DNA of 64,000 nt from Lelliottia wanjuensis. GTDB lineage: Bacteria > Pseudomonadota > Gammaproteobacteria > Enterobacterales > Enterobacteriaceae. Position 1 is the stretch's first letter. Each line of letters begins with the position of its first letter. Shown in pieces: positions 1-64,000 of this stretch. The DNA is taken from NCBI RefSeq assembly GCF_030238365.1, contig NZ_JASSOT010000065.1, positions 1 to 64,000 of the forward strand, written 5' to 3'. The position numbers and the translations under genes are program-made. The notes beneath the pieces were generated by a model. It worked only from the letters and a program-made list of their open reading frames with translations, ran no database searches and was not told the origin of the DNA.

Positions 1-103
1 CAACCCCAAAACGTTCAGCGGTACGATGTGTTCCATCTTTTCCGGCAAGGTAGTGATTGACGACAGCTAATCTGGTTTCGAGGGAATATTTTGGCTTTGC
101 CAT
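1..103 (-). CDS. IS150-type transposase OrfA, N-terminal fragment (cut by window edge)
   Basis: The minus strand from 103 encodes about 34 residues beginning MAKPKYSLETRLAVVNHYLA and continuing toward ERFGV. This is the start of the helix-turn-helix OrfA of the IS3 family; IS150 OrfA begins MSKPKYPFEKRLEVVNHY from memory. OrfA normally binds the IS ends and is fused to the DDE-domain OrfB by programmed -1 frameshifting. Only the N-terminus is present, so activity cannot be assessed. Confidence 0.8.
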   Translation of the reverse strand, partial: MAKPKYSLETRLAVVNHYLAGKDGTHRTAERFGV

Positions 104-154
104 AAAAAACTGCACCTTAATCAGTTGGGTGTCCAACTTTTGGGGTGCAGTCCA
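1..154 (-). mobile_element. IS3-family (IS150-group) insertion sequence, left end only
   Basis: The DNA from 154 back to the window edge reads, on the minus strand, as the start of an IS150-type element: the terminal sequence TGGACTGCACCCCAAAAG resembles the IS150-group ends (TGTACTGCACC...), followed by a short leader and the orfA start. The rest of the element lies outside the window, so completeness and target duplication cannot be judged. It is inserted upstream of the mod promoter, where E. coli has acrZ and modE. Confidence 0.8.
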
Positions 155-312
155 TAGCCCGGGCGTTTTGCTCTCAAGTTTCTGCTTCTCCCGCCGATAG
201 TATTCTCAGAATCAGCTTTGTTTACCCCTTAAACGGTACGATTTAACGCTAGGTTATCCTTACAGTTATCGTTATATTTATAAATATATAACGACACTCA
301 CAGGAGCTACAA
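155..312 (+). promoter_or_regulatory. mod operon promoter region between IS end and modA
   Basis: This 158-bp stretch separates the IS terminus from modA. It holds the ModE box at 270-293 and a ribosome site (CAGGAG, 301-306) seven bases before the modA ATG. No gene is visible in it. The promoter appears intact, with the insertion more than 100 bp upstream of the ModE box. Confidence 0.6.
270..293. promoter_or_regulatory. ModE operator of modABC
   Basis: A 24-bp near-palindrome with arms CGTTATAT and ATATAACG around a short AT-rich centre. This matches the ModE-molybdate operator of E. coli modA in sequence and placement, about 20 bp before the start codon. ModE with molybdate represses transporter synthesis when molybdate is plentiful. 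Confidence 0.85.
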
Positions 313-1086
313 ATGGCACGCACATGGTTACGCCTTTTCGCAGGGGCAACACTGACACTCTCCGTCGCCGGACATGCACTGGCTGACGAAGGTAAAATCA
401 CGGTCTTTGCGGCGGCGTCGCTGACCAACGCGATGCAGGACATTGCGGCGCAGTACAAAAAAGAGAAAAACGTCGATGTTGTCTCTTCCTTCGCCTCGTC
501 TTCAACCCTGGCTCGCCAGATTGAAGCCGGTGCGCCTGCGGATCTGTTTATTTCTGCCGATCAGAAATGGATGGATTATGCGGTAGAGAAAAAATCGATC
601 GACACGGCCACCCGTGAAACCCTGCTGGGTAACAGCCTGGTGGTGGTCGCGCCAAAAGCCAGCGCGCAGGGCGAGTTCACCATCAACAAAGAGACCAACT
701 GGACCAGCCTGCTGAAAGACGGCCGTCTGGCGGTTGGTGATCCGGATCACGTTCCGGCGGGTATCTACGCGAAAGAAGCGCTGCAAAAACTGGGTGCGTG
801 GGATACATTGTCACCGAAACTGGCTCCGGCTGAAGACGTGCGCGGCGCTCTGGCGCTGGTGGAGCGCAACGAAGCCCCGCTGGGCATTGTGTACGGTTCC
901 GATGCGGTTGCCGGTAAAGGTGTGAAAGTGGTCGGGACCTTCCCGGAAGACTCGCACAAGAAAGTGGAATACCCGATCGCCATTGTTGATGGACATAAAA
1001 ATGCGACGGTCAGCGCCTTTTACGACTATCTGAAAGGACCTGAAGCGTCAGCCATCTTTAAACGTTACGGATTTACGACTCACTAA
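313..1086 (+). CDS. modA: Molybdate ABC transporter periplasmic binding protein
   Basis: ModA captures molybdate (or tungstate) in the periplasm and delivers it to ModB. The 257-residue product, the usual length, starts with a Sec signal peptide (residues 1-24, cleavage after ALA) followed by KITVFAAASLTNAM, the oxyanion-binding N-terminal motif with its serine. The conserved DPDHVPAG segment lies near residue 145. A CAGGAG ribosome site supports the start. The stop codon overlaps the modB start by one base (TAATG), indicating translational coupling. The ModE box upstream predicts repression by molybdate. Confidence 0.97.
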   Translation: MARTWLRLFAGATLTLSVAGHALADEGKITVFAAASLTNAMQDIAAQYKKEKNVDVVSSFASSSTLARQIEAGAPADLFISADQKWMDYAVEKKSIDTATRETLLGNSLVVVAPKASAQGEFTINKETNWTSLLKDGRLAVGDPDHVPAGIYAKEALQKLGAWDTLSPKLAPAEDVRGALALVERNEAPLGIVYGSDAVAGKGVKVVGTFPEDSHKKVEYPIAIVDGHKNATVSAFYDYLKGPEASAIFKRYGFTTH

Positions 1087-1775
1087 TGATATTGACCGAT
1101 CCCGAATGGCAGGCCGTGCTGCTGAGCCTGAAAGTCTCTTCCCTGGCAGTTGCCTTTAGTTTGCCCTTTGGGATCTTCTTTGCCTGGCTGCTGGTTCGCT
1201 GCCAGTTTCCGGGCAAAGCCCTGCTCGACAGTATTCTTCATCTTCCTCTCGTGTTGCCGCCGGTAGTGGTCGGTTACTTATTGCTGATTGCGATGGGGCG
1301 ACGCGGTTTTATCGGCCAGTATTTGTATGACTGGTTCGGCCTGACGTTTGCCTTTAGCTGGCGCGGCGCGGTACTGGCGGCGGCGGTGATGTCCTTCCCG
1401 CTGATGGTGCGGGCCATTCGTCTGGCGCTGGAAGGCGTCGACATTAAGCTCGAGCAGGCGGCGCGCACCCTGGGTGCCGGGCGCTGGCGGGTGTTTTTCA
1501 CCATCACGCTGCCTCTTACGCTGCCGGGCATTATCGTCGGCACGGTGCTGGCATTTGCCCGTTCCCTTGGCGAATTCGGCGCCACCATTACCTTCGTCTC
1601 CAACATTCCCGGCGAAACTCGCACCATTCCGTCGGCGATGTATACCCTGATTCAGACGCCGGGCGGGGAAGGGGCTGCCGCGCGGCTGTGCATTATCTCC
1701 ATCGTGCTGGCGCTGGTGTCGCTGCTGATTTCTGAATGGCTGGCGCGTCTGAGCCGCGAGCGGATGGGGAAATAA
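1086..1775 (+). CDS. modB: Molybdate ABC transporter permease
   Basis: ModB is the inner-membrane channel of the molybdate importer. The 229-residue protein has about five to six hydrophobic helices and the permease-ATPase coupling motif (EAA loop) around [21 protein letters not shown], residues 120-140, which docks on ModC. It overlaps modA by one base and ends two bases before the modC start, so the three genes form one transcription unit. Confidence 0.96.
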
Positions 1776-1777
1776 TC

Positions 1778-2836
1778 ATGCTGGAACTCAACTTTAGCCA
1801 GACGCTGGGCAACCACTGCCTGACGCTCAACGAAACGCTGCCTGCATCCGGGATCACCGCCGTCTTTGGCGTGTCGGGCGCGGGGAAAACCTCGCTCATC
1901 AATGCCATCAGCGGGCTGACGCGTCCGCAGACGGGCCGGATTGTGCTCAACGACCGCGTGCTGCATGACGTTGAAAAGAAGATTTACCTGGCGCCTGAAA
2001 AACGCCGCGTCGGCTATGTTTTCCAGGATGCGCGGCTGTTCCCGCACTACAAAGTGCGCGGCAATCTGCGCTACGGCATGGCGAAAAGCATGGCCGGGCA
2101 GTTTGATAATCTGGTCAATCTACTCGGCATTGAGCCATTGCTGGAGCGCCTTCCGTCGTCACTCTCGGGCGGTGAAAAACAGCGTGTCGCGATTGGCCGC
2201 GCGCTGTTAACCGCGCCGGAATTGCTGCTGCTGGATGAACCCCTGGCCTCGCTGGATCTGCCGCGTAAACGCGAGCTGTTGCCTTATCTGCAGCGTCTGG
2301 CGCGCGAAATCAACATTCCGATGCTCTACGTCAGCCATTCGCTGGATGAGATCCTGCATCTGGCGGACAACGTGCTGGTGCTGGAAAACGGCAGCGTCAA
2401 AGCGTTTGGGCCGCTGGAAGAGGTGTGGGGCAGCAGCGTCATGCATCCGTGGCTGCCGAAAGAGCAGCAGAGCAGCATTCTGAAGGTCAGCGTGCTGGAG
2501 CATCATCCGCACTACGCCATGACCGCGCTGGCGCTGGGCGATCAGCATCTGTGGGTCAATAAGATCGATAAGCCGCTGCAATCCGCGCTGCGCATCCGCA
2601 TTCAGGCGTCTGACGTTTCTCTGGTGCTCCAGCCACCGCTGCAAACCAGTATCCGCAACATTCTGCGCGCGAAAGTGGCGCAATGTCTGGACGATAACGG
2701 GCAGGTGGAAGTGCAGCTGGAAGTGGGCAGCAGAAAGCTGTGGGCGCGCATCAGCCCGTGGGCCAGGGATGAGCTGGGCATCAAACCTGGCCTGTGGCTT
2801 TACGCGCAGATCAAGAGCGTCTCGATCACCACCTGA
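1778..2836 (+). CDS. modC: Molybdate ABC transporter ATPase
   Basis: ModC hydrolyses ATP to drive molybdate import. Starting at the ATG at 1778 gives 352 residues, the E. coli length; an upstream in-frame start at 1736 lies inside modB and is not preferred. Walker A GVSGAGKT is at residues 31-38, the signature LSGGE near 131 and Walker B LLLLDEP near 150. The C-terminal part, about 290-350, is the MOP/TOBE domain that binds molybdate. Its TGA directly abuts the stop of convergent ybhA. Confidence 0.97.
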
Positions 2837-3655
2837 TCACAGCAGGTGGGTATAAATGTACTGCGCGATGCTGTCGGTGGTGTTGTCACCAATCACCACG
2901 TTGGCGCGCGCTTTCACCGCATCGTCGGCATTGCCCATCGCCACGCCGGTTCCGGCGGCTTCGAGCATGCTGATGTCGTTGTAGTTATCCCCGAAGGCGA
3001 TCACGTCTTTCATCGACCCGCCCTGAGATTCGACAAACTGCGTCAGGCGCTTGCCTTTGCTGTTGCCTTTGCGCGCGATATCCACCTGATCGTGCCATGA
3101 CCATTCACACTCAAGGCCCAACGTCTGTTCAACGTGTTTCGCGAACGCGTTCAGTTTGCCGGTATCTTCGTCGGTCAGGGCAAATTTCCAGATGGCCTTC
3201 ACATCAGTTGCAGCCTGACGCAGAGAGGCAACCTGGGTAAAGACCGGACGCTGCGCTTCGGGCAGAGAGAGCGCCCAGTTGCTGGTGCGGGTCACGTGGC
3301 CGGTTGGGCGCTCATACATCATCGCATCATCCACATACATCAGGCCGTGAATGGCGTGTTCATCGAGCAGATCGATCAATTGCAGCGCCTGAGTCGAGGG
3401 CAGCGGATCGGACTCCAGAACCTTTTTTGCATGATAATCATACAAATAAGTGCCATTACAACAAATTGCAGGTGTATCTAACGCCAGTGCCTGATAAAAA
3501 GGATGAATGGCAACGTGATGTCGACCGGTAACGATCAAGAGTTGATATCCCGCTTCCTGAGCACGCTTGAGTGCTTCGAGGGAGGAGGGGAGCAGGGTTT
3601 TTTGCGGGGTTAACAGCGTACCGTCTAAATCCAGAGCAATCACACGCGAGGTCAT
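2837..3655 (-). CDS. ybhA: HAD-superfamily pyridoxal phosphate phosphatase YbhA
   Basis: A Cof-type haloacid-dehalogenase phosphatase of 272 residues, the length of E. coli YbhA, which dephosphorylates pyridoxal 5'-phosphate and other sugar phosphates in the cytoplasm. HAD motif I DLDGTLL is at residues 9-15 with Asp nucleophile and Asp acid/base; motif IV GDNYNDISML is near residue 217. The start is supported by close agreement with the E. coli N-terminus. It converges on modC with no intergenic base. Confidence 0.95.
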   Translation of the reverse strand: MTSRVIALDLDGTLLTPQKTLLPSSLEALKRAQEAGYQLLIVTGRHHVAIHPFYQALALDTPAICCNGTYLYDYHAKKVLESDPLPSTQALQLIDLLDEHAIHGLMYVDDAMMYERPTGHVTRTSNWALSLPEAQRPVFTQVASLRQAATDVKAIWKFALTDEDTGKLNAFAKHVEQTLGLECEWSWHDQVDIARKGNSKGKRLTQFVESQGGSMKDVIAFGDNYNDISMLEAAGTGVAMGNADDAVKARANVVIGDNTTDSIAQYIYTHLL

Positions 3656-3783
3656 TTGTTCTTCCGGGTTAATATTGAATTTAAGGTCTTAGGGGATGGT
3701 ACACCGAGAGACGTGCCCCACAAAATACCAGGCTAAAATTCAGCATTCACCGTTAAATTTACGCGCAGTGGAGAGGAGTAGTC

Positions 3784-4779
3784 ATGAAACAAACCGTTTA
3801 TACCGCCAGTCCTGAGAGCCAGCAGATCCACGTCTGGCGTTTGAATGCGGAAGGCTCGCTCACGCTGGTGCAGGTGGTTGATGTGCCGGGACAGGTGCAA
3901 CCGATGGTGGTCAGCCCGGATAAACGTTTTCTGTATGTCGGCGTGCGCCCTGAGTTTCGCGTGCTGGCCTACCGCATTGCGCCGGACGATGGCGCATTGA
4001 CCTATACCGCCGAAGCGCCGCTGCCGGGCAGCCCGACGCACATCTCTACGGATCGCAAAGGCCAGTTCATCTTCAGCGGCTCTTACAATTCCGGCTGCGT
4101 GAGCGTTACGCCTCTGGTCGATGGTCTTCCGCAGGGGACCGTGGATGTCGTCGAAGGGCTGGAAGGCTGCCACTCGGCGAATATCTCCCCGGACAACCGC
4201 ACCCTGTGGGTTCCGGCGCTGAAACAGGATCGTATCTGCCTGTTCACCCTGAGCGACGACGGTCATCTGGCCGCGCAGACTCCGGCAGAGATTACCACCG
4301 TGGAAGGCGCAGGTCCGCGTCACATGGTGTTCCACCCGAATCAGCAGTACGCCTACGTGGTGAACGAGCTAAACAGCTCTGTCGACGTGTGGGAACTGAA
4401 GGATCCGAAAGGCCAGATTGAACGCGTTCAGACGCTGGACATGATGCCGTCTGACTTCACCGACACCCGCTGGGCGGCGGATATTCATATCACCCCAGAC
4501 GGTCGCCATCTCTACGCCTGCGATCGTACTTCCAGCCTGATCACCATTTTCAGCGTCTCGGAAGATGGCAGCGTGCTGGCCATCGAAGGCTTCCAGCCGA
4601 CCGAAACCCAGCCGCGCGGCTTTAATATCGACAACAGCGGCAAATTCCTGGTGGCGGCGGGGCAGAAATCCCACCACATCGCGCTGTATGAAATCAAAGG
4701 CGAGCAGGGGCTGCTGGAAGAGAAAGGACGCTATGCCGTCGGCCAGGGGCCAATGTGGGTGGTGTTTAACGCGCACTAA
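3784..4779 (+). CDS. pgl: 6-phosphogluconolactonase
   Basis: Pgl hydrolyses 6-phosphogluconolactone to 6-phosphogluconate, the second step of the oxidative pentose phosphate pathway. The 331-residue protein is the seven-bladed beta-propeller type (YbhE/Lactonase_7 family), recognised by [18 protein letters not shown], the [12 protein letters not shown] segment and the C-terminal GQGPMWVVF. It has no signal peptide and is cytoplasmic. A GAGGAG ribosome site precedes the ATG. A strong terminator follows. E. coli has ybhDHIJ after pgl; here the TisB-like locus and ybhC follow. Confidence 0.97.
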
Positions 4780-4789
4780 GTGGCGTAAA

Positions 4790-4823
4790 AGCAAAAAAAC
4801 CTCGCGGATGCGAGGTTTTTTTA
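4790..4823. terminator. pgl terminator, usable in both directions
   Basis: Stem ACCTCGC / GCGAGGT (4799-4816) with a four-base loop is followed by seven T on the plus strand and preceded by seven A. It ends pgl transcription and could also end a minus-strand transcript arriving from about 5000. Confidence 0.9.
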
Positions 4824-5002
4824 TGCCCGGTGGTAGCCGGAAAGCACGTCAATTATTACCAACACGACGATATTAATCCTTGCTGCCCGGTATGTAAAAT
4901 CGATTGATTAATAACTCAGGACATTGTGCCGGCCTCAGAAATCTATCTGTCTGATTTTAAGCGCTGGAAAGGCAAAACCTTTATAAATTCCTAATTAACC
5001 TT
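4824..5002. other. AT-rich intergenic region upstream of TisB-like ORF
   Basis: No open reading frame of note. The region lies between the pgl terminator and the LexA box. By analogy with tisB/istR it is the place to look for a divergent antitoxin RNA, which could terminate at the two-way hairpin at 4799-4816. I see no convincing minus-strand promoter, so no RNA gene is called. Confidence 0.3.
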
Positions 5003-5022
5003 AACTGGGTTTATATACAGTT
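5003..5022. promoter_or_regulatory. LexA box upstream of TisB-like ORF
   Basis: AACTGGGTTTATATACAGTT carries CTG-N10-CAG with an AT-rich core, close to the SOS consensus TACTG(TA)5CAGTA. A candidate -10 element TATACT follows at 5032-5037, with TTTATA (5010-5015) as a weak -35 inside the box, so LexA bound here would block the promoter. Confidence 0.8.
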
Positions 5023-5046
5023 TTTAGCGGGTATACTTCGTGGCGT

Positions 5047-5136
5047 ATGAGCGGTGTGGAATGGACGATCCTGTTCCTGCAACTCATGGTTGCGATTATG
5101 CAACTGCTGGATGCGTATCTTAAACTAAGAGCCTGA
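5047..5136 (+). CDS. tisB: TisB-like small hydrophobic SOS toxin peptide (29 aa)
   Basis: ATG to TGA encodes 29 residues, exactly the TisB length. Compared by eye with E. coli TisB, 15 of 29 positions are identical without gaps, including the LQLLDA-type block (residues 18-23, here MQLLDA) followed by LK. Residues 7-25 form one membrane helix with a central Gln and an Asp at 22, as in TisB, which inserts in the inner membrane, dissipates the proton-motive force and promotes persistence. A LexA box ends 25 bases before the ATG. The ribosome site is weak, as in tisB. No antitoxin RNA is identified. The E. coli tisB lies elsewhere on the chromosome, so the location between pgl and ybhC is unusual. 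Function is inferred. Confidence 0.72.
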   Translation: MSGVEWTILFLQLMVAIMQLLDAYLKLRA

Positions 5137-5151
5137 CGCATTCAGTCGCAG

Positions 5152-5179
5152 CAAAAAGGGGGATAATTATCCCCCTTTT
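5152..5179. terminator. Two-way terminator between TisB-like ORF and ybhC
   Basis: The palindrome AAAAGGGGGATAATTATCCC continuing to CCTTTT forms a perfect stem with A and T tracts on opposite sides. It can stop the short plus-strand SOS transcript and the minus-strand ybhC transcript. Confidence 0.88.
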
Positions 5180-5188
5180 GCTTATCTC

Positions 5189-6472
5189 TTACTGCTTCGG
5201 CTCAGCAACCACTTTGCTACCCAGACCGCGGTTGTTGTATTCCCACATGCGGTTGAAGTTTGCGTCGTTCAGATTGCGCTGCACGTTCCCTTTATCATCC
5301 ATCGCACCGGTGTTGCCAGAGTACGGACGTTTGGAGATCGCCGCGTCGGCCCATGGTTTAGCCATGTTGAAGCCTTCATTGATCACGCTGTCGCGGATCA
5401 CGACCTGCCCGTTGGTGGCAGAGTCGATATCCAGCGAACGGCCCAGCTGTGCCACGCCGTCACCGGAAGCGGTAAAGCGGCTGTTCACGGCCAGGAAGCC
5501 GTAGAACATGTTGGACAGGGTTGCCGGCGCAAACACGTAACCTTCCTGCTGCGTGCGGGAGTTCACCACGCGGAACTCGGTGTTATCAAACACCACCGCG
5601 CCACGACCGGAGACGATATCCACATCACCTTCGATATAGCTGTTGGTGACCTGCGTACGGGTCAGACGGTTATTCTGCAGGGCATTCTGCACGCCGCTGT
5701 TGGTCACGAAGAAGGTGTTCTGGCGACCGAGAATGTTCACGTTGTTGATCTGCACTTTATCGCCGTCAGTACGCAGGGCAACCGCCTGATGGTTACCCGC
5801 ATCCACGCTGTCACCCAGGGTGTTCTGGATGGTCAGGTTCTGCAGCTGCAGGCCGTTGTTCTGCGACCAGAATACTGCCGAGCACATCATGCCGACCGTT
5901 GCGGTCTGCTTGCTCTGGCAGTTGTCGAACATGTACCACGCCGGTTTGCCTGGCATATATTTCCCGGCCGGGTTCACCAGATGACGCCAGGTATTACGGT
6001 CGATTTCAGAGTCGATCGCCAGACCAATTTTCACGTCGATCGCTTTTTCACCGGTACCGTAAAGGGTGATGCTGCCCGGTGCGGCAGGAACGTAGACCGT
6101 CCCTTCATACTCGCCTGGTAGGATCGCGATGTACTGGCGCGATGCGCTGTGTTTAGTGATAGCGGCGTCAACGGCCGCCTGAATGCTGGTGTGCGTCACG
6201 CCCTGGGTGCCTGCCGGGCCAACCACGAAGTTAGGCTGCGCAGGGATGCTAATAGAAGACGGTGTCCACGGAGCGGCGTTCGGGTCCATGGCAGAGTAAT
6301 AATGTGCCGCGGTGAAGTTCTTCGCTTCACCCGCAGACAAAATTGGGCGAGAGCCGGTGCCTGGCGCAGCCTGCTCGGATGGCAGCTGGTCAGGTGGAGT
6401 TGAGCTGCACGCGGACAATGTCACGCCAAAGGCGAGTGCCAACGCCAGACGAGAAATCCTGGAAATGTTCAA
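5189..6472 (-). CDS. ybhC: Outer-membrane lipoprotein of the pectinesterase/acyl-CoA thioesterase fold, YbhC
   Basis: A 427-residue homologue of E. coli YbhC, a right-handed beta-helix of the pectin methylesterase family. The N-terminus is a lipoprotein signal with lipobox LSAC (Cys near residue 22) followed by SSTPPD, so the protein is lipidated. E. coli YbhC has acyl-CoA thioesterase activity and lacks clear pectinesterase activity; the physiological substrate is uncertain. The start codon is TTG, supported by AAGGAGC six bases upstream and by the matching E. coli N-terminus. It is a single-gene unit ending at the two-way terminator. Confidence 0.93.
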   Translation of the reverse strand: MNISRISRLALALAFGVTLSACSSTPPDQLPSEQAAPGTGSRPILSAGEAKNFTAAHYYSAMDPNAAPWTPSSISIPAQPNFVVGPAGTQGVTHTSIQAAVDAAITKHSASRQYIAILPGEYEGTVYVPAAPGSITLYGTGEKAIDVKIGLAIDSEIDRNTWRHLVNPAGKYMPGKPAWYMFDNCQSKQTATVGMMCSAVFWSQNNGLQLQNLTIQNTLGDSVDAGNHQAVALRTDGDKVQINNVNILGRQNTFFVTNSGVQNALQNNRLTRTQVTNSYIEGDVDIVSGRGAVVFDNTEFRVVNSRTQQEGYVFAPATLSNMFYGFLAVNSRFTASGDGVAQLGRSLDIDSATNGQVVIRDSVINEGFNMAKPWADAAISKRPYSGNTGAMDDKGNVQRNLNDANFNRMWEYNNRGLGSKVVAEPKQ

Positions 6473-6663
6473 GGGAAAGCTCCTTGCTTCACGAGTCTTA
6501 ACGGGATGATCGAAATAGCCTGCTTTTTTATACTAAGTTGAGCGAAACGGGAAGATGAAAAGCTAAAAAGTTGCATATTTCACCCGCGCCCGGCGGGGAA
6601 GTCGTCACAAATAAATAACAATTTCCGTAAAGCGGGTTGACACAGGCAAACGAATGAAAATAA

Positions 6664-6675
6664 ATGTCTATACAA
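6664..6675. promoter_or_regulatory. HutC operator of hutIGC
   Basis: ATGTCTATACAA shares the 11-bp core TGTCTATACAA with the site before hutU (9681-9692). It overlaps an in-frame ATG at 6664, which argues that translation of hutI starts further down. HutC represses both hut operons until urocanate is present. Confidence 0.7.
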
Positions 6676-6696
6676 CCCATGACAAGCGGAACTCCT

Positions 6697-7920
6697 ATGC
6701 AGCAGCTTTATCCCGACGATGTCCTTTGGCGTAACGCACGGCTGGCGACCATGAACCCTGAGGAGCCAGCACCTTACGGGCTGCGCGAAAAGGTGGCGCT
6801 GATTGTGCGCGGCGAGACGATTGTAGCGATCGTCCCTGAATCGGAGCTCCCGGCGACGCATGCGCATCAGGTCGATCTCGAGGGACGTCTGGTCACGCCG
6901 GGCCTGATTGATTGCCACACCCATCTGGTGTTTGGCGGCGACCGCGCGGCGGAGTGGGAGCAGCGTCTGAACGGCGTCTCCTATCAAACCATTAGCGCCC
7001 AGGGCGGCGGGATCAATTCCACTGTTTCCGCCACGCGTGAAAGCGAGTCGCAAACGCTGCTGAAACGAGCGGAACAGCGCCTGCATCGCCTGATGCAGGA
7101 AGGCGTGACGACGCTGGAGATTAAATCGGGTTACGGACTCAACGCGCAGAGCGAAGAGAAAATGCTGCGCGTCGCGCAAACGCTCGCGCACAACCATCCG
7201 GTGGAGATCAGCCCGACGCTGCTCGCCGCCCACGCCGTGCCGAAAGAGTATCGTCAGGATCCGGATGCGTACATCACACTGGTCTGCGAACAGATAATGC
7301 CGACTCTCTGGCGCAAAGGGCTGTTTGAAGCCGTGGACGTGTTCTGCGAAAACGTCGGCTTTACGCCGTCACAAACCGAGCGGGTGTTTCAGGCCGCCGC
7401 TGCGCTCGGCATTCCCGTTAAAGGCCACGTCGAGCAGCTGTCCAATCTGGGCGGTGCGGCGTTGGTGAGTCGATACCACGGCTGGTCTGCCGATCATATT
7501 GAGTATCTCGATGATGCGGGCGTGAGTACGATGGCACACAGCGGCACGGTGGCGGTATTGCTGCCCGGCGCGTACTACTTCTTACAGGAACGTCAGTGCC
7601 CGCCGGTTGAACAGCTGCGAAAGCAGGGCGTGCCGATGGCTGTCGCCACGGATTACAACCCTGGCACCAGCCCGTTTGCCAGCCTGCATCTGGCGATGAA
7701 CATGGCCTGCGTGCAGTTTGGTCTCACGCCGGAGGAGGCGTGGGCGGGCGTGACGCGTCACGCCGCACAGGCGCTGGGGCGCGGGGCTACTCACGGTCAG
7801 TTAAAGGAAGGTTTCGTCGCCGATTTCATTGTCTGGGACGCCGAACGCCCGGTGGAGATGGTGTATGAGCCGGGGCGTAATCCGCTGTATCAGCGCGTAT
7901 TTAGAGGGAAAGTCTCATGA
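6697..7920 (+). CDS. hutI: Imidazolonepropionase
   Basis: HutI opens imidazolone propionate to formiminoglutamate, the third step of histidine degradation. It is an amidohydrolase-superfamily TIM-barrel enzyme with the metal motif [10 protein letters not shown] near residue 75, a central GHVEQ histidine and the late [10 protein letters not shown] segment. The ATG at 6697 gives 407 residues, the family length; ATGs at 6664 and 6679 lie in or next to the HutC operator and are less likely. The stop overlaps hutG (ATGA), so the two are coupled. Confidence 0.95.
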
Positions 7921-8855
7921 AACTCTGGCGGCCCACTTCGCCTGACATCTGGCAAGGGCGTGACGACAGCGCTGAGGCCCGCAACGCGCTGCGCCTCTAC
8001 CAGACCCTTGCTCAGACCGGGCATTTTGCCCCCAAACAGTCAGGCATTGCGCTGATAGGATTCGAATGCGATGCCGGTGTGAAACGCAACCACGGCAGGA
8101 CCGGCGCGGCACAAGCCCCGGATGTGCTGCGCAAAGCGCTGGCCAATATGGCAAGCCACAGCGGGCACGACAATATTACCGATATGGGCACCATCACCGT
8201 TGAAGGCGACCAGCTGGAAGCTGCCCAGCGCGCGCTAAGTGACGCGGTGCAAGCCTGCCAGCAGTCGGGCATGCGCACCCTGGTCTTCGGCGGCGGGCAC
8301 GAAACGGCCTGGGCGCACGGTCGCGGGGTGCTGGATGCCTTTGCGCAAGAGCGGGTGTTAATCATCAATCTCGACGCGCACCTCGATCTGCGCAAGGCAG
8401 AGCACGCCTCGTCGGGCACGCCGTTCCGCCAGTTGGCGTTCTACTGCGAAGAGCAAAACCGTGAATTTCAGTACGCCTGTTTTGGCGTCAGCCGGGCGGC
8501 GAACACCCAGGCGCTGTGGGATGAGGCGGCCCGTCTGCACGTCACCCTGGTGGAAGATCTCGATTTTCGCCGCGAGGCGTTACCCGCGCTGGAAAAGGTG
8601 CTGGCGCAAGCCGATCGGGTCTACCTGACTATCGATCTGGACGTCCTGCCTGCGGGAGAAATGCCGGCCGTTTCCGCCCCGGCGGCGCTCGGCGTTCCGG
8701 CCCTGGATCTGCTGCCGGTCATCGGTGAAATCTGCCGCAGCGGAAAACTCCAGGCGGTCGATTTAGTCGAATTTAACCCAACCTACGATCGCGACGGACA
8801 GGGCGCACGGCTTGCCGCGCGTCTGGCCTGGCAAATTGCTCACTGGTGGGCATAA
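7917..8855 (+). CDS. hutG: Formimidoylglutamase
   Basis: HutG hydrolyses N-formimino-L-glutamate to glutamate and formamide, the last step of the pathway. The 312-residue protein is an arginase/ureohydrolase-fold enzyme with dinuclear manganese motifs: [11 protein letters not shown] near residue 125, [10 protein letters not shown] near 150 and TIDLDVLPA near 240. It overlaps hutI by four bases and is followed 17 bp later by hutC, giving a hutIGC operon. Confidence 0.96.
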
Positions 8856-8872
8856 AAATCTAAGGAGTTACG

Positions 8873-9607
8873 ATGTTTTCACGCTCACCGAATCCGCCCT
8901 CCGGCGCACCCGCACCTTTCTATGAAAAGGTGAAACTGGCTATCAGCGAGAAGATCGCCACCGGCGTCTGGCAGCCGCATGACCGTATTCCCTCCGAGGC
9001 CGAGCTGGTGGCGCAGTTTGGCTTTAGCCGCATGACCATCAACCGCGCCCTGCGCGAACTCACGGACGAGGGTCTGCTGGTGCGTTTGCAGGGCGTCGGG
9101 ACCTTTGTTGCCGAGCCGAAAGGGCAGTCGGCGCTGTTTGAAATTCGCAGCATCGCCGACGAGATCGCCGCGCGCAATCATCAGCACCACTGCGAAGTGC
9201 TGGTGCTGGAAGAGACCCAGGCCAGCGCCGAGCAGGCGGTCGAGCTGAACGTCAAAGAGGGGGCGCGGATTTTTCACTCGGTGATGGTGCATTTTGAGAA
9301 CGACATTCCGGTGCAAATTGAGGATCGCTGCGTCAACGCCGACCGGGTGCCCGATTATCTGCAGCAGGATTACACCCAGACCACGCCCCACGCCTGGCTG
9401 TCGCAGGTCGCGCCGCTGACGGAGGGGGAGCATATCGTCGAAGCGGTGCGCGCCACGCCGCAGGAGTGCGAACTGCTGCGCATTAAAGAGCACGATCCGT
9501 GCCTGCTGATCCGCCGCCGCACCTGGTCTTCCGGGCAGATTGTCTCGCACGCCAGACTGTTATTCCCTGGCAGCCGATACCGCCTGCAAGGCCACTTCAT
9601 GTCATAA
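8873..9607 (+). CDS. hutC: Histidine utilisation repressor, GntR family
   Basis: HutC is the urocanate-responsive repressor of both hut operons and, lying in hutIGC, of itself. The 244-residue protein has an N-terminal GntR winged helix (IPSEAELVAQFGFSRMTINRAL, about residues 42-63) and a C-terminal UTRA ligand-binding domain, about 95-240. CTAAGGAG lies before the ATG. Its predicted operators are at 6664-6675 and 9681-9692. Confidence 0.95.
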   Translation: MFSRSPNPPSGAPAPFYEKVKLAISEKIATGVWQPHDRIPSEAELVAQFGFSRMTINRALRELTDEGLLVRLQGVGTFVAEPKGQSALFEIRSIADEIAARNHQHHCEVLVLEETQASAEQAVELNVKEGARIFHSVMVHFENDIPVQIEDRCVNADRVPDYLQQDYTQTTPHAWLSQVAPLTEGEHIVEAVRATPQECELLRIKEHDPCLLIRRRTWSSGQIVSHARLLFPGSRYRLQGHFMS

Positions 9608-9635
9608 GTTTTGAAAGCGTGATAGCTAACACAAT

Positions 9636-9650
9636 ATAACAAAATTGTAT
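9636..9650. promoter_or_regulatory. NAC binding site of the hutUH promoter
   Basis: ATAACAAAATTGTAT is the site I recall for NAC activation at the Klebsiella aerogenes hutU promoter (consensus ATA-N6-TNGTAT). It would link histidine use to nitrogen limitation. Whether this genome encodes nac is not visible here. Confidence 0.7.
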
Positions 9651-9680
9651 CTTTATTGTTAAATCCGACCTTGTGCGGGG

Positions 9681-9692
9681 TTGTCTATACAA
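9681..9692. promoter_or_regulatory. HutC operator of hutUH
   Basis: TTGTCTATACAA lies 42 bp before the hutU start and shares an 11-bp core with the hutI operator. A further TGTTTGTATAT-like half site follows at about 9700. Confidence 0.75.
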
Positions 9693-9734
9693 GTATATCT
9701 GTTTGTATATTCCATCCCGTATGAGGACCACATA

Positions 9735-11420
9735 ATGTCGTCAGGTAAATACCGTCAGCAGGATGTCCGCGCCCCGCGCGGCACCACGCTCACCGCCAAA
9801 AGCTGGCTCACCGAAGCGCCGCTGCGCATGTTGATGAACAACCTCGATCCCGAAGTTGCCGAGAACCCGCACGAGCTTGTGGTGTATGGCGGCATCGGTC
9901 GCGCAGCGCGTAACTGGGAATGCTACGACGCCATTGTGGAAGCGCTCACTAATCTCGAAATCGACGAAACCCTGCTGGTGCAATCCGGTAAACCGGTCGG
10001 AGTGTTTAAAACCCATAAGAATGCGCCGCGCGTGCTGATCGCCAACTCGAACCTCGTCCCGCACTGGGCAAACTGGGAGCACTTCAACGAACTGGACGCC
10101 AAAGGGCTGGCGATGTACGGCCAGATGACCGCGGGCAGTTGGATCTATATCGGCAGCCAGGGCATCGTGCAGGGCACCTATGAAACCTTCGTCGAAGCCG
10201 GGCGTCAGCATTACAACGGCTCCCTGAAAGGGCGCTGGGTTCTGACCGCCGGGCTGGGCGGGATGGGCGGCGCGCAGCCGCTGGCGGCCACGCTCGCAGG
10301 CGCTTGCTCACTCAACATCGAATGCCAACAAAGCCGCATCGATTTCCGCCTGCGCACCCGCTATGTCGATGAACAGGCCGACAATCTGGACGACGCTCTG
10401 GCGCGCATTCAGAAGTACACCTCCGAAGGTAAAACCGTGTCGATCGCCCTGTGCGGCAACGCGGCGGATATCGTCCCGGAACTGGTGGCGCGCGGCGTTC
10501 GCCCGGATATGGTTACTGACCAGACCAGCGCCCACGATCCGCTCCACGGCTATCTGCCGAAAGGCTGGACGTGGGAAGAGTACCAGCAAAAATCCCAGAG
10601 CGACCCGGAAGGGACGGTGCTGGCCGCCAAACGCTCGATGGCGGAGCATGTGTCGGCGATGCTGGCCTTCAGCAAGATGGGCGTGCCGACCTTCGACTAC
10701 GGGAACAACATTCGCCAGATGGCGAAAGAGATGGGCGTGGAAAACGCCTTCGACTTCCCCGGTTTTGTCCCGGCCTATATCCGCCCGCTGTTCTGTCGCG
10801 GTATCGGCCCGTTCCGTTGGGTGGCGCTCTCCGGCGACCCGGAAGATATCTACAAAACCGACGCTAAGGTGAAAGAGATCGTCGCCGACGACGCGCATCT
10901 GCACCACTGGCTCGACATGGCCCGCGAACGCATTAATTTCCAGGGGCTGCCGGCGCGTATCTGCTGGGTGGGCCTCGAGTGGCGACAAAAACTCGGCCTG
11001 GCGTTCAACGAAATGGTGCGCAGCGGTGAAGTCTCTGCGCCGATTGTCATTGGCCGCGACCACTTAGATTCCGGCTCGGTTGCCAGCCCGAACCGTGAAA
11101 CCGAAGCTATGCAGGACGGCTCCGACGCGGTCTCCGACTGGCCGTTACTCAACGCCTTACTGAATACCGCCAGCGGCGCGACCTGGGTGTCACTGCACCA
11201 CGGCGGCGGCGTTGGGATGGGCTTCTCGCAGCATGCGGGGATGGTGATTGTCTGCGACGGCACCGACGAAGCCGCCGCGCGCATTGCCCGCGTACTGCAC
11301 AACGACCCGGCGACAGGCGTGATGCGCCATGCCGATGCGGGGTATGACATCGCGATTGACTGTGCGAAAGAGCAGGGACTGAACCTGCCGATGGTCGCCG
11401 CCACACAAGGAAAACACTGA
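9735..11420 (+). CDS. hutU: Urocanate hydratase (urocanase)
   Basis: HutU adds water to urocanate to give imidazolone propionate, using tightly bound NAD+. The ATG at 9735 behind ATGAGGA gives 561 residues, the family length; an upstream in-frame start at 9681 falls inside the HutC operator. The NAD+ loop [13 protein letters not shown] is near residue 178, with conserved segments around [13 protein letters not shown] and [17 protein letters not shown]. It overlaps hutH by one base (TGATG). Confidence 0.97.
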
Positions 11421-12940
11421 TGAATTCACTGACTATCACCCCCGGCGCGCTGACTTTTGCTCACCTGCGCAGCGCCTGGCGTCAGCCGGTGACGCTAAAA
11501 CTGGATGAAAACGCCCACCAGGCGATCAATGACAGCGTCGCCTGCGTCGAGGCCATTGTCGCCGAAGACCGCACGGCCTACGGGATCAACACCGGTTTCG
11601 GCCTGCTGGCCCAGACCCGCATCGCCACTCACGATCTGGAAAACTTGCAGCGCTCGCTGGTGCTGTCGCACGCGGCGGGCGTGGGCGAACCGTTGGATGA
11701 CGAGATCGTGCGTCTGATGATGGTGCTGAAAATTAACAGCCTGGCGCGCGGTTTTTCCGGCATCCGCCTGAGCGTGATTCAGGCGCTGATCGCCCTGGTC
11801 AATGCGCAGGTCTATCCGTGGATCCCGGCCAAAGGCTCCGTTGGCGCATCGGGCGATCTGGCGCCGCTGGCGCATATGTCGCTTCTGCTGCTGGGCGAAG
11901 GCAAAGCGCGCTGGCAGGGGCAATGGCTGCCTGCCAAAGAGGCGCTGCAAAAGGCCGGATTAGAGCCGATTACGCTCGCGGCGAAAGAGGGGCTGGCCCT
12001 GCTGAACGGCACTCAGGCGTCCACGGCGTTTGCCCTGCGCGGTCTGTTCGAAGCCGAAGATCTGTTTGCCTCGGCGGTGGTGTGCGGTGCGCTGACCACT
12101 GAAGCGGTGCTCGGCTCGCGTCGTCCGTTTGATGCGCGTATTCACGAGGTTCGCGGTCAGCGCGGGCAAATTGACGCGGCGGCGATGTACCGCCACGTGC
12201 TTACCGACACTAGCGCGATTGCCGACTCGCATCACAACTGCGAGAAGGTGCAGGACCCGTATTCCCTGCGCTGTCAGCCGCAGGTGATGGGCGCGTGTCT
12301 GACGCAAATCCGTCAGGCCGCCGAAGTGCTGCTGGTGGAAGCGAACGCGGTTTCCGATAATCCGCTGGTCTTCGCCGAGCAGAACGAAGTGGTCTCCGGC
12401 GGGAATTTCCACGCGGAGCCGGTGGCGATGGCCGCCGATAATCTGGCGCTGGCGATTGCCGAAATCGGCGCACTTTCCGAGCGTCGTATTGCCCTGATGA
12501 TGGATAAACACATGTCGCAGCTGCCGCCGTTCCTGGTGCGCAACGGCGGAGTCAACTCCGGGTTTATGATTGCCCAGGTGACCGCCGCCGCGCTGGCGAG
12601 CGAGAACAAAGCCCTGTCGCATCCGCACAGCGTGGATAGCCTGCCGACGTCTGCCAATCAGGAAGACCATGTGTCGATGGCGCCTGCCGCCGGGCGTCGT
12701 CTTTGGGAGATGGCGTACAACACGCGCGGCGTGATTGCGGTCGAGTGGCTGGCGGCAGTGCAGGGGATCGATCTGCGCGAAGGCCTTAAATCCAGTCCGC
12801 TGCTGGAGCAGGCGCGGCAAAACTTGCGTGAACACGTGACGCACTATGACGACGACCGTTTCTTTGCACCGGATATTGATAAGGCGATGGAACTGCTGAG
12901 TAAGGGGAGTCTGGTCGGATTATTGCCTGCGATATTGTAA
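11420..12940 (+). CDS. hutH: Histidine ammonia-lyase
   Basis: HutH removes ammonia from L-histidine to form urocanate, the first step of the pathway and the source of the hut inducer. The 506-residue protein carries the Ala143-Ser144-Gly145 triad ([12 protein letters not shown]) that cyclises into the MIO electrophile, and the NTGFG motif near residue 57. AAGGAAAA precedes the ATG. It is translationally coupled to hutU and followed by a REP element. Confidence 0.97.
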
Positions 12941-12944
12941 AAAA

Positions 12945-13022
12945 CGCCCGGTGGCGCTGCGCTTACCGGGCCTACAAAAGCACGACGGTAGGCCGGGTAA
13001 GGCAAAGCCGCCACCCGGCTTT
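12945..13022. repeat. Pair of REP palindromes (BIME) after hutH
   Basis: Two inverted REP units, GCCCGGTGGCGCTGCGCTTA and a facing GTAGGCCGGGTAAGGCAAAG type, lie between convergent hutH and ybhB. Such units act as mRNA 3' stabilisers and gyrase/IHF sites in enterobacteria. Confidence 0.9.
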
Positions 13023-13024
13023 TT

Positions 13025-13501
13025 TCACGAATACATCGCCGTAATCGACGCACTGCCCAGCGTATGGAAATGCACGTTAAAGCCCACCATCGCGCCGCTC
13101 GCGCCTTCATCCACGTCAATCTTCTCAACGTCCAGCGCGTGCACGGTGAAAATATAGCGGTGGGTTTCGCCTTTTGGCGGTGCTGCGCCGCCGTATCCCG
13201 CTTTGCCGAAATCGGTGCGGGTTTGAATAGCCGCGTCTGGCAGCGCCACCAGATCGGAGCCGGAGCCCTGCGGCAGCACGCGCGTGTCGGCCGGGAGGTT
13301 AGCGACGATCCAGTGCCACCAGCCGGAACCGGTCGGTGCGTCCGGGTCATAGCAGGTCACGACAAAACTCTTGGTTCCCGGCGGAACCTCGTCCCAGGCC
13401 AGGTGCGGCGAAATATTATCGCCCTGATAGCCCATACCGTTAAACACGTGACGCTCGGGCAATTTCTCGCCGTCGCGCAGATCCTGACTGAAAATCTTCA
13501 T
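13025..13501 (-). CDS. ybhB: YbhB, phosphatidylethanolamine-binding (RKIP/PEBP) family protein
   Basis: A 158-residue cytoplasmic PEBP-fold protein like E. coli YbhB. Family motifs are visible: DPDAPTGSGWWHWIVANLP (about residues 52-70) forming the anion pocket, and GYGGAAPPKGETHRYIFTVHAL (about 100-125). The ligand and role are not established. It lies between the REP pair and bioA on the same strand as bioA, with its own AGGAGAAA ribosome site. Confidence 0.94.
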   Translation of the reverse strand: MKIFSQDLRDGEKLPERHVFNGMGYQGDNISPHLAWDEVPPGTKSFVVTCYDPDAPTGSGWWHWIVANLPADTRVLPQGSGSDLVALPDAAIQTRTDFGKAGYGGAAPPKGETHRYIFTVHALDVEKIDVDEGASGAMVGFNVHFHTLGSASITAMYS

Positions 13502-13570
13502 ACGATTTCTCCTCGGTAGCGGTGCAAAAAGTGTAAACCATCCACAGCATACCGAGGCTAAGGTGTTGGG

Positions 13571-14860
13571 TTAAATCGCAAAATGTGCGGGAATGTTAAC
13601 GGCCTCGATCACCGCGCGGGTCAGTTTCTGCAACTGCTGTTGGGTAATGATGTACGGCGGCATCAGGTAGATCAGTTTGCCGAACGGGCGCACCCACACG
13701 CCGCGCTCTACAAAGAAACGCTGCAATGCCGCCATGTTGACCGGGTGTGTCGTTTCGACGACGCCAATCGCCCCCAGCACACGCACATCGGCAACAAATT
13801 CAGAATTTGCCGCGCTCGCCAGTTCGCGGGTGAGCTGTGATTCGATCGCCGCCACCTGCGCCTGCCATTCGCCGCTCTCCAGAATCGCCAGACTTTCGCT
13901 GGCGACCGCGCAGGCCAGCGGATTCCCCATAAAGGTCGGGCCGTGCATAAAGCAACCCGCTTCCCCGTCGCTGATGGTGTCGGCCACGTGACGCGTGGTC
14001 AGCGTGGCAGAAAGCGTCATGGTGCCGCCCGTCAGGGCTTTGCCGAGACACAAAATATCCGGCGCGATGCCCGCGTGTTCACAGGCAAACAGCTTACCGG
14101 TGCGACCAAACCCGGTCGCGATTTCGTCGGCGATCAGCAGGATACCTTCGCGGTCACACATCTTACGAATGCGTTTTAGCCACTCCGGGTGGTACATGCG
14201 CATCCCGCCCGCGCCCTGAACCACCGGCTCCAGAATCACGGCGGCGATCTCGTGGCGATGGGCTGCCATCAGTCGGGCAAAGCCGACCATGTCCATCTCG
14301 TTCCACTCGCCGTCAAAACGACTTTGCGGGGCCGGAGCAAACAGGTTTTCCGGCAGATAGCCCTGCCACAGACTGTGCATCGAGTTGTCCGGATCGCAGA
14401 CCGACATCGCCCCGAAGGTGTCGCCGTGGTAGCCGTTGCGGAAGGTCAGGAAACGCTGGCGCGGATCGCCTTTCGCCTGCCAGTACTGCAGCGCCATTTT
14501 CATCGCCACTTCCACCGCCACCGAACCCGAATCGGCGAGGAAAACGCATTCCAGCGATGCCGGAGTCATGGAGACCAGACGACGACACAGGTCAATCGCC
14601 GGCTGATGGGTGATCCCGCCAAACATCACGTGGGACATCTGGTCAATTTGCGTTTTCATCGCCGCATTCAGGCGCGGATGGTTGTACCCGTGGATGGTCG
14701 CCCACCAGGAGGACATCCCGTCGACCAGCGTTTCGCCGGTCGCCAGATGCAGTTCGCACCCGCGCGCCGAGGCGACCGGATAGACGGGTAACGGCTGAGT
14801 CATGGAGGTGTAGGGGTGCCAGATATGCTGCTTGTCGAAGGCGAGATCGTCCGGGGTCAT
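13571..14860 (-). CDS. bioA: Adenosylmethionine-8-amino-7-oxononanoate aminotransferase
   Basis: BioA converts KAPA to DAPA in biotin synthesis, using S-adenosylmethionine as amino donor and PLP as cofactor. The start at 14860 ([20 protein letters not shown]) gives 429 residues as in E. coli; an upstream in-frame start at 14920 would cross the BirA operator. The PLP lysine lies in [14 protein letters not shown], with [14 protein letters not shown] before it. It is divergent from bioB and shares its operator. Confidence 0.97.
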
Positions 14861-14865
14861 AATCG

Positions 14866-14903
14866 ACTTGTAAACCATTTTGAAAAGTTTTAGGTTTACA
14901 AGT
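14866..14903. promoter_or_regulatory. bio operator bound by BirA (biotin protein ligase/repressor)
   Basis: Perfect 11-bp arms ACTTGTAAACC and GGTTTACAAGT flank a 16-bp spacer, the arrangement of E. coli bioO. It overlaps the divergent bioA and bioBFCD promoters, so BirA-biotinyl-AMP represses both. Confidence 0.95.
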
Positions 14904-14948
14904 ATAAACCGAACCCACAATGAACTAAACCCCTTTTGGAGAAGCCCG

Positions 14949-15977
14949 ATGGCTAATCACCCGCGCTGGACAATGTCGCAAGTCACCGAATTATTTAACA
15001 AACCTTTCCTCGAACTGATGTTCGAAGCCCAGCAAATCCACCGCCAGCACTTCGATCCGCGCCACGTGCAGGTCAGTACGTTGCTGTCGATCAAAACCGG
15101 TGCCTGCCCGGAAGACTGCAAATATTGCCCACAAAGTGCGCGCTATAAAACCGGGCTTGAAGCCGAACGTCTGATGGAAGTGGAGCAGGTCCTCGACTCG
15201 GCGCGGAAGGCGAAAAACGCCGGTTCGACCCGTTTCTGCATGGGCGCAGCGTGGAAAAATCCGCACGATCGCGACATGCCGTATCTCGAGCAAATGGTGC
15301 AGGGCGTGAAAGCCATGGGTCTTGAAGCCTGCATGACTCTCGGCACGCTGAACGAAACTCAGGCGCAGCGCCTGTCGGCGGCGGGTCTGGACTACTACAA
15401 CCACAACCTCGATACATCGCCGGAGTTCTACGGCAACATCATCACCACCCGAACCTATCAGGAGCGCCTGGACACCCTCGACAAGGTGCGCGATGCGGGA
15501 ATTAAAGTCTGTTCCGGCGGGATCGTGGGCTTAGGCGAAACGGTGAAAGATCGCGCGGGCCTACTGTTGCAGCTGGCGAACCTGCCGACGCCGCCGGAAA
15601 GCGTGCCGATCAACATGCTGGTGAAGGTCAAAGGCACGCCGATGGCGGATAACGACGACGTGGATGCGTTTGATTTTATCCGCACCATCGCCGTGGCGCG
15701 CATCATGATGCCAACCTCGTTCGTGCGCCTCTCCGCTGGCCGCGAGCAGATGAGCGAGCAGACCCAGGCGATGTGCTTCATGGCGGGCGCGAACTCGATT
15801 TTCTACGGCTGCAAACTGCTGACCACGCCAAACCCGGAAGAGGACAAAGACGTCCAGCTGTTCCGCAAGCTGGGGCTGAATCCGCATCAGACCGAGGTAT
15901 TAACAGGTGATAACGAGCTGGAACAGCAGCTTTTCAACGCCGACACCGAACAGTATTACAACGCGGCAGCCGTATGA
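14949..15977 (+). CDS. bioB: Biotin synthase
   Basis: BioB inserts sulfur into dethiobiotin, a radical SAM reaction. The ATG at 14949 behind TTTTGGAG gives 342 residues; the longer frame back to 14880 runs through the operator. The radical SAM cluster cysteines are C53, C57 and C60 ([10 protein letters not shown]). Conserved YNHNLDTS and a C-terminal [16 protein letters not shown] segment supply residues of the auxiliary 2Fe-2S site and substrate pocket. First gene of bioBFCD; overlaps bioF by four bases. Confidence 0.97.
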
Positions 15978-17128
15978 CCTGGCAGCAGCGCATTGACGCC
16001 GCCCTTGAAGAACGCCGGGCGGCGGACGCGTTTCGCACCCGCACGGCGGTTGAAGGCGGCGGTCGCATTCTGATCCGCGATACGCGTCGGTTCTGCAATT
16101 TTTCGAGCAACGATTATCTGGGTTTGAGCCAGCATCCGGTGGTTATTCGCGCCTGGCAGCAGGGAGCGGAAAGCTGGGGCGTCGGCAGCGGCGGGTCGGG
16201 GCATGTGACGGGCTATACCACCGCGCATCAGGCGCTGGAGGAGCAGCTTGCCGACTGGCTCGGCTACCCGCGCGCGCTGCTCTTTATCTCCGGTTTTGCC
16301 GCCAATCAGGCGCTCATTGCCGCCCTGATGGGCAAAGAGGATCGGATTGTGGCTGACCGCTTGAGCCACGCCTCGCTGCTCGAAGCCGCCAGTCTTAGCC
16401 CGGCGCAGCTGCGTCGGTTTGCCCACAACGACGCCACTCAGCTTACTACGTTGCTGGCGAAATCCTGCGACGGGCAACAGCTGGTGGTGACCGAAGGGGT
16501 GTTCAGCATGGACGGCGACAGTGCGCCGCTGGCAGAGTTGCACGCCGCCGCGCGGGAGCACAACGCCTGGCTGCTGGTGGATGACGCCCACGGCATCGGC
16601 GTGCTCGGCGAGGAAGGGCGCGGGAGTGCCGCCAACCAGGGTGTCAAACCGGAGCTGCTGATTGTGACCTTTGGCAAAGGGTTTGGTATCAGCGGGGCGG
16701 CGGTGCTGTGCAGCGAATCCGTCGCAGATTACCTGCTGCAGTTCGCCCGGCATCTGATCTACAGCACCAGCATGCCGCCCGCCCAGGCGTTGTCGCTGCA
16801 GGCCGCGCTGCAAGTTATTCGCAGCGACGAGGGGGAAGATCGTCGGCAAACCCTGGCGGCGCATATTCAACGCTTCCGGGCAGGCGTTCGTGAGCTGCCC
16901 TGGCGGATGACCGACTCGCAAAGCGCCATTCAGCCGCTGATCGTCGGCGAGAACAGCCGCGCGTTGCGCCTGGCGCAGCAGCTTCGCGATCGCGGTATGT
17001 GGGTCACGGCGATTCGTCCGCCGACGGTTCCTGCGGGCACCGCGCGTCTGCGTCTGACTCTGACCGCCGCGCATCTCACTCAGGATATCGACGACTTACT
17101 GGAGGCGCTGCATGACGCCGGTGAATAA
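15974..17128 (+). CDS. bioF: 8-amino-7-oxononanoate synthase
   Basis: BioF condenses pimeloyl-ACP with L-alanine to form KAPA and CO2. It is a 384-residue PLP enzyme of the alpha-oxoamine synthase family with [12 protein letters not shown] near residue 75, [11 protein letters not shown] near 200 and the PLP lysine in [12 protein letters not shown] near 236. It overlaps both neighbours (four bases with bioB, 17 with bioC), typical of a tight operon. Confidence 0.96.
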
Positions 17129-17867
17129 GCAGGCCATCGCCTCGGCCTTCGGGCGCGCGGCGCAGAGTTACTCAAAGCACGATGAGTTGCAGCGCCGCAG
17201 CGCCCGGGGGCTGAAAACGTTTCTTGGCGAAGGACGATTTAACGCCGTGCTGGATGCGGGCTGCGGCCCTGGCGCGAACAGCCGTGCCTGGCGCGAAGCG
17301 GGCAGCCATGTGACGGCCCTCGATCTCTCGCCGCAGATGCTGGAACAGGCGCGCTATCAGCAGGCGGCGGACGACTATCTGGTGGGCGATATCGAAGCCA
17401 TTCCGCTCCCGGATGCGCAGTTTGACCTCGTCTGGAGTCATCTGGCGGTGCAGTGGTGCGCCAGTCTCCCGCAGGCGCTGCGCGAACTCTGTCGGGTGAC
17501 GCGCCCCGGCGGAACCGTCGCCTTTACCACGCTGCTGGATAACTCGCTGCCGGAGCTGAATCAGGCCTGGCGCGCGGTGGATGAACACCCGCACGCCAAC
17601 CGTTTTTTATCTGAGCAGGCGGTGAATGATGCTCTGGCGGGGGGGCGCTACCGGGCCACCACGGAGGTCATCACGCTTTCCTTCAGCGATGCCCTGAGCG
17701 CCATGCGCTCCCTGAAAGGCATTGGTGCCACCCATCTGCACGGCGGACGGGGGCGCAAACCGCTGACGCGCGGAGAACTCACGCGCCTCGAACTGGCGTG
17801 GCCGCGCGAGCGGGGCGAGTTTGCGCTCTCTTATCAACTTTTTCATGGGATTATCGAACGTGACTGA
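17112..17867 (+). CDS. bioC: Malonyl-ACP O-methyltransferase
   Basis: BioC methylates malonyl-ACP so that fatty-acid synthase can build the pimeloyl chain of biotin. The 251-residue class I methyltransferase has the SAM motif [14 protein letters not shown] near residue 47 and the post-motif [10 protein letters not shown] near 105. The start lies within the end of bioF. Its end overlaps the bioD start. The bioH esterase that completes the pathway is not in this window. Confidence 0.96.
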
Positions 17868-18561
17868 ACGTTATTTTGTCACCGGGACCGACACCGAAGT
17901 CGGTAAAACCGTCGCCAGCTCGGCGCTGCTGCAGACGGCGCGTTTGCAGGGATTCACCACCGCCGGGTACAAACCGGTAGCGTCCGGCAGCGAGATGACG
18001 GCGGAAGGCCTGCGCAACTCGGACGCGCTGGCGCTGCAGCGCCACAGCACGCTTACGCTGGCTTATGAAGAGGTGAATCCATACACCTTCGCCGAGCCGA
18101 CCTCGCCGCACATCATCAGCGCCGACGAGCAGCGCCCGATTGAATTCCCGGTGCTCTCTGCGGGCCTGCGTGCGCTGGAGCAGAAAGCGGAATGGGTACT
18201 GGTCGAAGGGGCGGGCGGCTGGTTTACGCCGCTCTCAGACTGTCAGACCTTCGCCGACTGGGTGCAGGACGAACAGTTGCCGGTGATCCTCGTCGTCGGC
18301 GTCAAACTGGGCTGTATTAATCACGCCATGCTCACGGCACAGGCGATCACCCAGGCCGGACTGCGCTTCGCAGGCTGGATTGCTAACGACGTGGTCGCGC
18401 CGGGAAAACGTCATCAGGAGTATCTCGCCACGCTGCAACGCGTCCTTCCCGCGCCGTTCCTCGGAGAAATTCCGTGGCTGGCTGACGGCGCTGAACAGGC
18501 CGAGACCGGCCAGTATCTGGATCTCAGCGCCTTGCACCCCGCGACATCCAGTGCGCAATAA
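17860..18561 (+). CDS. bioD: Dethiobiotin synthetase
   Basis: BioD carboxylates DAPA with CO2 and ATP to close the ureido ring of dethiobiotin. The P-loop GTDTEVGKT follows a few residues after the start, and [10 protein letters not shown] marks the substrate site. The GTG at 17860 gives 233 residues and a start matching E. coli ([12 protein letters not shown]); an in-frame ATG at 17845 would add five residues and cannot be excluded. It overlaps bioC by eight bases and, at its 3' end, overlaps the convergent ABC ATPase gene by 38 bases. Confidence 0.94.
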
Positions 18562-19246
18562 GCGCCTCATCCAGCTCGTTAACGTGGCCCTGGGCCACGT
18601 TACGGCCGCGATACAGCACGCAAAAACGATCCGCGACCCGGCGGATAAACGTCAGCTGCTGCTCCGCTAATAGCACCGTCATCCCCAGTTCGCGACTTAA
18701 ACGCATCAGCAGCTGCGCCAGCTTGTGGGCAAACGTGTTTCCCGTACCGTGCAGCGGCTCATCCAGAATCAGCAGGCGAGGGCGAGTGATAAGCGCATTG
18801 GCGAGAGCGAGCTGGTACTGCTCCTCGGGCGACATGCCCGTCGCACGCGCGTGCCGCAGCGGCCAGAGCTGTGGGAACAGGGCGTAAATTTCACTGCTCG
18901 CACCGGCATCCGGTACGCCTTTGGCGCGCATTGCCACGTGCAGGTTCTCCTCGACGGTGAGCTGCGAGAAAATCCGCCTGTCCTGCGAAACATAGCCAAT
19001 CCCCGGCATCGCGCACTGCGTCGGTGCAGCGTTGCGCAAATCGCACGGTGGTGCGCCCGCTTCATGCCAGATAATGGTGCCACTTTCTATCGGTAACTGA
19101 CCGGTGATGCAGTTGATCAGCGTCGTTTTGCCCATTCCCGGCAGCCCGATAACGCCCGTGCACATCCCCGGCGGCAAATCCAAATCCACATTCCACAGCG
19201 TGTGCTGGCTTCCATAGAACTGATTAACAGCGCGCAGACTTAACAT
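18524..19246 (-). CDS. Orphan ABC transporter ATPase of the LivF/UrtE type
   Basis: A 240-residue ATPase resembling UrtE/LivF subunits of urea and branched-chain amino acid importers (opening MLSLRAVNQFYGSQHTLWNV). Walker A is GLPGMGKTT near residue 32, the Q-loop VSQDRRIFSQLTVEENL, and Walker B LLILDEP near 158 with the H-loop region after it. The usual LSGGQ signature is replaced by MSPEEQ, which should weaken ATP sandwich formation. No permease or binding-protein gene is adjacent, so it is either a relic or works with distant partners. A start at 19246 aligns with the family; upstream starts to 19327 are less likely. It overlaps bioD by 38 bases tail to tail. Confidence 0.75.
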   Translation of the reverse strand: MLSLRAVNQFYGSQHTLWNVDLDLPPGMCTGVIGLPGMGKTTLINCITGQLPIESGTIIWHEAGAPPCDLRNAAPTQCAMPGIGYVSQDRRIFSQLTVEENLHVAMRAKGVPDAGASSEIYALFPQLWPLRHARATGMSPEEQYQLALANALITRPRLLILDEPLHGTGNTFAHKLAQLLMRLSRELGMTVLLAEQQLTFIRRVADRFCVLYRGRNVAQGHVNELDEALIAHWMSRGARR

Positions 19247-19533
19247 AATGCTCTCCTGTAAACGCGTGAGGGATAAGACGTCATCAGGAATGTGCAAAAC
19301 CCCTGCCATAAACCGCAATCCGGTCAAATAAACGGCAGTTTTAAGATTAGGCTCACAAAGGTTAAGCGTGGCTACAGGGCACAGAATGACTGAATTGTGA
19401 TTAAGATCTCGCCAGTGGCTTATGCGCCGTGGGACTGATTATCATCAAAAATGAGTGATAAATATTTTTTACGGACATGCCCATGGGAAAAACCGGGAAT
19501 TTGCCGAGGGGCGCTCTATATGGGCTGGAAGCA

Positions 19534-19558
19534 GTTATCCACTATTCCTGTGGATAAC
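19534..19558. promoter_or_regulatory. Inverted pair of DnaA-box-like sites
   Basis: GTTATCCAC and GTGGATAAC are perfect 9-bp arms seven bases apart. The right arm extended by one base is a full DnaA box (TTATCCACA on the minus strand); the left is TTATCCACT, one mismatch. Function is not shown. Confidence 0.55.
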
Positions 19559-19861
19559 CATGTGCATTAGAGTTAGAAAACCTTAGGCAAGCGAGAGAAG
19601 ACGCGGCCTGCGCCTGAATTGATGCGAAACGCGGCTTTAAGAAATATCTTCTATGAATTAACGAGTTAGACAAAAGCAATCATCGTCATGAAAGTGTCAC
19701 CTGCTGCCATAAAACTATCATTACGTAGCTTGACAAATGTTAAAAATAGAAATGTTCTGGGGATAACCGCCCATCGCTGGTGTTTTATCTTGTCACAGCC
19801 TAAATTTTGACCCGTTTCGTGCTCATGAGTCGGATGCTAATCCAGATATCCTTACACGCCA

Positions 19862-19877
19862 CTGGTTTTACATCCAG
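19862..19877. promoter_or_regulatory. LexA box of uvrB
   Basis: CTGGTTTTACATCCAG within ACTGG...CCAGTAT corresponds to the E. coli uvrB operator (ACTG...ATCCAGTA). It lies 77 bp upstream of the uvrB ATG and places the gene in the SOS regulon. Confidence 0.85.
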
Positions 19878-19886
19878 TATTTATTA

Positions 19887-19902
19887 CTGGCAAATTTACC
19901 AG
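19887..19902. promoter_or_regulatory. Second LexA-like box upstream of uvrB
   Basis: CTGGCAAATTTACCAG also has the CTG-N10-CAG layout, 25 bp after the first. Its core is less TA-alternating, so affinity may be lower. Confidence 0.4.
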
Positions 19903-19953
19903 CCGCGAGTAAAATTACTCACTGCCGCTTTTTCCGTCACCAGGTTGTCGCCC

Positions 19954-21969
<2,016 letters not shown>

Positions 21970-21976
21970 CGGCTTT

Positions 21977-22066
21977 TGCCGGGTGGCGGCTTCGCCTTAC
22001 CCGGCCTACGATTCGAGCCGTTGTACGGTCCTTGTAGGCCCGATAAGCGTAGCGCCATCGGGCGCT
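21977..22066. repeat. REP palindromes after uvrB
   Basis: GCCGGGTGGCGGCTTCGCCT with its complement, then an inverted unit TGTAGGCCCGATAAGCGTAG, lie between convergent uvrB and ybhK. Confidence 0.88.
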
Positions 22067-22075
22067 GTTCGGTTG

Positions 22076-22984
22076 TTACCCCAGCGCCTGAATCGCTTTC
22101 TCCAGCGCCAGACGCAACAGATGCCGGTCGTGGCGATACTTAATATCGCTCGCTTCCAGCTCCTCCTGCACCACTACCCGGCCTTCCATCCCTGAAACAT
22201 CCACCTTCGGCCCAACGACCACACCGTCGATAATTTTTTTACCGACGTACTGCTCCATCAGATTCAGTTTATCCGCAAGCGACAGGCTGGCAGCGGCAGG
22301 GCTGAGCTCTTTCCCCAGATTGCCGATGTAGACCATCGGGGCTGGCGTCCTGCGCAGCGCCTGCGCCAGCTCTTTCACCAGCAGCAGCGGCATCAGGCTG
22401 GTGTAAAAACTGCCCGGCCCGATAAGAATCAAATCCGCTTCGCCGATCGCTTCCACCGCTTCACGCGTGGCCGGAACGGAAGGGTAGGTCATCAGCTCCT
22501 GAGGCGGCAAAATCAGCTGGTCAATATTCACCTCGCCATAGACTTCATGGCCTTCGGTGTCGATCGCCATTAAATCGACCGGTTGTTCTGACATAGGGAT
22601 CAGGAATGCATCCACTTTCAGCAGGTTTCGGATTAAATTAATCGCCTCAAGTGGGCGCACGCTCAGGTGATCCAGCGCCTTTAACATCAGATTTCCGAGG
22701 TTATGCCCGGAAAGCTCACCATTCCCGCTAAAACGATACTCAAACATCGCCGAAGCGACGCTTTGTTCGGTAATTAACTGGTTAAGACAGTTACGCATAT
22801 CGCCCCAGGCGATGCCGCCTTCGGAACGACGGATACGACCTGTAGAGCCCCCGTTATCGGTGGTGGTTACGATCCCGGTGAGCCTGGAGCCCAGCGAGGA
22901 TAATGACGACATCACCCGCCCCAGCCCATGCCCTCCGCCGAGAGCGACCACACGGTCAAGATCCGCAAAAGTGCGATTGCGCAT
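22076..22984 (-). CDS. ybhK: YvcK/CofD-family protein YbhK
   Basis: A 302-residue cytoplasmic member of the gluconeogenesis factor (YvcK, UPF0052) family, which binds UDP-sugars in Bacillus and affects carbon use and cell shape; the enterobacterial role is unclear. Visible motifs are [11 protein letters not shown] near residue 14, [13 protein letters not shown] near 42 and [10 protein letters not shown] near 193. Of two in-frame ATGs, 22984 sits six bases after AAGGA, while that at 22990 touches it, so 22984 is chosen. It is divergent from moaA. Confidence 0.93.
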
Positions 22985-23124
22985 ACACATTCCTTATCAC
23001 ATTCGATCCGCGTAACAGTAACCCAACTACCCCTAAAAGACGATGCCCGACCCCCGGCAAAATGACGTATATCAATGCGAAACTGTGATTTTTACGTATT
23101 CTGTAGTGAAAGTGCGCGATCTGG
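22985..23124. promoter_or_regulatory. ybhK/moaA divergent intergenic region
   Basis: Contains the ybhK ribosome site and the upstream part of the moa control region. No gene is visible. The ModE site begins at its right edge. Confidence 0.5.
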
Positions 23125-23150
23125 TCGCTATATATATAATTATATAGCGA
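23125..23150. promoter_or_regulatory. ModE site of the moa operon
   Basis: A perfect 10-bp inverted repeat, TCGCTATATA and TATATAGCGA, flanks six AT bases. It matches the ModE site upstream of E. coli moaA, where ModE-molybdate activates transcription. Confidence 0.88.
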
Positions 23151-23221
23151 AAGCGGCCAATGGCGAAAGTGCCATTTCCGCGCTACTATCGGCATAACCC
23201 ACGTTTTCGAAAATGAAAACA

Positions 23222-23325
23222 TACACTCTAGCCCTGGCGCCTGTGTCACTTGATATGGCGCCCTGGCCGTAGCGGAAACGCTACCAGGGTACAGAAAGAA
23301 ATGACTGTGCCTCCCGTACTGGAAA
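23222..23325 (+). ncRNA. Molybdenum cofactor (Moco) riboswitch
   Basis: The moaA leader carries the conserved pattern ACTCTAGCC near its start, a pair of long GC-rich helices (CTGGCGCC / GGCGCC and CCCTGG / CCAGGG), then GAAAGAAATGAC and CCTCCCGTA close to the GGAAAGG ribosome site. This is the layout of the E. coli moaA Moco RNA motif, which lowers translation when cofactor is plentiful. Confidence 0.88.
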
Positions 23326-23332
23326 GGTGTAC

Positions 23333-24322
23333 ATGGCTTCTCAACTCACAGATGCTTTCGCGCGTAAGTTTTTCTATTTACGTCTGTCGATTACCGATGT
23401 GTGCAATTTTCGTTGCACCTATTGCCTGCCGAACGGCTACAAGCCGGGCAGCGTCACCAACAACGGATTTCTCTCCGTCGACGAAGTGCGCCGCGTGACG
23501 CGCGCCTTCTCTGAGCTCGGCACGGAAAAAGTGCGTCTCACGGGTGGCGAACCCTCCCTGCGTCGTGATTTCCCCGACATCATCGCCGCCGTTCGCGAAA
23601 ATGCCAGCATTCATCAAATCGCCGTCACCACCAATGGCTATCGCTTAGCCCGCGATGTCACCCAGTGGCGCGATGCCGGTCTCACGGCCATCAACGTCAG
23701 CGTCGACAGCCTCGACGCGCGCCAGTTTCACGCCATTACCGGGCAGGATAAATTCCGCCAGGTGATGGAAGGCATCGACGCTGCGTTTGAAGCCGGTTTC
23801 GACAAGGTCAAAGTCAACACGGTGTTGATGCGCGATGTGAATCATCACCAGCTCGACACCTTCCTCGCGTGGGTCAAACCCCGCCGCATTCAACTGCGTT
23901 TTATTGAGCTGATGGAAACCGGCGAGGGCAGCGATCTGTTCCGCCGTCATCATATCTCCGGCATGGTGCTGCGCGATGAACTGCTCAAACGCGGCTGGAT
24001 CCACCAGATCCGCCAGCGCAGCGACGGCCCGGCGCAGGTCTTTTGTCACCCGGACTACGAAGGGGAAATAGGGCTTATCATGCCTTATGAGAAAGATTTC
24101 TGCGCCACCTGCAACCGTTTGCGCGTCTCCTCTGTCGGCAAACTGCATCTGTGCCTGTTCGGCGACGGCGGCGTGGATCTTCGCGATTTGCTGGAAGACG
24201 ATGCCCAACAGGACGCCCTCGAAGCACGCATTTCTGCGGCTCTGACGCATAAAAAACAGACCCATTTCCTGCATCAGGGCGACACCGGGATTACACAAAA
24301 CCTGTCCTACATCGGCGGGTAA
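23333..24322 (+). CDS. moaA: GTP 3',8-cyclase
   Basis: MoaA is the radical SAM enzyme that cyclises GTP in the first step of molybdopterin synthesis. The ATG at 23333 gives 329 residues, the E. coli length; a start two codons earlier is less likely. The N-terminal cluster cysteines are C24, C28 and C31 (CNFRCTYC), the second cluster lies in [18 protein letters not shown], and the protein ends in the catalytic Gly-Gly tail. First gene of moaABCDE, under ModE and riboswitch control. Confidence 0.98.
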
Positions 24323-24344
24323 TCGGCTTAAAAGGAACCAGAAA

Positions 24345-24857
24345 ATGAGTCAGGTCAGCGCTGAATTTATTCCGACGCGTATTGCTATTCTTACCGTTTC
24401 TGAGCGCCGTGGCGAAGAGGACGACACCTCTGGTCACTGGCTGCGCGATGCTGCCCACGAAGCGGGGCACAGCATTGTTGATAAAGCGATTGTTAAAGAG
24501 AACCGCTACGCCATTCGCGCCCAGGTCTCTCAGTGGATCGCCAGCGACGAGGTGCAGGTGGTTCTCATCACCGGCGGCACCGGTTTTACCGCAGGCGATC
24601 AGGCGCCAGAAGCGCTGCTCCCGCTGTTTGACCGTGAAGTCGAAGGCTTTGGCGAAGTGTTCCGCATGCTCTCCTTTGAAGAGATCGGCACCTCGACATT
24701 GCAGTCGCGCGCGGTGGCCGGGATCGCCAACAAAACGCTGATTTTTGCCATGCCGGGCTCGACCAAAGCCTGCCGCACGGCGTGGGAAAACATCATTGCC
24801 CCGCAGCTTGATGCCCGCACCCGTCCGTGTAATTTTCATCCTCATTTGAAGAAGTAA
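24345..24857 (+). CDS. moaB: Molybdenum cofactor biosynthesis protein B
   Basis: A 170-residue MogA/MoaB-fold protein with the GGTGFTAGD molybdopterin-binding loop near residue 75. It belongs to the family that adenylylates molybdopterin before metal insertion, but enterobacterial MoaB is thought dispensable beside MogA. An AAAAGGAA ribosome site lies before the ATG. Three bases separate it from moaC. Confidence 0.96.
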   Translation: MSQVSAEFIPTRIAILTVSERRGEEDDTSGHWLRDAAHEAGHSIVDKAIVKENRYAIRAQVSQWIASDEVQVVLITGGTGFTAGDQAPEALLPLFDREVEGFGEVFRMLSFEEIGTSTLQSRAVAGIANKTLIFAMPGSTKACRTAWENIIAPQLDARTRPCNFHPHLKK

Positions 24858-24860
24858 GCT

Positions 24861-25346
24861 ATGTCCCAATTGACCCACATTAACGCCGCGGGCGAAGCCC
24901 ATATGGTGGATGTTTCCGCCAAGGCCGAAACGGTGCGCGAAGCGCGCGCCGAAGCCTTCGTGACCATGTTGCCGGAAACTCTGGCGATGATTATCGACGG
25001 CAGCCACCACAAGGGTGACGTCTTCGCGACTGCGCGTATCGCCGGAATTCAGGCCGCAAAACGCACCTGGGATCTGATTCCTCTCTGCCATCCGCTGATG
25101 CTCAGTAAGGTCGAAGTGAACCTGCAGGCCGAGCCGGAGCACAACCGTGTGCGCATTGAGACGCTGTGCCGTCTGACCGGTAAAACGGGCGTCGAAATGG
25201 AAGCCTTAACGGCGGCCTCCGTGGCGGCGCTGACCATTTACGATATGTGCAAAGCGGTACAGAAAGATATGGTGATTGGCCCGGTTCGTCTGCTGGCGAA
25301 AAGCGGCGGCAAATCCGGCGATTTCAGGGTGGACACTCATGATTAA
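24861..25346 (+). CDS. moaC: Cyclic pyranopterin monophosphate synthase
   Basis: MoaC converts the MoaA product into cyclic pyranopterin monophosphate. The 161-residue protein shows the conserved [14 protein letters not shown] segment with its active-site histidine near residue 77 and the [16 protein letters not shown] / [10 protein letters not shown] region near 110-135. It overlaps moaD by eight bases. Confidence 0.97.
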
Positions 25347-25584
25347 CGTGCTCTTTTTTGCTCAGGTTCGCGAGCTGGTCAATACCGACAGCCTGACCCT
25401 CGATACCCCTTTCGAAAACGTCGAAGCCCTGCGCGCCCATCTGGCGGCGCAAAGCGACCGCTGGGCGCTGGCGCTGGAAGAGGGCAAGCTGCTGGCGGCG
25501 GTGAATCAGACGCTGGTGGAATTTTCCCATCCGCTCAACGCCGGTGATGAAGTGGCGTTTTTCCCGCCGGTCACAGGGGGTTAA
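25339..25584 (+). CDS. moaD: Molybdopterin synthase sulfur-carrier subunit
   Basis: MoaD is the 81-residue ubiquitin-fold protein whose C-terminal glycine is thiocarboxylated by MoeB and donates sulfur in molybdopterin formation. The Gly-Gly tail (FFPPVTGG) is present. The ATG at 25339 lies inside the end of moaC and gives the E. coli length. Confidence 0.97.
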
Positions 25585-25586
25585 TC

Positions 25587-26039
25587 ATGTCTGATACGCG
25601 TATTGTTGTCGGGCCGGAGCGCTTTAACGTCGGCACGGAGTACAGCTGGCTCGCCGAGCGCGACGAAGACGGCGCGGTGGTGACCTTTACCGGCAAAGTC
25701 CGTAACCATAATCTTGGTGATAGTGTGAAAGCGCTGACGCTCGAGTATTATCCGGGCATGACGGAGAAGTCGCTTGCCACTATCGTGGAAGAGGCCCGTC
25801 AGCGCTGGCCGCTCGGTCGCGTCACGGTGATCCACCGCGTCGGCGAAATGTGGCCAGGCGAAGAGATTGTCTTTGTCGGCGTCACCAGTTCGCATCGCAG
25901 CAGTGCGTTCGAAGCGGGTGAATTTATTATGGATTATCTCAAAACCCGCGCGCCATTCTGGAAGCGTGAAGCCACGCCCGAAGGGGAGCGCTGGGTGGAG
26001 TCGCGCGACAGCGACAAACAGGCTGCCAGCCGCTGGTAA
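25587..26039 (+). CDS. moaE: Molybdopterin synthase catalytic subunit
   Basis: MoaE, 150 residues, pairs with MoaD to turn cyclic pyranopterin monophosphate into molybdopterin. The conserved FTGKVRNHN near residue 34, LEYYPGM near 52, HRVG near 80 and FWKREATPEGERWV near the C-terminus form the active site, including the lysine of FWKRE. It follows moaD by two bases and ends the operon. Confidence 0.97.
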   Translation: MSDTRIVVGPERFNVGTEYSWLAERDEDGAVVTFTGKVRNHNLGDSVKALTLEYYPGMTEKSLATIVEEARQRWPLGRVTVIHRVGEMWPGEEIVFVGVTSSHRSSAFEAGEFIMDYLKTRAPFWKREATPEGERWVESRDSDKQAASRW

Positions 26040-26096
26040 CCGGTTGGCGCAGATGTGTTAATCTTAACAAGTGTGCCCACTTAATCAGGAGTTATC

Positions 26097-26804
26097 ATGG
26101 ACCGATTTCCACGTTCGGATTCAATCGTTCAGCAGACGCGTAGCGGCCTGCAAACCTACATGGCGCAGGTGTACGGCTGGATGACCTGCGGCCTGCTGCT
26201 CACCGCGTTTATCGCGTGGTATGCAGCGAATACACCTGAGCTGATGATGTTTATCTTCTCCAGCAAAATCACCTTCTTCGGGCTGATTATCGCCCAGCTG
26301 GCGCTGGTCTTCGTGCTCTCCGGTCTGGTGCAAAAGCTCAGCGCAGGGATGGCGACGACGCTGTTTATGCTCTATTCGGCGCTCACCGGGCTGACGCTCT
26401 CCAGCATTTTTATCGTCTACACCTATTCGTCCATCGCCAGCACCTTTGTGGTCGCGGGCGGGATGTTTGGTGCCATGAGCCTGTACGGCTACACCACCAA
26501 ACGCGATTTAAGTGGCTTCGGCAATATGCTGTTTATGGCGCTGATCGGGATTGTGCTGGCGTCGCTGGTGAACTTCTGGCTGAAAAGCGAGGCGCTGATG
26601 TGGGCGGTGACCTATATCGGGGTGATCGTGTTTGTCGGCCTGACGGCCTATGACACGCAGAAGCTGAAAAACATCGGCGAGCAGATTGACGTGCGTGACA
26701 GCTCGAACCTGCGCAAATACGCGATTCTTGGCGCACTGACGCTGTATCTGGACTTCATCAACCTGTTCCTGATGCTGCTGCGGATTTTCGGCAACCGTCG
26801 CTAA
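26097..26804 (+). CDS. ybhL: Bax inhibitor-1/TMBIM-family inner-membrane protein YbhL
   Basis: A 235-residue protein with seven predicted membrane helices and the BI-1 signature TAYDTQKLKNIGEQ near residue 185. Family members are calcium-leak or stress-related membrane proteins; the role of E. coli YbhL is not known. The N-terminus MDRFPRSDSIVQQTRSGLQTY agrees with the family, and TCAGGAG precedes the ATG. A REP pair follows. Confidence 0.94.
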   Translation: MDRFPRSDSIVQQTRSGLQTYMAQVYGWMTCGLLLTAFIAWYAANTPELMMFIFSSKITFFGLIIAQLALVFVLSGLVQKLSAGMATTLFMLYSALTGLTLSSIFIVYTYSSIASTFVVAGGMFGAMSLYGYTTKRDLSGFGNMLFMALIGIVLASLVNFWLKSEALMWAVTYIGVIVFVGLTAYDTQKLKNIGEQIDVRDSSNLRKYAILGALTLYLDFINLFLMLLRIFGNRR

Positions 26805-26810
26805 CCTCGT

Positions 26811-26879
26811 TGCCCGGTGGCGCTAGCGCTTACCGGGCCTACGATCTGTAGGTCGGGTAAGCGCAGCGCCACCCGACTT
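26811..26879. repeat. Pair of REP palindromes between ybhL and ybhN
   Basis: GCCCGGTGGCGCTAGCGCTT and the facing GTCGGGTAAGCGCAGCGCCA lie between the convergent gene ends. Confidence 0.9.
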
Positions 26880-26882
26880 TCG

Positions 26883-27845
26883 TCACTTCGCCATCGCCTT
26901 CTCGTTCTTCGCCCGCAGCTTTTTCGCCCGACTTTCCAGAACCAAATATCCCACCGTCGCCAGTGCCAGCGGCAGGAAGTAATAGAGCATGCGATAGGCC
27001 AGCAGCGCCGCGATAATCTTGCCGTGAGAGACATGCTCCCCCGCCAGCAGGGCGATAAACACCGCTTCCAGCACCCCAATGCCCGCTGGAATGTGGACAA
27101 TCACCCCCGCAATACTGCTCACCAGCAGCACGCCGAGCACGAAGAAATAGTTCACCTCTTCGCCAATCAGCAGCCAGATAATCGCCCCCATCACCATCCA
27201 GTTAGCGCTGGAGACCACCATCTGCACCAGCGCAAATTTCCATGACGGCAGCACCAGCTTTTGCCCTTTGACGGTCATGTGACGGCGTTTGGCGAACGCA
27301 CAGCCCCACAGATATACTGCAATAATCAGCAGCAGGACGATGCCCAACATCTGCAGCGTCGATTCATCTATGTACCAGTGGGCAGGCAACTGAACCACGC
27401 CGAAACTGAAAATCACCCCGCCGAGCAGAATATACCCCAGCCAGTTGGTGGTAATGCTGAGTGAGAAAATACGCGTAATGGTGCTCCCTGGCAGCCCAAG
27501 GCGCGAGTACAGGCGGTAGCGCATCCCGATGCCGCCTACCCAGGTGCTGAGGGTCAGGTTAAAGGCGTAGCAGATAAATGACACCAGCATCACCTGGCGC
27601 TTTGCCAGCTTATGCCCGCAGTACGCGCGGCCCAGCAGGTCGTAACAGCCGTAGATCAGATAGCTGACGACCACTAAACCCAGCGCGCTGAGCAGCACCA
27701 TCCGGTTGTAGTTGCGGATAACTTTCCACACCTCTTCCCAGTCAATTTTTTGCGCGTAAACCACCAGCAGCACGGCGACGGCAATGAAAAACAGCCAGGT
27801 AAGGATGCGCTTCGCCAGTCGCCAGCGGGGATGTGATTTGCTCAT
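26883..27845 (-). CDS. ybhN: YbhN, LPG synthase-like (UPF0104) inner-membrane protein
   Basis: A 320-residue protein with about eight membrane helices of the lysylphosphatidylglycerol-synthase transmembrane family, lacking the soluble catalytic domain. The role is unknown; its coupling to a cardiolipin synthase gene suggests envelope lipid work. The sequence CNWMVMGAIIWLL type core and the motif VHIPAGIGVLEAVFIALL near residue 255 are typical. The start overlaps the clsB stop by one base (TAATG). Confidence 0.92.
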   Translation of the reverse strand: MSKSHPRWRLAKRILTWLFFIAVAVLLVVYAQKIDWEEVWKVIRNYNRMVLLSALGLVVVSYLIYGCYDLLGRAYCGHKLAKRQVMLVSFICYAFNLTLSTWVGGIGMRYRLYSRLGLPGSTITRIFSLSITTNWLGYILLGGVIFSFGVVQLPAHWYIDESTLQMLGIVLLLIIAVYLWGCAFAKRRHMTVKGQKLVLPSWKFALVQMVVSSANWMVMGAIIWLLIGEEVNYFFVLGVLLVSSIAGVIVHIPAGIGVLEAVFIALLAGEHVSHGKIIAALLAYRMLYYFLPLALATVGYLVLESRAKKLRAKNEKAMAK

Positions 27846-29086
27846 TACGGTTTCACCCCTGAGTTTTCGGTTTCAACGCGATCCTGGGTTTCCATTTCCG
27901 GTTGAACCGGAGCGGGCACCTGCGCGAGTTTCGGCGTGTGGGCCGGGAGCCAGCCCACCAGCGCCGGGAAGTGGCGCAGGAAGTGGAACACCACCACGCT
28001 TTTGCTCAGGTTCCACCAGGTGCGTTTCGGCACCATCGAATCATCCACCCGCACGCAGTCACGGTCGATAATGCCGGTCAGGTTATCGCGCAGGGTCTGA
28101 TTGAAGGTGCGATCGTGAATAATCAGGTTCGCTTCCAGATTGAGAGACAGGCTTAAAGGATCGAGATTGCTCGATCCAACCGTCGCCCAGTGATCGTCCA
28201 TCAGCGCCACTTTCCCGTGCAGCGGTCGACGGCGGTATTCGTAAATCTGCACGCCGCCTTTGACCAGGTAGTTGTAGAGCAGCCGCGCGCCGACGGTAAC
28301 GATCGGCATATCTGGCTCGCCCTGCACGATCAGTTTGACGCGTACCCCGCGTCGCGCGGCATTACGCATGGCGTGCAGGAGACGGTAGCCGGGGAAGAAA
28401 TAGGCGTTGGCGATGATCACCTCGCGTTTCGCATTGGCGAGCATCTTCAGGTAGTGCCGCTCGATGTCGTCCCGATGCTCGCCGTTGTCGCGCCAGATAA
28501 ACAGTGCCTGCGCCTCGCCGGGCTGGTGGTTCTCCTCCGGGCGATGATGGCGCTTCCACCAGCGGCGAACGGCTGATTGCCCCGGCAGGTTTTCCAGCTC
28601 AAACAGCAAAATGTCCTGCACCACCGGGCCTTCGACTTTCACCGCATAATCCTGCTTCGCCTCCGGGCCGTAGTCGGACATGTGCTCGTCGGAGTAGTTA
28701 ATTCCGCCGACGAAGGCGACAGTGCCATCCACCACCACAATTTTGCGGTGCATCCGGCGAAAAACGTTGGTCCGCATCCCGAGCAGCGGCGGGCGCGGGT
28801 CGTAATAGCGGAACACCACGCCCGCTGCGGTCAGCTCGTTGACAAAGTTATCGCTGAGGTCCGGCGAGCCGTAGCCGTCGAGCAGCACTTCCACTTTGAC
28901 CCCGCGCTGAGCCGCGCGCAGCACCGCCTCGTGCAGCTGACGGCCGACGCCGTCCTCAAACCAGATAAAGGTTTCGAGGATCACTTTTTGCTCTGCCGCA
29001 TCGAGCGCGGCAAACACCGCCGGATAGTACTCATCGCCATTTTCCAGCAGCGTGATTTGATTACCTTCTCGCCATGAACATTTCAT
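27845..29086 (-). CDS. clsB: Cardiolipin synthase B
   Basis: ClsB (YbhO) forms cardiolipin from phosphatidylglycerol and is a phospholipase D family enzyme of 413 residues, the E. coli length. Two HKD motifs are intact: [18 protein letters not shown] near residue 113 and [20 protein letters not shown] near 291. It overlaps ybhP by four bases (ATGA) and ybhN by one, forming the operon ybhP-clsB-ybhN. Confidence 0.96.
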
Positions 29087-29844
29087 AAGTGGATCTCCGC
29101 ACTTAACGGGGCATGGTCAGACAGGTGACGCCAGCTCTTCAGCGCCAGCGCGCTCGGTTGACTGGCGTGGGCGTTCTTGACGTAAATCCGGTCAAGGCGC
29201 AGCAGGGGGAAACTCACCGGGAAGGTGCGCGCCGGACGGCCATGGGCGCGGGTGAAAATCTCATCCAGCCCGGCGTCGGCTTTCAGCGGACGACTGGCGC
29301 GCTGTTGCCAGTCGTTGAAATCCCCCGCGATCACCACCGGATCGTTTTCCGGCAGGGAGTTGACCCAGCGCGCCATCATCGCTAATTGCGCCTGGCGGTG
29401 TGCCTCCCGCAGCCCCAGATGCACGCACCCCACGTGAACCGGAAAGGCCAGGTCGGGCGGGGTGATCCGACAGTACAACAGCCCGCGTTTTTCGCTTTCG
29501 CCCACCGAGACGTCGTGATTCTCATAATGTTCGATGGGAAAACGCGACAGCACCGCGTTGCCGTGGTGGCCTTCCGGGTAAACCGCGTTGCGCCCGTAGG
29601 CGTAGTCGCTCCACATGGTATCGGCCAGAAATTCATAGTGTGACGTGTCCGGCCAGTTCTCGACGTGCAGCGGGTGAATATCATGTGCGCCCATCACTTC
29701 CTGCAGGCAGACAATATCCGCGCCGACGGTGCGTACCGCGTCACGCAGCTCGGGTAAAATGAAGCGGCGATTAAATGCCGTGAAGCCTTTGTGTGTGTTA
29801 ATCGTCAAAATTTTTAGCGAAAAATGCCGGGTTTTTTGCGTCAT
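29083..29844 (-). CDS. ybhP: Endonuclease/exonuclease/phosphatase-fold protein YbhP
   Basis: A 253-residue EEP-superfamily protein, same length as E. coli YbhP. Catalytic motifs are visible: LTINTHKG near residue 13, CLQEV with the metal-binding Glu near 46, [18 protein letters not shown] near 175 and the terminal SDHAPL. The substrate is unknown; in this fold it may be a nucleic acid or a phosphoester/lipid, the latter favoured by the operon with clsB. First gene of its operon. Confidence 0.93.
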
Positions 29845-29977
29845 ATGCTCCTGCCAGCGTCACTATCCTGATGAAAATAAAGTGTAGTCGGCGTCACAAA
29901 AAGATGCGGCGTTACGGAATTTTCCGTAAAGTGCGGTACTCTGAACTAGCAGAGAAATATCCTTCAGGAGAGAAGCC

Positions 29978-30388
29978 ATGAAGTGGCAACAACGCGTTCG
30001 TGTCGCAACTGGCCTCAGTTGCTGGCAGATAATGTTGCATTTACTGGTCGTGGCGGTACTGGTAATGGGCTGGAAGAGCGGCACACTGGTGCACGTCGGC
30101 TTAGGATTATGCGCGATGTATGGCGTGACCGTGCTGTCGATGCTGTTTTTACAGCGTCACCACGAGGCGCGCTGGCGTGAAGTGGGTGATGTGCTCGAAG
30201 AGCTCACCACCACCTGGTATTTTGGTGCAGCATTAATCGTCCTGTGGCTGTTGTCACGCGTGCTGCAAAACAACCTGCTGCTGGCCCTGGCGGGCCTGGT
30301 GATTCTGGCAGGACCCGCGGTGGTCTCATTGCTGACCAAAGAGAAAAACTCAGGCGATATTGCGTCTAAACATCGCGTACGCCACTGA
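29978..30388 (+). CDS. ybhQ: Inner-membrane protein YbhQ
   Basis: A 136-residue protein with four hydrophobic segments (about 15-38, 40-57, 80-95 and 98-120). It matches the E. coli ybhQ position, between ybhP and ybhR; function is unknown. AGGAGAGAAGCC precedes the ATG. Its last 39 bases overlap the convergent ybhR. Confidence 0.88.
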
Positions 30389-31456
30389 GCCCGTCGTGGC
30401 CGCTATGATTAGTAGCGGCCACAAACTTCCCCACACAATATCCAGACTCGCATCCTTCAGATAGATTTGCTTGGTGATATCGGTGAAGTGCCGAATCGGG
30501 TTCACCCAGGTTAAATCCTGAAGCCAGACCGGCATGTTTTCCACGGGCGACACATACCCCGAGAGCAGAATCGCCGGCATCATAAAGACAAACACGCCGA
30601 TAAACGCCTGCTGCTGCGTTGAGCACAGCGCCGAAATCAACAGCCCGAATCCCACCAGCGACAGCCCGTAAATCAGCATCGTGAAGTAAAACAGCCCCAG
30701 CGATCCGGCAAACGGAATTTGATACGCCCAGATGCCGATCCCCAGCACGATACTGGCCTGGAAGGTGGCGACGATCAGCGCAGGCACCGCTTTGCCGACG
30801 AAAATCTGCCAGGTGGCGAGCGGGGAAACCAGCAGCTGATCCAGCGTCCCTTGCTCGCGCTCACGAGCGACGGAGAGCGACGTCACAATCATCACCCCGA
30901 TGGTGGTGATCATGGCGATCAGCGACGGCACCACAAACCATTTGTAATCCAGATTTGGGTTGTACCAGTTGCGCACCACCAGCTCGCTGTTGTTCGGTTT
31001 AGGTTTCCCTTCCATCAGCTCCTGCTGATAATTTTTCACCACCTGCTGCAGATAGTTGGCGGCGATTTGCGCGCTGTTGGAGTTGCGTCCGTCGAGGATC
31101 AGCTGCATCGGCGCGGTCTGGAAGGTATCCAGATTGCGCGAGAAATCCGCCGGGAATCGCACCAGCAGCAGCGCCTTTTGCTGGTCGATGGTCGGCTGGA
31201 TCTCCTGCGGGCTTTTCAGCAGCAGCACGTGAGTAAAGGCTTTGGCGCGGGCGAAGCGCTGGGTCAGCTCCACGGAGTGTTTGCCGTTGTCCTCGTTGTA
31301 GACGGCGATAGTGGCGTTGGTCACTTCCAGCGTGGCGGCAAACGGAAACAGCAGAACCTGGATGAGCACCGGCAGGATCAGGATCGCGCGGGTTTGCGGC
31401 TCACGCAGCAAGGATTGCAGCTCTTTGCGAATTAATGTCCATAAACGGTGAAACAT
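30350..31456 (-). CDS. ybhR: ABC-2 type exporter permease YbhR
   Basis: YbhR, 368 residues, is one half of the membrane channel of the YbhFSR exporter. It has an N-terminal helix, a large periplasmic domain (about 50-175) and five C-terminal helices, with the conserved [16 protein letters not shown] motif near residue 200. The E. coli YbhFSR pump has been linked to tetracycline, cefoperazone and Na+/H+ efflux. Last gene of cecR-ybhGFSR, separated from ybhS by a REP unit. Confidence 0.95.
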
Positions 31457-31470
31457 GGTGTCGTCCTCGC

Positions 31471-31500
31471 GTCGGGTGGCGATTCGCTGACCCGACCTAC
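31471..31500. repeat. Single REP palindrome between ybhS and ybhR
   Basis: GTCGGGTGGCGATTCGCTGA followed by CCCGACCTAC forms an imperfect hairpin in the 55-bp gap. Confidence 0.75.
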
Positions 31501-31511
31501 AAAAAACGGTA

Positions 31512-32645
31512 TTAATCTAAACGCCGTTTCGTTTTCATCCACGTCAGGCCGATAAACATCACCGCCGACGCCATCAAAAACAGAATATTGATTATCAATA
31601 CCGACGGAATATTCCCCGCCAGGAACAGGCTTTGCAGCGTGTTCACAAAGTAGCGCGCCGGGATGATGTAAGTCACCGCGCGGATAATGGCGGGCATACT
31701 GTCGATCTGGAAAATAAACCCGGACAGCATAATCGACGGCAGAAACGCGGCGTTCAGCGCCACCTGCGCGGCGTTAAACTGGTTGCGGGTGATGGTCGAA
31801 ATCAGCAGGCCCATCCCCAGGGTGCTGAGTAAAAACAGGCTGGTGATGAAAAACAGCAAAATCAGCGAGCCGCGATAGGGCACACCAAGAATAAACACCG
31901 ACACCAGCATGCAGAGCAGCATCGCCAGCATCCCGAGGAAGTAGTAGGGGATAAGCTTGCACAGCAGCAGCTCGACGCGCGTCACCTCCGTGGAGAGCAG
32001 CGCTTCCATGGTGCCGCGCTCCCATTCGCGGGCGATCACCAGCGAGGTGAGGATCGCCCCAATTACGGTCATGATAATGGTTATCGCGCCGGGAATGATA
32101 AAGTGCTGGCTGATGGCGGCGGGGTTAAACCAGTAGCGGGTTTGCACGTCGATCAGCGGCTCAAACTCCTCGCCTCTGTCTTCCGCCCGCTGCATCTGCC
32201 ACAGCTGCCAGATCCCCTCGACGTACCCCTGCACAAAGTTCGCGGTGTTCGGCTCGCTGCCGTCGGTGATCACCTGAATCGGCGCATCGGTACTGGCGCG
32301 CGCCATGTTGGCGGCGAAATCAACGGGGATCACCACCAGGCCGCGAATCTTCCCGGCCTGCATCTTCTGAATCAGCTCCTGGCGGTTATCGCTGATCGTG
32401 GCGTCAATGTAGGGCGAGCCGGTCATGGCGTGGGTGAAATCGAGCGCTTCCTCGCTCTGCTGTTCCAGTAAAATCCCGACCCGCAGCTTGCTGGAGTCGA
32501 GGTTAATCCCGTAGCCAAAGATAAACAGCAGCAGTAGGGGGATGACCACTGCAATCAGCCAACTGCTCGGGTCGCGCACGATTTGCCGCGTCTCTTTGAT
32601 GCACAGGGCGCGCACTCGCCGCCAGGAAATCGCCTTAATGCTCAT
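31512..32645 (-). CDS. ybhS: ABC-2 type exporter permease YbhS
   Basis: Partner of YbhR with the same layout: 377 residues, N-terminal helix near residue 25-45, periplasmic domain to about 170, then five helices and the motif [21 protein letters not shown] near residue 212. It starts inside the end of ybhF (11-base overlap), so translation is coupled to the ATPase. Confidence 0.95.
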
Positions 32646-34374
32646 GGGCGTGCTCCTTATCCCAGTCGTTAATCAGGGTGATAAACGCCTGCTCCATGGT
32701 CGGATCGGGCTGCTCCTCGTCGGCGGCCTGGGCTTTTAAATCGTCCGGCGTGCCGTGGGCGATGAGCTTCCCACGATAGACCAGCCCGATGCGGTCGCAA
32801 TACTCCGCCTCATCCATAAAGTGGGTGGTGACCATTACGGTGACGCCTTTCTCGACCATGCTATTGATGTGCAGCCAAAACTCCCGGCGGGTGAGGGGAT
32901 CGACGCCGGAAGTCGGTTCGTCGAGAAACAGAATATCTGGCTCGTGCATCAGAGAGCAGGCCAGCGCCAGACGCTGCTTAAAGCCGAGCGGCAGTTCGTC
33001 GGTGGCGTGTGAGGCGATATGGGTCAGGCCAAAAGCATCGCTCATGCGGGCGATTTTCTCGCTCTGCGCCCGCCCGCGCAGGCCGTAGACGCCGGAGAAA
33101 AAGCGCAGGTTCTGCTCAACGGTCAGGTTGCTGTAGAGGGAAAACTTCTGCGCCATATAACCCAGATGCTGGCGCGCTTTGCCGGAGCTGACTTTCAGAT
33201 CCATATCCAGTACCAGCGCTTTGCCGGATGTCGGCACCAGCAGGCCGCACATCATTTTAAAGGTGGTCGATTTCCCGGCGCCGTTCGGGCCCAGCAGACC
33301 AAAAATCTCTCCGCGTTTCACCGCAAAATTGACGTTGTCCGTCGCCGCAAAATCCCCGAACTTTTTGGTTAAGGATTTGGCCTCGATTACCGTTTCACCG
33401 GGCGTGCCTTCTACGGTGTGCAAAATCGCGCCCAGCGGCGATTCGGAGGTACTCGCCCCGCCGAGCAGGTCGATAAAGGCATCTTCGAAGCGCGGGGCGG
33501 TCTCGTCGATCTCAATCTGAGGCATGCCCTGCGCCTGGCGAATGTCTTCCGCGGTGGCCTCTTTTTTGAGGATCACGCGCACCGAACGCCCCTGAATCAT
33601 CCCGTCGCTGACCTGCGTGAGTTTCAGTACCCGCTGTAACAGCTTGCGGTTGGTCTCATCCGGGCTGTGCAGCAGGAAACAGCGCCCGGCCATCTGCTGC
33701 GTCAGCGCCGTCGGTTCGCCCTGATAGAGCAGCTCACCTTCGTTCATCAGCAGCACGTCGCGGCACTGTTCGGCCTCGTCGAGATAGGAGGTGCTCCAGA
33801 GGATCAGCATTCCGTCCCCGGCCAGCTCGTGGACCATCTGCCACAGTTCGCGGCGAGAGATCGGGTCGACGCCGACGCCGGGCTCATCCAGCAGCAGCAC
33901 TTTCGGCTCGCCGACCAGCGTGCAGGCCAGGCCCAGCTTTTGCTTCATCCCGCCGGAGAGCTTACCCGCCAGCCGGTCGGTGAACGGCCCGAGCGAGGTA
34001 AATTCCAGCAGTCGGGCAAAGGTTTTCTCGCGGACTTCGCCGGTGACGCTGCGCAGATCGGCGTACAGCGTCAGGTTTTCCATCACCGTCAGATCTTCGT
34101 ACAGGCCAAATTTCTGCGGCATGTAACCGAGCATGGCGTGCAGCTCGCTGTCGTTTTTGATCGGATCAAGCCCCAGCACGCTGGCCGTGCCTTCATCAGG
34201 TTTGAGCAATCCGGCGAGCATGCGCATCAGCGTGGTTTTGCCTGCGCCATCGGGCCCGACCAGGCCGGTGACGTAGCCTTTTTGCAATGTACAGTTCAGC
34301 GGTGCGACGGCGGGTTTATCCATGCCCGCAAAGCGTTTCACCAGATTATTGAGCTGGATAACCGCATCATTCAT
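32635..34374 (-). CDS. ybhF: ABC exporter ATPase with two nucleotide-binding domains, YbhF
   Basis: YbhF fuses two ABC ATPase domains. Domain 1 has GPDGAGKTT near residue 37 and LSGGMKQ near 139; domain 2 has GPNGAGKST near 360 and a weaker signature PLGFKQR near 459, with [12 protein letters not shown]alker B. The ATG at 34374 ([15 protein letters not shown]) gives 579 residues as in E. coli; an upstream start at 34386 is less likely. It overlaps ybhG by eight bases. Confidence 0.95.
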
Positions 34375-35362
34375 GTCGGTCCCCATCGTTGAATTTCACG
34401 GTAATCGGCATCCCCTGACGCAGCGCGTCATCGGCGTCGGTGACGATAATGCGCAGGCGATAGACGAGGTCGGTGCGCAGATCCGGCGTTTCAACGGTTT
34501 TTGGCGTGAACTCGGCGGTCGGGGAGACAAACCCGACTTTCCCGTGGTACGGCTTATCGGGCCGTCCGTCGGTGTAGAGCAGTAGCTCGCGTCCCGGCTG
34601 GGCCTGATTCAGATTCGGTTCATCAATGTATGCGCGCACCCACACCGGGCGGGTGAGGGAGAGCGTCAGCACGGTGCTGCCTGCGCTCAGCATGCTGCCG
34701 GGTTCAACCGCGCGGGTCATCAGCGTGCCGTTGGACGGGGCGACCAGCGTCGTGTCGTGCAGATCCAGCTCGGCCTGTGCCAGCTGCGCCTGAGCCTGTT
34801 CAAGATTCGCTTTCGCCTGGGCGATATCCTGCGGACGGTTCCCGGTGCGGTACTGGCTTAACTTATCCTGGGCTGATTTCAGCGTCGCCTGAGCCTGATC
34901 GCGCGAGGAGCGGGCGTTTTCCAGGTCGTTCGCCGAGATGGTGCGGCTTTTCCACAGCCCCTGCTGGCGGTTGTAGAAGTTCTGCGCGTAATCGAATGCA
35001 GCCTGCGCCTGTTTCACCGCGGCGGCGGCTTGCGCCACTTCCTCGTCGCGATAGCCTGCCAGCATCAGGTCATACTGCGCCTGAGCAACCGACACGCTGG
35101 CTTTGGCCTGCATCAGCGCATTTTTATACGGGGCTTGATCCAACTGGCCTAAGGTCTGACCGGCGTTGATCGTATCGCCTTCGTCCACGGTAAGGGACTC
35201 CAGCCGCCCGCCGACGCGGAAGCTCATATTCAGCGTGCGAATATCCACGTTACCGTAGAGCGTCAGGCCGCGATCCTGCTGGCTCTGATACCACAGCCAG
35301 CCGCCGATCCCGGCTGCCAGCACAACAACCACCGCCAGGATGGCGACGACAGGTTTTTTCAT
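34367..35362 (-). CDS. ybhG: HlyD-family periplasmic adaptor YbhG
   Basis: YbhG links the YbhFSR exporter to an outer-membrane channel. The 331-residue protein has an N-terminal membrane anchor (about 5-22), a biotinyl-lipoyl half near residue 40-75, a long alpha-helical hairpin rich in Ala, Gln and Lys (about 80-205), then barrel domains. It overlaps cecR by four bases (ATGA) and ybhF by eight. Confidence 0.95.
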
Positions 35363-36036
35363 GACTCCAGGCTCCTTTGCGTTAAACCTTGCAGGATCAG
35401 GTCGAGATGACAGGTGATGACCTGACTAATCTGCGCGGATTTTTCCTCATCGAATTGTGTCCAGCCCGTGCGCAGCAGGATGGTCTCCCGGCCCAGACGA
35501 AAAGCAAGCACTTCGCCGAGCAGCGCATGGGTATGCAAAATGGTCTGTGTGTCGTTCGCGTCGCGCCCGGTGTAGGCCGCAATCAGGTGCGTCAGATGGG
35601 TGTGCATCGGGGCAATTACCTGATCGTGGACTCGCTGATAGGCGGCGGTCGGCGAGAGTTGCTCGCGTGAGATAAACTTACTCAGGTTCAGCGTATCGTC
35701 GTGGGTGAGCAGGGCGATCATGTTGTTGCAGGCGTTCAGGATAAGCTGGCGGATGGCGGCGCGATCCGGTGACGGCTCGCTCAGCAGCGCGGTGGCGGCG
35801 GCTACCTGATCGTGAAAACGACTGCCGATGAAATCGGCGATCCACTGGGCGCAGGCGAGATACAAATCTTCCTTCGAGCCAAAATAGTAGGTGATGGCGG
35901 CGATGTTCTGCCCGGCCTGCGCGGCGATATCCCGGGTGGTGGCGTGCAGGCCATACTCGCCGAACTGGGCCAGTGCGGCGGCAATCAGCTGGCTTTTCGC
36001 CTGTTCACCTTTGGTAGTCGTCGGAGTTGGATTCAT
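35359..36036 (-). CDS. cecR: TetR-family regulator CecR
   Basis: CecR (YbiH), 225 residues, controls the ybhGFSR operon and rhlE in E. coli and affects sensitivity to cefoperazone and chloramphenicol. The N-terminal helix-turn-helix (about residues 30-52, [20 protein letters not shown]) is typical of TetR; the C-terminal ligand domain is of the CecR type. First gene of cecR-ybhGFSR and divergent from rhlE, with a perfect palindrome between them. Confidence 0.95.
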
Positions 36037-36050
36037 GGCGTCATTAAAAA

Positions 36051-36070
36051 TTAATCAATCGATTGATTAA
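36051..36070. promoter_or_regulatory. Palindromic operator for CecR
   Basis: TTAATCAATCGATTGATTAA is a perfect 20-bp palindrome 14 bp from the cecR start, in the region shared with rhlE. Perfect dyads of this length in this place are typical TetR operators; assignment to CecR is by position. Confidence 0.8.
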
Positions 36071-36269
36071 GATTATGATTAAATTTTCACCTTGTCCAGT
36101 CGGGGTGGAGCAATATTTCGCTGATGAATCGCAGAGGGATATTTTATGCGCCATGTCACAAAACCTGCTACACTCCGCTGCTTCGCGACATTGTGGTTTT
36201 TGTCCTACTCGTTTCGTCTTATCTCCCTGAAAACTACACCTGTGACGGTCGGGGCGGTTCGGAGTTTTT

Positions 36270-37664
36270 ATGTCTTTTGATACCCTTGGCCTGAACCCTG
36301 AAATTCTGCGCGCTGTTGCAGAGCAGGGCTACGTTGAGCCAACCCCAATCCAGCAGCAGGCGATCCCTGCGGTGCTGGAAGGCCGTGACCTGATGGCCAG
36401 TGCCCAGACCGGCACCGGTAAAACCGCAGGCTTCACGCTGCCGCTGCTGCAGCGTCTGGTTCAGAAAGAGCCGCACGCCAAAGGCCGTCGCCCGGTACGC
36501 GCGCTGATCCTGACCCCCACCCGTGAACTTGCCGCGCAGATCGGCGAGAACGTGCGTGAATACAGCCGTTATCTCGACATCCGCTCGCTGGTGGTTTTCG
36601 GCGGCGTGAGCATTAATCCACAGATGATGAAGCTGCGCAGCGGCGTTGACGTTTTAGTCGCCACGCCGGGCCGTCTGCTGGATCTGGAACATCAGAATGC
36701 GGTCAAACTGGATCAGGTTGAAATCCTGGTGCTGGATGAAGCGGACCGTATGCTGGACATGGGCTTTATCCATGATATTCGTCGCGTGCTGGCAAAACTG
36801 CCTGCGCGTCGTCAGAATCTGCTGTTCTCCGCCACCTTCTCTGATGAGATCAAAGGCCTGGCGGAAAAACTGCTGCGTAACCCGCTGGAAATCGAAGTGG
36901 CGCGTCGCAACACCGCCTCTGAGCAAATCACCCAGCACGTTCACTTCGTTGATAAGAAGCGTAAGCGGGAACTGCTCTCCCAGATGATTGGCGAAGGCAA
37001 CTGGCAGCAGGTGCTGGTCTTTACCCGTACCAAACACGGCGCTAACCACCTGGCAGAACAGCTGAACAAAGATGGCATCCGCAGTGCGGCCATCCACGGC
37101 AACAAGAGCCAGGGGGCACGTACCCGTGCGCTGGCTGATTTCAAATCGGGCGACATTCGCGTGCTGGTGGCGACGGATATCGCCGCGCGCGGTCTCGACA
37201 TTGAAGAGCTGCCGCACGTGGTGAACTACGAGCTGCCGAACGTCCCGGAAGATTACGTTCACCGTATCGGTCGTACTGGCCGTGCGGCGGCCACCGGTGA
37301 AGCGCTCTCTCTGGTTTGCGTCGATGAACACAAACTGCTGCACGACATCGAACGTCTGCTGAAAAAAGAGATCCCACGCATTGCCCTCGAAGGCTATGAA
37401 GTGGATGCTTCCATCAAAGCGGAGCCGATCCAGAATGGTCGCCAGCAGCGTGGCGGCGGCGGTGGTCGTGGACAGGGCGCAGGCGGTCGTAGCCAACAGC
37501 CGCGCCGTTCAGAAGGTGGCGCACCGAAAGCCGCAGCCAAACCGCCGCGTCGCACCGGTGATGCCAAACCCGCCGGGGAAAACCCATGGCGCAGCGGGGA
37601 AGCGAAACCCGCAGGTGAAGGCCAACGCCGACGCCGCCCGCGTAAACCTGCTTCAGCGCAGTAA
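36270..37664 (+). CDS. rhlE: ATP-dependent RNA helicase RhlE
   Basis: A 464-residue DEAD-box helicase acting in ribosome assembly and RNA turnover. Motifs in order: Q motif near residue 25, [10 protein letters not shown] near 45, PTRELA near 85, LDEADRMLD near 153, FSATFS near 185 and HRIGRTGRA near 330. After about residue 385 the tail is low-complexity, rich in Gly, Arg, Pro and Lys, and repeats the pattern G(D/E)AKPAGE. In E. coli rhlE is under CecR control. Confidence 0.96.
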
Positions 37665-37668
37665 TCTG

Positions 37669-37700
37669 GAAGCCCGGCCGTAAAGCCGGGCTTTTCTTTT
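37669..37700 (+). terminator. rhlE terminator
   Basis: AGCCCGGC and GCCGGGCT arms (37671-37692) are followed by TTTTCTTTTT. Confidence 0.9.
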
Positions 37701-37727
37701 TGCGACAACCCCGCGAACGTGCCACAA

Positions 37728-37747
37728 TAGTGGCTGTTTATACAGTA
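37728..37747. promoter_or_regulatory. LexA box of dinG
   Basis: TAGTGGCTGTTTATACAGTA matches the SOS consensus at the right half and differs at one outer base on the left, like the known asymmetric E. coli dinG operator. Confidence 0.82.
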
Positions 37748-37761
37748 TTTCAGGTTCCCCG

Positions 37762-39939
37762 ATGGCTTTAACCGCTGCGCTCAAAGCGCAAATTGCCGCC
37801 TGGTATAAGGCGTTGCAACAGCAGATCCCCGACTTTATTCCCCGAGCCCCGCAGCGGCAGATGATTGCCGATGTGGCGAAGACGCTCGCCGGGGACGACG
37901 GACGGCATCTGGCGATTGAAGCCCCGACCGGCGTCGGGAAAACCCTCTCCTATTTAATTCCTGGCATTGCGATTGCTCGCGAAGAGCAAAAAACGCTGGT
38001 GGTCAGCACCGCCAACGTGGCCTTGCAGGATCAGATCTACAGCAAAGACCTGCCGCTGCTGCGCAAAATCATCCCTGAGCTGCGCTTCACCGCCGCGTTT
38101 GGGCGCGGGCGTTACGTCTGCCCGCGCAATCTGGCGGGGCTTGCCAGCACCGAAGCGACCCAGCAGGATCTGCTGGCGTTCCTCGACGATGACCTCACGC
38201 CAAACAACAAAGCCGAGCAGGAGCTGTGCGCGAAGCTTAAAGTCGATCTCGACGGCTACAAGTGGGACGGCCTGCGCGATCACACGGACAAAGCCATCAG
38301 CGATGACCTGTGGCGACGACTGAGCACCGATAAAGCCAGCTGTCTGAACCGCAACTGCCATTACTACCGCGAATGTCCGTTCTTCGTCGCGCGTCGTGAA
38401 ATTCAGGAAGCGGAAGTGGTGGTGGCTAACCACGCGCTGGTAATGGCGGCGCTCGAGAGCGAATCGGTCCTGCCGGACCCGAAAAATCTCTTACTGGTCC
38501 TCGATGAAGGACACCATCTGCCGGACGTGGCGCGCGATGCCTTAGAAATGAGCGCGGAGATCACCGCCCCGTGGTTTCGTCTGCAGCTCGATCTGTTCTG
38601 CAAACTCATTGCCACCTGCATGGAACAGTTCCGCCCCAAAACCACGCCGCCGCTGGCGGTGCCTGAGCGATTGAGTGCCCATTGCGAAGAGATCTACGCG
38701 TTAATCGCCTCGCTGAACACCATTCTCGATCTCTATCTGCCTGCGACTCAGGAGGCCGAACATCGTTTTGCGATGGGCGAACTGCCGGAGGAGATCATGG
38801 AGATCTGCAAACAGCTGGCGAAGCATCTGGAAAAACTGCGCGGGCTGGCTGAGATGTTCCTCAACGATCTCAGCGAAAAAACCGGCACCCATGACGTGGT
38901 GCGCGTGCATCGCGTGCTGCTGCAGATGAACCGCGCACTGAGCATGTTTGAGAGCCAAAGCAAGCTGTGGCGGCTGGCGTCGATGGCTCAGGCCTCCGGC
39001 GCGCCGGTCACCAAATGGGCGACGCGGGACGCCAAAGACGGACAAATTCATCTCTACTTCCACTGCGTGGGCATTCGCGTCAGCGATCAGCTGGAGAAGC
39101 TCATCTGGCGCAGCGTGCCGCACGTGATCGTCACCTCCGCGACGTTGCGCTCCCTGAACAGCTTCTCGCGTTTGCAGGAGATGAGCGGTCTGAAAGAGAA
39201 AGCGGGCGACCGTTTTGTCTCACTGGATTCGCCGTTTAACCACTGCGAGCAGGGCAAACTGGTGATCCCAAAAATGCAGCACGAGCCGCTGATGGAGCAC
39301 GAAGAGCAGCACATTGCCGAAATGGCCGCCTATTTCCGCGAGCAGGTCGAGAGCAAAAAATATCCCGGCATGCTGGTGCTGTTCGCCAGCAACCGCGCGA
39401 TGCAGCTGTTTTTAACCTATGTCACTGACCTGCGTCTGTTGCTGCTCGTGCAGGGCGATCAGCCGCGCTATCGACTGGTGGAAACCCATCGCAAGCGCAT
39501 CGACGGCGGCGAGCGCAGCGTGCTCGTCGGCTTGCAGTCTTTTGCAGAAGGTCTGGATCTGAAGGGCGATTACCTGACGCAGGTGCATATCCATAAAATC
39601 GCCTTCCCGCCGATCGACAGCCCGGTGGTGATCACCGAAGGCGAGTGGCTCAAAAGCCTCAACCGCTATCCGTTCGAAGTGCAAAGCCTGCCCGCGGCGT
39701 CATTCAACCTGATTCAGCAGGTGGGGCGACTGATCCGTAGCCACGGTTGCTGGGGCGAAATCGTCATTTATGATCGACGTCTGCTGACCAAAAACTACGG
39801 CCAGCGCCTGCTCAACGCGCTGCCGGTATTCCCGATCGAGCAGCCCGACGTGCCGGAAGTGACAAAGCGTCCGACGAAAGTGGTGGCGGCGCGGAAAAAA
39901 GCGCCCGGCGCGAGACGGCGTAGTCCCGGCAGAAAATAA
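37762..39939 (+). CDS. dinG: SOS-induced ATP-dependent DNA helicase DinG
   Basis: DinG is a 5'-3' XPD-like iron-sulfur helicase that unwinds R-loops and helps replication pass transcription complexes. At 725 residues it is slightly longer than the E. coli 716, with extra basic C-terminal residues. Walker A EAPTGVGKT is near residue 53, the cluster cysteines include C120 and the C-N3-C-type group in SCLNRNCHYYREC near 195-205, and the DEAH-like box reads DEGHH near 248. A LexA box precedes it by 15 bp. Confidence 0.96.
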   Translation: MALTAALKAQIAAWYKALQQQIPDFIPRAPQRQMIADVAKTLAGDDGRHLAIEAPTGVGKTLSYLIPGIAIAREEQKTLVVSTANVALQDQIYSKDLPLLRKIIPELRFTAAFGRGRYVCPRNLAGLASTEATQQDLLAFLDDDLTPNNKAEQELCAKLKVDLDGYKWDGLRDHTDKAISDDLWRRLSTDKASCLNRNCHYYRECPFFVARREIQEAEVVVANHALVMAALESESVLPDPKNLLLVLDEGHHLPDVARDALEMSAEITAPWFRLQLDLFCKLIATCMEQFRPKTTPPLAVPERLSAHCEEIYALIASLNTILDLYLPATQEAEHRFAMGELPEEIMEICKQLAKHLEKLRGLAEMFLNDLSEKTGTHDVVRVHRVLLQMNRALSMFESQSKLWRLASMAQASGAPVTKWATRDAKDGQIHLYFHCVGIRVSDQLEKLIWRSVPHVIVTSATLRSLNSFSRLQEMSGLKEKAGDRFVSLDSPFNHCEQGKLVIPKMQHEPLMEHEEQHIAEMAAYFREQVESKKYPGMLVLFASNRAMQLFLTYVTDLRLLLLVQGDQPRYRLVETHRKRIDGGERSVLVGLQSFAEGLDLKGDYLTQVHIHKIAFPPIDSPVVITEGEWLKSLNRYPFEVQSLPAASFNLIQQVGRLIRSHGCWGEIVIYDRRLLTKNYGQRLLNALPVFPIEQPDVPEVTKRPTKVVAARKKAPGARRRSPGRK

Positions 39940-40005
39940 GCAACACTATCGTTGATGGCTTTATCAGGGCTATAGTGTGTCTATGATGTTGCCAGGAGAA
40001 ATGTC

Positions 40006-40971
40006 GTGGATTATCGCAAAATTATCAAAGAGGTAGGACGTGGGAAAAATCACGCCCGCGATCTGGATCAGGAAACCGCCCGCGCGCTGTACACCCACAT
40101 GCTGAACGGCGATGTGCCGGAGCTGGAGATGGGCGGCATCTTAATTGCCCTGCGCATTAAAGGCGAAGGCGAAGCGGAGATGCGCGGGTTTTACGAGGCG
40201 ATGCAGGCGCAAACCCTGCAACTGACACCGCCCGTCGCAAAGCCGATGCCGATTGTGATCCCGACCTATAACGGAGCGCGCAAACAGGCGAATCTCACGC
40301 CGTTGCTGGCGGTACTGCTCAACAAGCTGGGCTTTCCGGTGGTGGTGCACGGCGTCAGCGCCGATCCGACGCGCGTACTGACAGAAACCATATTTGAATT
40401 AATGGGCATTGCGCCCACTCTCCATGCCGGTCAGGCACAGGCCAAACTCGAAGGTCATCACCCGGTCTATATTCCGGTCAGCGCACTCTGTCCGCCGCTC
40501 GAAAAACAGCTGGATATGCGCTGGCGGATGGGCGTGCGTAACAGTGCGCATACTCTGGCAAAACTGGCGACGCCGTTTGCGGAAGATGCTGCGCTGCGTC
40601 TGTCGAGCGTTTCACACCCTGAATATGTCACTCGCGTGGCGGGTTTCTTCGCCGATATTGGCGGTAAAGGGCTGCTGATGCACGGCACCGAAGGCGAAGC
40701 CTACGCCAATCCGCAGCGCTGTCCGCAGATGACGCTGATCGACAAGCAGGGCACTCGTGTGGTGCTCGAGCGCGGTGAAGAGCCGCAGGGCGAATTGGTG
40801 CTCCCGACGGCGAAAGATGCTGAAACCACCGCCCGCTGGACCGAGCGCTGTCTCGCCGGAATTGAGCCGGTACCGCATTCACTGAAGCTACAGATGGCGT
40901 GCTGTCTGATGGCGACAGGGGAGACGGATTCCGTTGAGGCGGGGCTGGCGCGCGTAGCGCAGTATTTTTAG
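40006..40971 (+). CDS. ybiB: YbiB, TrpD2-type nucleic-acid-binding protein
   Basis: A 321-residue protein of the glycosyltransferase family 3 fold, homologous to anthranilate phosphoribosyltransferase but lacking that activity; E. coli YbiB binds DNA and RNA in a SOS-linked context. The N-terminal GT helical domain (MDYRKIIKEVGRGKNHARDL) and central PTYNGARKQANLTPLLA region are clear. AGGAGAAATGTC precedes the ATG. In E. coli it is co-induced with dinG by SOS, and the 66-bp gap here has no terminator. Confidence 0.93.
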   Translation: MDYRKIIKEVGRGKNHARDLDQETARALYTHMLNGDVPELEMGGILIALRIKGEGEAEMRGFYEAMQAQTLQLTPPVAKPMPIVIPTYNGARKQANLTPLLAVLLNKLGFPVVVHGVSADPTRVLTETIFELMGIAPTLHAGQAQAKLEGHHPVYIPVSALCPPLEKQLDMRWRMGVRNSAHTLAKLATPFAEDAALRLSSVSHPEYVTRVAGFFADIGGKGLLMHGTEGEAYANPQRCPQMTLIDKQGTRVVLERGEEPQGELVLPTAKDAETTARWTERCLAGIEPVPHSLKLQMACCLMATGETDSVEAGLARVAQYF

Positions 40972-40973
40972 AT

Positions 40974-41005
40974 AAAAAAAAGCCCGTCCGGTGAGGACGG
41001 GCAAA
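40974..41005 (-). terminator. ybiJ terminator
   Basis: Arms GCCCGTCC and GGACGGGC flank GGTGA; on the minus strand the stem is followed by eight T, so it ends ybiJ. On the plus strand the following sequence has few T. Confidence 0.85.
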
Positions 41006-41088
41006 CAAAGGGTAACAACAACAGGGTCAATGAGGGTTGGAGCAACTCGCCAGAGGGTGTAGCGAGCGATGGAGCATAATCCGTTGGG

Positions 41089-41349
41089 TTATTTGTAGAT
41101 AACCGCAGTACCGCTAAGTTTGTTGTTGGTGTTAGCAGAGGTGATGGTGTATCCGCTTGCACCCGCAGCTGACGCTTTCTCAGCCAGTTTTGCTTCCAGA
41201 CCGTCCAGCGTGGTCGCGCCTTCTGCACTCACCACACCGATTTTATTCATATTCTGCGCCTGAGCAGAAGTTACAGATTCCGCAGCGAATGCGCCAAATG
41301 ACAGAGCAGACAGGGCAACAGCGGCAACAGCATATTTGATGGTTTTCAT
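41089..41349 (-). CDS. ybiJ: YhcN/DUF1471-family periplasmic protein YbiJ
   Basis: An 86-residue secreted protein, the E. coli YbiJ length, with a signal peptide ending AFA at residue 22 and the DUF1471 (BhsA/McbA/YhcN) fold, seen in NKIGVVSAEGATTLDGLEAKLAEKA and the closing GTAVIYK. The family is tied to stress and biofilm responses; this member has no known role. The start is the ATG at 41349; the frame extends to 41460 without family likeness. A minus-strand terminator follows. Confidence 0.93.
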   Translation of the reverse strand: MKTIKYAVAAVALSALSFGAFAAESVTSAQAQNMNKIGVVSAEGATTLDGLEAKLAEKASAAGASGYTITSANTNNKLSGTAVIYK

Positions 41350-41634
41350 AGTTAATCTCTCGCAGGTTATTCTGTTAAGGGGACGATGTTCCGTCGATGT
41401 GATAAGTATCACGGTTTTTCGCGAAAGATAAAATCGAAGAGAATTGACAGCGTTGCTCAAAAAAATTGAATGACAAATAACTTATTGATTATTAATAAAT
41501 TCAGAGAACCGTTTTACAGTTCTTGTCGCTTCGCTTTACAGACGAGGTGAAGAGGGCACGTTTTGCCACGCGATGTTGAAAAAAGCGTGAGCGTAAAGCT
41601 AACTGCTTGCCGCTTCGGTTTAGGTAAAGAAGAG

Positions 41635-41901
41635 TCAACGTAGCTGGCTGTCTTTAGATCCTCTGCGATTATATCCTGAGTGTGAAGTATTTTTTGAATC
41701 TTTATTCTGCTGACAGGTAATGCAAAGCCGCACGCCTGGCATGGCTTTACGTCGTGCCTCAGGGATAGGCTCGCCACACTCTTCGCACTCGACCAAACTT
41801 TCACCCTGCGGTAAATCGCTGCGAACGCGTGCAACAGCATCTTCAATCGTACTGTTGATCTGTTCGTTCACTGCATCGTCATTAGCCCAACCGGATGCCA
41901 T
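41635..41901 (-). CDS. ybiI: DksA/TraR-type C4 zinc-finger protein YbiI
   Basis: An 88-residue protein with the zinc-finger CEECGEPIPEARRKAMPGVRLCITCQ (cysteines near 38, 41, 59, 62), as in DksA and TraR. It resembles E. coli YbiI and may bind RNA polymerase in the secondary channel, but it lacks the long coiled coil of DksA, so this is uncertain. The 285-bp gap to ybiJ holds no further gene. Confidence 0.9.
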   Translation of the reverse strand: MASGWANDDAVNEQINSTIEDAVARVRSDLPQGESLVECEECGEPIPEARRKAMPGVRLCITCQQNKDSKNTSHSGYNRRGSKDSQLR

Positions 41902-42021
41902 ATCCGTCTCCTGATAAGTAGAAGCACATAGTATGAATATGGGGTTAAAAAACGCACAGTCAAGAAGAGGGGGGGATAAAGCACTGCACCTGTTGGGCAG
42001 ATGCAGCGGGTGTGCGGGGAA

Positions 42022-42288
42022 CTATTTGTAGATGGTGGCTGTGCCGAACATATGATTGTCGCCGCTCGCGGATTCAACAACGAACCCTTTTGCCCCTTGT
42101 TCACGGGCTTTTTCTGCCAGCTTATGCTGGAGATCATCCAGATTGGCGGCCCCGGTGGCGGAGACGGTTCCGGCAGGGCGAAGCTGGCTGGTGTCGTTTT
42201 CGGCCGTCAGGGACTGAACGGACCATGCGGGAAACGATGCAGCGGCCAGGGCGCCAGCGGCAACGATGAGAGTCAGGTATTTTTTCAT
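42022..42288 (-). CDS. Second YhcN/DUF1471-family secreted protein
   Basis: An 88-residue paralogue-like relative of YbiJ. The signal peptide (MKKYLTLIVAAGALAAAS) is cut near residue 22-23 after AWS. The mature part has GTVSATGAANLDDLQHKLAEKA and ends GTATIYK, the family signature. The ATG at 42288 is eight bases after GAGG; a GTG two codons upstream is less likely. It lies upstream of ybiI on the same strand, a layout I do not recall from E. coli K-12. Confidence 0.88.
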   Translation of the reverse strand: MKKYLTLIVAAGALAAASFPAWSVQSLTAENDTSQLRPAGTVSATGAANLDDLQHKLAEKAREQGAKGFVVESASGDNHMFGTATIYK

Positions 42289-42535
42289 AATCACATCCTC
42301 TGAGTTTGAATGACAATGGGTGATTCAGATTAAGTTTAGAAGGTTAAAGAGTGTGATTTAGCGCAAAAATTTGATGGTGATCTGCTTATTTTTTGAACGA
42401 TATAAACTGACAAATGATTGACAGATCATAGACATACAGGTTGCTGATTTTTAGTGATTTGTTGCGGTGGTAAGAGAGTTATTTACCGTTGGGCCCCCAG
42501 AGGGTATCTTACGCCGCTGTGAAAAGGAGAATGCC
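42289..42535. promoter_or_regulatory. Divergent region before the YhcN-family gene and rlmF
   Basis: AT-rich intergenic DNA of 247 bp that must hold both promoters. AAAAGGAGA lies immediately before rlmF. No other gene is visible. Confidence 0.5.
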
Positions 42536-43453
42536 ATGACTGCCCAAAAGCCGGGATTACACCCGCGTAACCGCCACCGTAGCTGCTACGACATGAATGC
42601 CTTGTGTCAAAGCTGCCCGCAACTGCAGGAATTTATCGTGCAGACCCCCGCGGGTGAACCCTCAGTTAATTTTGCCGATCCGCTGGCGGTAAAAGCGCTG
42701 AACAAGGCGCTTTTGGCCCATTTTTATGGCGTGGCGCACTGGGACATTCCGGAAGGTTTTCTCTGTCCACCGGTGCCGGGGCGTGCGGATTATATCCACC
42801 ATCTGGCTGATTTACTGGCGGAAAGCAATGGCGGAGAGATCCCGAAACAGGCCACGGTGCTGGATATCGGCACCGGCGCGAACCTGATTTATCCCCTGAT
42901 TGGCGCACATGAATATGGCTGGCGCTTTACCGGCAGCGAAACGGGCCCGGAAGCATTCGCCAGCGCGCAGGCGATTATCAACGGCAACGTGGGGTTAACC
43001 CGCGCCATCCGTTTGCGTCGTCAGAAAGATGCCTCCCTGATTTTCAACGGCATCATTCATAAGAATGAAAACTACGATGCCACGATGTGCAATCCGCCGT
43101 TCCATGATTCAGCAGCCACTGCCCGCGCGGGGAGCGAGCGCAAGCGCCGTAACCTCGGTCAGGCAGAAGATGGCGCGCTCAACTTTGGCGGCCAGCAGCA
43201 CGAACTGTGGTGCGAAGGCGGCGAAGTGGCTTTCATCGAGAAGATGATCGCTGAAAGCCAGCAGTTTGGCCGTCAGGTGAAGTGGTTTACGACCCTGGTC
43301 TCTCGCGGGGATAATTTGCCGCCTCTTTACCGCGCACTGACGAACGTCGGCGCAGTGAAAGTGGTGAAAAAAGAGATGGCCCAGGGGCAGAAACAGAGCC
43401 GCTTTATCGCGTGGTCCTTTATGGATGATGCGAAACGCCGCCGTCCGTTCTGA
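42536..43453 (+). CDS. rlmF: 23S rRNA (adenine-1618-N6)-methyltransferase
   Basis: RlmF (YbiN) methylates A1618 of 23S rRNA. The ATG at 42536 after AAAAGGAG gives 305 residues, near the E. coli 308; an in-frame start at 42467 is less likely. The N6-adenine methyltransferase motif NPPF ([13 protein letters not shown], near residue 185) and the SAM-binding [14 protein letters not shown] (near 110) are clear. It converges on ybiO across a REP unit. Confidence 0.95.
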
Positions 43454-43460
43454 CAGGTTT

Positions 43461-43492
43461 TGCCCGGTGGCGCTGCGCTTACCGGGCTTATA
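43461..43492. repeat. REP palindrome overlapping the ybiO stop
   Basis: GCCCGGTGGCGCTGCGCTTA followed by CCGGGC lies between rlmF and ybiO and covers the ybiO stop codon. Confidence 0.85.
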
Positions 43493-45701
43493 GCGTAGGT
43501 TCTTGCAGCGGCGGCGGTGACCCTGGCGCAGGCAGCACCTGGTAGGTTTGCACCGGCGGCCGTACATCGGCGAGATCGAAATGTTTTTTCACCATGCTGT
43601 CGAGCGCAAATCGCACCGTCCACTGTTTGAGCGGCTGCGTGGTGAACGACACGCGCAGGGTAAAGGCGGTATTCGTCAGCCCGACAATCCCGGCGAACGA
43701 CGGTTCGCCGATCACCAGCCCGCGGATATCTTCCATCTCCATCAGCTCCTCAACCGCTGCTCTCAGCGCCTGTTTCGCTTTATCCGCATCCTCATGACGA
43801 TCCACGTCATAATTCGCCACTACTGAACCAATCCCGCGCACGAAGTTCGCAAAGGTCGTAATCGATGACCACGGGATGATGTGATACGCCCCGGTATCCT
43901 GGCGCACGCCGACCGACCGAATCGACATCCGTTCGACCGTGCCGGTTAATGGCCCAATCGTCACCAGATCGCCCGTATTCATCCCGTTCTCAAACTGGAT
44001 AAAGATCCCGGTAATAATATCTTTCACCAGGGTTTGCGACCCGAAGGAGATGGCCAGACCCAGGGCACCGGCCCCCGCCAGCAGCGGGGCGATATTCACG
44101 CCGATTTCCGAGAGCACAATCATGATGGTGATGGTGCTGATAATGACTGCCAGCGCGTTGCGAAACAGGGTTAACAGCGTGCGGGCGCGAGCGCTGGGGA
44201 GCGGGCGTCCGTGAATATCGGAGACCAGACGGTTTTCGATCAGGCTGGCGAGTAGCGTCCAGCCGATGGCCGAGAAGAAGAGGATCAGCGCGATGCGGAT
44301 CAGAATATCCACCGTCTTCTCGCCAGCGCCGTTGTGCATCCAGTTCCAGAAATCAAATAGGCTCCAGGCGCTGAGGAGCAGCATAATAGCGATGCAGACG
44401 GTCAGGATGCGCGCCACTTTCAGCGAGGCGGAGATCCAGCCGTTCACCCGTTTTTGCAGCTCGGGATAATTGCGCTGCACCTGCGGCGAAAGGGTGATGG
44501 TTTTTGAAATCCAGCGCGAGAGCAGGCCGGAGACAAAAGCCGCGATGCCAATGATCGCCAGACTGTGGAAGGTGGCGCCCATCATAAACTTCAGGCTGTT
44601 ACCCGGATCGAACAGGGAGAAGAAGCACAGCACGATAAAATAGGCGCTGGCGAGCCAGTGCCAGACCAGCGCGAAGGCGCGGATAAACAAACTAAAGAAG
44701 GAGAGGGAGCGGTCGGCCAGATGCAGCAGCCCGGCGGTGATGGCTTTCTTATTGTGGAAAATCAGATACAGCGCCCAGACGGTAATACAGAGCATAATCA
44801 GCACGTTGGCGAGTGCGCCGATCTGCACGTTGACCTGATTCGAGATAATGGGTACCGCGACCAGCAGGCCGTAGCCAATCAACCCGCTCAGAATGCTGAG
44901 GCGCAGCGCCCAGTATTTTGCGCTCTGATCATTGACCGAAAACGGACGCAAATCCGGCACGCGTGGGCTGAAGATCAGACGTAAAAGGGCTTTGAAAAAC
45001 TCGATCAGCGCGAAGGCGTTAAGGAACAGGCTTTGCTGGAAGGCGATAGTTTTACTTCCGGCGTTCAGGTTGTCGCTCAGGAGCTGACCGACAAACAGCG
45101 TCAGTGCCAGCAGGAGTAAATCAATCACAAAGGCGCCTGCAATCATCAGCGGCAGATGCAGCCAGCTGCTTTTTTCCCGATTTTTTCTGCGCCCCCACTC
45201 CCCCATCTTGCGATACAGCGGCCAGGCACACAGCCGCGCCAGCCAGTAAAAAGCGAAGATCGCCCCAGCCAGCATCAGAAAATGGCTGGCGGCATTGCCG
45301 AAGGTTTGCGGATTAAAGGCTTTATGCGGAGAGCCAATCAGATTGCGGTAGAGCTGCGCGAAGCGGGCGGAGAGGGCTTCGCCGTAGTGGCGGCTGACGT
45401 CAGTGACGTTCTCCAGCACGGTTTTGTCGCTGGTCACTTCCGGCGGCGTAATACTTGGGACTGGCTCCTGCGGCGGTGTTTTCGCCACGGTTCGTAGCTG
45501 ATCGATCAGCTCTTTGCGCGAGGTATCATTCTCCAGCACATCCGCCAGCGCGCCATAGGCCGCTTTCTTTTGCTCAACGTCAGGTTCCGGCGCGGTGGCT
45601 GGCGGCTGAGAGGAGGACGCGCTGGTGGTGACGCCAGGGATGGTGACTGCCTGGGCGGGCGCACCGAACAGGCAAAGCAAAAGCAGCAGGATCCACGGCA
45701 C
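43488..45701 (-). CDS. ybiO: Moderate-conductance mechanosensitive channel YbiO
   Basis: A 737-residue MscS-superfamily channel, close to the 741 of E. coli YbiO, which gives the MscM activity during osmotic downshock. A cleavable signal peptide (ending PAQA, residue 18) precedes a periplasmic region, about ten membrane helices and the MscS core with the pore helix LLAGAGALGLAISFGSQTLV near residue 530. The start is GTG behind GGAGGAAGCC. The C-terminus is the cytoplasmic vestibule. Confidence 0.95.
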   Translation of the reverse strand: MPWILLLLLCLFGAPAQAVTIPGVTTSASSSQPPATAPEPDVEQKKAAYGALADVLENDTSRKELIDQLRTVAKTPPQEPVPSITPPEVTSDKTVLENVTDVSRHYGEALSARFAQLYRNLIGSPHKAFNPQTFGNAASHFLMLAGAIFAFYWLARLCAWPLYRKMGEWGRRKNREKSSWLHLPLMIAGAFVIDLLLLALTLFVGQLLSDNLNAGSKTIAFQQSLFLNAFALIEFFKALLRLIFSPRVPDLRPFSVNDQSAKYWALRLSILSGLIGYGLLVAVPIISNQVNVQIGALANVLIMLCITVWALYLIFHNKKAITAGLLHLADRSLSFFSLFIRAFALVWHWLASAYFIVLCFFSLFDPGNSLKFMMGATFHSLAIIGIAAFVSGLLSRWISKTITLSPQVQRNYPELQKRVNGWISASLKVARILTVCIAIMLLLSAWSLFDFWNWMHNGAGEKTVDILIRIALILFFSAIGWTLLASLIENRLVSDIHGRPLPSARARTLLTLFRNALAVIISTITIMIVLSEIGVNIAPLLAGAGALGLAISFGSQTLVKDIITGIFIQFENGMNTGDLVTIGPLTGTVERMSIRSVGVRQDTGAYHIIPWSSITTFANFVRGIGSVVANYDVDRHEDADKAKQALRAAVEELMEMEDIRGLVIGEPSFAGIVGLTNTAFTLRVSFTTQPLKQWTVRFALDSMVKKHFDLADVRPPVQTYQVLPAPGSPPPLQEPTL

Positions 45702-45787
45702 GGCTTCCTCCGGTGAAGAAAATGTTCAGCAAAATGATAAGTATAGATGGCAGGCGGGGGAGGGAAGTTTTTGGGAACAATCCGGCA

Positions 45788-45817
45788 TAAAAAAGCCGGG
45801 CCATTGAGAGGCCCGGC
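45788..45817 (-). terminator. glnHPQ terminator
   Basis: GCCGGGCC and GGCCCGGC arms (45795-45817) are followed by seven T on the minus strand, just after glnQ. Confidence 0.9.
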
Positions 45818-45838
45818 AGGTAGCAAGCAAAGCGATGA

Positions 45839-46561
45839 TCAGGAGACGTGCTGCAAGAACTCCTGCAAGCGCTGGCTTGGCGGGTTCGCAATCAGCTCCT
45901 GCGGATTACCATCTTCCGCAATACGCCCTTTGTCGATGAAGATCAGTCGGGAGGCCACTTTCTCGGCAAAGCCGATTTCGTGGGTCACGATGACCATCGT
46001 CATCCCTTCTTCCGCCAGGTCCTGCATAACCTTTAATACTTCGTGACGCAGTTCCGGGTCGAGCGCGGAGGTAGGTTCATCGAACAGCATCATTTTCGGT
46101 TTCACGGCCAGCGCACGGGCGATAGCTACGCGCTGCTGCTGGCCGCCGGACAGCTCAGACGGGTAGTGGTGAGAACGCTCGGCAAGGCCGACTTTCGCCA
46201 GCAGCTCTTTCGCCAGCTTCTCAGCCGCCGCTTTGTTGGCTCCGCGCACGCGCAGAGGACCGAACATCACGTTTTCCAGCGCCGTCAGGTGCGGGAAGAG
46301 ATAAAACTGCTGGAACACCATGCCAGCTTCCTGACGAATCAGGCGCTCGTCCACTTTCGGGTCATTGACCTTCAGGCCATCGACGATCAGATCGCCGCTG
46401 GTGATCTCTTCGAGCTTGTTGATGCAGCGCAGCAGGGTCGATTTACCCGAGCCTGACGGCCCGATAATCACGACCACTTCGCCCTGTTTGATATCCAGAT
46501 CGATATTGTGCAGCACCTGGGTTGGACCAAAGTGCTTGGAGACGTTTTTAAATTCAATCAC
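45839..46561 (-). CDS. glnQ: Glutamine ABC transporter ATPase
   Basis: GlnQ energises high-affinity glutamine import. The 240-residue protein has GPSGSGKST near residue 34, [15 protein letters not shown] near 134 and [13 protein letters not shown] near 156. It overlaps glnP by four bases and is the last gene of glnHPQ. Confidence 0.97.
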
Positions 46562-47217
46562 AGGATTTTCATCCTTCTTTCAAGGCGACGCAGAACAAAG
46601 CTCAGCAGCAGCGTAATAATCAGATAAACCACCGCCACGGCACTCCAGATTTCCAGTGCGCGGAAGTTACCGGCAATGATCTCCTGGCCCTGACGGGTCA
46701 ATTCGGCCACGCCGATAACGATAAACAGCGAGGTATCCTTGATACTGATAATCCACTGGTTACCGAGCGGTGGCAGCATGCGGCGCAGCGCCAGCGGCAG
46801 GATCACGTGGCGGATGGTCTCACGACGAGACAGACCCAGCGCCAGACCCGCTTCGCTAAAGCCTTTATGAATCGACAGCACCGCGCCGCGCGTGATTTCC
46901 GCGATGTAGGCGCCGGAGTTGATCATAATGGTCACCACGGCGGCACTGAACGGGTCAATGCGCAGATCGGTGAAGGCCATTGGCAGGGCAAAGTAGATGA
47001 ACATGACCTGCACGACGATAGGCGTCCCGCGGATCACTTCGATGAAAATCAGTGCGATGTGGTTAGCAATCCAGCCGCCGTAGGTGCGAGCGAAACCAGC
47101 CACGAGGCCGATAAACAACCCGCCAACCAGACCGAGGACCGAAATCCACAGGGTCATTTTGGCGCCTTCAAGCAAGAGAGGAATGGCAGGCCAGATGGCG
47201 CTCCAGTCAAACTGCAT
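46558..47217 (-). CDS. glnP: Glutamine ABC transporter permease
   Basis: GlnP forms the homodimeric membrane channel. The 219-residue protein has five helices and the permease motif around [22 protein letters not shown] near residue 130, which contacts GlnQ. It is separated from glnH by 79 bp containing a hairpin, a common arrangement that lets the binding protein be made in excess. Confidence 0.97.
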
Positions 47218-47250
47218 GATAATTTCCTGTTACCGTGGTTCTAAAAGTGC

Positions 47251-47270
47251 AGGGGCGAAAGGTCGCCCCT
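47251..47270. other. Intercistronic hairpin between glnH and glnP
   Basis: AGGGGCGAAAGGTCGCCCCT is a perfect 8-bp stem with a four-base loop. No T tract follows on the minus strand, so it more likely protects the glnH message from 3' decay than terminates. Confidence 0.7.
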
Positions 47271-47296
47271 GAGCGTACTTCTTGTTTTAAGAATAA

Positions 47297-48091
<795 letters not shown>

Positions 48092-48095
48092 CTAC

Positions 48096-48112
48096 ATGAA
48101 AAAATCGTGCCA
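48096..48112 (-). promoter_or_regulatory. Sigma-54 promoter of glnHPQ
   Basis: On the minus strand TGGCACGATTTTTTCAT has the -24 GG element and an imperfect -12 element (TTTC for TTGC). This fits the E. coli glnHp2 promoter, used under nitrogen limitation with NtrC and IHF. Confidence 0.65.
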
Positions 48113-48154
48113 ACATTGCAACTCATTGTTTTGCAAAGAGGATGATGTCATGTG

Positions 48155-48201
48155 TTGCACAATAAACGATGCAAACCCCTTTTGATGCACCATAATGGAG
48201 C
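48155..48201. promoter_or_regulatory. NtrC binding sites upstream of glnH
   Basis: Two sites resemble the TGCACC-N5-GGTGCA consensus: TTGCACAATAAACGATGCAA (48155-48174) and TGCACCATAATGGAGC (48186-48201). They sit 45-100 bp upstream of the sigma-54 promoter, the normal enhancer position. A further TGCACCATAAACGTGCA-like site occurs near 48343. Confidence 0.6.
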
Positions 48202-48356
48202 GCTGTTTTGGTGCAGTCGGGTTTGCACAGCCGACGGGTGGCTATTAAGCGCAAATAACGGCGATAAAACAATCTTTCGTTAACGATTTTGTGAGGTGAT
48301 TATTACAACTAATTTACTTTTGCGGGAGGGGAGAGCCAAAGCGTGCACCATAAACG

Positions 48357-48388
48357 TGCAAAACCCCCGCCGGGTGGCGAGGGTTTAA
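48357..48388 (-). terminator. dps terminator
   Basis: AAACCCCCGCC and GGCGAGGGTTT arms around GGGT lie just after the dps stop on the minus strand and are followed by a short T-rich stretch. Confidence 0.75.
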
Positions 48389-48405
48389 TCGATAATTCGT
48401 ATGGA

Positions 48406-49029
<624 letters not shown>

Positions 49030-49169
49030 TTAGTAACTCGTTGATATTGAAGGGTTGTATTTTATTTTATGCGGATGAGTCTTAATTACTTCATCTTTTT
49101 ATGAACGTGAGGGGATATTTCACATCGATGACAAAAAATGTAAGAAAATAACAATATGGACAAGTTGGC

Positions 49170-49208
49170 CTCTATTCTGCATGGCTGAATAAACCATGCA
49201 GAATAGAG
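49170..49208. other. Perfect 15-bp hairpin after rhtA
   Basis: Arms CTCTATTCTGCATGG (49170-49184) and CCATGCAGAATAGAG (49194-49208) are fully complementary with a nine-base loop, five bases beyond the rhtA stop. Neither side carries a strong T run, so it is an atypical terminator, a 3' end protector or a structured RNA. Confidence 0.7.
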
Positions 49209-49212
49209 AGCA

Positions 49213-50100
49213 TTAATTGACGTCGACTTTCTTGATTTTGGTTTCAGGCCGCATGGTGAGCGTCGATCCCATCGACGCGGCAATAATGGAGCACAGCGCC
49301 AGCGTCTGAGTTAAGGTCAGGCTTTCGCCGAGGAAAACCATGCCGGACATAGCGGCGAGCGCCGGTTCCATACTCATCAGGGTGCCGAAGATACGGGTCG
49401 GTAATCGCGTCAGGGCGATCATTTCGAGAGAGTAGGGCAGCGCGGTGGAGAGTACCGCAACCGCCAGACCAATCGGCAAAATGGACCACTGCCAGATGGA
49501 TTCCGTCGCTTGTGCCATGCCGATTGGCACAAAGATGATGGCTGCAATCAGCGAGCCGAGCGCCACGGTGGCCGGGCCGTGCTCTTCTCCCGCACGCTGC
49601 CCGGTGAGGATGTATACTGCCCAGCAGGCTCCAGCGCCCAGCGCCAGCGCGGCACCGGTTAAATCGACGTGAGAGATGTTCTGCCCCAGCGGCAGCAGGA
49701 ACCACAGACCGAGAACGGCCAGCACCACCCAGACAAAATCCACGGGGCGACGAGAAGAGAAAAGGGCCACGGCCAGCGGGCCGGTGAACTCCAGCGCGAC
49801 GGCAATGCCCAGCGGCACAGTCTGAATCGACAGATAAAAGAGATAGTTCATGCCGCCCAGTGACAGCCCGTAAAACAGCAGCGGCAGGCGTTGCTCTTTT
49901 TTGAATCTCAGACGCCACGGTTTAAAGATGACCACCAGAATCAGAGTGCCCAGCGCAATACGCAGGGCAGTCACACCCGGCGCGCCGACCAGCGGAAAGA
50001 GGGATTTAGCCAGTGATGCGCCACTCTGAATGGACAACATAGCGATGAGTATTACGACGATGGGCAACCAGACTGGCGCCTTGCGAGACATCCCCGGCAT
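49213..50100 (-). CDS. rhtA: Threonine/homoserine exporter RhtA
   Basis: RhtA (YbiF) exports threonine, homoserine and some other amino acids. The ATG at 50100 behind AGGAGAAAGG gives 295 residues, the E. coli length; the frame reaches 50115. Ten membrane helices in two EamA/DMT repeats are visible, with VALEFTGPLAVALFSSRRPVDF near residue 95 and a matching segment in the second half. It lies divergent from ompX. Confidence 0.95.
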   Translation of the reverse strand: MPGMSRKAPVWLPIVVILIAMLSIQSGASLAKSLFPLVGAPGVTALRIALGTLILVVIFKPWRLRFKKEQRLPLLFYGLSLGGMNYLFYLSIQTVPLGIAVALEFTGPLAVALFSSRRPVDFVWVVLAVLGLWFLLPLGQNISHVDLTGAALALGAGACWAVYILTGQRAGEEHGPATVALGSLIAAIIFVPIGMAQATESIWQWSILPIGLAVAVLSTALPYSLEMIALTRLPTRIFGTLMSMEPALAAMSGMVFLGESLTLTQTLALCSIIAASMGSTLTMRPETKIKKVDVN

Positions 50101-50455
50101 CCTTTCTCCTGTCAATTTTTGTCAAATGGCGTAAGGTTCGCAGTGTAATTGAAATAAACGACGAGCGGTTGAGACTTTGTTGAAAAAAAAAGCCAGAAAA
50201 TCCGTAAAATGACTCTTTATTGATGGTTTATTCAGCTAACAGATTAGGATTAATCTGGATGAATGTAACGCCATTGGCGCGCAGAATCAGCGTATTAATG
50301 TAGAAATTCCGCGTTTTTTGAATGAGATAGCTGCGCCTTGAAATGTTCTGTTACATCAAAGGCTGGGTTAGACAATACGAATCACAAAGAGTTTCACAAG
50401 ATTTTTTGATATATTTAAAACTTACGGATTTACTTGAAGCACATTTGAGGTGGTT
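50101..50455. promoter_or_regulatory. rhtA/ompX divergent intergenic region
   Basis: About 355 bp with no gene I trust. It holds the promoters of rhtA and ompX and the ompX leader; the ompX ribosome site (TTGAGGTGG) is the place where the sRNA CyaR pairs in E. coli. Confidence 0.5.
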
Positions 50456-50974
50456 ATGAAAAAAATTGCATGTCTTTCAGCACTGGCCGCTGTTCTGGCT
50501 GTTTCCGCAGGTACCGCTGTAGCTGCTACTTCCACTGTTACCGGTGGTTACGCTCAGAGCGATATGCAGGGCGTAGTAAACAAAGCTAACGGTTTCAACC
50601 TGAAGTACCGCTACGAGCAGGACAACAACCCGCTGGGCGTGATCGGTTCTTTCACTTACACCGAGAAAGATCGTACTGAAGATGGCGCTTATAACAAAGC
50701 TCAGTACTACGGTGTGACCGCTGGTCCTGCTTACCGCCTGAACGACTGGGCAAGCATCTACGGTGTTGTAGGTGTTGGCTACGGTAAATTCCAGCAGACT
50801 GAAAACCAGGGTCTGAACCGCACTGCATCTACCAGCGACTACGGTTTCTCTTACGGCGCAGGTATGCAGTTCAACCCAATCGAAAACGTTGCTCTGGACT
50901 TCTCCTATGAGCAGAGCCGTATCCGCAACGTTGACGTTGGCACCTGGATCGCAGGCGTGGGTTACCGCTTCTAA
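50456..50974 (+). CDS. ompX: Outer-membrane protein OmpX
   Basis: An eight-stranded beta-barrel of 172 residues with a 23-residue signal peptide (AVA/ATSTVTGGYAQSD) and a C-terminal Tyr-Arg-Phe for BAM-dependent assembly. It belongs to the Ail/Lom family, affecting adhesion and serum survival. The ATG at 50456 (MKKIACLS) is used; a GTG or ATG two codons earlier is less likely. Codon use is that of a highly expressed gene. A strong terminator follows. Confidence 0.97.
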   Translation: MKKIACLSALAAVLAVSAGTAVAATSTVTGGYAQSDMQGVVNKANGFNLKYRYEQDNNPLGVIGSFTYTEKDRTEDGAYNKAQYYGVTAGPAYRLNDWASIYGVVGVGYGKFQQTENQGLNRTASTSDYGFSYGAGMQFNPIENVALDFSYEQSRIRNVDVGTWIAGVGYRF

Positions 50975-50994
50975 TCACTTCGGTGAGCCAGTAA

Positions 50995-51027
50995 AAAATC
51001 CGCCCAATGTGGCGGATTTTTTTTTAT
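50995..51027 (+). terminator. ompX terminator
   Basis: AAAATCCGCC and GGCGGATTTT arms around CAATGT are followed by nine T. Confidence 0.93.
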
Positions 51028-51073
51028 GTTTTTACCCTCTCCCATGGGGAGAGGGCATCAGGCCGCACCTTAC

Positions 51074-52657
51074 CTATCTGCTTTTCACCTCAAAAAGATC
51101 TGTACCCAAATGGGTATACTCCACTTTCTGTAGCTTGAAGTTAGTAATGTAGACCGGCGGCGCTTTCTTGTTGGACATGAAAGGGTAGCTGTTAGCGATC
51201 TCTTTGGCAGAAATTCCCGTCCACTGCGAGAAGAAGCTCAGGAAATCATTCGCGGAACGGCGCGCTTTGATGATGCGATGGGTTTTATCATCGCTCGACA
51301 GCACCATAAACGGCACCTGGAAGTTCTGCTGGAACTTATCGTCGTGGGCCAGGTACTGCACCTCTTTGCCGCGCTCTTTGAATGCCAGACCGTGATCCGA
51401 GAAGTAGACCATCGAGAAGCTATCGCCGGTATTACGCAGCTGGGTATAGAGCTTGTTCAGCAGATCGTCGGTCTGGGTCATGGTATAGAGATAGCAGGAG
51501 GTCTCTTTCGACTGCACAAACTCCGCGTATTTCCCCTGCGTACGATCGCAGGCCTGCGGGTGAGAACCCATTAGATGCAGGACAATTAGCTGCGGCTGGG
51601 TGCGCTGGCTGGCAAATACCTGCGACGTCATCTTGAGCAACGCTTCGTCTTTGGTATTTTTATCCGCCTCAAAATCTCCGTTTTTCAGGAACTGCGCTTC
51701 GTCCGCACGCTTGGCGATACTGGCTATGGCCGTATCGTACTCGCCGATTTGTCCCTGATTCGAGAACCACCAGGTCTGGAAACCGGCGCGGTTAGCCAGA
51801 GTGACAAAGTTATCCTGATACTGCGGTTTACCGTCCACGACGCGGCTGAGCGTCAGGCCGAGCGATTTCTGCGTCGAGCCGCTTGCCGCCACGTAATCCG
51901 TAAACAGGGTGCCGTTCACCGAGCTGGCAAACGGCGTGTTATTCCAGTGACCGCCGAATGCGCCCAGCGCATCGCGACGCGCGCTCTCGCCGATCACCAC
52001 CACGTAGGTGTGATATTTCGGTTTCACGGCCAGCACGTTCCAGGTGTCTTTCATATTCGAAAGCTCAGCCATACGCGTCTGCTCGTCGAGCACTTCTTTA
52101 TTGTTGACCACAATATCTTTGACGAAGCGGAACACCGGATAGCCGGTGTCTTTCAGCTTGAACACGCCGCCCCAGGCCAGGTTTTGTACCGGTGCGACAA
52201 AGAATGTCGCCACGCCGATGACCAGGCACAGGTTTTCAATCATGCTCCACGGCTTTTTCTCTTGCGGCTTACGGCGCACGGCAATCACGCCGAGCGCAAA
52301 AATAAACAGGCCGATGACGTAGCTGTACCACGGGAAGATCGTCAGGATCTCCGTGGACTCTTCCATATTGGTGGAGTGCAGCGCCAGCAGGGTGTTGAAG
52401 TTGGGCGCGCCATAGGCCTGACCAAAGGGGTAGTACATCGCCGCCACGACAGAGCAGATGCCGACCACCACTTTTTGTGCACGCGGCGCGCTGCGCCACA
52501 TCAAATGCAGCAGACAGGTAAAGGCCACGGCGTAAAGCAGACTAAAGGGATAGCCCAGCGCAAAGTTAATGAGCAGCGATTGCAGAAAGTAGAATCCCGT
52601 CCACGGGCTTAAGGCCCGACTGCGGGTAATTAATGTTTCTTTCAGGGTTAAATTCAT
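51074..52657 (-). CDS. opgE: Osmoregulated periplasmic glucan phosphoethanolamine transferase OpgE
   Basis: OpgE (YbiP) adds phosphoethanolamine to osmoregulated periplasmic glucans. The 527 residues equal the E. coli length. Five membrane helices (to about residue 190) precede a periplasmic sulfatase-fold domain with VVIGESARRDALGAFG near residue 221, where the zinc and nucleophile region lies, then LHLMGSHPQACDR and YFSDHGLAF. It is a single gene facing mntS across 279 bp. Confidence 0.94.
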   Translation of the reverse strand: MNLTLKETLITRSRALSPWTGFYFLQSLLINFALGYPFSLLYAVAFTCLLHLMWRSAPRAQKVVVGICSVVAAMYYPFGQAYGAPNFNTLLALHSTNMEESTEILTIFPWYSYVIGLFIFALGVIAVRRKPQEKKPWSMIENLCLVIGVATFFVAPVQNLAWGGVFKLKDTGYPVFRFVKDIVVNNKEVLDEQTRMAELSNMKDTWNVLAVKPKYHTYVVVIGESARRDALGAFGGHWNNTPFASSVNGTLFTDYVAASGSTQKSLGLTLSRVVDGKPQYQDNFVTLANRAGFQTWWFSNQGQIGEYDTAIASIAKRADEAQFLKNGDFEADKNTKDEALLKMTSQVFASQRTQPQLIVLHLMGSHPQACDRTQGKYAEFVQSKETSCYLYTMTQTDDLLNKLYTQLRNTGDSFSMVYFSDHGLAFKERGKEVQYLAHDDKFQQNFQVPFMVLSSDDKTHRIIKARRSANDFLSFFSQWTGISAKEIANSYPFMSNKKAPPVYITNFKLQKVEYTHLGTDLFEVKSR

Positions 52658-52936
52658 AGGTCACTATCGTGAAAACGCCATGTGCTCACCCTGGCGTCGA
52701 GGGCAAAGCCTGCCTGACAGTGCGTGGAGAGGGAATGAGGGTCCGCTTCAGCGAGCCGCAAATGGTGCAGGGCTGCAAGAAGATAGAGCCAGTCGGCATT
52801 CAGGTCAACAGTTGCTAAGAAGATGTTTTGCGAGAGGGATTACAAATCCGTAAAAAAGATCGGGAATTGGGGGCTAACAGGGCAGTTTGCGCGGGAATTG
52901 TGACGAAAAAATGAAAGCGGCGTACCGCGACGCCGC
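52658..52936. other. opgE upstream region
   Basis: No gene seen. It carries the opgE promoter and the 3' part of the mntS transcript, which in E. coli overlaps the RNA RybA. Confidence 0.4.
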
Positions 52937-53065
52937 TTAGTGGGATGGCTTGTCGTTCTGCTGTGGTTTGCCGTTGATCATATCGCACAGCATGTTCAGC
53001 AGCATTAAGCGTACTTTAAAGGGGGAGTGGCTAAACACTTTCATACACCTCTTGAATTCGTTCAT
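52937..53065 (-). CDS. mntS: Manganase-homeostasis small protein MntS
   Basis: A 42-residue protein, the E. coli length, starting MNEFKRCMKVFSHSPFKVRL and differing at few positions. MntS raises manganese availability, probably by blocking the exporter MntP, and is repressed by MntR when manganese is high. The start at 53065 is chosen over a longer frame to 53131 because it matches MntS. The gene lies divergent from mntR and corresponds to the E. coli rybA region. Confidence 0.93.
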   Translation of the reverse strand: MNEFKRCMKVFSHSPFKVRLMLLNMLCDMINGKPQQNDKPSH

Positions 53066-53121
53066 GTGACCTCCTGATTTCGGATCCCTTCGATCCGTGA
53101 AGGGTGACTGCATTACATACA

Positions 53122-53141
53122 GATATAGCACAGGCTATATT
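53122..53141. promoter_or_regulatory. MntR operator of mntS
   Basis: GATATAGCACAGGCTATATT is a dyad close to the E. coli mntH MntR box (AACATAGCAAAGGCTATGTT). A partial second copy, TATAGCTATGGCTAA, follows at about 53144. It explains manganese repression of mntS. Confidence 0.8.
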
Positions 53142-53248
53142 GTATAGCTATGGCTAATTCGTTAATTTTTTGTGCTTGTAGAGGGATGGTTTACACTGTG
53201 CGCTCTCGTTACAGGACGCCAGGGGCGTCAACCCACTGAGGAAGTGCA

Positions 53249-53722
53249 ATGAACCGTCGCGCAGGTAAGCCAACTACAAAAAAAAAGACGCAACTGGTGA
53301 ATGTTGAAGAGCATGTTGAAGGGTTTCGTCAGGTGCGTGAGGCGCACCGTCGCGAGCTGATTGATGACTACGTTGAGCTGATTTCCGATCTCTTTCGCGA
53401 GGTCGGGGAAGCGCGTCAGGTGGATATGGCTGCCCGCCTGGGCGTGTCGCAGCCCACGGTTGCCAAAATGTTAAAACGCCTGGCCTCGGTCGGGCTGATT
53501 GAAATGATCCCGTGGCGCGGGGTGTTCCTGACGCCGGAAGGGGAAAAACTGGCGCAGGAAAGTCGCGAGCGCCATCAGATCGTCGAAAACTTCCTGCTGG
53601 TGCTGGGCGTGAGCGAAGACATCGCTCGCCGCGATTCGGAAGGGATTGAACACCACGTCAGCGAAGAGACGCTGGAGAAATTCCGCGAGTTCACGCTCAA
53701 ATTCGGATCGGCTGCTGAATGA
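53249..53722 (+). CDS. mntR: Manganese-responsive transcriptional regulator MntR
   Basis: MntR, 157 residues, is the DtxR-family repressor that senses Mn2+ and controls mntH, mntP and mntS. The N-terminus is Lys-rich (KPTTKKKTQ); the winged helix (about 58-80, [19 protein letters not shown]) binds DNA and the helical C-terminus dimerises. Metal-binding Glu/His residues lie in the [10 protein letters not shown] segment and near HHVSEE. It overlaps ybiR by four bases (ATGA). Confidence 0.96.
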
Positions 53723-54828
53723 ACATTCCGGGGCTGCGGGCGCTCGCCCGCGATCGCTTTTTGCATCTTCTGTTACTGATTGGCGTCGGGCTGAGCTTTT
53801 TCGTGCCCTTTGCGCCCGCCGCCTGGCCGGCGGCTATCGACTGGCACACCATCATTACCCTGAGCGGGCTGATGATGCTTACCAAAGGGGTGGAGCAGAG
53901 CGGCTATTTCGACGTCATCGGGCGCAAAATGGTGCGCCGCTTTGCCACCGAGCGAAAGCTGTCGCTGTTTATGGTGCTGGCCGCCGCGCTGCTCTCCACC
54001 TTTCTGACCAACGACGTGGCGCTGTTTATCGTCGTGCCTTTGACTCTGACGCTGCGCAAGCTGTGTGAGATCCCGGTCAATCGGCTGATTATCTTCGAAG
54101 CGCTGGCGGTTAACGCCGGATCGCTGCTGACGCCGATCGGCAACCCGCAAAACATACTCCTCTGGGGGCGCTCCGGGCTGTCGTTCACGGCGTTCACCTG
54201 GCAAATGGCGCCTCTGGCGCTGGTGATGATGCTCTCCCTGCTGGCGGTGTGCTGGTTCGCCTTTCCGAATAAAGCGCTCAACTACCACACCGGAACCCAG
54301 GCCTCGTCATGGAATCCGCGGCTGGTGTGGGGTTGTCTGGCCCTGTATATCGTTTTCCTGACGGCGCTGGAACTGAAGCTGGCGCTGTGGGGCGCCCTGC
54401 TGGTGGCGGGCGGTTTTTTACTCCTGGCGCGCCGGGTGCTGATCAGCGTTGACTGGACGCTGCTGCTGGTATTCATGGCGATGTTTATCGACGTGCATCT
54501 GCTGATTCAACTTCCCGCCCTGCAGAATTCCCTGCACAGCGTCAGCGGACTGTCTCCGCTCGGCCTGTGGCTGACGGCAATTGGCCTGTCGCAATTTATC
54601 AGCAACGTCCCGTCGACTATCCTGCTGATCAACTACGTCCCGCCAACCGCGCTGCTGGCCTGGGCTGTGAACGTGGGCGGATTCGGCTTACTGCCGGGAT
54701 CGCTCGCCAATCTGATCGCTCTGCGCATGGCAAACAACCGCCGGATCTGGTGGCGATTCCACCTCTGGTCCCTGCCAATGCTGGTCTGGGCGGCCGCCGT
54801 CGGTTTCGGATTATTCCTTCTCATATAG
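53719..54828 (+). CDS. ybiR: Putative anion/ion transporter YbiR
   Basis: A 369-residue membrane protein of the ion transporter superfamily (SLC13/ArsB-like) with ten to eleven helices and the conserved [16 protein letters not shown] motif near residue 97 and [14 protein letters not shown] near 133. Its substrate is unknown. In E. coli it follows mntR, and co-translation with mntR here suggests a link with metal balance, but no direct evidence exists. Confidence 0.93.
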
Positions 54829-54880
54829 TGCGCTAATTGTCAGGTTTTCCTGGCAAATGTATAGCAACGTCCTAACTTTA

Positions 54881-54909
54881 GTGAACGGCATAAATGTGAT
54901 GCCGTTCAC
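54881..54909. promoter_or_regulatory. Palindrome before the tripartite efflux operon
   Basis: Perfect 11-bp arms GTGAACGGCAT and ATGCCGTTCAC with a seven-base spacer lie 21 bp before the adaptor gene. It has no T tract, so it fits an operator for an unlinked regulator better than a ybiR terminator. Confidence 0.6.
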
Positions 54910-54930
54910 TGACAGGAACGTTGTTGGCAT

Positions 54931-56016
54931 ATGGCAGACGAAAACGAAACCTCAGAACAAAACGAAAAACCAGAGCGCAAAGGTCCCGGGAAAAAACCGT
55001 TAATCATTCTTGGGATCGTGGTGGTGGTGATGGTCGTCGCGGCGCTGGTGTGGTGGTTTCTCACCCGCAACGAAGAGACGACGGATGACGCCTTTACCGA
55101 TGCCAACGTGGTGACTATTGCCCCGAAAGCGGCAGGCTACGTCACGGATCTGCGGGTGCGCGATAACCAGCGGGTCAGGAAGGGCGATCTGCTGGTAGTC
55201 ATCGATCCGCGTGATACTACCGCTCAGCGCGATCAGGCCCAGGCGCAGTTAGGCCTGGCCGTGGCACAGCTGCATCAGGCGCAGGCCCAGCTGGCGCTGT
55301 CGAAGGTGCAATATCCCGCCCAGCGCGATGAAGCCAAAGCTCAGGTCCTGAAAGCGCAGGCGGATATGGCGAATGCGCAGGCCGAGTATCGCCGCCAGCG
55401 CGGTGTCGATCCCCGCGCCACCACCCAACAAAGTATTGATTCCGCGAATGCCCAGCTGCGCAGCGCGCAGGCCGGGCTTGCCAGTGCGCAGGCTCAGCTG
55501 GAAGTAGCGGAGCAAGTTCAGCTCCAGATCCGCCAGCAGGAGACCAACGTCGAAGCGCGTGAACGTCAGGTCGATCAGGCGAAAGCCCAGCTCGAAACCG
55601 CCAACCTGAATCTCTCCTATACCAAAGTGCGCGCCCCGTTCGATGGGTTTGTCACCAAGCGTAACGTTCAGACGGGCACCCTGGTGCAGGCCGGTACGGC
55701 GCTGTTTTCGCTGGTGTCGCCGGACATCTGGGTGGTGGCCAACTTCAAAGAGTCTCAGCTTGAGCGCATGCGCCCCGGTAATAAGGTGGCGATCACCGTC
55801 GATGCCTGGCCGAACATAAAACTCGAAGGCCACATCGACAGTATCCAGCAGGGGAGCGGCTCGCGCTTCTCGGCCTTCCCGGCGGAAAACGCCACCGGCA
55901 ACTTTGTGAAAATCGTGCAGCGCGTTCCGGTCAAAATCGTCATCGACAAAGGACTGGACCCGAACATGCCTCTGCCGCTGGGGCTCTCCGTTGCGCCGAA
56001 GGTCACACTGGAATGA
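54931..56016 (+). CDS. HlyD/EmrA-family efflux adaptor
   Basis: A 361-residue membrane-fusion protein: acidic and basic N-terminal segment, one membrane helix (about 27-46, LIILGIVVVVMVVAALVWWF), lipoyl-like domain, a long alpha-helical hairpin rich in Ala-Gln repeats (about 100-230), then beta-barrel. It pairs with the MFS pump (ATGA overlap) and the downstream outer-membrane factor, giving an EmrAB-TolC-like system with its own channel. Substrates cannot be told from sequence. No counterpart lies after ybiR in E. coli. Confidence 0.9.
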   Translation: MADENETSEQNEKPERKGPGKKPLIILGIVVVVMVVAALVWWFLTRNEETTDDAFTDANVVTIAPKAAGYVTDLRVRDNQRVRKGDLLVVIDPRDTTAQRDQAQAQLGLAVAQLHQAQAQLALSKVQYPAQRDEAKAQVLKAQADMANAQAEYRRQRGVDPRATTQQSIDSANAQLRSAQAGLASAQAQLEVAEQVQLQIRQQETNVEARERQVDQAKAQLETANLNLSYTKVRAPFDGFVTKRNVQTGTLVQAGTALFSLVSPDIWVVANFKESQLERMRPGNKVAITVDAWPNIKLEGHIDSIQQGSGSRFSAFPAENATGNFVKIVQRVPVKIVIDKGLDPNMPLPLGLSVAPKVTLE

Positions 56017-57584
56017 CGGACCACAGCCACGAAAACTGGCGGCCCGCCAGTAATCCCTGGGCGGTGGCGATTGTCGTCACGCTGGCGGTGTTTATGGAGA
56101 TCCTCGACACCACCATCGTCAACGTGGCGCTCCCGCACGTGGCCGGTTCGCTCTCGGCCAGCTACGACGAATCGACCTGGGTGCTCACCAGCTATCTGGT
56201 CGCCAACGGCATCGTGCTGCCCATCTCGGCGTTTCTCAGCCGGGTGTTTGGCCGCAAGCAGTTCTTCCTGATCTGCATCGTGATGTTCACTATCTGCTCC
56301 TTCCTGTGCGGGATAGCCACGGAGCTGTGGCAAATCATTCTGTTTCGCATCATGCAGGGCTTTTTTGGCGGCGGGCTTCAGCCCACGCAACAGTCGGTGC
56401 TGCTTGACTACTTCAAACCCGAAGATCGCGGCAAAGCCTTTGGCCTGTCGTCGATCGCGATCATCGTGGCCCCGGTGCTGGGGCCGACGCTCGGCGGCTG
56501 GATCACCGATAACTACTCCTGGCGCTGGGTCTTCTTTATCAATATTCCGGTTGGCATCGTGACGGTGCTGGCGATTTATCAGCTGCTGGAAGATCCGCCG
56601 TGGGAGCGCAAATCCGAAGAGAAACTCTCCATCGACTGGACGGGGATTGGCCTGATCGCCCTTGGGCTCGGCTGTCTGCAGGTGATGCTCGATCGCGGCG
56701 AAGATGACGACTGGTTCTACTCGAACTTTATCCGCACCTTCGCGGTACTGACGCTTATTGGCATTATCGGCGCGATTTACTGGCTCCTTTACGCCAAAAA
56801 ACCGGTGGTGGATTTGCGCTGCATGAAGGACAAAAACTTTGCCGTGGCCTGTCTGCTGATGGGCGGGATGGCGATGATTTTGTACGGCAGTTCGGTGGTG
56901 ATCCCGCAGCTCGCCCAGCAGGATTTGGGCTACACCGCCACCTGGTCCGGGATGGTGCTCTCGCCCGGCGCGGTGCTGATTGTCCTGACCATCCCGCTGG
57001 TGCTGAAACTGATGCCCATCGTGCAAACGCGGTGGATCATCGCCTTTGGTTTCGCCTGTCTGGCGGTGTCGTTCTTCTGGTCGCGAACTCTGACGCCGGA
57101 TATCGATTTCGAGACGCTGGTGCTGTTTCGTAGCGCCCAGTCGTTCGGGCTGGGGTTCCTGTTTGTTCCGCTCACCACCATCGCCTTTATTTCGATACCC
57201 AGACAGCTCAACGGCGACGCCGCCGCGCTCTTCACCATGTTCCGTAACGTGGCCGGATCGATCGGGATTTCGCTCTCGACCGCCGCCATCACGGAGCGCG
57301 CCCAGACGCACAGCGCGCATCTGGCCTATCACGCCTCGCCGTTTAACGAGCAGTTCCAGCTGGCGCTGCGGGAGTCGGCGCAGGCGATCCAGAACTTCAC
57401 CACCCAGGTCGGCAACCCGCTGGATATCGCCACCGGGCGCATGTACCAGACCATGATTGAACAGTCGCGCTTTCTGGCCTACGTGGACGTTTTCACGATC
57501 CTGAGCGCGGTCGCATTACTGCTTATTCCGTTTTGTTTGTTGCTCTCGCCGGTGAAAAGCGAAGGCAGTGCAGGAGCACATTGA
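56013..57584 (+). CDS. DHA2-family (EmrB-like) MFS efflux pump
   Basis: A 523-residue proton-driven exporter with fourteen predicted helices. Motif D-like LDTTIVNVALPHVAG is near residue 30, motif A-like SRVFGRKQFFLI near 80 and motif C-like APVLGPTLGGWI near 155. EmrB-type pumps expel hydrophobic compounds across both membranes with an EmrA adaptor. It overlaps the adaptor by four bases and the outer-membrane gene by one. Confidence 0.92.
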   Translation: MTDHSHENWRPASNPWAVAIVVTLAVFMEILDTTIVNVALPHVAGSLSASYDESTWVLTSYLVANGIVLPISAFLSRVFGRKQFFLICIVMFTICSFLCGIATELWQIILFRIMQGFFGGGLQPTQQSVLLDYFKPEDRGKAFGLSSIAIIVAPVLGPTLGGWITDNYSWRWVFFINIPVGIVTVLAIYQLLEDPPWERKSEEKLSIDWTGIGLIALGLGCLQVMLDRGEDDDWFYSNFIRTFAVLTLIGIIGAIYWLLYAKKPVVDLRCMKDKNFAVACLLMGGMAMILYGSSVVIPQLAQQDLGYTATWSGMVLSPGAVLIVLTIPLVLKLMPIVQTRWIIAFGFACLAVSFFWSRTLTPDIDFETLVLFRSAQSFGLGFLFVPLTTIAFISIPRQLNGDAAALFTMFRNVAGSIGISLSTAAITERAQTHSAHLAYHASPFNEQFQLALRESAQAIQNFTTQVGNPLDIATGRMYQTMIEQSRFLAYVDVFTILSAVALLLIPFCLLLSPVKSEGSAGAH

Positions 57585-59107
57585 TGATCTACACACGTTT
57601 GTCCCCCCTGTTTTTAGTGTTGCTGTTAGCCGGGTGCGCCGTGGGGCCGGACTACCAGCCGCCCGCGCCAAATACGCCCGCGAAGTGGAACGATCCGGGC
57701 GATGCGGAGGTGAAATCGAAAGCCGAGAGCAAGGCGGTGAACCCCCGCTGGTGGAAGACCTTTGGCTCCCCACAGCTCGACAGTCTGATTGACCGGGCGA
57801 TTGCCGGAAACCTCTCGCTGCAACAGACGGTCCTGCGCATCGCCGGGGCGCGCGAGCAAATTACCCAGGCGGGCGGGGCCTTTTATCCCTCGGTGAACGG
57901 CAATTTACAGGCCACCCGCCAGCAGCTGGGTCTGGAAGGTGAACTGAAATCGCATGGGGTTTACGACCAGATAGATAACGTCGACCCGGATCTGAAAGGC
58001 GCGCTGGGCCCGCTCACTCAGCCGGTGAACCTCTATCAGGGCAGCTTTGACGCCCAGTGGGAGCTCGATCTGTGGGGCAAAGTGCGCCGTCAGGTGGAAG
58101 GCGCAGAGGCGCAGCAGCGGGCGGCGATTGAGCAGCGTAATGACGCGCTGGTCTCCCTGGAAGCCGAAGTGGCGCGCGCCTGGCTGCAGCTGCGAGGCGC
58201 GCAAAGCGTGATGGCGACGCTCAATACGCAAATCGAGAGCGCGCAGCAAACCCTCGATCTGACCGAGAGCCGCCAGCGCGGCGGGCTCTCGCCGCAGATG
58301 GATGTGGAAAACGCTCGCGCGCAGCTGGGCAATCTGGAAGCCCAGCTCCCGCAATATCAGGCGCAGGAGCGTCAGGCGATGAACGGCCTGGCGATTTTGC
58401 TCGGCAAACCGCCGGGTGCGCTGGATGGCGAGCTGCGTTCCGTTCAACCGCTCCCGGCGTTGCCGGAGATTGTGCCGACGGGCATCCCGTCAACCCTGGC
58501 CCGCCGTCGCCCGGACGTGCGCGAGGCGGAAGCCAATCTTCATGCGGCGACGGCGCAAATCGGCGTTTCCGTCGCCGAGCTGTTCCCGAGCGTGTCGCTC
58601 TCCGGGCAGTTTGGCCTGCGCAACAGCGAAACCAACTGGCTCACGGACTGGAGCAGCCATTTTTACAGCGTCGGCCCGCAGGTTTCGATCCCGATTTTCC
58701 AGGGCGGACGGCTGGTCTCCAGCGTCAAAGTGGCGCGCGCGCAGCAGGGGGCCGCGGTGCTGGACTATCGCCAGACGGTACTCACCGCGCTGGGGGATGT
58801 GGAAAACGCGCTGGTCAGCTATCGCACGGATCAGCAGCGTGAAGCGGGTTTAGGCAAAACCATCGATGCGCTGCAAAACGCATTCGATCTGGCGAGCGAC
58901 AGCTATCGCCAGGGGATAGCCAGCTTTATCGACGTGCTGGATGCCCAGCGCCAGCTGGCTCAGGCGCAACAGCAGCGCGCGCAGGCCCAGGTGCAAAGTG
59001 CGCTCGATCTGGTGGCGCTCTACAAGGCCCTCGGCGGGGGCTGGGAGCCGTATCAGCAGGTGAATTTGCCGGATTATTCGGTATTTGGCGACGCCCCGCG
59101 CGGATAA
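57584..59107 (+). CDS. NodT/OprM-family outer-membrane efflux lipoprotein
   Basis: A 507-residue outer-membrane factor. The ATG at 57584, overlapping the MFS stop by one base, gives a lipoprotein signal with lipobox LAGC (Cys near residue 19) and CAVGPDYQPP, the NodT start. Two OEP repeats follow with long helices (about 180-260 and 390-470). It completes a self-contained tripartite pump, so TolC may not be needed. Confidence 0.92.
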   Translation: MIYTRLSPLFLVLLLAGCAVGPDYQPPAPNTPAKWNDPGDAEVKSKAESKAVNPRWWKTFGSPQLDSLIDRAIAGNLSLQQTVLRIAGAREQITQAGGAFYPSVNGNLQATRQQLGLEGELKSHGVYDQIDNVDPDLKGALGPLTQPVNLYQGSFDAQWELDLWGKVRRQVEGAEAQQRAAIEQRNDALVSLEAEVARAWLQLRGAQSVMATLNTQIESAQQTLDLTESRQRGGLSPQMDVENARAQLGNLEAQLPQYQAQERQAMNGLAILLGKPPGALDGELRSVQPLPALPEIVPTGIPSTLARRRPDVREAEANLHAATAQIGVSVAELFPSVSLSGQFGLRNSETNWLTDWSSHFYSVGPQVSIPIFQGGRLVSSVKVARAQQGAAVLDYRQTVLTALGDVENALVSYRTDQQREAGLGKTIDALQNAFDLASDSYRQGIASFIDVLDAQRQLAQAQQQRAQAQVQSALDLVALYKALGGGWEPYQQVNLPDYSVFGDAPRG

Positions 59108-59215
59108 CGTTCAGAGGATTGGGCAAGAAACAGACAGGAACGCCACATTCGCGTTTTGCTGGGGCGGAGTATAACTATCCGGCACCCATCAAACGAACAC
59201 TGTGAGGAACGTCAT

Positions 59216-60253
59216 ATGCGTTATCAAAAACTGGGCAATACCGGTCTGTTTGTTTCTGAACTCTGCCTCGGCACCATGACCTTCGGGGGCGAAGGCGGCA
59301 TGTGGGGTAAAATTGGTCAGCTCCAGCAGAGCGAGGCGGAAAAGCTGGTAGGCCGCGCGCTGGATGCCGGAATTAACTTTATCGATACCGCCAACGTCTA
59401 CTCGGAAGGGCGCTCGGAGGAGATCACCGGCCAGGCGCTGAAAAATCTTAAGATCCCGCGTGAAAATGTGGTCGTTGCCACCAAAGTCTTCGGCGAAACC
59501 GGCACGGCAGGCGTCAACTCGCGCGGCAGCTCGCGCTATCACATCATCAATAGCGTCAAAGAGAGTCTGCGCCGCATGCAGCTCGATCATATCGATCTTT
59601 ATCAGCTGCACGGTTTCGACCCGGCAACGCCAATCGAAGAGACGCTCTACGCCCTGGATAATCTGGTGCAGCACGGCCATGTGCGCTACATCGGGGTGTC
59701 GAACTGGGCGGCGTGGCAGATCACCAAAGCGCTGGGGATCTCCGAGCGTCTTGGGCTGGCGCGGTTTGCTTCGCTTCAGGCGTACTACACCATCGCCGGG
59801 CGCGATCTGGAGCGTGAATTAGTGCCGATGATGCAAAGCGAAGGCGTCGGGCTGATGGTCTGGAGCCCGCTGGCCGGTGGTTTGCTGAGCGGGAAGTATA
59901 GCCGCGACGGTCAGAGCGAAGCAGGCAGTCGTCGTCAGGAGTTTGACTTCCCGCCGGTGGAGAAAGAGCGCGCGTTCGACTGTGTCGATGTGATGCGCAC
60001 CATTGCCGAGAGCAAAGGCGTGTCGGTGGCGCAGATCGCGCTGGCGTGGCTGCTGCATCAGAAGGTGGTGAGCAGCGTGATCATTGGCGCCAAACGCGTT
60101 GACCAGCTTGATGACAATATCGCCGCGACCGCAATTCGTCTGAGCGACGATGAACTGCACCAGCTCGACGCCGTCAGCGCGCTGCCGCGGGAATATCCGG
60201 GCTGGATGCTGGAGCGTCAGGGCGAATATCGCCAGAATCAGCTGAAGGGTTAA
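59216..60253 (+). CDS. Aldo/keto reductase
   Basis: A 345-residue NADPH-dependent oxidoreductase of the Kv-beta-like AKR group. The catalytic tetrad is visible as Asp57, Tyr62, Lys90 and His132 (DTANVYSEG, ATKVFG, QLHGFD), and the cofactor loop IGAKRVDQLDDNIAA is near residue 290. The ATG at 59216 behind GTGAGGAACG is preferred to the frame start at 59156. The substrate is unknown. It is a single gene between the efflux operon and a REP pair. Confidence 0.9.
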   Translation: MRYQKLGNTGLFVSELCLGTMTFGGEGGMWGKIGQLQQSEAEKLVGRALDAGINFIDTANVYSEGRSEEITGQALKNLKIPRENVVVATKVFGETGTAGVNSRGSSRYHIINSVKESLRRMQLDHIDLYQLHGFDPATPIEETLYALDNLVQHGHVRYIGVSNWAAWQITKALGISERLGLARFASLQAYYTIAGRDLERELVPMMQSEGVGLMVWSPLAGGLLSGKYSRDGQSEAGSRRQEFDFPPVEKERAFDCVDVMRTIAESKGVSVAQIALAWLLHQKVVSSVIIGAKRVDQLDDNIAATAIRLSDDELHQLDAVSALPREYPGWMLERQGEYRQNQLKG

Positions 60254-60261
60254 CCTCCATC

Positions 60262-60352
60262 GCCGGGCGGCGCTGCGCTTGCCCGGCCTACAAAAAACAC
60301 ACACAAATCCACGAACGTAGGCCGGATAAGCGAAGCGCCATCCGGCTTTTTT
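60262..60352. repeat. Pair of REP palindromes after the aldo/keto reductase
   Basis: GCCGGGCGGCGCTGCGCTTG and an inverted GTAGGCCGGATAAGCGAAGC unit, about 35 bp apart. Confidence 0.88.
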
Positions 60353-60413
60353 ATTTCTATCCCGCTCACAAAAAACGATCCTTCCCTTTGCTTGATTTTT
60401 CATCTTTGGCTAT

Positions 60414-60446
60414 ATGACTAGTCATGAAATTTAAATGACTAGTCAT
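60414..60446. promoter_or_regulatory. Two identical palindromic operators of the beta-glucoside locus
   Basis: ATGACTAGTCAT occurs at 60414-60425 and 60435-60446, each a perfect dyad, 21 bp apart (two helical turns) and extended by TAT/ATA at the outer ends. TTGGCT (60407) and TTTAAA (60430) are a possible -35/-10 pair. The GntR regulator at 63227 is the likely ligand. Confidence 0.75.
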
Positions 60447-60459
60447 ATAGGGAGAGACC

Positions 60460-61836
60460 ATGAAGCAATCACTGCCAGCAAACTTTTTATGGGGTAACTC
60501 GGTGTCCAGCATGCAGACCGAGGGGGCGTGGAACGAGGGCGGAAAAGGCATGTCGGTGTACGACATCCGCGAAGCCGGTGAAAACGCCTCGGACTGGAAA
60601 GTCGCCACCGACTCCTATCATCGCTATAAAGAAGATTTCGACCTGATGCAGGATCTGGGCATGAACTGCTACCGCTTCCAGATCTCCTGGAGCCGCATCT
60701 GCCCGCAGGGCGACGGCGAATTCAACGAAGAGGGCATCGCGTTCTACGATCGTTTCATCAACGATCTCATCGCGCGCGGTATCGAGCCGATGGTCTGCCT
60801 GTATCACTTCGACATGCCGCTGGCGCTGGCCCAGGAGTACAACGGCTTTAACGACCGTCGGGTGCTGGACGCGTTTGTGCGCTACGGCAAAAAGATGATC
60901 GACTGCTACGGCGACCGCGTGAAGTACTGGCTGACCTTCAACGAGCAGAACATTTTCCACATGCCGGAAGCGTTCCGGGTGTCGGGCTACATGAACGGCG
61001 AGCAAACCCTGCGTGAACTGTACGAAATTCAGCACCATACGATGGTGGCGCACATGGCGCTGACGGAGTATCTGCATCAGGCCAAACCGGGCCAGATGAT
61101 GGGCGGCATGCTGGCGCATCAGCTCATTTATCCGGCGACCTGCAAACCGCGCGATATCTTCTGCGCTCAGCAGTACGACGAATTCCTCAACCAGAACCTG
61201 CTGCGCGTCTTTGCGGGGCAAGGCTACAGCCCGGCGGTGATGGCGGTGGTTGAGCAGCAAGGCTTCGGCGATATCTATCGCGCGGAAGATCTGGCTCTGC
61301 TGGCGCGCACCAAAAACGACTTCATGGCCTTCAGCTACTACGCGAGTAAAACCCTCGACAGCGACCCGATCCCGGAAGGCACGCCGGTCAACTACTACCT
61401 GGCACACGGCGAGAAAAACAACCCGTTCCTGAAAGCCACCGAATGGAACTGGCAGATCGACCCGCTCGGTTTCCGCACCATCATCACCCGCTACTACAAC
61501 GACTGGCGTCTGCCGGTGTTCCCGATTGAAAACGGCATCGGGGTGATTGAGTCCTGGGACGGCGTGAATCCGGTCGAAGATGACTACCGCATCGACTATC
61601 ACCGCAAGCATTTCGAGGCGATGAAAGCGGCGATCTTCGAAGACGGTGCGCAGGTGATCGGCTATCTCGGCTGGGGTTTGATCGACATTCTCAGCTCCCA
61701 GGGCGACATGCGTAAACGCTACGGCGTGGTGTATGTCAACCGCGAGAACCACGATCTTAAAGATATGAAACGCGTGCCGAAAAAGAGCTACGCGTGGTTA
61801 AAACAGGCTATTCATAGCAACGGAAGCGAGCTGTAA
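60460..61836 (+). CDS. 6-phospho-beta-glucosidase, glycoside hydrolase family 1
   Basis: A 458-residue GH1 TIM-barrel enzyme that cleaves phosphorylated beta-glucosides after PTS uptake. The acid/base Glu162 lies in TFNEQN and the nucleophile Glu357 in PIENGIG. The C-terminal loop SSQGDMRKRYGVVYV carries the Ser, Lys and Tyr that hold the 6-phosphate, which separates it from plain beta-glucosidases. It is the first gene of a likely three-gene operon. Confidence 0.9.
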   Translation: MKQSLPANFLWGNSVSSMQTEGAWNEGGKGMSVYDIREAGENASDWKVATDSYHRYKEDFDLMQDLGMNCYRFQISWSRICPQGDGEFNEEGIAFYDRFINDLIARGIEPMVCLYHFDMPLALAQEYNGFNDRRVLDAFVRYGKKMIDCYGDRVKYWLTFNEQNIFHMPEAFRVSGYMNGEQTLRELYEIQHHTMVAHMALTEYLHQAKPGQMMGGMLAHQLIYPATCKPRDIFCAQQYDEFLNQNLLRVFAGQGYSPAVMAVVEQQGFGDIYRAEDLALLARTKNDFMAFSYYASKTLDSDPIPEGTPVNYYLAHGEKNNPFLKATEWNWQIDPLGFRTIITRYYNDWRLPVFPIENGIGVIESWDGVNPVEDDYRIDYHRKHFEAMKAAIFEDGAQVIGYLGWGLIDILSSQGDMRKRYGVVYVNRENHDLKDMKRVPKKSYAWLKQAIHSNGSEL

Positions 61837-61888
61837 GTCGTACGCTGCCGGACCGGTTTTTGTGACTGATTGATGGGAAATATCCGCT

Positions 61889-63211
61889 ATGTCTGATACA
61901 AAAATTACACCTGCGATGCAGTCGTTTGTCGACAGATTTGTTGAGTTCTCCGCGCGCCTGGCCAACCAGGTGCACTTACGCTCCCTGCGCGATGCCTTCG
62001 CCACGGTGATGCCGATCTTCATCCTTGCCGGTCTTGCGGTACTGGTGAATAACGTGGTGTTTCCGTGGGTGCTGGAGGGTGAAACTCTCGCCCAGTTCAA
62101 AGTGTGGGGCGAGGCGATCATCAACGGCACGCTGAACATCGCGGCGCTGTTGCTGGCCCCAATGATTGCCTGGTCGCTGGCGCGCAACAAAGATTTTGAC
62201 AACCCGGTTTCGGCAGTGGTTATCGCCGTCAGCAGTTTTATCATTATGATGCCGATGCAGTTGCAATTAGTGCCCGTCGGCAGCCAGACTGCGGTGAACG
62301 TCACCCAGGTGCTGACGTTCGGCAATATTGGCTCGACGGGGATTTTTGCCGGCGTGCTGATCGGCCTGATCTCTACCGAAGTGTTTATCGCCATTTCGCG
62401 CCTGAAAGCATTGCACATTTCGCTCGGCGAGAACGTCCCGCCTGCGGTGAGTAAATCCTTTACGGCGCTGATCCCGACCATCATCACGCTTTCGCTCTTC
62501 GCCGTTGTGGCGGCGCTGCTGGCGAACGTACTGCACACGGATCTGATCCACCTGATCACCCATTTCATCCAGCAGCCGCTGCGACTGATTAACACCAGTC
62601 TGCCCGGCACCATTTTTATCTACAGCTTCGGGAATTTCCTGTTTACGCTCGGTATTCACCAGTCGGTGGTGAACAGCGTGATTCTGGAACCTTTCCTGTT
62701 AATCAACACCAATGAGAACATGCTGGCCTTCGCCAACGGTCAGCCGATCCCGCATATCATCAACAATATTTTTGTCCCGACCTTCGGGATGATTGGCGGG
62801 ACAGGCAGCACTATTTCGCTGCTGATCGCCATCTTCATCTTCTCGCGCCAGAAATCGGCCAAACAGGTGGCGCGCCTGTCGCTGGCGCCGGGGCTGTTTA
62901 ACATCAACGAGCCGGTGATTTTTGGCCTGCCGATTGTCTTTAACCTGCCGTTGATGATCCCGTTTGTGTTACTTCCGGCGATCGGGATTTACTTCGCCTG
63001 GCTCTGTACCACGCTCGGGCTGATGTCGCGCTGCGTGGTGATGATCCCATGGACCACGCCGCCGATACTCAGCGCCTGGCTGGCGACGGCGGGGGACTGG
63101 CGGGCGGTGGTGGTTCAGTTGGCAATCATTGTATTTGGTGTATTCTTCTACCTGCCTTTCCTCAAGATTGCTGAGAGGGTGGCGTTGAAAAACAGTGTGA
63201 TAGCGGATTAA
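61889..63211 (+). CDS. PTS EIIC, lactose/cellobiose family
   Basis: A 440-residue sugar-transporting permease of the lactose/N,N'-diacetylchitobiose PTS family, with about ten helices and the conserved LAPGLFNINEPVIFGLPIVFN region near residue 335, where the sugar-contacting Asn and Glu lie. Fusion to EIIA or EIIB domains is absent and no such gene is in the window, so EIIA and EIIB must come from elsewhere. It lies 52 bp after the GH1 gene. Confidence 0.9.
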   Translation: MSDTKITPAMQSFVDRFVEFSARLANQVHLRSLRDAFATVMPIFILAGLAVLVNNVVFPWVLEGETLAQFKVWGEAIINGTLNIAALLLAPMIAWSLARNKDFDNPVSAVVIAVSSFIIMMPMQLQLVPVGSQTAVNVTQVLTFGNIGSTGIFAGVLIGLISTEVFIAISRLKALHISLGENVPPAVSKSFTALIPTIITLSLFAVVAALLANVLHTDLIHLITHFIQQPLRLINTSLPGTIFIYSFGNFLFTLGIHQSVVNSVILEPFLLINTNENMLAFANGQPIPHIINNIFVPTFGMIGGTGSTISLLIAIFIFSRQKSAKQVARLSLAPGLFNINEPVIFGLPIVFNLPLMIPFVLLPAIGIYFAWLCTTLGLMSRCVVMIPWTTPPILSAWLATAGDWRAVVVQLAIIVFGVFFYLPFLKIAERVALKNSVIAD

Positions 63212-63226
63212 TCAAAAGGAAAAGGC

Positions 63227-63943
63227 ATGGCGGCGAAGTACATCACCATCGCGCGGGAAATTAAGAAACGCATTATCAGCCAGCAGTATGCCGCCAATGA
63301 ACCGCTGCCAGACCAGTTTGCGCTGGCGGCGGAGTTCAGCACCAGCCGGATGACCATCCAGCAGGCGATGCGCCAGCTGATCGTCGAAGGGCTGGTCTAC
63401 ACGCGCCAGGGGCAGGGGACTTTTATTCGTAAAAACTTCCTGCAACTCTCCCAGTGGGATCTCTCCGGCAGCGACTACTTCGGCGCGACCAAAACCTGGG
63501 AACATCTCGGGACGGTGAGCAGCAAAGTCGTTCATTTCGAGCTGCGCTTCCCGAACGAGAAAGAGCAGTCGTCCCTGATGATTAATGCCGATACGCCGAT
63601 CTATGATTTTATCCGCCTGCGCTCCCTCAACGGCGAGCCGATGTCGCTGGATTCCACGGTCATGCCGCTGAATCTGGTGCCGGGCCTCAATAAAACCCAT
63701 CTCGAAAGCTCGGTGTTCCAGTATGTCCAGGAGACGCTGGGGCTGAAAATCATGGGGTCGTATCGCGTGGTGCGGGCGTTAAAACCGAATGCGCTGGATA
63801 TGCAGCATCTGGTCTGCGAACAAACCGACCCGGTGCTGGAGGTGGAGCAGGTGATCTATCTTGAGGATGGCACGCCGCTGGAGTACGCGCACTGCCACTA
63901 CCGGTACGATCACGGCGGCATCGTTATCGTGAATAACGGGTAA
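63227..63943 (+). CDS. GntR-family (UTRA) regulator of the beta-glucoside locus
   Basis: A 238-residue regulator with an N-terminal GntR winged helix (about residues 10-70, containing ALAAEFSTSRMTIQQAMRQL) and a C-terminal UTRA domain that usually binds a phosphorylated sugar. AAAAGGAAAA precedes the start, 15 bp after the EIIC gene. It most likely represses the operon through the twin sites at 60414-60446 until a 6-phospho-beta-glucoside is present. Confidence 0.9.
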   Translation: MAAKYITIAREIKKRIISQQYAANEPLPDQFALAAEFSTSRMTIQQAMRQLIVEGLVYTRQGQGTFIRKNFLQLSQWDLSGSDYFGATKTWEHLGTVSSKVVHFELRFPNEKEQSSLMINADTPIYDFIRLRSLNGEPMSLDSTVMPLNLVPGLNKTHLESSVFQYVQETLGLKIMGSYRVVRALKPNALDMQHLVCEQTDPVLEVEQVIYLEDGTPLEYAHCHYRYDHGGIVIVNNG

Positions 63944-63944
63944 T

Positions 63945-63976
63945 AAAAAAGCGGGCTGATGAGCCCGCTTTTTTGT
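63945..63976 (+). terminator. Terminator of the beta-glucoside operon
   Basis: GCGGGCT and AGCCCGC arms with a short loop (63951-63968) are followed by TTTTTTGTTT and preceded by A residues, so it may work both ways. Confidence 0.9.
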
Positions 63977-64000
63977 TTGCGACAACTTAAATCAATTCAA

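What the first reader, a model, noticed from the sequence alone, without database searches (positions are those of the whole stretch)
5003..5179. TisB-like SOS toxin gene at a new location between pgl and ybhC
A 29-codon ORF directly behind a good LexA box encodes a peptide of exactly TisB length with 15 of 29 residues identical to E. coli TisB (compared by memory, no gaps), including the LLDA block, the central Gln and Asp22. A two-way terminator follows, giving a compact gene. E. coli tisB lies elsewhere, and E. coli has other genes between pgl and ybhC. It is short enough to be missed by standard gene callers.
Basis: partly seen in the sequence, partly recalled or inferred. Interest (0 to 1): 0.85.

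Follow-up and report, generated by a model that had tools for sequence, protein, structure and literature searches.

The report
Second TisB toxin gene, leader deleted
The window holds a cut-down copy of a second version of the DNA-damage toxin gene tisB and its matching antitoxin RNA gene, complete in some related Enterobacter and Leclercia but here without the leader that the antitoxin would bind.

Summary
The 29-codon ORF (5047-5136) is TisB family: Pfam 33.6 bits (cut-off 25), NCBIfam TIGR04459 42.5 (cut-off 38). But it is a paralogue ("tisB2"): the genome also has the usual tisB/istR locus between emrD and ivbL.

A divergent istR-like RNA gene ("istR2", 4794-4863, minus strand) scores 82.4 bits with a model built from relatives only, though below Rfam's cut-off (31.3 of 45).

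17 of 61 genus genomes carry tisB2, each between pgl and ybhC; 13 look intact, as does one in another genus. There a LexA box lies 209-219 bases before the ATG, followed by a tisB-like leader with a Shine-Dalgarno site and a 21-23-base target that co-varies with its own istR2 (0 of 100,000 permutations as good).

In the window species (both genomes held) about 174 bases of leader are gone: the LexA promoter abuts the ATG; Shine-Dalgarno site and target are missing. The compactness is a deletion scar.

All 18 TisB2 peptides have Gln12, where E. coli TisB needs lysine (PMC11449926). Toxicity is untested. Paper searches found no description of the paralogue.

The parts
4794..4863 (-). istR2: predicted antitoxin small RNA gene (70 nt), divergent from tisB2
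   Evidence: 82.4 bits, E 4.9e-17 in the window, with a covariance model built from 13 relatives, window species not included; Rfam istR RF01400 31.3 bits, below gathering score 45
4870..4898 (-). promoter-like site of istR2 (TTTACA, 17 nt, TAATAT)
   Evidence: consensus scan 9 of 12; the scan of this region found 3 sites against 0.9 expected; similar hexamers seen by eye in two relatives (G056, G010)
4842..4863 (-). antisense core of istR2, now without a target in the tisB2 transcript
   Evidence: aligned core in relatives; 9 edits to the best place in 5038-5188, shuffles mean 8.9
4793..4822 (.). two-way terminator hairpin shared by pgl (+) and istR2 (-)
   Evidence: sequence; the hairpin stands also in the short spacers of genomes without tisB2
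5003..5022 (+). LexA box AACTGGGTTTATATACAGTT (core 5005-5020)
   Evidence: a box also in 14 of 14 intact relatives, in G059 and in G035
5032..5037 (+). -10 hexamer TATACT; expected transcript start about 5043-5046, 1-4 bases before the ATG
   Evidence: start position inferred from spacing, not measured
5038..5046 (+). deletion scar: about 174 bases of leader missing relative to relatives, including Shine-Dalgarno site and antitoxin target
   Evidence: LexA box start to ATG is 44 bases here and in G059, 209-219 in 14 intact copies; alignment
5047..5136 (+). tisB2 ORF, 29 aa, Gln12
5154..5179 (+). terminator of tisB2

Best explanation
tisB2-istR2 is an old second copy of the tisB/istR type I toxin-antitoxin module, at a fixed site between pgl and ybhC in members of Enterobacter, Leclercia, Silvania and one further, unnamed genus. 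In intact copies LexA represses a structured toxin mRNA. IstR2, a divergent and probably constitutive RNA, pairs with a 21-23-base leader site whose sequence differs from that of tisB1, so each antitoxin should serve mainly its own toxin. After DNA damage the mRNA should exceed the antitoxin and the 29-aa membrane peptide is made. In the window species one deletion of about 174 bases joined the LexA promoter to the start codon: the mRNA is leaderless or nearly so, lacks a Shine-Dalgarno site and cannot be bound by IstR2. I think it most likely that this copy is poorly translated, under LexA control alone, tolerated because output is low and/or the Gln12 peptide is weak, with istR2 left without its target. 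Shown: sequences, families, deletion, co-variation. Inferred: transcription, translation level, toxicity, antitoxin action.
For: Family cut-offs met. Second, canonical locus in the same genome. tisB2 in 17 of 61 genus genomes, with pgl and ybhC beside all 17 and beside the copy in G395. IstR2 model: 19 of 61 genomes at 74.7 bits or more (the 17 plus relics in G001 and G033), next best 51.9. Antisense core and target: 11 distinct pairs from 15 loci, mean 1.8 edits cognate against 4.8 non-cognate, 0 of 100,000 permutations as good; with 7 representatives that I chose, the true pairing is the best of 5040. Those 7 cores are 7-10 edits from the tisB1 target. Duplex energy is lower for the own than for the other toxin in 9 of 9 intact genomes tested, for both antitoxins. 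Leader deletion in both genomes of the species. The window transcript has no target for IstR2 (9 edits, chance level) and none seen for IstR1 (9 edits, against 1 in own tisB1; no shuffle run for IstR1). ORF under purifying selection overall (pooled pN/pS 0.43; tisB1 0.375). Module and flank distances correlate (Mantel r 0.75, n 14), fitting vertical descent. An SD-free leader lowered 3xFLAG-TisB about 10-fold, and an sYFP2 reporter about 180-fold, yet still gave TisB effects in E. coli (PMC11575346 passages; PMC11449926 section 5).
Against: No transcript or phenotype data. The ORF is still open in both genomes of the window species, which differ in it by one synonymous base, so decay is not proven. 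The low divergence of the deleted locus (4 of 267) equals that of 27 other intergenic stretches (89 of 5583), so it shows neither constraint nor decay. Core and target do not always fit best with their own partner: the G003 core is 1 edit from the G045 target and 2 from its own, the G023 core 1 from the G053 and G012 targets and 2 from its own. Relatedness of the sequences can inflate the permutation test. Duplex energies from unrestricted folding also gave strong values for the wrong partner (-44 to -62 kcal/mol), so strict insulation is not shown. The consensus fold of the leader had no shuffled control.
Confidence: 0.75

Rival explanations
1. The window allele is a functional, simplified SOS gene: a leaderless mRNA under LexA control alone, making a low dose of TisB2 without antitoxin.
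For: Promoter, LexA box, ORF and terminator are intact in both genomes held; SD-free tisB still acts in E. coli at about a tenth of the protein level (PMC11575346, passages).
Against: No good Shine-Dalgarno match in 5020-5046 (best 4 of 6, placed before the -10); 1-4 extra bases before the ATG are predicted; other copies or relics in the genus are plainly broken (G041, G001, G033), so the module is often lost.
Confidence: 0.2
2. TisB2 lost pore activity when Lys12 became Gln, and the module persists for another use, for example TisB2 joining TisB1 oligomers and damping them.
For: 18 of 18 TisB2 have Gln12, 20 of 20 TisB1 examined have Lys12. K12L, K12D and K12R were non-functional in E. coli (PMC11449926, section 5 and passages). 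Leader, LexA box and antitoxin are still conserved in intact copies.
Against: K12Q is not mentioned in that paper's main text (0 occurrences). A dedicated co-evolving antitoxin is odd for a harmless peptide. No interaction data.
Confidence: 0.15
3. Chance ORF with a fortuitous resemblance to TisB.
For: The LexA pattern alone is at chance level in the window; the ORF is only 29 codons.
Against: Profile cut-offs passed; ORF, leader, box and RNA conserved in 13 intact genus copies and one outside it; best identity elsewhere in the window 10 of 29.
Confidence: 0.01

Closest known systems
tisB/istR-1 type I toxin-antitoxin system (E. coli; Pfam PF13939, NCBIfam TIGR04459, Rfam RF01400)
   Same: 29-aa peptide with Gln19, Asp22 and (17 of 18) Lys26; LexA box about 210-220 bases before the ATG in intact copies; divergent sRNA complementary to the leader; shared leader blocks such as TCCTGGCTG, CGGGTGGTGCCG and ACAGGC; predicted RBS-proximal GGAGCA/TGCTC pairing
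   Different: Other locus (pgl-ybhC); Gln12 for Lys12, Trp6 for Met6, no basic residue 29; antisense/target sequence of 21-23 bases that varies between species; IstR2 below the Rfam gathering score; in the window species the leader is deleted
p0SD-tisB laboratory construct (PMC11575346, PMC11449926)
   Same: tisB ORF behind a short leader without Shine-Dalgarno site and without antitoxin target
   Different: Artificial 20-bp leader and arabinose promoter; the window allele is natural, has an SOS-type promoter, a predicted leader of 1-4 bases and a Gln12 peptide
zor/orz and dinQ/agrB type I systems
   Same: Short membrane peptides; zor mRNA is also inactive until processed and its antitoxin binds far upstream of the RBS (PMC7708055, passages); dinQ recalled only
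   Different: No Zor or DinQ model appeared in the Pfam and NCBIfam scans, only TisB models passed cut-offs; no direct alignment with ZorO or DinQ was made

Membership tests
TisB peptide family (PF13939 / TIGR04459) | score above curated cut-off | tested here: met
   Window 33.6/25 and 42.5/38. Of 9 TisB2 peptides given, 9 pass Pfam and 7 pass TIGR04459 (L028 36.7 and L049 34.0 do not); the other TisB model NF011340 (cut-off 53) is missed by all 9 and met by own TisB1 (56)
TisB toxin function as in E. coli | Lys12 (K12L, K12D, K12R inactive) | tested here: not met
   Gln12 in 18 of 18; requirement from PMC11449926
TisB toxin function as in E. coli | Gln19 | tested here: met
   18 of 18
TisB toxin function as in E. 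coli | at least one positive C-terminal residue (K26 or K29) | tested here: met
   Window Lys26 and Arg28; Lys26 in 17 of 18, but G039 has Gln26 and Ala29
IstR RNA (Rfam RF01400) | score above gathering 45 bits | tested here: not met
   Window 31.3. Of 17 sources scanned at E 0.05, istR is listed for three: L049 34.7, L091 (G001 relic) 32.1, L001 (window) 31.3, all below 45
tisB/istR-type type I module | divergent RNA complementary to the toxin mRNA leader | tested here: not met
   Met in 15 relatives; in the window the RNA gene is present (82.4 bits) but the target is gone
tisB/istR-type type I module | LexA-controlled toxin promoter | tested here: met
   LexA box in 17 of 18 tisB2 loci, absent in G041; sequence only, binding not testable
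tisB/istR-type type I module | long leader with sequestered RBS and standby pseudoknot | tested here: inconclusive
   Relatives: consensus fold with RBS-proximal stem, 4 of 30 pairs with double changes, no shuffled control; pseudoknot not modelled. Window: leader deleted
type I toxin-antitoxin system | peptide toxic, RNA suppresses it | not testable with these tools
   needs expression in a laboratory strain

The most novel reading that the evidence does not exclude
TisB2 is an SOS-induced paralogue that works without the lysine thought indispensable for TisB, either as a pore of different polarity (Gln12/Gln19 face) or as a partner that tunes TisB1 oligomers, with an antitoxin whose pairing sequence is re-written from species to species; the window species carries a natural antitoxin-blind, leaderless form of it.
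Probability: 0.2. Interest if true: 0.72.

Novelty: new variant of a known kind. Interest (0 to 1): 0.52.

Why it matters
If right, some Enterobacter and Leclercia species have two SOS-controlled TisB modules with separate antitoxins, which bears on persistence after DNA-damaging antibiotics and on how type I pairs keep apart after duplication. The natural set (Gln12 in all 18 copies, several antisense classes, a leader-deleted allele) makes three questions directly testable: is Lys12 really required, how far can an antisense core drift before pairing is lost, and what does tisB do without its leader control.

Tried and rejected
Chance ORF: rejected by profile scores and conservation. LexA box as evidence on its own: rejected, chance level in the window. 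Slow evolution of the deleted locus within the species as a sign of function: against synonymous sites of pgl and ybhC it looked constrained (4 of 267 against 44 of about 550, Fisher p 9e-5), but 27 other intergenic stretches of the window evolve equally slowly (89 of 5583), so the argument was dropped. Duplex energies as the measure of antitoxin specificity: unrestricted folding runs beyond the core; edit distances were used instead. In one search one core (G045) was cut short by my pattern, and 5 tisB1 loci (G021, G053, G004, G003, G047) gave no sRNA by my pattern and were left out; the cross-table covered 9 intact genomes plus G000 and G059. In one search the box printed for tisB1 of G021 (11 of 20) is not a convincing LexA box and is left out of the 220-224 range. 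Mobile origin: in the plasmid and phage collections (8 and 5 records) no place covers 80% of an intact module; the matches lie in the leader-to-ORF part, and 5 of 13 are annotated as tisB; the one opened (H1) is the canonical locus by ivbL. Codon 12 printed came from a wrong index; corrected. Family-wide search: 10 of 392 genomes with a hit at 1e-4, of which G000, G039 and G395 are tisB2 and 7 canonical tisB; more diverged copies in other genera could be missed. Papers: searches showed nothing on a tisB paralogue; only listings were seen, except PMC7708055 (introduction and passages), PMC11449926 (section 5 and passages) and PMC11575346 (passages). Other papers in those listings were not opened.

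Full report
Observation. ORF 5047-5136 (+) encodes a 29-aa peptide. It passes the Pfam TisB cut-off (33.6 against 25) and that of NCBIfam TIGR04459 (42.5 against 38), but not that of NF011340 (32.1 against 53). It is identical to E. coli 13E0780 TisB at 16 of 29 positions and to the genome's own TisB at 15 of 29; the best value against E. coli TisB elsewhere in the window is 10, and in 50 shuffles 11. A LexA-like box at 5005-5020 precedes a -10 hexamer at 5032-5037. The box pattern alone is at chance level in the window (15 found, 17 expected).

A second copy. The genome (G000, 5.37 Mb, 79 contigs) has two TisB places: the window, and C14:85000-85077, with a full istR (RF01400, 95.8 bits) divergent from it. 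The second lies between a gene that scores as EmrD (662.9, cut-off 479) and a peptide that matches IvbL just under its cut-off (58.1 of 60), as in E. coli (ivbL, tisB, emrD). The window gene is therefore a paralogue, here called tisB2.

A partner RNA. The second-best istR match of the whole genome (31.3 bits, gathering 45) lies at 4794-4916 on the minus strand, divergent from tisB2. A covariance model built from 13 relatives without the window species finds 4794-4863 (-) at 82.4 bits. In 61 genus genomes the model gives 74.7 bits or more in 19 (the 17 with tisB2, plus G001 and G033, which hold remnants) and at most 51.9 in the others; many of those weaker matches are the pgl terminator hairpin, others lie elsewhere (the list is capped at its weak end).

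Distribution. With the window peptide as query, 59 of 61 genus genomes match at E 0.1: 17 have a tisB2-type match (E 3.1e-6 or better), and 42 have only one weaker match (E 7.4e-4 or worse), which in the 13 such loci examined is canonical tisB. All 17 tisB2 copies and G395 (another genus, 1 of 4 genomes there) have pgl and ybhC as neighbours. The spacer of 60 genus genomes could be looked at (G044 gave no pgl match). Of the 43 without tisB2, 39 have 59-141 bases between pgl and ybhC (G033 among them, with an istR2 remnant), G001 has a 225-base remnant, G054 an unrelated insert, and G036 and G011 have no ybhC within the 1.5 kb behind pgl. Records identical over the shared stretch give names: G038 E. 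cloacae DSM 26481, G016 E. chuandaensis, G041 E. sichuanensis, G056 Leclercia sp. 29361, G023 Silvania confinis; the tool puts all of these in the window's genus. The window species itself was not named. Module and flanking-gene distances correlate (r 0.75, 14 loci), which fits vertical descent with repeated loss.

Anatomy of intact copies. In 13 genus copies and G395 a LexA box starts 209-219 bases before the ATG (canonical tisB: 220-224 in 19 of 20), followed by a leader alignable with that of tisB1, a Shine-Dalgarno AAGGAG and the ORF. The consensus fold pairs GGAGCA with TGCTC near the RBS; 4 of 30 pairs show changes on both sides, without a shuffled control. The istR2 5' end repeats, in antisense, a 21-23-base leader site. 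Eleven distinct core/target pairs from 15 loci (G035 included) differ by 1.8 edits on average when cognate and 4.8 when not; 0 of 100,000 permutations were as good; among 7 representatives that I chose the true pairing is the best of 5040. Core and target have equal length in each pair. Not every core fits its own target best: G003 is closer to the G045 target, and G023 to those of G053 and G012, by one edit. The 7 cores lie 7-10 edits from the tisB1 target, and duplex energies favour the own toxin in 9 of 9 genomes for both antitoxins, though wrong pairs also score well. This is good sequence evidence for a separate antitoxin that co-evolves with its toxin mRNA.

The window allele. Here and in the only other genome held of the species (G059) the LexA box starts 44 bases before the ATG. 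Compared with copies of 218 bases, about 174 bases are missing: the 5' end of the mRNA, the antitoxin target, the RBS stem and the Shine-Dalgarno site. The -10 hexamer predicts a start at about 5043-5046, hence a leaderless or near-leaderless mRNA (inference). No place in 5038-5188 matches the IstR2 core (9 edits, shuffles mean 8.9) or the own IstR1 core (9 edits, against 1 edit in own tisB1; no shuffle for IstR1). The allele should be blind to both antitoxins. Other copies carry other damage: G041 lost the promoter region, apparently between the two repeats (core and target), and has a stop at codon 6; G035 has an insertion before the Shine-Dalgarno site that matches Rfam V_AS5 at 37.3 bits (gathering 96) and resembles an ERIC element (resemblance recalled).

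Function. E. coli TisB variants K12L, K12D and K12R were non-functional, Q19L too, and one C-terminal lysine was needed (PMC11449926; section 5 and passages). All 18 TisB2 peptides have Gln12 (codon CAA) and Gln19; all 20 TisB1 examined have Lys12 (AAA). K12Q does not occur in that paper's main text. Yet the TisB2 ORF shows purifying selection (pooled pN/pS 0.43 over 15 distinct ORFs of 18, broken copies included; TisB1 0.375 over 14 of 20). So either Gln12 works in this background or the module serves another end. An SD-free leader cut 3xFLAG-TisB about 10-fold and an sYFP2 reporter about 180-fold in E. coli, and still gave TisB effects (PMC11575346, passages; PMC11449926), so the window allele cannot be called silent from sequence alone. 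Divergence within the species gives no help: the locus evolves like other intergenic DNA.

Verdict. The finding is real, better than stated in one way (a paralogous module with its own antitoxin) and weaker in another (in this genome the module is cut down and probably no longer regulated as a toxin-antitoxin pair). The peptide family is known and database models already cover most of these peptides; the paralogous module was not found in the papers searched.

Noticed in passing
window 23212-23345: Molybdenum cofactor riboswitch (Rfam RF01055, 90.2 bits), ahead of an ORF at 23327; an expected feature upstream of moa genes (recalled).
   Followed up: no
L020 / L043 (G041, E. sichuanensis): tisB2 copy that lost LexA box and promoter, apparently between the istR2 core and its target repeat, and has a stop at codon 6.
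   Followed up: partly
L015 1361-1480: ERIC-like insertion (resemblance recalled) between leader and Shine-Dalgarno site of tisB2 in G035; Rfam V_AS5 37.3 bits, below cut-off.
   Followed up: partly
L119 (G054): Unrelated sequence of at least 700 bases stands before ybhC in place of the short spacer; a stretch like the tisB2 terminator remains at its ybhC end.
   Followed up: no
L060 and L067 (G021, G004): Upstream region of the canonical tisB1 does not show the usual istR at the expected place; in L060 no good LexA box either, so foreign DNA may lie there.
   Followed up: no
L114 (G033): istR2-like remnant (74.7 bits) after pgl without any tisB2.
   Followed up: partly
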